A stretch of DNA of 38,898 nt, taken from an uncultured Methanomicrobiales archaeon. GTDB lineage: Archaea; Halobacteriota; Methanomicrobia; Methanomicrobiales; Methanospirillaceae. The stretch spans positions 1 to 38,898 of the forward strand of contig CAIKOD010000087.1 of assembly GCA_903828975.1 (NCBI GenBank), given 5' to 3'. Positions 1 to 38,898 of the stretch are shown piece by piece. The notes below the pieces were generated by a model that did not search any database, had not been told where the DNA came from, and saw only the letters and a program-made list of their open reading frames with translations. Numbering within the stretch: position 1 is the stretch's first letter; every line of letters starts with the position of its first letter. Made by a program: the position numbers and the translations under genes.

Positions 1-480
1 CAACGATCAACTGATACGGATCAGGGCGTGATGTGCAGACGACGCGGCCCGGAGCCGGAGCGACCGGAGGGAGTGAGTGAGGACACAAGGAGGCAAACAT
101 GCCGCCCGTTTGTGTATATCCAATTAACCAGGGGACCTGACACACCCGGGTAGCATGTCCGTTGGCTTCACGGTGCCGACATTAAGGCCCTTTTCTTAAT
201 GAGGTACTATTGTGGCAGTTGAGGGTACGGTACTTTTCCGGGGTTCGCCCGAGCGGCCGGGGTCCCGCGGACCCCGAGGAGCTTACCCCGCAGTTGAAAA
301 CTTATGGTCTTCAGCATCGTATTTAGCACAAACTATTGCGAATCAAGAAAAATTATTTATCCGCTTTCAGGTCCAGCAGAAGATTCGAGTCCGATGTTTG
401 ACTAAAATTAAGGGAAATATTTGACTCTCTTTTTCTAAATCAAACGAAAAATGAAGAAATATTGATTTATTTATTTGAAT

Positions 481-564
481 GCGAGGGGTGGGATTCGAAC
501 CCATGAACTCCTAAGAGACTAACCCCTGAAGCTAGCGCCGTTGGCCAGGCTTGGCTACCCTCGC
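481..564 (-). tRNA. tRNA-Leu (anticodon CAG)
   Basis: Reverse complement GCGAGGGTAGCCAAGCCTGGCC...CTAGC-TTCAGGG-GTTAG...ATGGGTTCGAATCCCACCCCTCGC: 7-bp acceptor stem GCGAGGG/CCCTCGC, T-loop TTCGAAT, anticodon loop TTCAGGG (CAG), class II variable arm; no encoded CCA. Confidence 0.9.
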
Positions 565-634
565 TCTCTTTAAAATTTCTTACATTAATTACGCGGAATA
601 CTACATAGACCTTATGCCGGGATCTATTATATGA

Positions 635-675
635 CCCTGAACCTATCGCCGTTGGCCAGGCTTGGCTACCCTCGC
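635..675 (-). pseudogene. Partial tRNA-Leu copy (5' half including anticodon loop)
   Basis: 41-nt segment matches 524..564 of the intact tRNA at 39/41 positions; no recognisable T-arm or 3' acceptor strand follows. Confidence 0.75.
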
Positions 676-780
676 GCTTTATACACTACAGCTTCCTAGA
701 AAATAAATGTAGTAGTTTCATTCAATGATACCATTACAATATTGCCTGGTCTGATGGCATGGGTTTTTTATCAATTGGAA

Positions 781-2646
781 TTAAGACTCCGGGTTACCCA
801 GTCCATTCTGGTATTTTTTCAATTCTGCTTCCCGCAACTCTTTTCTCCTTATCTTTCCTGATATGGTCTTTGGCAGGGAATCAGAAAATTCTATCAGCCT
901 TGGATATTTGTAGGGTGCAGTGACATGCTTGACATGGTTTTGTAACTCTTTCACCAGCGCATCTGATGGTTTATGCCCCGGAGCCAGCACAATAAATGCC
1001 TTGACAATCATTCCCCTGACATCATCAGGAACCCCCACAACGGCAGCTTCCTGGACGGCAGGGTGCTCGATGAGGGCACTCTCGACTTCAAACGGACCAA
1101 TACGGTAACCGGATGCCTTTATGACATCATCATCCCTGCCAATGAACCAGAAATAGCCGTCTTCATCCATATAGGCCTTGTCGCCGGTATAATAGAAACC
1201 GTTGACAAACACCTTTTTGTTCTCTTCATCATTGTAGAGGTACCCATCGAACATGCCTACTGGTTTCGGGTCTGTTTTAATTGCTATCCTGCCTTCCTGG
1301 TGGATAGCGACCGGTTTTCCATCGTTATCGTGGATCTTGATATGCCAACCAGGGGACGGTTTCCCCATGGAACCGAATTTCGGCTTCATCGACGGGAATG
1401 TCCCGATGCAGAGCACTGTCTCAGTCTGCCCGTAGCCTTCAAAGATAGTGAGCCCTGTGGAATCTTTCCACGCCTTGATCACTTCAGGGTTCAGGGGTTC
1501 TCCGGCACTGACACAATGTCGGAGCTCGGAGAAATCGAATTTATCAAGGTCTGCAAGGATCAGCATCCGGTAGATCGTCGGAGGGCAGCAGAAGGTAGTT
1601 ATACCATATTTTTCTATTAACGGGAGGATTTCTGTTGCATTGAAGCGGCTCCGGATATCATATACAAAAATGCAGCAGCCTTCAAGCCATTGCCCGAATA
1701 ATTTGCCCCAGGCGCTTTTCGCCCACCCCGTATCTGACAGGGTAAAGTGGACATCGGTTGAACGGACATCATGCCAGAACCTGGTCGTGACAATATGGCC
1801 GAGGGGATAACTGTGATCGTGAACCACCATTTTGGCCTCTCCCGTTGTACCTGATGTGAAAAAAATTACAAGCGGGTCTGTAGACTTCGTCTTTTTCATA
1901 CCGGGAAGTGCTATGAGCTTTGTCGAGACTGGTGCAGGATAATTGAGTTCTAACGGGTAGCTTATCCAGCCGTCACGTTTGCCATCCATTACCATGCGAC
2001 CGCAAAGTGACGGGCATTCATCGAAAATCTCGTCCACCTTGTCGGCATGTTCCATACTGGTGATAATCATCTTGATATCAGCAATATGGACGCGGTACTT
2101 CAGGTCTTTCGGTGTGAGCATTGTCGGTGCAGGGCAATATACAACACCACGCTTAATGAGTGCCAGGGTGAATATCCACCATTCCGGGACTCTTGGGAGC
2201 ATGATCAGGACACGGTCACCTTTCGATATGCCGTACTTGATGAACATATTGGCGACCTGGTTCGAGAGCCGCGACATGTCCCAGAAGGTAAATTTTTTTT
2301 CCTCGCCGTTCTGGTTCACCCAGATCATTGCGATCTTGTTACGGTCATTTTTTGCCCATTCATCAACCACATCAAAGCCGAAGTTAAAGTATTCCGGGAC
2401 TTTTATCCTGAAGTCTTTGTAGGTCTTATCGTAATCCATAATATTATGCAAATTAAGGTTATCCGGCTTTTCCCCTCTTGCATGTTCTCCCGACGGATGA
2501 ACCCAGATGTCCTGGTTACCACCTTGTTTCATATAAGTGGTGCATGCCTCACTTATCCAATCAGACCGAGAAATACCCTGATTTTCTGATGAAGCATCTA
2601 TTTTTTCCGTGAGCTGGTCATCCATCGTGACTGAGTAGCGCACCAT
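781..2646 (-). CDS. AMP-forming acyl-CoA synthetase with N-terminal ribbon-helix-helix domain
   Basis: 621-aa ORF; AMP-binding motif FFTSGTTGEAKMVVHDH, YGQTE, YTGDKAYMDEDGYFWFIGRDDDVIKASGYRIGPFEVE, PKTISGKIRRKELR; N-terminus MVRYSVTMDDQLTEKIDASSENQGISRSDWISEACTTYMKQ resembles RHH/CopG. Confidence 0.9.
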   Translation of the reverse strand: MVRYSVTMDDQLTEKIDASSENQGISRSDWISEACTTYMKQGGNQDIWVHPSGEHARGEKPDNLNLHNIMDYDKTYKDFRIKVPEYFNFGFDVVDEWAKNDRNKIAMIWVNQNGEEKKFTFWDMSRLSNQVANMFIKYGISKGDRVLIMLPRVPEWWIFTLALIKRGVVYCPAPTMLTPKDLKYRVHIADIKMIITSMEHADKVDEIFDECPSLCGRMVMDGKRDGWISYPLELNYPAPVSTKLIALPGMKKTKSTDPLVIFFTSGTTGEAKMVVHDHSYPLGHIVTTRFWHDVRSTDVHFTLSDTGWAKSAWGKLFGQWLEGCCIFVYDIRSRFNATEILPLIEKYGITTFCCPPTIYRMLILADLDKFDFSELRHCVSAGEPLNPEVIKAWKDSTGLTIFEGYGQTETVLCIGTFPSMKPKFGSMGKPSPGWHIKIHDNDGKPVAIHQEGRIAIKTDPKPVGMFDGYLYNDEENKKVFVNGFYYTGDKAYMDEDGYFWFIGRDDDVIKASGYRIGPFEVESALIEHPAVQEAAVVGVPDDVRGMIVKAFIVLAPGHKPSDALVKELQNHVKHVTAPYKYPRLIEFSDSLPKTISGKIRRKELREAELKKYQNGLGNPES

Positions 2647-2670
2647 ACTGAACCGTTTCGTGGTGCACTA
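2636..2670. promoter_or_regulatory. Inverted repeat straddling the start codon of the RHH-acyl-CoA synthetase gene (candidate operator or RNA hairpin)
   Basis: TAGCGCACCA (2636-2645), 15 nt, TGGTGCACTA (2661-2670): 9/10 complementary arms. Confidence 0.5.
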
Positions 2671-2717
2671 AAAGAGCCTTTCGATGTAATCATGCATCAC
2701 CAGAGGTGAGATCAGGG

Positions 2718-2727
2718 CTTTATAATG
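2718..2727 (-). promoter_or_regulatory. Putative TATA box for the RHH-acyl-CoA synthetase gene
   Basis: Minus-strand CATTATAAAG about 70 nt upstream of the start codon; inferred from archaeal promoter consensus. Confidence 0.35.
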
Positions 2728-3149
2728 AACCGAGGAAAAAAACGAAGAAACAAAGGGATTTGTTTGCGGGTGTGACATAAAACTGAACCGCCACCTTCTT
2801 CTTGTGGTTGCAGTCACATCCTGTCCTGTCAGCCTGTTGGTACCTTCACAGCATTGTCCTCCTGGGTAATCTGATTGATCTGGTTTTACAATTTTCCAAA
2901 CCTTGTTAGAGAATATGGCTGTTTGACTATCTGATCCAAGAAGCATTCATGAAAAAGTCTGCCTTCGCCTGGGTTTCATCCGGATATTTTTATCATAAAC
3001 CGTTATTATTCAGAAACTACACGGTTAATGCCGCACATTTGAAGTTTATGCACCAGGACATCATGGTATCCGGCTATTCGTTGACGGATCCATTAAGAAA
3101 GCAGAATCATTCCAGTAAATTAATATTAATACATTTTCAAGAAGAGATC

Positions 3150-4655
3150 ATGTTCTCATATTCATCACACCCGTGGATTACAGGCCACGGCAGGCAAAAA
3201 CCGGGAATTATTCTAATTCTCGCAACCCTGCTCGTAATCCTGGCATTGCTGCTCCCCGCTGCCACAGCGGCAGATATCAGTATGTCATCCAATAGCACCT
3301 CGGTAACAAATGCACTACCTGCTGTTACTTCGCTGCCACCGACAACAGCTCCTCCCATTCTTAAAGACGTAAACACCACCACTCAGGTAACTACAGCCCC
3401 GGCCACCATTGCAAAACAGGTGGTAAAGGCACCGAAAATTGAGTTCACCGCTACACCAGCGGATGGTATAGCGCCTCTTACGGTCACAGTATACCCGGTA
3501 TTTAATCCAGTCGGGGGAGCCCCGCAATACCTCGTGCTTGATTTTGGTGATGGCCAGCAGGTGAATGATACCCTGAAAACCAGCTATGAGCATACCTACA
3601 TGATAGCCGGGAGTTACACAATTACGCTTACCTCGGTAAATGCAGGAGGAAGTAACGTGGAAACCCTGCAAAGTCCGATAAGCGTACGCATCCCCGTGGC
3701 CGTGACAAGCGGGGCACCAACTTCCGTACCAACGGGAGTCCCGAACACAACTGCAACAGTTCCGGTTACCGCTGTGACCACCAATGTTCCGGTCCTGAAT
3801 GCAACAGCAGTTAATACAACCATTCCTCTGCCTTTCATAGTAACTGTAGCCAATATTTCGGTTAATGATGCACCTTGCTTCTACCCGAATATGACACAGG
3901 CAGATATCCGGGCGACACCCGTCGAAGGACCAGCACCCCTCCGGGTAAATTTCTTTGACAATTCATCGTGTGCCCCGCCAATGGCCTGGCAATGGGACTT
4001 TGGCTCGCCGGTCAACCCGGGAATTAAAACCATGCGCGATCCGATAGTGACCTATGCAGAACCAGGGATCTATAACGTGACGTTATTAGTTATCAATTCG
4101 TTCAATAATAACAGCACTAAAACTCTCACCGGTTTCATCCACGTCCTGCCACCGGTCACTCCTGCTCCTTACCCCACGACAATACCAGTTCCAGTACCGG
4201 TCCCGGTAATTGTCTCTAACTTTACAGCAAATCAGACAACCGGCCCTGCCCCATTATGTGTCCAGTTCACCGATAGTTCGACCGGCCCCATCGCTGTCAC
4301 ATGGTTCTGGGATTTTGGCGATGGGACAAATGCGACGGTAAAGAACCCGGCACATTGCTATAATAACAGCGGCAATTTTTCGGTGACCTTAAAAACAGCC
4401 CCGGCAGGAGGCGCCCCGGTCACCAAAATAAGGGAGAACTATATCATTGTAACTTCAGGATCAGCCCCATTCCCTATGGACCTTATTTTCGTTGTCGGGA
4501 TCATCATTGTTATTCTCGTTGTTGTCGGACTTTTCGTTATGAAGAGAAACGGTGGTCCACATCATGCGCACACCAGTGGACACCATGATGATACGATGCA
4601 GTCTGATAATGAGACCGCTGAAACCAAAGTTCCACACCACGGCAGGGACCTCTGA
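3150..4655 (+). CDS. Secreted/membrane-anchored PKD-domain protein
   Basis: ORF 2949..4655; internal ATG at 3150 follows a purine-rich stretch and begins a signal-like sequence (ILILATLLVILALLLPAATA). PKD motifs (YLVLDFGDG, WQWDFGSP, WFWDFGDGT), C-terminal TM helix and His-rich tail. Confidence 0.8.
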   Translation: MFSYSSHPWITGHGRQKPGIILILATLLVILALLLPAATAADISMSSNSTSVTNALPAVTSLPPTTAPPILKDVNTTTQVTTAPATIAKQVVKAPKIEFTATPADGIAPLTVTVYPVFNPVGGAPQYLVLDFGDGQQVNDTLKTSYEHTYMIAGSYTITLTSVNAGGSNVETLQSPISVRIPVAVTSGAPTSVPTGVPNTTATVPVTAVTTNVPVLNATAVNTTIPLPFIVTVANISVNDAPCFYPNMTQADIRATPVEGPAPLRVNFFDNSSCAPPMAWQWDFGSPVNPGIKTMRDPIVTYAEPGIYNVTLLVINSFNNNSTKTLTGFIHVLPPVTPAPYPTTIPVPVPVPVIVSNFTANQTTGPAPLCVQFTDSSTGPIAVTWFWDFGDGTNATVKNPAHCYNNSGNFSVTLKTAPAGGAPVTKIRENYIIVTSGSAPFPMDLIFVVGIIIVILVVVGLFVMKRNGGPHHAHTSGHHDDTMQSDNETAETKVPHHGRDL

Positions 4656-4844
4656 TTTACTTCAATAACTTTTTCCGTGATAACAAGATTTTCCTTCCTT
4701 TTTATCCCCGGATTAGACCGCTGACACGAGTAACGACATGATATGGGAATCACCCCTGTTAAGATATCTGTCCGGAAAAATTTTTCCGTGATTTGCTAAC
4801 GAATCAAATGCTCCCATGCCAGGCCCTGTCCTGTCCGGCGTCGC

Positions 4845-6111
4845 TTATCCGATTGAAGCGGAGTCCGGGTAGTCAGGATTATCTATATATTCAACAAAAA
4901 GCCCCACGGGCCGCGGGTCGAGCTTAATCGCGATCCGTCCCTCCTCACCCGCATTTACCAATTTCCCGTTATCGTCATGGAGCTCTACTATCCATCCGGG
5001 TGACGGTTTACCCATTGATCCGAATTTTGGTTCCATGCAGGGGAACATGCCAATACAACAGGCTGTTTCAGTCTGCCCGTATCCTTCATAGATGGGAAGT
5101 CCTGTTCCCTCCTTCCAGACCCTGATCACCTCAGGGTTTAAGGGTTCTCCCGCACTGCAGCAGTGCCGAAGTGCAGAGAGGTCAAACCTGCCAAGATCTG
5201 CAAGGATCAGCATCCGGTAGATCGTCGGTGGACAACAGAATGTTGTGACCTCATATTTCTCCAGAAGCGGGAGCAGCTCAGTTGCAGCGAATTTTCCGGT
5301 AAAATGGTACACGAAAATACAGGCCCCTTTGATCCATTGCCCGAATATCTTGCCCCATGCACATTTTGCCCACCCCGTGTCGGCAAGGGTAAAATGAAGG
5401 TCATTGTGATACAGGTCCTGCCAGAACCGGGCAGTAACGATGTGCCCGAGCGGGTAACTATGGTCATGGAGGACCATTTTCGGCTCTCCTGTAGTTCCCG
5501 ATGTGAAATAAATCAGGAGCGGGTCTGTACGCCGTGTACGCTTCATTTCAGGCATACTCACCTCGTGGTGGGAGACCGGTGCAGGATAGAGGAGTTCATA
5601 TGGGTAACCTGCCCATCCATCCAGTTCTCCATCCAGAAGAAACCTTGCAGTAAGTGTCGGGCACTGGTCACAAATTTCTTCAATTTTTGCTGAATTTTCG
5701 AGGTTGTAATGACCATCCGGAATTTCCCGATATTTACACGGTATTTGATATCCTTCGGTGTCAGCATGGTCGTACAGGGGCAGATTACTGCACCGAGCTT
5801 GATCAAGTCGATCGAAAAAATCCACCACTCAGGTATTCTCGGTCAGCATAATCAGCACCCGGTCAACCTTGTTGATCCCGTACTTGAGGAGAATGTTGGC
5901 GGCCTGGTTGGATTGATTTTTCAGGTCCTGGAAGGTGTATTTCTTCTCTTCACCCTTCTGGGAAACCCCAGATCATTGCCAGCTTGTTCCGGTCTTTTTA
6001 TGCCCATTCATCGATCGCGTCGAAACCAAAATTATAATGTTCAGGGACTGGTATGGAAAACCGTGCATATTCTTCCGGATAACTGGATAGGTTGTTCCTT
6101 GAATCTGCCAT
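4845..6111 (-). pseudogene. Degenerate AMP-forming acyl-CoA synthetase (paralogue of 781..2646)
   Basis: Starts MADSRNN...PVPEHYNFGFDAIDEWA, then in-frame TAA (+ strand 5998-6000), frameshifts after MIW, MLT and VITT, and loss of the C-terminal ~100+ aa; longest surviving ORF is 4845..5828. Confidence 0.8.
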
Positions 6112-6240
6112 GAGTATCTCATTAAAATATGTGTTTTTCGACTTTTAAATGATCTTTTCCTTCACGATGGAACCCCTTTTTTTGAGGACATAAAGGTTCT
6201 CCATTAGTATTATGATGCAAAAGCAAGCATATACTAATCA

Positions 6241-6795
6241 ATGGACGATAAGCAGTACGCTTCATTAAAAATCGAGAATATCGTTGCTTCAGGGGCAATT
6301 GCAGATTCCATTGACCTTGCAGAGATCTCTAAAAAAATTGAGAACTGCGAACTCAATACAAAGCGGTTCCCCGGAGCAGTTTTTCGGATCGAAAACCCGA
6401 AGATCGCCTCGCTGATATTTTCATCCGGCAAAGTAGTACTCACCGGTATCCGGGACAAACAGGCACTACATGATGGTCTGGCACTGATAATCAAGTCCAT
6501 GAAGGAGGCCGGAGTTAAGACCTATGATGAGCCCCGGGTGGCGATTACGAATATTGTCTGTTCGTATGATATCGGGAAATATATCAACCTCAATAAAGTC
6601 GTCATCACTTTGAACCTCGAGAATATTGAATACGAACCTGAACAGTTCCCAGGACTTGTCTACCGGATTAAGGACCCGAAAATTGTTGCCTTACTTTTCT
6701 CATCAGGAAAGATCATCCTGACTGGGGGGAAAAACCTCGAGGACATCAAGCGCGGCCTCGATTTCCTCGAGCAGAAACTCGGCAGTATCATGTAG
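6241..6795 (+). CDS. tbp: TATA-box-binding protein
   Basis: 184 aa with two imperfect repeats: IENIVASGAI...FPGAVFRIENPKIASLIFSSGKVVLTG and ITNIVCSYDI...FPGLVYRIKDPKIVALLFSSGKIILTG. Confidence 0.95.
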   Translation: MDDKQYASLKIENIVASGAIADSIDLAEISKKIENCELNTKRFPGAVFRIENPKIASLIFSSGKVVLTGIRDKQALHDGLALIIKSMKEAGVKTYDEPRVAITNIVCSYDIGKYINLNKVVITLNLENIEYEPEQFPGLVYRIKDPKIVALLFSSGKIILTGGKNLEDIKRGLDFLEQKLGSIM

Positions 6796-6879
6796 AGCTG
6801 TAAATTTGCGAATTATTTTAAAAAAATTCACGATCAGACCTGTTTTAATAAGGTACCTGTAAAAAGCTTTGCTGATATG

Positions 6880-7143
6880 GGCTTTGTTGAAACCCTGCGT
6901 GTTAAAAAGAGGAAGGAAAAATATGTAGACGAGAGGGGGTTTCACAACTCCCTGTTCCACCTCCAACCAGGTATCCTTCGTTCAGGGTTCAACTGAAGGA
7001 CTCCTGAAAAGTTCTGATATTTTACAACCACTCCTTATCCCAAAAGGGGTCGCCAAAGAGGCGGGACGGAGCCCCGGGAGCGTAGGTAAATTTGGGAATG
7101 GCCTAATCCCCAAGATAAGATTTGAGAGCATGTCAACAGAGCC
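6880..7143 (+). mobile_element. MITE-like element, copy 1 (264 bp)
   Basis: Left end GGCTTTGTTGAAA, right end TGTCAACAGAGCC (imperfect TIR); flanked by CTGATATG (6872-6879) and CTGATCTG (7144-7151), 7/8 match; internal similarity to copies 2 and 3. Confidence 0.75.
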
Positions 7144-7291
7144 CTGATCTGGCAATGATCAATTAGAAACCACCAGCGAAAACTACGTTTACACGTCCCA
7201 TTTATTAAAACAAGGGGATTATTATACCTGATCTGGATTCACTGCCTTTCTATAGAATTTGCCGGATATGTTCCTTTCTCCTGTCAGTCCC

Positions 7292-8635
7292 TTATTGCCC
7301 TGCTCCCGGAACTATTCCGTACTTCCGGCAGAGAGCCTGCCATGCAGAATAATCGGATCTCCCCAGTACAGGACCGAGGGAATTCAGGCGGTCCCATTCG
7401 CGGGCATCATTCCATTCTTCGCTCACAGAACCAAGGGATTTCCCCTCACCCGCAGGTAATACTTCAGGGAGAGACCTGATCCGTCCAAATGCAGGGTAAA
7501 CCCCGTTCCCGTCAGTGATAATTAAGGGGGTGGTCGTCTCGATAAACGCGTAGCCGGTATTTTTATATGCATATTCCGGGGCAGACCTGATCCCTACGGC
7601 GGTATGTTTCTCGGCATCAAAGTCCATTAACGCCACACCGTACCCCAGTTTGTGAAGTATATAGGCTAGAAGTACTGATTTCTCACAGCAGACGCCTTTA
7701 TTGTCAAGCAGTGTCTGGTACGGGTACCTGATCTCCAGCGTCCCCGTATCAAGCATCTCCTGGTCATACGGGATCTGCTGCACAAGGCTTACGGCTATCC
7801 GTACCTGGTCATCAGGATCATCCGTTTTATCCCTGATGGCATCAACCAGGGGGACGAGAAACGGGTCCTGTACAGGCAGGTAGATAAATTTCCGGTACCG
7901 GTCTTTTTCTCCTACATAGCTATAGGGGTCCTCTTTTGCTATCTCTCTGGATACACCATGGTACAAGGTAAGGTCGAGCGTTCCGTGTTCTCCCCGCAGG
8001 ACATAGGGAAACGATTTTGAAACCGCTCCCGTTTTCAATGCCATATATTGCTTTGGGATACCCCCCGAATCCTGGCTTACGGCAGGTACAGTAGAATACA
8101 CGGGTGCAGGAGTCTTTACAATGACCTGCCCCTGCTGGACAGACGTCCCCCTTGCATCAGTTCCCGTACTGCCGGAAAACGGAAATAAGCCAGCCCCGCC
8201 AGTCCCGGTAATAAACGGAATGAATGCAGTCTGGGCAATAACCAGGACCAGGATCAATACAATGACCATTGGCCATCCCTTCAATGATTGTTTCTTCTTC
8301 CCGGGGATCACCTTCCTGGCATTCAGATTTTCCCTGGTATCCGGTGAACCATATCGGGCAGGTTGCCGGTAATCAACAGATGATGGAGGAGAAATCCGTG
8401 AAGGAATATCCCCGCTTTTCCCGGCATGGCTGTATTTTTTTGCTCTTTCAAAACAAGTGCCCGCTTCATCCGCGTAACCAAGGGCACGACAGGTCATACC
8501 CAGGTTGTACCACGCATCTGCATACAGGGGGTCTATCTGTACCGCTTCCGAATAGCAACGCAACGCTTCTTCATAGCGTTTCTGCTTATAATACACGTTC
8601 CCTTGATCCTTCCAGGCGGTAGCACCGGTATCCAT
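7292..8635 (-). CDS. TPR-repeat, membrane-anchored transglutaminase-like protein
   Basis: N-terminal TPR (GNVYYKQKRYEEALRCYSEAVQIDPLYADAWYNLGMTCRALGYADEA), TM helix (WPMVIVLILVLVIAQTAFI), transglutaminase-like core (NKGVCCEKSVLLAYILHKLGYGVALMDF, HTAVGI). Start chosen at MDTGATAWKDQGN. Confidence 0.7.
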   Translation of the reverse strand: MDTGATAWKDQGNVYYKQKRYEEALRCYSEAVQIDPLYADAWYNLGMTCRALGYADEAGTCFERAKKYSHAGKSGDIPSRISPPSSVDYRQPARYGSPDTRENLNARKVIPGKKKQSLKGWPMVIVLILVLVIAQTAFIPFITGTGGAGLFPFSGSTGTDARGTSVQQGQVIVKTPAPVYSTVPAVSQDSGGIPKQYMALKTGAVSKSFPYVLRGEHGTLDLTLYHGVSREIAKEDPYSYVGEKDRYRKFIYLPVQDPFLVPLVDAIRDKTDDPDDQVRIAVSLVQQIPYDQEMLDTGTLEIRYPYQTLLDNKGVCCEKSVLLAYILHKLGYGVALMDFDAEKHTAVGIRSAPEYAYKNTGYAFIETTTPLIITDGNGVYPAFGRIRSLPEVLPAGEGKSLGSVSEEWNDAREWDRLNSLGPVLGRSDYSAWQALCRKYGIVPGAGQ

Positions 8636-8717
8636 TATTCCCTGCAGATACTCTTGTCTGATATTTCGTTCCGGAAAATTTAAACCCGTGGATAGGAACA
8701 ACACTACCCGGGAATAA

Positions 8718-11411
8718 TTACCAGTAGCGGTGGGTCCGTATGAAATTTCTTTCTGCTTTCAGTATCTCCCGGTAGAAGGCATCACCTTCAGAGAGTGTCA
8801 ATAAGATCCTCGATGCGTGTTCAGGTCCTACACCTTTACCTGCCAATGCGATGACAGCCTTTTTCCCGCTTGAAAGGACAATATTTGCGTTCCTGTTCAG
8901 CCGCATTTCGATCGCACGTTCCTCAACCGTCTTTTTCTGCTTGATTGCAACGGCATAGAGCTGTTCGTCCCATGGTTTTAAGACGGCGATGAGGCGGGCA
9001 TTGCACAGCGGACATACCGGGTTGTCCTTCACTCTTTCGACTGTTGTTTTGCTTTTCCATTTCCGGCAGTTCATACATGCAAGGAACACCTCCTGCTGCA
9101 TGAGACGGCGTTTGAGCGTTGATATAACCGCCTGGTCTGCCGTAGGGGGGGGTATCTGGTCACGGGATGAGGTGAACAGTGCCTCGGCACCCAGCAGGCT
9201 GATTGGTCCCGTATGGACCTCGATTTTTCCGGAACGGACTTCTTCAACAATAGCAGCAGCACCGTCCACGTCCATGTAAACCGAGAAAAGTTCGCGATAG
9301 GCTTCATCCTGGATTACGGTATCTTCAAACATTTCGGTAAGACGGTGAATTGAAAGTCGTTCATAATCGGCATCCGGGTCGATTGCCCCGAATTTTTTCG
9401 CTATCTGGACCAGTTTCCACTTGAACAGGGCAGTACGCTTGAGGGCGAGCCCGAGTATCCCCCTGATATGCGCGGGTTCAAGTGCAAGAAGGGCTTCTTT
9501 GACATCTGCTGCCCTTATAGTGGATGGTAACCGGAGCAGTGCCCTGTATGCATCGATCTCAATTCCTACCGTTGTACCATATCGTGCTGAAATGAGGATA
9601 GACAGGACTCGGGCAAGGGCCTCGTTTGTTTTGTGCCCTGCACAAAGGTTAAGCACGACACCTTCGGGGGCGTTTTCAAGGGTAATACACTCGTCAGTCG
9701 GTACAACAGACCTGTTCTTATCCATCTCGGAAAGAAACCGCAAGACAACGTGACATACCGTTGTATCCTCCGAATAGGAGCGGATATCCCGTGTCCTCCG
9801 GAGACGCCCCTGTTCACGTGCGACTTCAAACGGTACGGGTATCTGCTCTCCCTCCCATGAAGGTAGTTCGCCTTTTGCAAATTTCGCAGGTTCAACTGTA
9901 ATTCTTCCGTCTTCGATATCAAGGACCCGCCAGAGCTGGCCCTTGGTAATAAATACTGCACCCGTGTAGATCCATCCCACGACAAATGACTCGTCAAGCG
10001 TACCGACCGTCTTCCGCGAGACCATGTCAAAGACCGGCATCTTCCGCTCGTCATGGATCATCGAAAGGTTTCCGGCGAGGTAGCGCCTGGCCCGGGACGT
10101 GGTAATCACCCTGTCAGCATCCAGCCTGATCAGCCGGTGGTCTTCCATCTGGTCACATACCTTTGAAAGGAAGCCCGGGTCACCGGAAAAGACGGAAGTC
10201 CTCGTTATAATTGAGCTGATTTTCGATTTCTGGATTTCACCATATTCTACGGCCATCGCTGCGACCTGGTTGGCAAGGACATCAGCTGCATCTTTCGGGA
10301 TCCGGACAGGTTCTATCTCATTTGCCTTGGCCTTCCTGGCAATAACAAGCGATTCGAGAAGGTCATCAAACCCGGTAGCAAATACAGTGCCCCGTGACAC
10401 CGTGTTCAGCTGGTGCCCTGCCCGGCCAACTCTTTGGACCAGGCGTGCGACTTCCCGGGGGGAGCCAAACTGTAATACGTGACCGACATGCCCGATATCA
10501 ATACCGAGTTCCATCGAAGATGTGCAGATGAGTGCCTTTATCCGGCCGGATTTGAACTTTTCCTCGGCTTCGATCCGTACTTCCCGGGAAAGAGAACCAT
10601 GGTGGACTTCAACATCCCCCCTGGTATACAGGACATGGCCCAGCGCCTCTGCGGTGACACGTGTATTGGTAAAGACAAGGGTTGATCCATGGGAATCGAT
10701 TGATTTGCCCACGGATTCCGCCTGGTGATCAAATTTATCACCAATATATTCCACCCCGATCTCGAGGTGTTTCGCGACCGGGACTGAAACAAGTGAGAAC
10801 GGGCGCTGCCCGCAAAGGTAACGACCCACATCCTCCGGGTTTCCGACCGTCGCAGATAGTCCCAGTCGCTGGAATTCCCCGGCATACTCCACCAGCCGTT
10901 CAAGTGCCACCGCGAGCTGTATTCCCCGTTTACTTCCTGCAAGCTCGTGAATTTCATCAACTACTACAAAACGTACATTGTCCAGGTGCTTCCTGAGAAT
11001 TTTCCCCATAAAAAGTGCCTGGAGGGTCTCAGGCGTGGTAATTAACAGGTCAGGTGGCGAGAGTGCCTGTTTTCTACGGTCTGTTGCAGTCGTATCCCCG
11101 TGGCGCACCCCGACAGAAAAACCCAGCTCCTTACACCACCATTCGAGACGCTGGAGCATGTCCCGGTTCAGCGATCGGAGTGGCGTAATGTAGAGTACCT
11201 GAAAACCGCCTCCGGGCAGCGAAAGCATGCTGTTGAACACGGGGAGCATAGCACTCTCAGTCTTACCGGTCCCGGTTGGCGCGATAAGGACCATGTGTTC
11301 TCCTGAAAGGACACGCGGGATAGCCTGGGTCTGCACCTCGGAAAGGTCCGAGAAGCCCCGTTTCCGGATACACTCCCTGATCCGGGGGTCAAGGAGTTCA
11401 GCCGGACTCAT
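8718..11411 (-). CDS. lhr: Lhr-type DEAD/DEAH-box superfamily 2 helicase
   Basis: Q motif, Walker A APTGTGKTESA, DEIH box, SAT, VQRVGRAGHQ (motif VI), C-terminal CxxC pairs (CMNCRKW, CPLCNAR). Confidence 0.9.
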   Translation of the reverse strand: MSPAELLDPRIRECIRKRGFSDLSEVQTQAIPRVLSGEHMVLIAPTGTGKTESAMLPVFNSMLSLPGGGFQVLYITPLRSLNRDMLQRLEWWCKELGFSVGVRHGDTTATDRRKQALSPPDLLITTPETLQALFMGKILRKHLDNVRFVVVDEIHELAGSKRGIQLAVALERLVEYAGEFQRLGLSATVGNPEDVGRYLCGQRPFSLVSVPVAKHLEIGVEYIGDKFDHQAESVGKSIDSHGSTLVFTNTRVTAEALGHVLYTRGDVEVHHGSLSREVRIEAEEKFKSGRIKALICTSSMELGIDIGHVGHVLQFGSPREVARLVQRVGRAGHQLNTVSRGTVFATGFDDLLESLVIARKAKANEIEPVRIPKDAADVLANQVAAMAVEYGEIQKSKISSIITRTSVFSGDPGFLSKVCDQMEDHRLIRLDADRVITTSRARRYLAGNLSMIHDERKMPVFDMVSRKTVGTLDESFVVGWIYTGAVFITKGQLWRVLDIEDGRITVEPAKFAKGELPSWEGEQIPVPFEVAREQGRLRRTRDIRSYSEDTTVCHVVLRFLSEMDKNRSVVPTDECITLENAPEGVVLNLCAGHKTNEALARVLSILISARYGTTVGIEIDAYRALLRLPSTIRAADVKEALLALEPAHIRGILGLALKRTALFKWKLVQIAKKFGAIDPDADYERLSIHRLTEMFEDTVIQDEAYRELFSVYMDVDGAAAIVEEVRSGKIEVHTGPISLLGAEALFTSSRDQIPPPTADQAVISTLKRRLMQQEVFLACMNCRKWKSKTTVERVKDNPVCPLCNARLIAVLKPWDEQLYAVAIKQKKTVEERAIEMRLNRNANIVLSSGKKAVIALAGKGVGPEHASRILLTLSEGDAFYREILKAERNFIRTHRYW

Positions 11412-12372
11412 ATTCCTCCACTGACGAAAGGGGCCCTATGTAGGTACCATCAGCCAGGTAGATTTCGCAGGACTCCCTGTCCATGCACCGCGAGAGCGGG
11501 GAGGTCGGTGAACCAGCGATCTTCAGCACATCGAACCCTGATAATTCGTTAAATGCCGGTATAAACAGCACCCTCGTTCCGGAACGACCATGCTCACCCT
11601 GCGCGGTCCTTTCCGGATATTCAGGCCAGGCCATCCCTTTATAGGGGGGCCGATTGGAATTAAAACCATCCATGGGAGTGGTCCCGGAAGGGGATAATTT
11701 AGGCCCCTTCTTTTTTCTCCGCATAGTCCTGGTTTTTGTTCCTCCTACAGGTAGTATATCAGAAGGAGGTAGTTCACCTAAAGGACCGGTGCTACCAGGT
11801 TCAGGGCGGACCAGAGGCTTTACTCTCGTAAAACATTCCTCCCTGATTTTCGCAAACAGGTAGGCTGGCGCACGCAGTGAGCACCCAACATCGTCCCGGA
11901 GGCATACAAGCGGGTGATGATGGCCGCAGACAATCAGGTGGCATTTAAGGGAGAGATCGGGATAGGTATGACCATGAAGGTAACCCGTACCGTCAACCAG
12001 GGCCCCTTCTTTTGGTAACAGTTCTCCATCCACGAGGAACCGTTCTATCCCGATATCATGGTTTCCCGGCACCAGCAACAGGCGGGATAAACCCCGGAGA
12101 GATGAAAGAAGGTCCGGAAGCTCACGATATTCCTGTCGTGTCGTCTGTGTAATACTGTGTTTGACATCACCAAGGAGAAGGACTATATCAGGGTCTGTCT
12201 CCCTGATACATGCGATACACTTCTCCTGTCGCTGCCGGCTCCTGCTTTTAAAATGAATACCGTGACGTGCAAGATCTGACTCAATCCCCAGGTGGAGATC
12301 TGCGATAACCAGCACATCTTTGGTGTTGCTGACAAGGAGAGCCGGACCGGACTCGATGAATTCAAGGTTCAT
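11398..12372 (-). CDS. ICC-like metallophosphoesterase (COG1407-like)
   Basis: DLHLG, LLLGDVKH, VPGNHD, CGHHHP motifs; overlaps the Lhr-type helicase gene. Confidence 0.85.
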   Translation of the reverse strand: MNLEFIESGPALLVSNTKDVLVIADLHLGIESDLARHGIHFKSRSRQRQEKCIACIRETDPDIVLLLGDVKHSITQTTRQEYRELPDLLSSLRGLSRLLLVPGNHDIGIERFLVDGELLPKEGALVDGTGYLHGHTYPDLSLKCHLIVCGHHHPLVCLRDDVGCSLRAPAYLFAKIREECFTRVKPLVRPEPGSTGPLGELPPSDILPVGGTKTRTMRRKKKGPKLSPSGTTPMDGFNSNRPPYKGMAWPEYPERTAQGEHGRSGTRVLFIPAFNELSGFDVLKIAGSPTSPLSRCMDRESCEIYLADGTYIGPLSSVEEYESG

Positions 12373-13139
12373 AACAGCTTAATTGCACCTGCAGCAGGCT
12401 GGTAACATTCATCCTCTTCCACAAGCTGCCGGGCTGCAGCAATGACCTGGTCCTCGCGAATACCCTTGCCGGCTGCAATGGGGAGCAGTTCGGATATGTT
12501 GACACCCCTCGGTCCGCTGTGGGTTTTTATCAGCTCGAGCAGGACTTCCCGTGGATCGGGTACTACGATTGCACCACCGCTGATACTACTGACTTTTGAC
12601 AGGGCTTCCTCAACCATATCAACGAGCGATCTGATTTGGACCATGCTTACGTGATAATGATTAATTGCCTGCCTGATTACCTGGTCATCCGTTCCGTTCC
12701 TGATAGCCAGCTCCAGGACTTCAAGCCGTGCAAGTGTCTGTTCGGCCGTGACGATAATCCAGGAATCACGAGTAGCCCGGTCAACAGTCCGGATTGTCAG
12801 GGGCCTGACAACAACTCCCTTTTTAATACCCCGTGAAACCTGTACCTCCCCGGTGACCAGGACAAAAACCGGCGGTTCCACCTTTTCAAGTACCGCAAAA
12901 ACTTCCTCCTCCTGCTTACCTGTTGACAGGTTGAACATCCCGGTGGGGTCTGCAACCCACGTCTGCAGGAATTCCCCGGGTTTTTTTTCCACGCGGGTCA
13001 GGGCACCGGCCAGTAACAGATATGAACCACATGCCCCGGAAGGCGTAATCATTAATTGCGGGGACGGTTTCGATCCCGCATCCTTTTGCAGGGTTGTCCC
13101 TGACAGCTCGCCAGCAAAAATCCTGATAAGTGCCGTCAT
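12369..13139 (-). CDS. RPA-associated OB-fold protein (COG3390-like)
   Basis: OB-fold-like N-terminus (YLLLAGALTRVEK...TWVADPTGMFNLSTG), C-terminal winged-helix-like region; 4-nt ATGA overlap with the phosphoesterase gene. Confidence 0.6.
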   Translation of the reverse strand: MTALIRIFAGELSGTTLQKDAGSKPSPQLMITPSGACGSYLLLAGALTRVEKKPGEFLQTWVADPTGMFNLSTGKQEEEVFAVLEKVEPPVFVLVTGEVQVSRGIKKGVVVRPLTIRTVDRATRDSWIIVTAEQTLARLEVLELAIRNGTDDQVIRQAINHYHVSMVQIRSLVDMVEEALSKVSSISGGAIVVPDPREVLLELIKTHSGPRGVNISELLPIAAGKGIREDQVIAAARQLVEEDECYQPAAGAIKLL

Positions 13140-13596
13140 GTCCGGAATCTCCTGTCAAATAACCAGTAATAGTACGCACAGGTTGTAAAACTGATGATTT
13201 GTTTCCCTGTATTAAAGCTAAAATACCTTAACCATTGACAGGCAGTGGGGATCATGCTTTCCGTTCCGTTCATATTGTTAATATATAGTATCTTAGGCGT
13301 CAGTTGATATCCATTATGCTGAAGGCAATTGTTCAGGTATTATCCAGGTAGCAATATAGTACCAGAAATTAAACATAACGGGTTATTTTTAGCTCATGAA
13401 AATAATCCATCATTATTATCAATCATATTATATTATAGTGGATAAATAGTTGCTATTACCAGATATCACCCTCATATATCACCTTATTCGTTTATTGCGC
13501 GGTCAATAAACGCGGAATTATTCCGGATACAACAACTCTCCATCATGGAGGTAAATTGCGATTCCGGGGATTTGCAGATGAGACCTGACCCGTGAA

Positions 13597-13605
13597 TTTA
13601 TAAAG
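13597..13605 (+). promoter_or_regulatory. Putative TATA box upstream of the giant PKD protein
   Basis: TTTATAAAG about 50 nt upstream of the ORF start. Confidence 0.35.
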
Positions 13606-13649
13606 TTGACATTACCCTTAAATACTTTCCTATTCAACCTCAAACCACT

Positions 13650-16600
13650 GTGGTTTTTATGCGAACGAAAGGGCTAAAGATTGCGTTTCTAACGGTAGTC
13701 CTGATAATCAGCATCATATCACTGTCAGCAGCGGCAGCAGATGATGTAAAGGCTACGAATTATTCTTTCTTTACGAAAGGGAATGTTAGCGGCGGAAATA
13801 CTACTCCGTCTCCGGTGGATCTCCTTCTCGGTTCAATAACTGGGACCGATGATGAGCGGGAAAACCTGGTATTGTTGGATGCGGATAATGCCAAGACTGC
13901 CTCCGGAAGCTGGATAAAGCCAATTCCGGTTCAATTCATCAGGAATGCAGGACAGGCTGGTGAAGGGGTACGGTTTGAGGTCATTTCCGAAATGGGTTCC
14001 ATCTTCTTCACAGATCAGAAAACAGTATTTGCACTTTTCTCACTCACGGACACTCCTGGCAGTACTGAAATTTTCTCACAACAGTTTGTAGGGGCAAATG
14101 CAGCGCCGGTTGTTGAGGGGATCAAACCTCTTTCCGAGAAGGTTAATTTCCTTATTGGAAATAACCAGAATAATTGGCTTACCAATGTCGACACCTACCA
14201 GGGTATCCAGTATTACGACCTCTACCCTGGAATTGACCTGAAATACGAAGGAACCGATGGGAACCTGAAAAGCGAATTCGTGCTTGAACCAACTGGTGAC
14301 CCGGCCCGCATACGGATAAAATATAATGGGATTACCAGTATTGCCAAAGGAAATGATGGGTCCCTCGTTGTCACAACACGTTCCGGTTCATTTACGGAAC
14401 TTAAACCTGATGCATACCAGATGATCCGCGGCCAGAAAGTACCGGTAATCGTCAACTATAACATATTGTCGATAAATGAAGTGGGATTTGATGTAGCGGA
14501 ATATGACAGAAGTCAGCCCCTCGTGATTGATCCGGTAATGACATATGGAATTTATCTAGCAGGAATTGGTGTGGCTGATGCGAAAGCCATTACCAAGGAT
14601 TCGGATGGAAATGCGTATATTGCCGGTAAAACGTATACGGGGTTCGTGCTTTCAGGCTCGGGAGTAGCGGCAAATAGTACCGGATCAGATGCAATTGTAG
14701 TAAAAATCAATCCCGATGGATCTACTCCATTATACAGGACCTACATCGGTGGTAACGGAGAAGACAGTGCCGCAGGAATCGCTCTTGATCAAAATCGCAA
14801 TGTATTCCTTACTGGTTCAACCAGTTCATCCGACTTCCCGACCATCCTGCCAATACAGGGATCTCTTAGGGGGACAACCAATGCGTTTGTCCTGGAACTC
14901 GGTCCGTCAGGGGATAAGATTATCTACTCGACGTACCTTGGAGGATCAGGGACTGATAACGGAAACGCCATCGCTATCGATCCGATGAATAATGTCTATA
15001 TCGCTGGAACAACTACTTCAAATGACTTCCCGACCATCGATGAATTTCATCCATCAAGGTTGATGGGGTCCCAGGCTGCATTTGTTTCAAAAATTGAATC
15101 CTCGGGGTCAAGACTCGTCTACTCGGGATATCTCGGTGGAAATGCGCCTACAACGGGTGCAGGGATTGCCGTGGACAGTGCCGGCAATGCGTTTGTCACC
15201 GGTGAGACCTATGCATCAAAAAACTTCACGGTCGTTCACGCCTACCAGCCCATTAACAGGGGAAATGCGGATGCATACCTAATTAAAATTGCACCAAACG
15301 GTGGATCAGCAGTTTATTCGACCTACATCGGGGGATCCGGCTATGACAGCGGTGCTGCGATCGCCATTGACCCCGCAGGAAATGCATATATCACAGGTGC
15401 CACGGGTTCATCAGATTTTCCCACAAAAAATGCCGCCCAGCAGCACATTGGCGGTATTCTTGACGCATTCATATTAAAAATAAATCCGGACGGCTCACAG
15501 CTCATTTATTCAACGTATCTTGGGGGTATAGGAGTTGATCGGGGTTACGGTATTGCACTGAACGATTATGGGAATGCCTATATTTCCGGGTGGACTTACT
15601 CACTGGTATTTCCGGTTGTGAACCCCTACCAGCCCCGTTACGGCGGCGGTGCATCCGATGGGTTCGTGGCAAAACTTGCCAGTAACGGGGAATCATTTGA
15701 TTATGTGACATATCTGGGAGGAAACGGTCGTGATCCTAGTTATGCAATCGCTGCCGACAACGATGGAAACGCCTATATTACAGGTGACACGAGTTCGACC
15801 AACTTTCCGATGGTAAACCCATTCCCAGTACCTCCGGGAGTACTTGCAGGGTATGTAGTCGTCTTGAGTGACCAGTTCATTCCACCAGGACCCCCGGTAG
15901 CTGATTTCTTCGCGAATACCACATTCGGGTTCAGACCTGCAACCATCGAATTTACTGACCGTTCCACCCGGCAACCGACCTCATGGCACTGGAACTTTGG
16001 AGATGGGTCAACTTCAACGTTACAAAACCCTGTCCACACCTACACACAAACAGGCCGGTATACGGTGGGCCTGACTGCCAGTAACACATATGGGTCAGAT
16101 ACCGTTGTTAAAGAAAATTACATCGAGGTCACCCCACCGATTGTTGGTGGTGATAAAGGGTACTATCTTGTTCACAGCAATGTTGAGGGAGCAACAGTCC
16201 AATTTGACGGTATTACTAAAGGAACAATCACCAACGGCACATTCCTTTTCGAAGTATATGTAACCGGGACACCTTTCAGGACGTTCACCGTTCAACAATG
16301 CGGGTACTTCTCTCTGACCCAGAATATTGCTGATTACCCGGGAAAGGGTGAGACAGTTAACCTGTACGCCAACCTCACAGCCCCGAAGGAACCCCTTATC
16401 GCCGATTTCATCGGGAATACGACATCTGGTGCTGCACCATTGTCTGTCGGTTTCACCGACAATAGTATCGGACACCCTGAGACCTGGTACTGGGCATTTG
16501 GTGATGGCGTTTCCTCTACGGAAGAAAATCCTGTACATTCCTACTCAACTCGCGGAACCTACAATGTCAGCCTGTATGTTACAAACAGCGCCTGTTACAA

Positions 16601-19600
16601 CAATACAATGGTTAAAACAGGCTATATCAGCGTTACAGAAGCACCCGTCCAGCCGGTAGCGGATTTCACAGCTAACCCGACAACGGGCCCGGTCCCGCTT
16701 CTCGTTCAGTTTATTGATAATTCCACCGGTTCCCCGGATTCATGGAACTGGTCCTTTGGCGATGGAAACATTTCCACTGAACAGGACCCGGCTTACTCCT
16801 ATGGAACCCCTGGTCTCTACAGGGTGTTACTGACCGTTGAGAATAAAGCAGGGAACAGCACGAAATACGTGAATAACTTCATCAATGTGACTGGTAACCC
16901 TCCCTGTTCTGACAAAGGTTATTTCCTCGTCCATTCGAATGTGGAGGGGGCTGCCGTATGGTTTGACCAGATCCCCGAAGGATTTATCACCAACGGGACG
17001 CTCCTTGTTGAAGTATGCATCAAAGAGCCGCATTTCACTACCATAACCGTTGAAAAAGAAGGCTATACTCCACTTACCCAGGAAATTACTCAATACCCCG
17101 AAAAAGATCAGATTATTGATATATACGCAAACCTTAACCCGGTGGAAGTCCCGCCGGTCGCTAACTTTACTGCAGACCTGACACACGGGGGCGTTCCCTT
17201 AACGGTGCAGTTTACCGACCTATCAACAGGAAACCCGACAAACTGGAGCTGGAACTTTGGTGACACATTGACATCAAATGACCAGAGCCCTGTACACACC
17301 TATACATCAGAAGGTATCTACAGTGTCACTCTTACCGCCAGTAACGGTGCAGGTTCCGGAACACTTGATAAACCTGATTACATCTGGGTATTCATGATTG
17401 TAGGGGGAGACAAGGGTTACTATCTTATCCATTCTAACGTGGATGGAGCGGCAGTATATTTCAATAACGAGTGGCCTGTTGGGGAGATTGAGAACGGGAC
17501 GCTGCTTGTAGAGACATGCACTACCTGTACGCCTGTCTTTTCATTTACCGTTAAAAAATGCGGGTACTTTACCCTGACCCAGAACAATACTAAATATCCG
17601 GGCAAAGATGAGACCGTCGACCTGTACGCAAACCTTACAGCCCCGAAAGAACCCCTGATCATTAATTTGACAGGGAATACAACATCCGGGACTGCGCCGC
17701 TGGTTGTCGGGTTTACAGAGTCCGGTATTGGCATCCCAGAGACATGGAACTGGAGCTTTGGCGATGGGACATACTCTGAAGAGCAAAATCCGGTCCATGA
17801 ATATACGGTAGTTGGATCCTACAATGTCAACCTGCACGTAACAAACACCGCATGTCAGAATAGTACGGACGTGAAACCTGACTATATTACCGTAACAGAA
17901 ACACCAGTCCCACCGGTTGCACTTTTCACCGGCCAACCCAGGTCCGGAGGTCCGCCTTTAACAGTCCAGTTCAAGGACCTTTCAACGGGGAATCCCATTT
18001 CATGGTACTGGACATTCGGGGATGGCGGTAGCTCGATTGAACGAAGCCCCACATACACATATTATGGCCAGGACCGGTACAACGTTTCACTGTCCGTTTC
18101 AAATAAGCTCGGAAACAGCACGTTAATGATCCAGGACTATATTGATACTTCAGGCAGCCCGACACCTCCGCCCATTGCTGATTTTACTTCGAATGTTACG
18201 GGAGGGTTCATACCGCTTTCAGTACAGTTTACCGATCAATCAATTGGATACGTGGAAGTCAGGGAATGGAACTTCGGGGATGGGTCACCATTATCGACTA
18301 ATCAAAACCCGGTTCATACCTACACAACAGCAGGACGGTTTAATGTCAGCCTGTACGTTCAGAACAGTGCAGGAAGCATGGTATCAACGCGACCTGACTA
18401 TATCACGACGTCAGGACAGGTAAGCCCCATTGCAGATTTCACCACCAATACGACATCCGGACTGGTGCCTCTTGATGTCAGATTCACTGATACATCAACA
18501 GGGTTCCCGACCTCATGGGCCTGGAATTTCGGTGATAATTCAAGTTCTCCTGAAAAAAACCCGGACCATTCCTACGTAATGCCCGGCACATACACGGTTG
18601 CACTGAATGTCTCCAATTCGTATGGCAACAGCAGCATCGTGAAATCAGGCCTCATCAACGTGCATGAAGAACCAATCCTGTTCACGATTAATGCAACGTC
18701 AGGGCCCAATGGTAATATCAGCCCATATGGTAACCAACCTGCCTGGGAGGGGAGTAGTCAGGTATTCAGTATTATCCCGGACGCAAACTTCGATGTAATG
18801 GATGTCCTTGTTGACGGTGAATCAAAAGGCCCTATCACCAGCTACACCTTCTCTAATATCCAGTCAAATCACTGGATAGAAGCGACATTCAGGAGCACGG
18901 CCGTGACGACCTTTAATATCACGGCATCAGCCGGTTTGAACGGGGGTATTTCCCCGGCAGGCATCGTACCGGTACCTGAAGGAACCGATAGAACATTTAC
19001 TTTCATGCCCAGTCCCGGGTACCTTGTTTCCGCTGTACTCGTTGACTCACAACCTTCCGGACAGGGTACCAGCTACACGTTCTACAATGTGACGGCAGAC
19101 CATACGATCAGCGCATCCTTTGCAAAGGATTCCTACCAGATTGTTTCAACGGCAGGTATTAATGGAATGATTCAGCCAGACGGAACGACAGTGGTTGCAT
19201 ATGGCGGTACACTGAACTATACGATTACTCCGGAATCAGGCTACAGAGTTGACGATGTGCTGGTTGATTCGGTATCCAAGGGCCCCCTGACCACTTACCC
19301 ATTCACCAATGTGCAGGACAACCACACAATTTTCGCATCGTTTGTCAAAGATGTGTATTACATATCAGCAACAGTGACAGGTCCCGGAACGATAACCCCT
19401 GGAGGCAATATCACGGTGCTTCCAGGATCAAGCCAGGTTTTCCATATCGAACCCTTATATGGAATCCAGCGTATGACGGTTGATGGTGCATATACCGATC
19501 CTGCGCTTTCCTATGAATTCGAAGATATTCATGCGGACCATACCATTGTTGTAACTTTCATGACCTCCAGCGGCGGTGGCGGTGGCGGCGGTGGAGGGGG

Positions 19601-19967
19601 AGGGGGCGGTAGTTACATTGCTCCTGAAGCTATAACTCCCGTACCTACCACGAACATTACTGGGGCTGATGTCCTGAAATCGGGAACAGAACCCTCTGAT
19701 ACTTCAGGTTCCGGTACCCAGGCCGGCACGATTCGAACGATAACCACAATGCCAACAGAACTACCAATCGATGTGACCACGGTCGTGACTACAAGCCCGC
19801 CGGTTGTCACAACGCCACCGTCAGGACCGGCACCCATATGGTCAAAGGTCCCGATGAACCTGCTCCTGCCGATCGTAATCATCCTGATCATTGTGGTGAT
19901 TGGGTTCGTCGGGTACTATCTCTACTCACGAAGGAAGACACAGGACCAGTTCTTCGACGAGAAATAA
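13650..19967 (+). CDS. Giant surface protein: SBBP beta-propeller repeats, PKD domains, PEGA-like modules, InlB-B-like repeats, poly-Gly and C-terminal TM
   Basis: 2105 aa; signal peptide (ATG at 13650 or 13662); repeated YSTYLGGSG..G.AIA.D..GNAYITG; multiple W.WNFGDG..S....P.H.Y PKD repeats; three GGDKGYYLVHSNVEGA modules; four INATSGPNGNISPYG-type repeats; C-terminal LLLPIVIILIIVVIGFVGYYLYSRRK. Confidence 0.9.
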   Translation: MVFMRTKGLKIAFLTVVLIISIISLSAAAADDVKATNYSFFTKGNVSGGNTTPSPVDLLLGSITGTDDERENLVLLDADNAKTASGSWIKPIPVQFIRNAGQAGEGVRFEVISEMGSIFFTDQKTVFALFSLTDTPGSTEIFSQQFVGANAAPVVEGIKPLSEKVNFLIGNNQNNWLTNVDTYQGIQYYDLYPGIDLKYEGTDGNLKSEFVLEPTGDPARIRIKYNGITSIAKGNDGSLVVTTRSGSFTELKPDAYQMIRGQKVPVIVNYNILSINEVGFDVAEYDRSQPLVIDPVMTYGIYLAGIGVADAKAITKDSDGNAYIAGKTYTGFVLSGSGVAANSTGSDAIVVKINPDGSTPLYRTYIGGNGEDSAAGIALDQNRNVFLTGSTSSSDFPTILPIQGSLRGTTNAFVLELGPSGDKIIYSTYLGGSGTDNGNAIAIDPMNNVYIAGTTTSNDFPTIDEFHPSRLMGSQAAFVSKIESSGSRLVYSGYLGGNAPTTGAGIAVDSAGNAFVTGETYASKNFTVVHAYQPINRGNADAYLIKIAPNGGSAVYSTYIGGSGYDSGAAIAIDPAGNAYITGATGSSDFPTKNAAQQHIGGILDAFILKINPDGSQLIYSTYLGGIGVDRGYGIALNDYGNAYISGWTYSLVFPVVNPYQPRYGGGASDGFVAKLASNGESFDYVTYLGGNGRDPSYAIAADNDGNAYITGDTSSTNFPMVNPFPVPPGVLAGYVVVLSDQFIPPGPPVADFFANTTFGFRPATIEFTDRSTRQPTSWHWNFGDGSTSTLQNPVHTYTQTGRYTVGLTASNTYGSDTVVKENYIEVTPPIVGGDKGYYLVHSNVEGATVQFDGITKGTITNGTFLFEVYVTGTPFRTFTVQQCGYFSLTQNIADYPGKGETVNLYANLTAPKEPLIADFIGNTTSGAAPLSVGFTDNSIGHPETWYWAFGDGVSSTEENPVHSYSTRGTYNVSLYVTNSACYNNTMVKTGYISVTEAPVQPVADFTANPTTGPVPLLVQFIDNSTGSPDSWNWSFGDGNISTEQDPAYSYGTPGLYRVLLTVENKAGNSTKYVNNFINVTGNPPCSDKGYFLVHSNVEGAAVWFDQIPEGFITNGTLLVEVCIKEPHFTTITVEKEGYTPLTQEITQYPEKDQIIDIYANLNPVEVPPVANFTADLTHGGVPLTVQFTDLSTGNPTNWSWNFGDTLTSNDQSPVHTYTSEGIYSVTLTASNGAGSGTLDKPDYIWVFMIVGGDKGYYLIHSNVDGAAVYFNNEWPVGEIENGTLLVETCTTCTPVFSFTVKKCGYFTLTQNNTKYPGKDETVDLYANLTAPKEPLIINLTGNTTSGTAPLVVGFTESGIGIPETWNWSFGDGTYSEEQNPVHEYTVVGSYNVNLHVTNTACQNSTDVKPDYITVTETPVPPVALFTGQPRSGGPPLTVQFKDLSTGNPISWYWTFGDGGSSIERSPTYTYYGQDRYNVSLSVSNKLGNSTLMIQDYIDTSGSPTPPPIADFTSNVTGGFIPLSVQFTDQSIGYVEVREWNFGDGSPLSTNQNPVHTYTTAGRFNVSLYVQNSAGSMVSTRPDYITTSGQVSPIADFTTNTTSGLVPLDVRFTDTSTGFPTSWAWNFGDNSSSPEKNPDHSYVMPGTYTVALNVSNSYGNSSIVKSGLINVHEEPILFTINATSGPNGNISPYGNQPAWEGSSQVFSIIPDANFDVMDVLVDGESKGPITSYTFSNIQSNHWIEATFRSTAVTTFNITASAGLNGGISPAGIVPVPEGTDRTFTFMPSPGYLVSAVLVDSQPSGQGTSYTFYNVTADHTISASFAKDSYQIVSTAGINGMIQPDGTTVVAYGGTLNYTITPESGYRVDDVLVDSVSKGPLTTYPFTNVQDNHTIFASFVKDVYYISATVTGPGTITPGGNITVLPGSSQVFHIEPLYGIQRMTVDGAYTDPALSYEFEDIHADHTIVVTFMTSSGGGGGGGGGGGGGSYIAPEAITPVPTTNITGADVLKSGTEPSDTSGSGTQAGTIRTITTMPTELPIDVTTVVTTSPPVVTTPPSGPAPIWSKVPMNLLLPIVIILIIVVIGFVGYYLYSRRKTQDQFFDEK

Positions 19968-19976
19968 TTATCAAAT

Positions 19977-19998
19977 TCTTTTTTTTTAATTTTTTTTA
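19977..19998 (+). terminator. Poly-T tract downstream of the giant PKD protein
   Basis: Two T runs (tctttttttttaatttttttt) just after the stop codon, consistent with archaeal poly-U termination. Confidence 0.5.
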
Positions 19999-20325
19999 CA
20001 TTCTGATAACCGGTATAATTGTTACGGATTTTAAGGATGGCTAATTATTTAGCCTTGCCAGAATTTTTTCCCAGATCTCCTGCCATACCTGCTGTCCAGG
20101 AAGAGACCTGAATTGCCCTTTCATGCCTGGAAATACTTCCCGTATATTACAGGATATTTTTTCCCAGACTAATATCCAGGTCTATAATTCTGAAAGAAGA
20201 AAACGATTCAGATCATGCTATTTCACAGGGTGATCCTACCGGCATAAGCCCTTTTTAGACAAATACAAAAACAAAGACTTACAAAACAAGAAGACAGTTA
20301 ATCACTGAAACGGGAGAAGCGGGGA

Positions 20326-21297
20326 ATGGAGGAGAACAATACCATATGGATAGAAAAATACCGTCCGTTACGGCTTCGGGATATCGTGGGCCAGGACGAG
20401 ATCATTGAGCGGCTTACATCGTATGTCGGGAACGGAAACCTCCCTCATCTCCTGTTCACCGGAAGTGCCGGCGTTGGTAAAACAACTGCCGCAGTATCCC
20501 TTGCGCGGGAGTTCTTTGGTGAGTCGTGGCACATGAATTTCAGAGAACTCAATGCATCTGATGAACGCGGGATAGATGTGGTCCGGAACCAGATCAAGCA
20601 GTTTGCCCGGACATCCCCGCTCGGCGGGGCCACCTTTAAGATCCTCTTCCTTGACGAGGCTGATGCCCTGACAACCGATGCGCAGGCGGCCCTCCGGCGT
20701 ACGATGGAGAGTTATGCACAGACGTGCCGTTTCATTCTATCGTGTAATTATTCCTCCAAAATCATAGACCCAATCCAGAGCAGGTGCGCAATTTATCGTT
20801 TTAAACCCCTCTCAAAAGCGGCAATAGCAGAAGAGATCCAGAAAATCGCCCAAAATGAAGAGGTCATGGTAAGCGGGGATGCCATCGATGCGATTGTCTA
20901 CGTTGCACAGGGGGACATGAGAAAGGCAATTAATGCTCTCCAGGGTGCCGCAATTATCAGCCCGTCGGTCACCGGTCAGATGGTGTATGCAATAACTGCA
21001 ACCGCCCGTCCAGACGAGATTGACCGGCTCCTGGACCTGTCACTTGCAGGTGATTTTGAGGCTGCGGAGAATGCACTTTCACAACTCCTTCATGAACGGG
21101 GCATTGCACCCAACGAACTCCTGAACCAGTGCTACCGGACACTTCTCCGCCGGCCGATAGACCAGAGACTGAAGGTAACATTGATTGATTACATTGGTGA
21201 GACCGATTTCCGGCTCTCTGAAGGGGCTGACAGCGATATCCAGATGGAAGCACTGATCGCGAAATTTGTGATGGCAACCACACAAAAACATGGGTAG
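20326..21297 (+). CDS. rfcS: Replication factor C small subunit
   Basis: [17 protein letters not shown], Walker [30 protein letters not shown]. Confidence 0.95.
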
Positions 21298-21491
21298 GGT
21301 TGAGGTCATGACTGGAAATAATGGGGGATTTTGCAGAAATGATCTCATTTCAGCCGGCCTTCCACAAGGAGAACTGAGGAATCTCCCTGTTGGTAAAAAG
21401 ACCAGTAGGAGCAGAAAGCTGGACCGAATTCCCCCGTTTAGGTCATCCGGAAATTGTACCCTGCTATCATTGGTTGTTAGAGGGGTGACCC

Positions 21492-23600
21492 ATGGAGGAA
21501 CTTGAGGCAGAGATTACCAGCCGGGACGCAGAATGGTCAAGGTTCTTAAAAAACAGGTATAAAAAGCAACTTGCTGAATTAACCCGCGAGTACCCGTACC
21601 GCCGTTCGCTCCAGATTGATTACCGGGAGGTGGAAAGTTTTGGAAAAACCGGGATCCGGCTTGCGGATGAACTGCTTGACAACCCGGGAAAAGTCCTCGC
21701 CGATGTAAAAGATGCGATTAAAAACCACCAGTTGATCAAGACAAAAGACGGGCGCGTTGCCGAACATATCAATATCAGGTTCGTAAACCTTCCTAAAAAA
21801 ACCGGTATCCGGCATATCCGTTCAGATGACATCAATAAGTTCATCACGGTCGAAGGGATCCTCCGTAAAATAACGGAGGTCAGGCCGAGGATCGTCAATG
21901 CAGTTTTCCGCTGTCCCGGGGGCCATATCACGGAGAAAAAGCAGGGCTACGGTCAGTTCATCGAGCCGGACGGGTGTGCAACAGACGGCTGTACGTTTAA
22001 GAAACTCGAGCTTATACCCAAGCGATCGTGGTTCGTTGACTCCCAGAAGATCAGGATACAGGAACAACCTGAAGGGCTCCGCGGCGGCGAACAACCGCAG
22101 ACTCTCGATTTGGACGTTACCGACGACCTTACTGGAATGGTTGCACCCGGGGACCGCGTGGTGATGAACGGGATCCTCCGGTCGATGCAGCGCATCACAC
22201 ACGGGAGCAAGCACACAATTTTTGATATCTACCTCGAATGCAACTCGATAGAAGTCGCGGAGAAGGAATTTGAAGAAGTTGAGATCGACGAGAAGGCTGA
22301 AGAGGAGATTATCGCTATCAGTAAAGACCCGCAGGTCTACCGGAATATCGTCAACTCGATCGCCCCGACCATTTACGGGAACGATGATGTAAAAGAGGCA
22401 ATAGCACTCCAGCTTTTTGGTGGCATTATGAAGGAGATGCCCGACGGGAGCCACCTCCGGGGTGATATACACGTCCTCCTCATCGGTGACCCGGGTATCG
22501 CAAAGAGCCAGCTCCTGCGGTATGTCATCAAGCTATCACCACGGGGCATCTATACAAGTGGTCAGTCCTCTACGTCTGCAGGTCTTACCGCAACCGCTGT
22601 CAAGGACGAATTTGGCGACGGAAGGTGGACACTCGAGGCAGGTGCCCTCGTACTTGCCGATATGGGTGTCGCAGCAGTCGACGAGATGGACAAGATGCAG
22701 AAGGAGGACAGGAGTGCCCTCCACGAGGCAATGGAACAACAGACTATCAGTGTTGCGAAGGCCGGGATCACGGCGACGCTCAAGTCAAGGTGTGCCCTTC
22801 TTGGTGCAGCAAACCCGAAATACGGAAGGTTTGATGATTTTGCCCCCATATCAGACCAGATAAACATGCCCGCCTCGCTGCTTTCACGTTTTGACCTGAT
22901 TTTTGTCATGACCGATAAGCCGGACAAAAAAAGGGACAATGCCATAGCAAACCATATCCTTAAGGCACACAGTATCGGGGAACTAATCCAGCAGCACCGG
23001 AAAAACCCGATCGAAGGGGTGGATGATGACTATATCACCGAGCAGTTGAAACCTGTGACTCCTGCAATTGATCCGACATTATTTCGGAAATATGTCGCCT
23101 ATGCAAAGAGGACTTGCTACCCGATCCTTTCCGAGGAAGCAAAAACCGCTCTGATCGCGTATTACATGAACCTGCGTGATATCGCTGATTCAAGTAAACC
23201 GGTACCGGTCACAGCGAGGCAGCTCGAGGCACTCGTCCGTCTTGCAGAGGCCAGCGCACGTGTCCGTCTCTCGCCGAAGATAGAACAGGCCGATGCAGAA
23301 CGGGTGATTAAGATTGTTGATGCCTGCCTCCGGCAGGTGGCATATGATGCCAAGAGCGGTAGCTACGATATCGACAAGATGATGACCGGTTTCTCAAAAG
23401 GAAAGCGGGATCTGATACGGATGATCAAGGAAGCGATAAAGAGTCTCGCTGATGATAATGGGCGGGCCTCACGCGAGCACGTGCTTGACAACCTCGTCCA
23501 GAAGGGGATCAACCGAGATGATGCACACAGGCAGCTCGAGATGCTCCTAACTTCAGGCGAAGCAATGGAGCCGAAGTCCGGAATTATCAAATTAATCTGA
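21492..23600 (+). CDS. mcm: MCM replicative helicase
   Basis: 702 aa; Walker A GDPGIAKSQLLRYV, AAVDEMDKM, SRFDLIFV arginine finger; no intein apparent. Confidence 0.97.
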   Translation: MEELEAEITSRDAEWSRFLKNRYKKQLAELTREYPYRRSLQIDYREVESFGKTGIRLADELLDNPGKVLADVKDAIKNHQLIKTKDGRVAEHINIRFVNLPKKTGIRHIRSDDINKFITVEGILRKITEVRPRIVNAVFRCPGGHITEKKQGYGQFIEPDGCATDGCTFKKLELIPKRSWFVDSQKIRIQEQPEGLRGGEQPQTLDLDVTDDLTGMVAPGDRVVMNGILRSMQRITHGSKHTIFDIYLECNSIEVAEKEFEEVEIDEKAEEEIIAISKDPQVYRNIVNSIAPTIYGNDDVKEAIALQLFGGIMKEMPDGSHLRGDIHVLLIGDPGIAKSQLLRYVIKLSPRGIYTSGQSSTSAGLTATAVKDEFGDGRWTLEAGALVLADMGVAAVDEMDKMQKEDRSALHEAMEQQTISVAKAGITATLKSRCALLGAANPKYGRFDDFAPISDQINMPASLLSRFDLIFVMTDKPDKKRDNAIANHILKAHSIGELIQQHRKNPIEGVDDDYITEQLKPVTPAIDPTLFRKYVAYAKRTCYPILSEEAKTALIAYYMNLRDIADSSKPVPVTARQLEALVRLAEASARVRLSPKIEQADAERVIKIVDACLRQVAYDAKSGSYDIDKMMTGFSKGKRDLIRMIKEAIKSLADDNGRASREHVLDNLVQKGINRDDAHRQLEMLLTSGEAMEPKSGIIKLI

Positions 23601-23652
23601 CAACGATTAAGACCTGGGGGATGACACTGCCAGCAGATCTGGAGGGAGCAAC

Positions 23653-23982
23653 ATGACAACAGACCGTGAACTTGCAATATTCGAAGCTGCAATCAAACTT
23701 GGTGCACTGTACCACCAGTGGGTGGGGACACCAGTCTCGCGTGCCTCAGCCGAATTACTCGAAAAAGCAATCGAAAAAAGTGTCATACTGCAGCCATATG
23801 TCGAAGAGATCTCAGTAAGGCTCGACCGCTCACTGATGACACCGAATGTGCACGGGTACAGCGAGGTTGCAGGCCTGATGTTTCATGTAGAAATTGTCAC
23901 AAGGGTGGGGTTTTCCTATTGCCGCGCGAGGCTCAGTCCGAAGGACGATTACCCTTACATGGAGATTGTGGAGTGCGATTGA
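23653..23982 (+). CDS. mptD: Archaeal dihydroneopterin aldolase (MptD/DUF372-like)
   Basis: 109 aa, IKLGALYHQWVGTPVS, GYSEVAGLMFHVEIVTRVGFSYCRARL. Confidence 0.7.
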   Translation: MTTDRELAIFEAAIKLGALYHQWVGTPVSRASAELLEKAIEKSVILQPYVEEISVRLDRSLMTPNVHGYSEVAGLMFHVEIVTRVGFSYCRARLSPKDDYPYMEIVECD

Positions 23983-24806
23983 AGCCGGAAAAAACACCCC
24001 TGACTGACGACCATATTCATATTGACCCGGTCAACGGGAGGGGTATTGAAGCTGCAAAGGACTTCATGAGGGCCGGGGGCACCCACATGTTTCTCGTCTC
24101 TAAACCATCCTTTTCTCTCGGTGTTCACCCGAAGCGGGGATCCGATTTCTGCACGGTTTTTGATGAAACACTCCGTATTGCTGATAAAATACGGGAAACA
24201 GGCCTTGTAGTTTATCCGGTGCTCGGGGTCCACCCGGCAGAAATCACCCGGCTTTCCGAAAGGATGACTCATGAAGAGGCTTCGATCATTATGATGGATG
24301 GACTGGACTTTGCGGCACGGTATGTCACTGAAGGGGCTGCTGTGGCCCTTAAAAGCGGAAGGCCTCATTACGAGGTCACCTCAGAAGTGTTAACGTTATC
24401 AAATGTTGTCCTCTTCCATGCATTCACACTCGGGAGGGACTGCAGGTGCGCGGTGCAGGTACATGCGGAGACAGGACCGTGTGATGATATGATTGCAATG
24501 GCAGTATCTGCAGGGATGGACCCGGCCAGGGTGGTAAAACATTACGCGTCCCCTGAAACACCACTAATCCCATCCCTGATGGCAAAACATGAGGCAATCC
24601 CTGCTCTTTGCAGGGAGGGGCGGATGTTTACCATGGAGAGCGACTATATGGATGAAAACAGCAGGCCTGGCGCGGTAATCGGGCCAAAGTCAGTGCCGAG
24701 GTTTACAAACCGTCTCCTGTCAGAGGGACTTATTACCGGAGAAGATATACACCGGATCCATACTGATACACCCTCTTGGGTGTATGGTGTGGAGATCGTT
24801 CTCTGA
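23973..24806 (+). CDS. TatD-like metal-dependent hydrolase
   Basis: DDHIHIDP, GVHPAEI, ALKSGRPHYE, ESDYMDE; likely GTG start at 23973 overlapping mptD (ORF track start at 23718 overlaps mptD in another frame). Confidence 0.75.
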   Translation: MRLKPEKTPLTDDHIHIDPVNGRGIEAAKDFMRAGGTHMFLVSKPSFSLGVHPKRGSDFCTVFDETLRIADKIRETGLVVYPVLGVHPAEITRLSERMTHEEASIIMMDGLDFAARYVTEGAAVALKSGRPHYEVTSEVLTLSNVVLFHAFTLGRDCRCAVQVHAETGPCDDMIAMAVSAGMDPARVVKHYASPETPLIPSLMAKHEAIPALCREGRMFTMESDYMDENSRPGAVIGPKSVPRFTNRLLSEGLITGEDIHRIHTDTPSWVYGVEIVL

Positions 24807-24855
24807 AATGCTACAGATAATATTTTTAATACACGCCTCCTCCCATATCTGATCA

Positions 24856-25149
24856 ATGTATTTAAAAGTTCATCGGGCACCGGATGGTTCAACCGTGATT
24901 GCGGTCTGTGACCGTGAGCTGCTCGACCGTAAACTCAGGCAGGGAGACCTGGAACTCCATGTCAATGAATATTTCTATGGTAACACGCCAGCAGACGAAG
25001 GTGATGTAACCCGGGCAATCCAGGACGGGGACCATATCAACCTTGTTGGCGAACAGGCAGTGGGGATCGCAATCAACCTTGGACTACTCGAGCGTTCAGG
25101 GTGCCTCGTGATTGAAGGTGTCCCCCACGCCCAGATAATCAGGGTATAA
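24856..25149 (+). CDS. DUF424 family protein
   Basis: 97 aa MYLKVHRAPDGSTVIAVCDRELLDRKLRQGDLELHV; position directly upstream of nmd3. Confidence 0.75.
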   Translation: MYLKVHRAPDGSTVIAVCDRELLDRKLRQGDLELHVNEYFYGNTPADEGDVTRAIQDGDHINLVGEQAVGIAINLGLLERSGCLVIEGVPHAQIIRV

Positions 25150-25150
25150 C

Positions 25151-26191
25151 ATGAGTATACAGGAATGTATCTGCCCCCGGTGCGGTGGACCGGTTGAAGG
25201 GGAAGGACTATGCGGTCGTTGCAGGGGCTCTTCCACTACCTGGGTCACCTTTGATCCAAGGGTAACAAGCGTCCACTGCCCCACATGTAACTCCCAGAAG
25301 AATGGAAGTACCTGGACAGACACCGAGCGGGGCAGGGATGAAATCGGGCCTGAAATTGTCCGGGCTGCGGTCCATTTTCATCCAGACATCAGGTCATCTT
25401 CCATCAGTATGGTAATCCATGACAGGACCCTGAACAGGTCATATGCCGAAGTCGCTGTTACCGGTGGACTGTACGATCAGGAGGTTCACGCAAACGCTGT
25501 CATTGAGATCGTCTGGCAGAAGGAGCAGTGTAACCGTTGCAACCGGATTAGCGGGAGTTATTATGAAGGGCTTGTACAGGTCAGGGCACAGAACAGAAAG
25601 CTCCTGCCGCATGAATCCCTCCTTGCACAACAGATTGCAACTGAAGTGGAAAACGGGATGCAGGCAGGCGGTGATCGGCTTTCCTATATCTCTGAAATGG
25701 AAGAGACGAGGGAGGGACTTGATATAACCATCGGCTCCCAGCAGATAGGACTGGCAATTTCCCAGGCAGTCGTACAGCGACTTGGGGGGCGTTATTCTAC
25801 GCACCCCAAACTGATCGGTGAAAAGGCAGGGAAAAAATTGTTCAGGGTTACCTACTCGGTACGGCTCCCACGGTATATCCGCGGGGACGTGGTGAGAATT
25901 GGGAGGGGTTACGGTCAGATAATGCAGATAGAAGGTCAGTATATACGTTATTTAGACCTTGCTAACGGACAGGCACGTTCGGCAAAAGAAGATGATTTTA
26001 GCCTGTTAATCGGAAATGTCCGGGATGCAGCAGAAGCACTCATCGCGTATGTCGATGGTGATGTCCTCGGAATCATCGACCCGGGTTCAGGGATAACACG
26101 GGAATGTGCAGTAGGCCCATGGAGGACCGCAGCTCCGGGCCAGCATATCAGGGTACTGAAAGACCAGGACATTATGGTACTGGTTGGATAA
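25151..26191 (+). CDS. nmd3: NMD3-like 60S/50S export/ribosome biogenesis protein
   Basis: N-terminal CxxC pairs CPRCGGPVEGEGLCGRCR, CPTC, CNRC, ISGSYYEGLVQVRAQNR. Confidence 0.85.
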   Translation: MSIQECICPRCGGPVEGEGLCGRCRGSSTTWVTFDPRVTSVHCPTCNSQKNGSTWTDTERGRDEIGPEIVRAAVHFHPDIRSSSISMVIHDRTLNRSYAEVAVTGGLYDQEVHANAVIEIVWQKEQCNRCNRISGSYYEGLVQVRAQNRKLLPHESLLAQQIATEVENGMQAGGDRLSYISEMEETREGLDITIGSQQIGLAISQAVVQRLGGRYSTHPKLIGEKAGKKLFRVTYSVRLPRYIRGDVVRIGRGYGQIMQIEGQYIRYLDLANGQARSAKEDDFSLLIGNVRDAAEALIAYVDGDVLGIIDPGSGITRECAVGPWRTAAPGQHIRVLKDQDIMVLVG

Positions 26192-26192
26192 C

Positions 26193-27068
26193 ATGGTTAT
26201 GCGCATACGTGTAGTACCGTTGGCAGAACTGGCATCTGCCAGGGAGAGCGACTGGGTAGATACAAGCAGAAAACCGTATGTGACCGGAGAGGCTGCCTAT
26301 GTCCCGGTCCGTGAAGGGTATGCGTCTTCCGGTACCCTCGCTCCCCGCTACCGGTACAGGGGCAGGGGGTACCAGATGATCGGTCCGATTGCAGTGGTAC
26401 GGGGAGAACGACCGAAACCTGAAGAAGTGACGCAGATTGTTGACTGGCAGCACCCGAAAGGTGTGGTATGGGTCAGCTCACATTCCGGGGTCTGCAGGGT
26501 CCCGACAACAGAAGTCCTGTATGGCAGCACAGGGGATGTAATTCACAGGGAATCGGGGATCTCCTTCTGCATCGATCCTTCGAACGTGATGTTTTCACAG
26601 GGTAACAGGACTGAAAAGATGAGAATAGCATCACTTGTCCGGAATGGGGAACGCGTAGCAGATATGTATGCCGGGATCGGTTATTTTACATTACCCGTTG
26701 CAAGGGCAGGGGCAATTGTGCACGCGATGGAGATTAACCCGGTCGCATTCCGGTACCTGGAGAAAAATATCGTGTTGAACCAGTTTTCAGACAGAATAAT
26801 GGCCTCCTGCGGCGATTGCCGGGATCTCCTTTCCGGAGAGTATGACCGGGTCATCATGGGCCATTTCGATTCAGCAGCTGCACTTCTCCAGGCCCTTTCC
26901 CATGTTCACCCTGGTTCGGTCCTTCATGTCCATTCAGCAGGACATCAGCCACACGATATAACCGGGCAGTTGAATGCCGCGGGTTTTGAAGCCGAAATCT
27001 CAGTCAGGGTAGTAAAGAAAACAGGTCCGCACTGCTGGCACTATGTTCAGGATGTGACACTGGCATGA
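26193..27068 (+). CDS. taw2: TYW2/Trm5-like class I methyltransferase/aminocarboxypropyltransferase
   Basis: DMYAGIGYFTLPVARAGAIVHAMEINPVAFRYLEKNIVLN; RVIMGHFDSA; likely ATG at 26193 or 26199. Confidence 0.7.
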   Translation: MVMRIRVVPLAELASARESDWVDTSRKPYVTGEAAYVPVREGYASSGTLAPRYRYRGRGYQMIGPIAVVRGERPKPEEVTQIVDWQHPKGVVWVSSHSGVCRVPTTEVLYGSTGDVIHRESGISFCIDPSNVMFSQGNRTEKMRIASLVRNGERVADMYAGIGYFTLPVARAGAIVHAMEINPVAFRYLEKNIVLNQFSDRIMASCGDCRDLLSGEYDRVIMGHFDSAAALLQALSHVHPGSVLHVHSAGHQPHDITGQLNAAGFEAEISVRVVKKTGPHCWHYVQDVTLA

Positions 27069-28207
27069 GACAGGGTGTATTGAGGGGCAAATGTATCGTA
27101 CTCGGTGTAACCGGAAGTATCGCGGCTACAGAGGTGGTCAGGCTCTGCCATGAGCTCAGGAGAGAGGGTGCAGTGGTGCAGGGGGTAATGAGCCAGGCAG
27201 CCTGTGGGATTATCAGCCCCGATGCACTTACGTACGCCACCGGTAGAGAAACAATAACCCGGTGTACAGGCATGGTCGAACACGTGGAATACTGTGGCGA
27301 GGGAGGAACAGCAGACCTTTTTCTTATAGCACCCTGTACGGCAAACACTATTGGTAAGATCGCCTGTGGAATAGATGATACACCCGTCACCACGTTTGCT
27401 ACGACCGCGGTTGGCCAGGGTATACCTGTTGTCATTGCACCTGCCATGCATGAAAGCATGTACCGGCACCCTGCTGTAACTGATAACCTTGACCAACTTA
27501 TGCGTTGGGGGATTGATGTAATTCCTCCAAGGATCGAAGAAGGGCGCGCAAAAATTGCAGGTATGGAAGAGATCGTACTCCATGCAAAACGGGCACTCGG
27601 TGGGAAGGTACTCGCAGGGAAACATGTCCTTATTACCAGCGGCGCATGCAGGGAACCAATCGATGATATCCGTGTGATTACGACCCGTTCAACAGGCAGG
27701 ATGGGGAGAGCGCTTGCACTCGAGGCGTTTCGGCTTGGTGCAGAAGTGACCGTTGTCCACGGGGACAGGTTTCCCTGTATTCGGAACATTACCGTATCAA
27801 CGGCGGATGAAATGAGGGCCGCCGTGCTGGACGAGTGCACCACGGGAACCGTTGACTTCTACCTGAGTGCTGCGGCGATCTCTGATTTCTCACCCGATCG
27901 GATGGCTGGCAAGATTCCAAGCGGAAACCCCGTCACACTGCATCTCAGTCCACTACCAAAACTGCTCCCGCAGGTCTATATGAAAGGGAAAGACCAACCT
28001 GTTACGGTCGCATTCAAAATGGGAACCGATGGAGAGGCACAGGCCCGATCAATGGTGCAGGAGGGGGCCAGTATGGTCGTGGTCAATTCCGCCGATATGA
28101 TGGGATCAACAGGTGGGGACTTTATCCTCCTTTCGGGGGATAACAGGGAAGAACTACGGTGCACCAAGGAAGAACTGGCAGAGGAACTATGGAAGAGGCT
28201 GCTGTAG
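27065..28207 (+). CDS. coaBC: Bifunctional phosphopantothenoylcysteine decarboxylase / phosphopantothenate-cysteine ligase
   Basis: LGVTGSIAATEVVRL, APCTANTIGKIA, PAMHESMY, VLITSGACREPIDDIRVITTRSTGRMG, FYLSAAAISDF. Confidence 0.92.
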   Translation: MRQGVLRGKCIVLGVTGSIAATEVVRLCHELRREGAVVQGVMSQAACGIISPDALTYATGRETITRCTGMVEHVEYCGEGGTADLFLIAPCTANTIGKIACGIDDTPVTTFATTAVGQGIPVVIAPAMHESMYRHPAVTDNLDQLMRWGIDVIPPRIEEGRAKIAGMEEIVLHAKRALGGKVLAGKHVLITSGACREPIDDIRVITTRSTGRMGRALALEAFRLGAEVTVVHGDRFPCIRNITVSTADEMRAAVLDECTTGTVDFYLSAAAISDFSPDRMAGKIPSGNPVTLHLSPLPKLLPQVYMKGKDQPVTVAFKMGTDGEAQARSMVQEGASMVVVNSADMMGSTGGDFILLSGDNREELRCTKEELAEELWKRLL

Positions 28208-29055
28208 CCTTCTGCCCGGGGCATATCTCTGGTTACTTCCGGCCGGTACGTGGAAATTCACTGAAAAAAACCGGAAGCACCGGGGCAGGAATCGTTATTT
28301 CAGAAGGTGTGACAGTTCTGGTGAAACCGGCTGACCACACAGATGTGGAAATTACCAGGGTTGACCACCAGGGATCGGTTATTGAGCAGGTACAGAATTC
28401 TCCACCGATCGCATACCTGATGGAGACCCTTCGGGTAACTGCATCTGTCAGGACCCGCTGCCACCTCCCGATCAGTGCCGGTTTCGGTCTTTCCGCAGCT
28501 GCACTGACCGCCTCTGCAATGGCAGCGAACCATGTGTTCGCTCTCGGATATACCAAAACGGAATGCTCCATGTTTGCCCACGAGGCAGAGATACTGCATA
28601 AAACCGGGCTTGGAGATATCGCGGCCTGCCAGGGTGGCGGAATTGACTGCAGGAAAGGCCCGGGTATTGACGCTGATATCGTCAGGTTAACGGGTCCGTT
28701 TCCCCCGCTCTTCGCAGTCACGTTCGGACCCCTCCCGTCTCCGGGAATACTTGGGTCTCCTGCGGCCATGGAACGGGTCACCCTGGCCTTCCCGGGTTCA
28801 TGCCCGGGATCAATTGAAGAGTTGCTTATGCTTTCACGTGAATTTGCGGAAGAAAGCGGGCTTATCACACCTGATGTCCGTTCAGCCCTGGACCTCTGCG
28901 ATACCGAAGGCGTTCCCGCAAGTATGACGATGCTCGGCAACGGCATTTTTGCTATCGGAGAGAATGCATTACCCGTATTGTCTGGTTTCCGCGGTTTTTT
29001 CTCTCTCCAGGTCGCAACGGGCGGGCCACGCCTCCTGGAGGTGGATTCATGGTAA
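28189..29055 (+). CDS. Pantoate kinase (GHMP family)
   Basis: AFCPGHISGYF, PISAGFGLSAAALTASAMA glycine-rich GHMP motif; overlaps coaBC by 19 nt; start MEEAAVAFC. Confidence 0.8.
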   Translation: MEEAAVAFCPGHISGYFRPVRGNSLKKTGSTGAGIVISEGVTVLVKPADHTDVEITRVDHQGSVIEQVQNSPPIAYLMETLRVTASVRTRCHLPISAGFGLSAAALTASAMAANHVFALGYTKTECSMFAHEAEILHKTGLGDIAACQGGGIDCRKGPGIDADIVRLTGPFPPLFAVTFGPLPSPGILGSPAAMERVTLAFPGSCPGSIEELLMLSREFAEESGLITPDVRSALDLCDTEGVPASMTMLGNGIFAIGENALPVLSGFRGFFSLQVATGGPRLLEVDSW

Positions 29056-29143
29056 TAGTTCATTCACTGACCCGTCTGTTCCGGGACAGGCAATTTCAAC
29101 CAGGCATGCCAATGATAAGATCGACAAAGGTTCCTGAACGATT

Positions 29144-29878
29144 ATGACAATTCCAACAGACCATCCCCGTTACGGGTCTCTTATAACCCGTGAACGGCTC
29201 GCAGGATTTTTACGGGAAGGTATTGTTTCACCCGAAGGCCTGACTGCTCACGGAAGAGGGGAGGCATTTGACTACCTGATAGGGGAAAGAACAACAGAAA
29301 GTGCATTGCTTGCGGAAAAAACTGCTGCTGCACTACTCAGTTCATCACAGCACCCGGTCATCTCAGTCAATGGGAACACTGCGGCACTGGCCGCACGCGA
29401 GATCGCCCTCCTGCAGCAGGCTTCCGGGGCAATCGTTGAAGTTAACCTGTTTCACCGCTCTGAAGAACGAGTCCGGAAAATTACTCACCTTCTCGAATCA
29501 TACGGGGCAACTGTGTTAACGGGAACGGCTGAGCGGATCGTACCACTTTCGCACGACAGGGCATTAAGTTACCCGGACGGGACCGGGAAAGCCGATGTAA
29601 TACTTGTCCCCCTGGAAGACGGGGACCGTTGCGAGGCACTCCGGAAGATGGGAAAGACGGTAATTGCAATCGATCTCAACCCCTTGTCCCGCACTGCACG
29701 GATGGCAAACCTCACCATAGTTGACGAGGTGACCCGGGCCATCCCCATGATAACAGGGTTCATTGGGACACTACAGGAACCGGAGATCTCCCTCCTTTTA
29801 AAAACAACGGATAACAATTATTTCCTTAAGGAGGCAATGAAGGAGATGAACAGGAGACTTGCAGATGCTCTGGATTGA
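29144..29878 (+). CDS. Archaeal 4-phosphopantoate--beta-alanine ligase (phosphopantothenate synthetase, DUF137)
   Basis: HPRYGSLITRERL, VISVNGNTAALAA, ANLTIVDEVTRAIP; adjacent to pantoate kinase and coaBC. Confidence 0.85.
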   Translation: MTIPTDHPRYGSLITRERLAGFLREGIVSPEGLTAHGRGEAFDYLIGERTTESALLAEKTAAALLSSSQHPVISVNGNTAALAAREIALLQQASGAIVEVNLFHRSEERVRKITHLLESYGATVLTGTAERIVPLSHDRALSYPDGTGKADVILVPLEDGDRCEALRKMGKTVIAIDLNPLSRTARMANLTIVDEVTRAIPMITGFIGTLQEPEISLLLKTTDNNYFLKEAMKEMNRRLADALD

Positions 29879-30860
29879 AAAATACCGCCCTGCCGTATTT
29901 GAGGAGATTGTCGGGCATGAACGCGTAGTACAACACCTTGGGTCTTTTGCTTCCGGCGGTTCACTTCCCCACCTCCTGATCAGCGGGCCTCACGGCACGG
30001 GAAAAAGTGCCGCTGTAGAGTGTGTGGCACGAAGACTCTACGGAGATCACTGGGTCGAGAACTGCACCGTGATACATGCATCAGACCTCTTCCTCCTTGG
30101 AAAAAAATATCTTGAGGACGATGACCGGTATGCACATATTTACCGGAAAGACGAGAGCCTGATTAATAATTTCAAACATATAATCCGGTGGTATGCTTCG
30201 CTTCAGCCCCTCAATGCACCGTTTAAGATGGTGGTCATTGATGATGCCTCAGCGCTCACCCATGATGCCCAGTCTTCACTCCGCCGGACCATGGAACGGT
30301 ACAGCGGGACCTGCCGGTTTGTTTTTTGCACCACACATCCGGCAGCAATAATTCCGCCGATCGCGTCCCGCTGTATCCCCTTCTTTTTCGGCCCTGTCGC
30401 CCCTGACCTCGCTTCAGCCCACCTGAAATCGATCCTTGCAAAAGAAAAGCCGGGGCGGTGTTGCAGCGATGATGAGATTGACCTGATAGTGCAGGACTCA
30501 GGGGGAGATCTCCGGAGATCGGTAATGCTCCTCCAGGTTGCAGCCGAATCGGGTGAACCATTCGACCTCGCAAAATTCAGGGAGACTGAGACAGGCATGG
30601 TGGCAGCAGCAATATACTCTGCCATTGCAGCAGGTGACGGGATTTCTGCTAACAGGCGTATTGAATCACTCATGATTCAATACGGCCTTTCGGCCGGCGA
30701 GGTACTTAAAGAACTCAGAAAGGTTCTGAAACGGGAATATAATGACCCGCGGATAGCCTGCGCACTCGCTGATACCGACTACTTGATAGGCCACTGCAAC
30801 AATGAATATATTCAGCTCAATGCACTTGCAGCGAGGATAATTGACGAGGTTTTCGGGTGA
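29865..30860 (+). CDS. Second RFC small-subunit paralogue
   Basis: MLWIEKYRPAVFEEIVGHERV, Walker A GPHGTGKSAAVE, Walker B variant VVIDDASAL, SRCIPFFF; overlaps the phosphopantothenate synthetase gene. Confidence 0.85.
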   Translation: MLWIEKYRPAVFEEIVGHERVVQHLGSFASGGSLPHLLISGPHGTGKSAAVECVARRLYGDHWVENCTVIHASDLFLLGKKYLEDDDRYAHIYRKDESLINNFKHIIRWYASLQPLNAPFKMVVIDDASALTHDAQSSLRRTMERYSGTCRFVFCTTHPAAIIPPIASRCIPFFFGPVAPDLASAHLKSILAKEKPGRCCSDDEIDLIVQDSGGDLRRSVMLLQVAAESGEPFDLAKFRETETGMVAAAIYSAIAAGDGISANRRIESLMIQYGLSAGEVLKELRKVLKREYNDPRIACALADTDYLIGHCNNEYIQLNALAARIIDEVFG

Positions 30861-31618
30861 CGACGGCAGTTCATAAGGTCAGGAGCCATTACGACGAGGT
30901 GGCAGAGGTCTATGACCACCGTTACGATGCGAACCGCGGGAAATTCTATTATAATAATATCAGCCACCATGTAATGGAAAGGTTTCAAAAGGGAGGCAGA
31001 CTCCTTGACCTCGGGTGTGGAACAGGACTCTTTGTCCGTCATTACGTGAATGAAGGGGGTGAGGCGGTGGGTATTGATATCAGCCGCGGGATGATCGGAA
31101 AAGCCTCTGATAAATGTGGCTCCAGCGATTTTACCATTGGAACTGCCGAAGTACTCCCCTTTCGCGACGGTTCATTTGATGCTGTTTCAAGCCTGCTTTC
31201 GTTTTCCTACCTGAAACATCCGGAAAAGACGCTCGCTGAGACCTACCGGGTACTGAGGCCCGGTGGTTCCATCGCCATCTGTACACTTGGCATTAACCTG
31301 TTCACTCGCGGTCTTCCGGCAATATACCATATTAGCGAGGCGATGAACCTGAAAAAGGCCTGTTTCGGGGCATTCGGAGAGCGGTATTACTCAGTCGAGG
31401 AGATGGAACAGCTCTTATATGAGGCAGGGTTTATCGAAGTGCATGGAAAGCGGTGCTCATTTGCCCACTATAACCTTGCACGCCCGATATACGATATTGC
31501 AAAAAAAATAGAACCCTTTGTTGAACGGAATATACCATACCTTGCCTACAATATCTGTGCCAGTGGCAGAAAAACGTTTGAAGAAGGAACAGAATCACCA
31601 AAAAAGCTGGAAATTTAA
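30857..31618 (+). CDS. SAM-dependent class I methyltransferase
   Basis: LLDLGCGTGLFVRHYVNEGGEAVGIDISRGMIGKA; GTG start overlapping the upstream RFC gene. Confidence 0.85.
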   Translation: MTTAVHKVRSHYDEVAEVYDHRYDANRGKFYYNNISHHVMERFQKGGRLLDLGCGTGLFVRHYVNEGGEAVGIDISRGMIGKASDKCGSSDFTIGTAEVLPFRDGSFDAVSSLLSFSYLKHPEKTLAETYRVLRPGGSIAICTLGINLFTRGLPAIYHISEAMNLKKACFGAFGERYYSVEEMEQLLYEAGFIEVHGKRCSFAHYNLARPIYDIAKKIEPFVERNIPYLAYNICASGRKTFEEGTESPKKLEI

Positions 31619-33018
31619 GAGGATTCAGGCTTTATCCGTTCAATAACACGCTGTTTTTTATCAATTGCTGCATCTGCTGCACGCCGTACTTTCATTTTCA
31701 TCTCTTCAAAGTCGCACCGTTGTGATTCGACCACTTTTTTCAGGGGTGTATACGCGGCCTCCCGGAACCTGGGGGTGAAGTCCTGTTCAACGCCATCTAC
31801 AACCAGGACAGATTCAGGCTTGCCCTCTTCGACCCTTCCTATCTCTCTGATGGTTACACCCGTGCCACGAATGATATCGGTAATTGCCGGCACTGCAGAG
31901 CGGGGTGCTGTTATCAGTAATGCATCAAGGGAGACCCCCAGATAATCGATTGAAAGTTCTAAAAGCATCTTTGCGACGGCGGGCTCTACAAGAGAGCCCA
32001 CCTTGGTTTCTTCGATTACTATCCGACACCCTGCGGTCTCCGCCATCTCGTACACATCCCCCCGGAGACCTCCGTTTGTTACGTCTGTCATTGAATGGAT
32101 TGATATAAGGGCATCACTTGCAAGCAGGGCTTCTGAAGCGAGGAGGAAATTCAGGTTAACCGTCGCATCGACAACCTCCGGAAATCCAGAATAGAGTGCT
32201 GCAGTTGCTATCGTCCCTCCACCTGCCCCCTCAGTCATCAGGATGACATCACCAGGCCTTGTCTCTTTCCTCGCAGTGAGGTGCCGGGCAACCCCTACCG
32301 CCCCGACGCAACCTGTCATGCGGCTTCCAAGGACCATGTCCCCGCCAATGCGGAGCGTTGAGCCGGTCACAAGGGGAACATCCATTACTTCGCCGACTGC
32401 AGTGATACCCGCCGTGTAATCAAAAATTTTTGCAACATCCCCGTCATCTGCCACATGGATATCAGAGAACAACATGACCGGATGCGCACCCATCACATAC
32501 ACATCCCTGAGAGTTGCCCGGGTCACGTGAAAGCCTGCGAGGAATGGAAAATCTGACAGGCGTGAGTGCATCCCGTCAACAGTACAAACAATATACGGAC
32601 CTTCTGCCCCTGGTTTCGAAACCTCACTGGTCTTTTGCAGGTCATTTTTATTTACTGCCTTCCCCCGGCTGCCCAGGAGCACTGCCCCGGCGTCGTCCAT
32701 CTCATCGACACCGACTGAGGCAGAGGTTCGCCCGATAATCCGGGCTATCTGCCGGTGTGCAAAGAAATCACCTGTGCCCCTCGACCCGACACCTAAATCC
32801 CCCATCCTTACACCGGACCGCTCATACGAAAAAAAGTCCCCGGTAAGGCCCCGTGTATTTTCCACTTCCTGCATAACCGCACGGGCAAATGACTCCGCAT
32901 AGGCGGGCGTGACTGATTTAATTCTCTTAATGTGGCTGGCGAGTTTTATAACGATATCATCGTTGCAGAAACCTTCATCCATCCGGTGCCGGACGAACTC
33001 CTCAACATCCATGCACAC
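31615..33018 (-). CDS. AIR synthase / SelD / HypE superfamily protein (COG2144-like)
   Basis: 467 aa; DDAGAVLLGSRGKAVNKND, DGMHSRLSDFPFLAGFHVTRATLRDVYVMGAHPVMLFSDIH, MTDVTNGGLRGDVYEMAE. Confidence 0.7.
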   Translation of the reverse strand: MCMDVEEFVRHRMDEGFCNDDIVIKLASHIKRIKSVTPAYAESFARAVMQEVENTRGLTGDFFSYERSGVRMGDLGVGSRGTGDFFAHRQIARIIGRTSASVGVDEMDDAGAVLLGSRGKAVNKNDLQKTSEVSKPGAEGPYIVCTVDGMHSRLSDFPFLAGFHVTRATLRDVYVMGAHPVMLFSDIHVADDGDVAKIFDYTAGITAVGEVMDVPLVTGSTLRIGGDMVLGSRMTGCVGAVGVARHLTARKETRPGDVILMTEGAGGGTIATAALYSGFPEVVDATVNLNFLLASEALLASDALISIHSMTDVTNGGLRGDVYEMAETAGCRIVIEETKVGSLVEPAVAKMLLELSIDYLGVSLDALLITAPRSAVPAITDIIRGTGVTIREIGRVEEGKPESVLVVDGVEQDFTPRFREAAYTPLKKVVESQRCDFEEMKMKVRRAADAAIDKKQRVIERIKPESS

Positions 33019-33262
33019 TGGTTTGCCGGAGAGCGATAAATAGTGGTGTGATCATCCTTAATTATAATATCATCCACCGGGTAACAAGCCATGGCACAAA
33101 CGAATTGGATCATATTATGATAACCATGTTGAAAAAAAACTAAATGTATAATGCCATGCCAGTCCTGATTTAATCTGCAGAAATTGGGTATAATATAACT
33201 GTCATAATAATAATTGATTATATAATAGCTTCTTTAGTTACCCTTATAGTCGATAAATATAT

Positions 33263-33294
33263 ATTAATAATAGAGAATAATAACTATTATTAAT
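33263..33294. repeat. AT-rich inverted repeat in intergenic region
   Basis: ATTAATAATA (33263-33272) and TATTATTAAT (33285-33294), perfect 10-bp arms. Confidence 0.6.
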
Positions 33295-33629
33295 TACCTA
33301 TTAACCATCAGCAGTAAAACAATTAACATATTTTAACCAGATTATCTGTATAATCAACCTCTGATCCGCAATAGCGCAGATTGACCCTGAATTATGAATA
33401 TACAAGTAATATTGCCGGGAATACCCCTGTACCCATCGCTGATGTTGTACGGAATGAGAATTTACCCGGATAAGGACGGTCCCTGACCGTTTAATCCGGC
33501 TATCTGATCGTACATACCGGGTATCGATCTTGGGTATATATGCATGGCATACACTGTTGGCAAATATTCATAATAACAAATCTGCCACCAATAATATGCC
33601 CTCAATACGAGGGAATGGGGGGAACATCC

Positions 33630-33992
33630 ATGCAAAAATACATTCAGGAAATCAATGATAAAGCCAGACCAGAACGGTGGCAGTCTGTGGTCGCACTGGA
33701 AAAGATGGGGAGGCCTGCGGTGGAGTACCTTGTGCTTGCACTGAAGGATGAAGATAAATGGGTCCGATATGCGGCAGCTGATGCTCTGGGGAACATCGGT
33801 GACCAGTGTTGTTTTGACCATCTTATCGGTTCATTACAGGATAACGACCAGGACGTAAGATTTGTCACTGCGGAAGCTCTCGGAAAACTGGGGGATCCGA
33901 AGGCCTGCAGTGCGTTGGATACCACATGCAACCAGGATAACGGATATGTTAAAATTGCAGCTGAAGAGGCCCTGATAAAGTTAAACCGCTGA
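33630..33992 (+). CDS. HEAT-repeat (PBS lyase-like) protein
   Basis: DEDKWVRYAAADALGNIGDQCCFDHLIGSLQDNDQDVRFVTAEALGKLGDPKACSAL; start MQKYIQEINDK at 33630. Confidence 0.75.
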   Translation: MQKYIQEINDKARPERWQSVVALEKMGRPAVEYLVLALKDEDKWVRYAAADALGNIGDQCCFDHLIGSLQDNDQDVRFVTAEALGKLGDPKACSALDTTCNQDNGYVKIAAEEALIKLNR

Positions 33993-34243
33993 CATCCGGG
34001 CTTTGTAACCTGCAGAATGCATCCTCTCTTTTATTGAAACTGCTGCAACGATACCATAGTAGGTTCTAAATAATTCCGGGTTATAGATGAACACAGGATA
34101 TCCTCCTGCAAAAGGCATTTTTTATCAATGAAAAAACTGATTATTCCCGACTCGCAGAAAAAAAACTATTCCTCCGGTTTAATTAACAGGGCCATGAAGG
34201 AAAATTTCAGAGGATATTCCAAAATAGCATTAAGGGTTCTACC

Positions 34244-34489
34244 GGCTTTGTTGAAATCCGCTCAATCTATCTTGCACATTAGGTTATTCCAAAATTTAGT
34301 CACGCTCCCCCTGTCACACTCCCGTTAAGATATTCGTGGGCAGGGTTCAATTTGGGCATTCAAAGAAAAATTTCATAGATTTGGATATCATATCCTATCC
34401 CAACCGGCGGAGCCCCCGGGGGTGAAACCCCCTCCTGTCTGAGCAGTTCTGTTAACTATTTTTATTCTGCAAAGAATTTCTACAGTGCC
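34244..34489 (+). mobile_element. MITE-like element, copy 2 (246 bp)
   Basis: Left end GGCTTTGTTGAAA, right end TTTCTACAGTGCC; perfect 8-bp direct repeat GTTCTACC at 34236-34243 and 34490-34497. Confidence 0.85.
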
Positions 34490-34674
34490 GTTCTACCATC
34501 ATGTGAGATAAAAATCTCCCGTTTTCACGTACCATAACCGGGATAATAAGGATGCAGCACTACCTGAATTAAAAAGGGCGACTCAATAATGTCTTTATGG
34601 ATTGGTCCCGTTCGTGGTGCAACTACTAAAATTGAAAATGTTTGCGGGGTGGAATAAAAATTTATCCATCATAA

Positions 34675-37600
34675 TTATTTTGCGTTTTTATTCCGGTCAT
34701 GAACCCTTTGGACAAGTACATAGCCGTTTTTTTCACCATCAGGGCCCCTTATTTCAGATACCGTTGCTTCTACTGTCAGCCGGCCTTCATTGGTGATCAA
34801 CGAGTACCGGAGGAGAGAATTGCTTTCTTTTTCTGTATCTGTAATAAAATCAAGAACAATTTTCCGGTATTCTGGTGCGATAATGCTGGAGATATGTCGG
34901 TCAATTACTTCTATTTCCCCCATATTCCCGATTAGTGCAGCCATGGCAGTATTTAACCTATATATTTTACAGGTACTGTCAAGCACTATAACAAGGTCAG
35001 TCGAAGCGTTCATTGCATTAAAAAGGACGGCCTGTTCGTTATTAATATTTTGAAGCCTCTCTGTTTCTTTTACAAGGTTATCATGGAGGACCCGCATCCC
35101 TTCCATCTGCGACCTGGCAATATCACCTGATACTCCATGGGCTTTATGGAGGGACTCTTCAAACATTTTCAGTGCACTAATATCACGGATTGTCATAATA
35201 GCCCCATTACGTATACCGTCTTTATCGAGTAACGGAGATGCCTTTTCAAGAGACCCGCTCTCCTGTGAGCCCTTCTTTGCGAGGAGCCCTGATTCATGGA
35301 TAAGGTTTGTCCCGAGAATTGTTACACCGGGATAGTGATTACGGACTTCATCCACGGGTAGATCGAGGAGGTCTATCAGGAGCGGGATCTCCCGGTTTTC
35401 CTGGCGTAACACCTCTGCATACCGGTCGGTACCGATGATGATTTCCCTCTTCACTCCGGTGAAACCTTCAATAGCCCTGTTCCAGGCGATTACGTGGTGC
35501 GATTGGTCAATGACAAATGTCGGGTCAGGGAGAAACTCGATAATGTCAGAAAGCTCCCGGCCAGTCGCGTTCAGTTTACTCCGGAGTTCTTTCAGTTCTG
35601 TTATATTTACAAATGAAAGGATAATATAGAGGGGTTTTCCTGAAGCGTCAGTGATGCACCGGACTGTCAGTTCGGTAATAGTAACCTTCCCTTCACGGTC
35701 TTTCAGCCGGACCTCTCCTTTCCAGCCATTCTTTTTAAAACTCTCTACCCTCACATTTTGTAATTCCGCAAGTATTGAAGCATCCCCGTGAGTAAAATGG
35801 TCAATCGGGTGATAAATTACTTCATCCAGGGAACGGTACCCAAGAATGTCAACAAATGCCCGGTTCGCGTAAATTACATTTCCGGCAAGATCAAGTATTA
35901 CAATGGCGTTCGTTGCTGCGGAAACTGCACTCTCCTTCAGGAATAATTCATGTTCCGCCCGTATCCGGGGGGAAATATCCGCAAACATGGCCATCATGCA
36001 GATCGGATTTCCGGATGCATCCCTGACCAAGCTCGCTGAGAGCTGGGCATCCAGCCGGGACCCATCCCTTCTTCTTGGATGAATTTCTCCAATCCAGCCA
36101 CCTTTCTTTCTTAAGGCCTTTTTCACTTCCTCAACGATTTTTAATTCAAGGGGGTCCTCGTGGGCAAAAAGTTCCATGGGTTGACCGATGACCTCTTCAG
36201 GTGACGTGTAACCAAACATCCTCATGAATGAACGGTTCGCAAATGTCACGTTACCATCCATTCCTGCAATAACAATACCGTTTACTGAGGACTCAATTGC
36301 ATATCCCTTGATGAGAAGGTCCCTCTCATCCTGTTTCTGCCGGGTGATATCCCTCGAAATGCTGGATACCCCGATGATATGCCCCTCGTCGTTCCGGATC
36401 GGTGAGAGGGTAAGTGCAATATTGATTAATGTTCCATCTTTTTTCCTCCAGACGTCCTCATGACTATTAATATGCTCCCCCTGACGTATCTGCTCAAGGA
36501 CCCGGAAGAAATATTCCTGGTTTTCAGCCGGGATTAGCAGTGAGACCGGTTTCCCGGTAATCTCCCCTGACGTATACCCATACATCTTTTCTGCACCGTT
36601 ATTCCAGGATATAATTGACCCATCAGGAGATTTGCCTATAATTGCCTCTTCAGACGATTCTACGATGGACTTATGGATAGCCCGGATTTTTTCCACATCC
36701 ATGCGGTCGGTAATGTCTTCGTAGGTGATAAACTGCCTCGCGCCTGATATAGAAACTGCCCGGATTTCGATCTCCCGTAACGATCCCTCTTTTGATTTTA
36801 TTACAGTGCGGATCTGTGTCACCTCCCCGGCAGCCGATGTATATAACCAGCGCATACGGGTCGCTTCCATCTCATTACGAAGGTTTTCATCCGGGTAGGC
36901 ACGGACCTGCCATTCCCTGATTGTCGGGAGTTCCTCTTTCGTATACCCGAATACCTCGGTAAACCGGTCATTAAGGTAGGTAATTACCCCTGAACTTTCA
37001 ACAATACTTATCGGGAAGGGAGAATAATCGACAATTTTTCTGAATTGGTCTTCATTTTCCCGGAGGGTTTCTTCAGCCAGCTGTTTCTGTAGCACAATTG
37101 ATGATTCCCGGATATAGGTCTCAAAAATATCTACATTGTGAGGTGTAACTCCTCCTTTCATCAGGAGGGCAACCCGGCCGAGAAGCTTTTCTTTTCTCGC
37201 AAGTCCGATCACGTAAATTCCGGAAATTTTTAACTTTTCTTCTAGTACTGAACATACTTCGGGAGGATATGAACGGTTAATAGCCTCGTACAGCGATGCA
37301 TCAATCTTTACCAGCTTCCTGGAAAGCAGGTTTGACATTGGGCGGTCAGACATCGGATAGGTCATCCCTACCGGGTCACGGCCCACAAGGGCAATAATCT
37401 GTTCTCTTGCCTGCTCATCAAGAACAACACGTACAAGAAACTGCCCGGTAATCTCGTCATAGGAATGTACGACGACCACCGAGTCAGGGACCAGCTCTAA
37501 TGCACCTTCTCCTATCCGGTTGAAAATGTCATCTTTCCCGGCGATATCAACTAACTCGGTGGTCCTCCTCGAGAGCATTTCAAGGCCCCTGATATACTCT

Positions 37601-38559
37601 ACGGCCTTTTCTTCAGCTATGATCCTGTCAGTGATATCACGGCCGACCGACTGGTACTCAGTGACATGACCCTGATCGTCGAAAATAGCCCGATCACTCC
37701 ATTGCTGCCAGCGGATGGTACCATCTGTCATGATAATGCGGTGATTGATACTCTGAACGGGGTGCTCAGGGGTCAATGAAGCAAAGTGGGCCCTGACTAG
37801 GGGACGGTCTTTTTCGGGTACATCCGGAATGAACACGTTATTCAGGAGATCCTCCCTTTTTTTCCCAAAGTAACGCAGATATGCTTCATTTACGAAAATG
37901 TGTTTACCACCAGGGAGAAAACGGGAGATGAACTCGGTCTGGTCTTCGACGATATTCCTGTACCGGGCCTCACTGACCTTGAGCTGGCGCTCGTATTCCT
38001 TTGTATCAGTCACGTTTTCGAGGATAATGGTGACACCCCGGGCCCCCTCTTCAAAAACGGTAGGGACCAGTTTCACCCTGTAATACAGTTCCGCAGCGGC
38101 ACTTTCACCCGTTACAGGACGTTTATACCGGATATTTAGCGAAACCTCAGTTTTTTCAGGGGATTCCTTAACTGCATCAGCAAGGGGCAGCTCCCTGACA
38201 AACGGGATCGGGATATCCGGGAGTGGTGTGCCGATAATGGCTTCCCGGGTCATGGTAAAGGCTTGAAGAAAATTTTCATTGACCTGCATGATCCGGAGGT
38301 CTGAGTCTGTGATGATTACCAGGTCTGATGACAAGGAGAGCATTGCAGAAAGAGGCACCCTTTGCGAGAGGAAATAAATTTTTGCTGTCCCGTAACTCCG
38401 CATTTCGACCTGGCCGGAGACAAGGAGGAGGTCAAGGTACTTCGCGACAGAGTTCCGGTTCATCTTCAGGTTGTGGGAGATATCCGAGATGCTCAGGCCT
38501 TTCGGCTTGAACTTAAGGTGGTTCTTGATTCTCGCTATCTTCTCCTGCTCAAGGATCAT
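34675..38559 (-). CDS. Multi-PAS sensory regulator with N-terminal HTH and no recognisable kinase domain
   Basis: 1294 aa; N-terminal HTH-like KIARIKNHLKFKPKGLSISDISHNLKMNRNSVAKYLDLLLVSGQVEMR; about eight PAS-like repeats plus a GAF-like region; C-terminus ends shortly after the last PAS. Confidence 0.8.
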   Translation of the reverse strand: MILEQEKIARIKNHLKFKPKGLSISDISHNLKMNRNSVAKYLDLLLVSGQVEMRSYGTAKIYFLSQRVPLSAMLSLSSDLVIITDSDLRIMQVNENFLQAFTMTREAIIGTPLPDIPIPFVRELPLADAVKESPEKTEVSLNIRYKRPVTGESAAAELYYRVKLVPTVFEEGARGVTIILENVTDTKEYERQLKVSEARYRNIVEDQTEFISRFLPGGKHIFVNEAYLRYFGKKREDLLNNVFIPDVPEKDRPLVRAHFASLTPEHPVQSINHRIIMTDGTIRWQQWSDRAIFDDQGHVTEYQSVGRDITDRIIAEEKAVEYIRGLEMLSRRTTELVDIAGKDDIFNRIGEGALELVPDSVVVVHSYDEITGQFLVRVVLDEQAREQIIALVGRDPVGMTYPMSDRPMSNLLSRKLVKIDASLYEAINRSYPPEVCSVLEEKLKISGIYVIGLARKEKLLGRVALLMKGGVTPHNVDIFETYIRESSIVLQKQLAEETLRENEDQFRKIVDYSPFPISIVESSGVITYLNDRFTEVFGYTKEELPTIREWQVRAYPDENLRNEMEATRMRWLYTSAAGEVTQIRTVIKSKEGSLREIEIRAVSISGARQFITYEDITDRMDVEKIRAIHKSIVESSEEAIIGKSPDGSIISWNNGAEKMYGYTSGEITGKPVSLLIPAENQEYFFRVLEQIRQGEHINSHEDVWRKKDGTLINIALTLSPIRNDEGHIIGVSSISRDITRQKQDERDLLIKGYAIESSVNGIVIAGMDGNVTFANRSFMRMFGYTSPEEVIGQPMELFAHEDPLELKIVEEVKKALRKKGGWIGEIHPRRRDGSRLDAQLSASLVRDASGNPICMMAMFADISPRIRAEHELFLKESAVSAATNAIVILDLAGNVIYANRAFVDILGYRSLDEVIYHPIDHFTHGDASILAELQNVRVESFKKNGWKGEVRLKDREGKVTITELTVRCITDASGKPLYIILSFVNITELKELRSKLNATGRELSDIIEFLPDPTFVIDQSHHVIAWNRAIEGFTGVKREIIIGTDRYAEVLRQENREIPLLIDLLDLPVDEVRNHYPGVTILGTNLIHESGLLAKKGSQESGSLEKASPLLDKDGIRNGAIMTIRDISALKMFEESLHKAHGVSGDIARSQMEGMRVLHDNLVKETERLQNINNEQAVLFNAMNASTDLVIVLDSTCKIYRLNTAMAALIGNMGEIEVIDRHISSIIAPEYRKIVLDFITDTEKESNSLLRYSLITNEGRLTVEATVSEIRGPDGEKNGYVLVQRVHDRNKNAK

Positions 38560-38636
38560 TACATCGTGTTAGGGTGCCCGGAGCTATAAAGTGTTGTGAT
38601 ATCACCTGAAGCTGGATTGCTATTTACCATTATTTT

Positions 38637-38898
38637 GGCTTTGTTGAAACCCTGCGGGGTCATAAAAAAGAAGAGGGAAATACGAATACGGGAGGGAGTT
38701 TCACCCCCTCCCTGCCTCACCCCCATTAAGATATTCTTCGGGCAGGGTTTCCCGAAAGCACATTAAATTCAGGGTATTTTTAGATAGTCTCAATCCCAAC
38801 CGGGGTCGCCACAGCGGCGGGGCGGAGCCCCGGGAGCGTGGGTTAATTTCGGAACAACCCGAAATCGCTAGAAATTATCAGAGCATTTCTACAGAGCC
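38637..38898 (+). mobile_element. MITE-like element, copy 3 (262 bp within window)
   Basis: Left end GGCTTTGTTGAAA, right end TTTCTACAGAGCC at the last base of the window; internal GGGGTCGCC...GGCGGAGCCCCGGGAGCG shared with copy 1 and CCCATTAAGATATTC..GGGCAGGGTT shared with copy 2. Confidence 0.75.

Follow-up and report, generated by a model that had tools for sequence, protein, structure and literature searches.

The 246-bp element at positions 34244-34489 is a genuine MITE copy, and its partner is most likely, judging from the sequences of its ends and of the elements that end in the same way, a transposase of IS5 type rather than of IS6 type. Positions refer to the window, i.e. the whole 38,898-nucleotide stretch of archaeal DNA that was analysed. 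The element is short and transposase-free, has terminal inverted repeats and a target duplication, and belongs to many dispersed copies. As a MITE it is an element of an ordinary kind, its flipped middle and an internal core shared with other repeats aside.

Boundaries and setting of the window copy

The following features were delimited around and within the element:

34244..34489, plus strand: MITE copy, 246 bp (boundaries, and family match to at least 38 scored genome copies)
34236..34243, no strand: left copy of the 8-bp target duplication, GTTCTACC, identical to 34490-34497
34490..34497, no strand: right copy of the 8-bp target duplication, GTTCTACC, identical to 34236-34243
34244..34258, plus strand: left terminal inverted repeat, GGCTTTGTTGAAATC (196 genome matches versus 1 for the control)
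34475..34489, minus strand: right terminal inverted repeat, GGCACTGTAGAAATT in minus-strand reading (right-end type, 99 versus 2 for the control)
34310..34416, minus strand: 107-bp internal segment, flipped relative to the family, with deletion of a second hairpin of about 18 bp (alignment score on flipping)
34417..34439, plus strand: conserved hairpin CGGGGGTGAAACCCCCTCCTGTC, end of the conserved core (core alignment)

The first letters of the element, from 34244, are GGCTTTGTTGAAATCC and the last, up to 34489, are GAATTTCTACAGTGCC. The coordinates proposed in a preliminary description, made from the letters of the window, were exact, including the ends and the bracketing 8-mers. The same description had spoken of imperfect terminal inverted repeats, and the two ends indeed pair at 12 of 16 positions. 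It had also reported a perfect 8-bp duplication: GTTCTACC stands on both sides and, over 38,636 window positions, is the single identical 8-mer pair found at exactly that spacing. No open reading frame of at least 80 amino acids is listed within 34244-34489, in agreement with the earlier statement that no transposase is encoded. The element sits in an intergenic gap, the whole of which is free of listed frames of that size. On its left is a HEAT-repeat gene, which ends at 33992, and on its right, on the minus strand, a PAS-domain gene (34675-38559); both gene names are taken from the translations of the open reading frames.

Two other features of the window were recorded. Positions 4845-6113 hold a degraded tandem paralogue of the intact acyl-CoA synthetase-like gene at 781-2646, with an interrupted frame and 72-78% DNA identity to it in blocks. 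Positions 524-683, where no open reading frame of at least 80 amino acids is listed, hold two 49-nt direct repeats that are 90% identical, start 111 nt apart and contain CGCCGTTGGCCAGGCTTGGCTACCCTCGC.

Copies of the family in the same genome

The genome of origin is a 2.58-Mb draft of 186 contigs, an assembly of the sort that repeats break. The ends of the element were searched in it and compared with control patterns. The left end GGCTTTGTTGAAAYC, allowing at most 2 mismatches, gave 196 matches versus 1 for the reversed control, the right-end type GGCTCTGTAGAAATC gave 99 versus 2, and the core word ATTGAACCCTGCC, allowing at most 1 mismatch, gave 95 versus 1. The ends of 34244-34489 are therefore not a product of chance, the left-end matches being far above the reversed control. 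A search with the whole element returned 87 matching pieces from 40 scored places out of 198 candidates; since just these 40 places were scored, the copy number of at least 38 is a lower bound. The further copies that the preliminary description had proposed to look for beyond the window thus exist in this genome, and also in G002, a genome of the same genus.

The usual copy length is 258-268 bp, and the copies are mostly 70-90% alike, so that the family is old. Exact 8-bp duplications flank four further copies (ATTATTTC, CATAATGG, GGGCTTTC and GAAAATCC) and a fifth one (AGAATATG). Exact duplications were counted in 4 of the 21 scored copies, most others having decayed ends and no visible duplication. 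Because of this decay, the duplication claim draws jointly on the exact copies, the relatives and the autonomous elements.

Two additional copies lie in the window itself, neither of which had been noted before:

6880..7143, minus strand: second window copy in canonical arrangement, 264 bp, with duplication CTGATATG/CTGATCTG (7 of 8 positions)
38637..38898, minus strand: third window copy in canonical arrangement, 262 bp, terminating exactly at the contig end

The copy at 6880-7143 is located directly downstream of a TATA-binding-protein-like gene (6241-6795). An end of the same type (L073:1504-1521) is likewise located directly downstream of a TATA-binding-protein-like gene in G006, a genome from another genus.

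The sequence CATTTTCATGGGAAA was considered as a second type of end and was rejected, its copies having the appearance of long forms of 352-358 bp. In these long forms the IS5-type end is apparently separated from the core by an additional module of about 100 bp. They occur in the same genome at L156, L157, L158, L159, L160 and L172, and their extra module contains GAAAATGCC and GGCATTTTC as an inverted pair.

An inverted internal segment

The middle of the window copy, 34310-34416, is reversed relative to nearly all other copies, a feature absent from the preliminary description: in the other copies, the ends and the middle match the window copy on opposite strands. Among the distinct middles of the fetched loci, 50 were opposite to their ends, 9 had no nearby end and 3 were in the same orientation, namely the window copy, L009:1241 and L157. 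On inspection, L009:1241 was mis-assigned and is part of a neighbouring element, and L157 represents a separate, different rearrangement.

Aligned with a canonical copy, the window copy scored 103.5 as it stands and 175 with 34310-34416 flipped. The window copy is therefore a rearranged member of the family and not its type. The breakpoints fall in CGCTCCC and GGGGG-type stretches, with the further loss of the hairpin of about 18 bp. The 107-bp segment would have flipped between short GC-rich inverted stretches (CTCCC/GGGAG), and one hairpin would have been lost, either before or after the insertion of the copy. Recombination or template switching at the short inverted stretches may have been the cause. 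The inversion is a curiosity. L157:99-450 carries a different internal inversion, one of whose breakpoints lies in the first hairpin, as in the window copy; this hairpin may be a hot spot of rearrangement.

Relatives and empty sites

Two copies of the family in G002 are flanked by the duplications GTTATTTG and GAAAAATT. The only copy that one exact-pattern scan of named genomes retrieved belongs to isolate Prado136, a Methanoregulaceae archaeon, where it occupies the locus of the G002 copy L061. As G002 shares its genus with the genome of the window, the window itself most likely derives from a member of the Methanoregulaceae.

The preliminary description had suggested a search for empty sites, which succeeded in part. 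In G050 and G136, from another genus of the same order, an element of about 200 bp with ends GGCTTTGTTGAAACCCTCTC and GGCCCTGTTGAAATGC is inserted in CTTATTTC; the orthologous place in G117, G089, G096 and others of that genus holds a single CTTATTTC and is empty. One family copy of G002 is missing from G001 and G003, where the orthologous gaps are correspondingly labelled as shorter. The window copy yielded no empty site of its own, as its flanks have no orthologous counterpart in 25 relatives.

Transposase type of the autonomous partner

The genome of the window contains the relic of an IS5-type transposase, on contig C103 (locus L052), in frame-shifted form. After the relic comes an end of the MITE type (TCTACAGAGCA / GGTTTTCTACAGAGCA). 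Among the NCBIfam models, NF033579 for the IS5 family matches the relic best, its separate fragments remaining below the curated cut-off of the model. A search with its C-terminal part across 199 genomes of the order found relatives in 46. This frame-shifted copy was the only one recovered; no intact autonomous partner was found in the 186-contig draft.

Autonomous elements were located with the IS5-type transposase P0001 in other Methanomicrobiales genera and delimited by exact 8-bp duplications together with inverted ends:

L091: autonomous IS, 1007 bp, duplication GAATAATC, ends GGCTCTGTAGAAATGC
L092: autonomous IS, 1008 bp, duplication TCAATAAG, ends GGCTCTGTTGAAACCC, interrupted frame
L095: autonomous IS, 1007 bp, duplication AAATTTAT, ends GGCTTCGTTGAAACCC, 309-amino-acid frame

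All three have GGCTYTGTWGAAA-type ends like the MITE, the agreement being limited to the outer 15-18 bp. The MITE has its ends in common with transposase-encoding elements and makes duplications of the same length of 8 bp, as expected for an IS5 derivative. The GGCTYTGTWGAAAYC-type ends of the MITE very probably belong to a kind of IS5-family element that is about 1007 bp long and, like the ISH1 subgroup, generates 8-bp duplications. L091, L092 and L095 are tentatively placed in that subgroup by size and duplication length. The MITE-like nature proposed in the preliminary description is borne out by the many genome copies, the exact duplications elsewhere, the autonomous elements with the same ends and the empty sites for a same-ended element in another genus.

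The cautious assignment of the ends to the IS6 family was not supported. IS6/IS26 elements likewise start with GG, carry G as their seventh base and generate duplications of 8 bp (PMC6807381). However, no IS6 transposase domain (PF13610) was found in the genome at an E-value of 0.001, and the ends of the same type with 8-bp duplications belong to elements that carry an IS5-type transposase, which leaves an IS6 origin very unlikely. In archaea, GGCTTTGTTGAAA together with an 8-bp duplication does not suffice to diagnose IS6 when no transposase accompanies it.

A parent from the IS1595 family, which is multicopy in the same genome and also makes 8-bp duplications, appears just as improbable. The genome matches PF12762 at 11 places, many of them at contig ends, and an archaeal MITE linked to IS1595 and flanked by 8-bp duplications is listed for Haloquadratum walsbyi (PMC3852290). 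Against such a parent, the sole complete IS1595 copy (L042) has no flanking end like GGCTTTGTTGAA at up to 2 mismatches, and the matches to GGCTTTGTTGAA at L044 and L045 do not form an end pair. As a separate observation, IS1595-family transposase pieces (L043-L051) lie at many contig ends, so that the multicopy IS1595 has probably collapsed in the assembly.

With an IS5-type partner, the transposase would have recognised both ends of the MITE and inserted it at a staggered 8-bp cut in GTTCTACC, between the HEAT-repeat and PAS-domain genes. We infer that the window copy was moved by this type of enzyme in trans, through the usual DDE chemistry.

An internal core shared across the order

The canonical copies contain a stretch of about 150 bp that also occurs in repeats scattered through other genera and families of the order. 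This core consists of two parts, the first made of ACGCTCC and GC-rich hairpins and the second of GGGGGTGGGRCNGGGAGGGGG and a hairpin. Core repeats in other genera and families, with the two parts in unchanged order and no IS5-type ends detected, were located at the following positions:

L064: 1375-1548
L069: 1374-1536 and 2702-2862
L148: 318-475
L150: 224-389
L155: 225-387

G010, G053 and G058 have both parts, with order and orientation preserved and a distance of about 110-130 bp between them, and the same pattern scan detected no IS5-type ends around them. The loci of G016 carry the first part only. An alignment of 20 core sequences has as invariant or nearly invariant positions ACGCTC, the GGG of the first hairpin, TATC and GGGGTGGG.C.GGGAGGGG. 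Four G-runs (GGGGGTGGGRCNGGGAGGGGG) mark the 3' part of the core, with a C-run hairpin after them.

The repeat could in principle be a structured RNA or a REP-like intergenic element in which the transposon ends are incidental. The core is strongly structured, with a fold energy of -86.5 kcal/mol versus -44.2 (sd 4.8) kcal/mol for column shuffles, and it occurs in other families where IS5 ends were not detected. Yet compensatory changes were seen in 0 of 18 pairs of the consensus hairpins and the canonical copies had no match at the gathering score in Rfam, so that a functional RNA is not supported; given the lack of compensatory changes, the conserved hairpins are not evidence for one. The window copy 34244-34489 folds no better than shuffles (z -0.15). 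Its best Rfam match, NRON, was rejected as due to chance (score 15.8 versus a cut-off of 50). For the copies of this genus, moreover, the ends, duplications and empty sites demonstrate transposition. We therefore regard an RNA or REP-like repeat as improbable, and retain the MITE reading for this genus.

How the core came to lie within the MITE is addressed more tentatively. Possibly, although we would not put it at even chances, an old core of about 150 bp with its own means of spreading or its own function was captured and amplified by the IS5-type MITE in this genus. For the core outside the genus, eroded MITEs, a different mobile element and a functional repeat are all candidate readings. 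The core is the only part of the element that could exceed a known kind; should it move or act alone, it would stand as a repeat without explanation in a major methanogen order.

Comparison with known systems

Taken as a MITE, the element connects the short elements scattered through the genomes of one methanogen genus with a partner family and with a duplication of 8 bp. We found nothing relevant on such a family in the literature on Methanoregula or other Methanomicrobiales. The catalogue of MITEs from 30 archaeal genomes (Kamoun et al. 2013, PMC3852290) describes similar elements that are small, free of open reading frames and have IS-like ends, with 2-34 copies per genome and less than 20 nt of similarity to the partner IS. 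Its IS5-linked MITEs, from M. acetivorans, M. barkeri and M. burtonii, have a DR of 0 or 3 and a length of 140-252 bp; unlike the window family, none in the catalogue combines an IS5 link with an 8-bp DR.

IS6/IS26 elements resemble the MITE in their GGnnnTG-type ends and 8-bp duplication (PMC6807381) and differ in that no IS6 transposase was found in its genome and that the autonomous elements with matching ends are of IS5 type. The ISH1 subgroup of the IS5 family, to which ISTth7 of Thermus belongs (IS5/ISH1, 900-1150 bp, DR 8; PMC6352166), resembles the family studied here in the 8-bp duplication and, for the autonomous elements, in a size of about 1 kb and a DDE transposase. The window element differs from it in having no transposase, and has about 15-18 terminal bases in common with the autonomous elements that were found.
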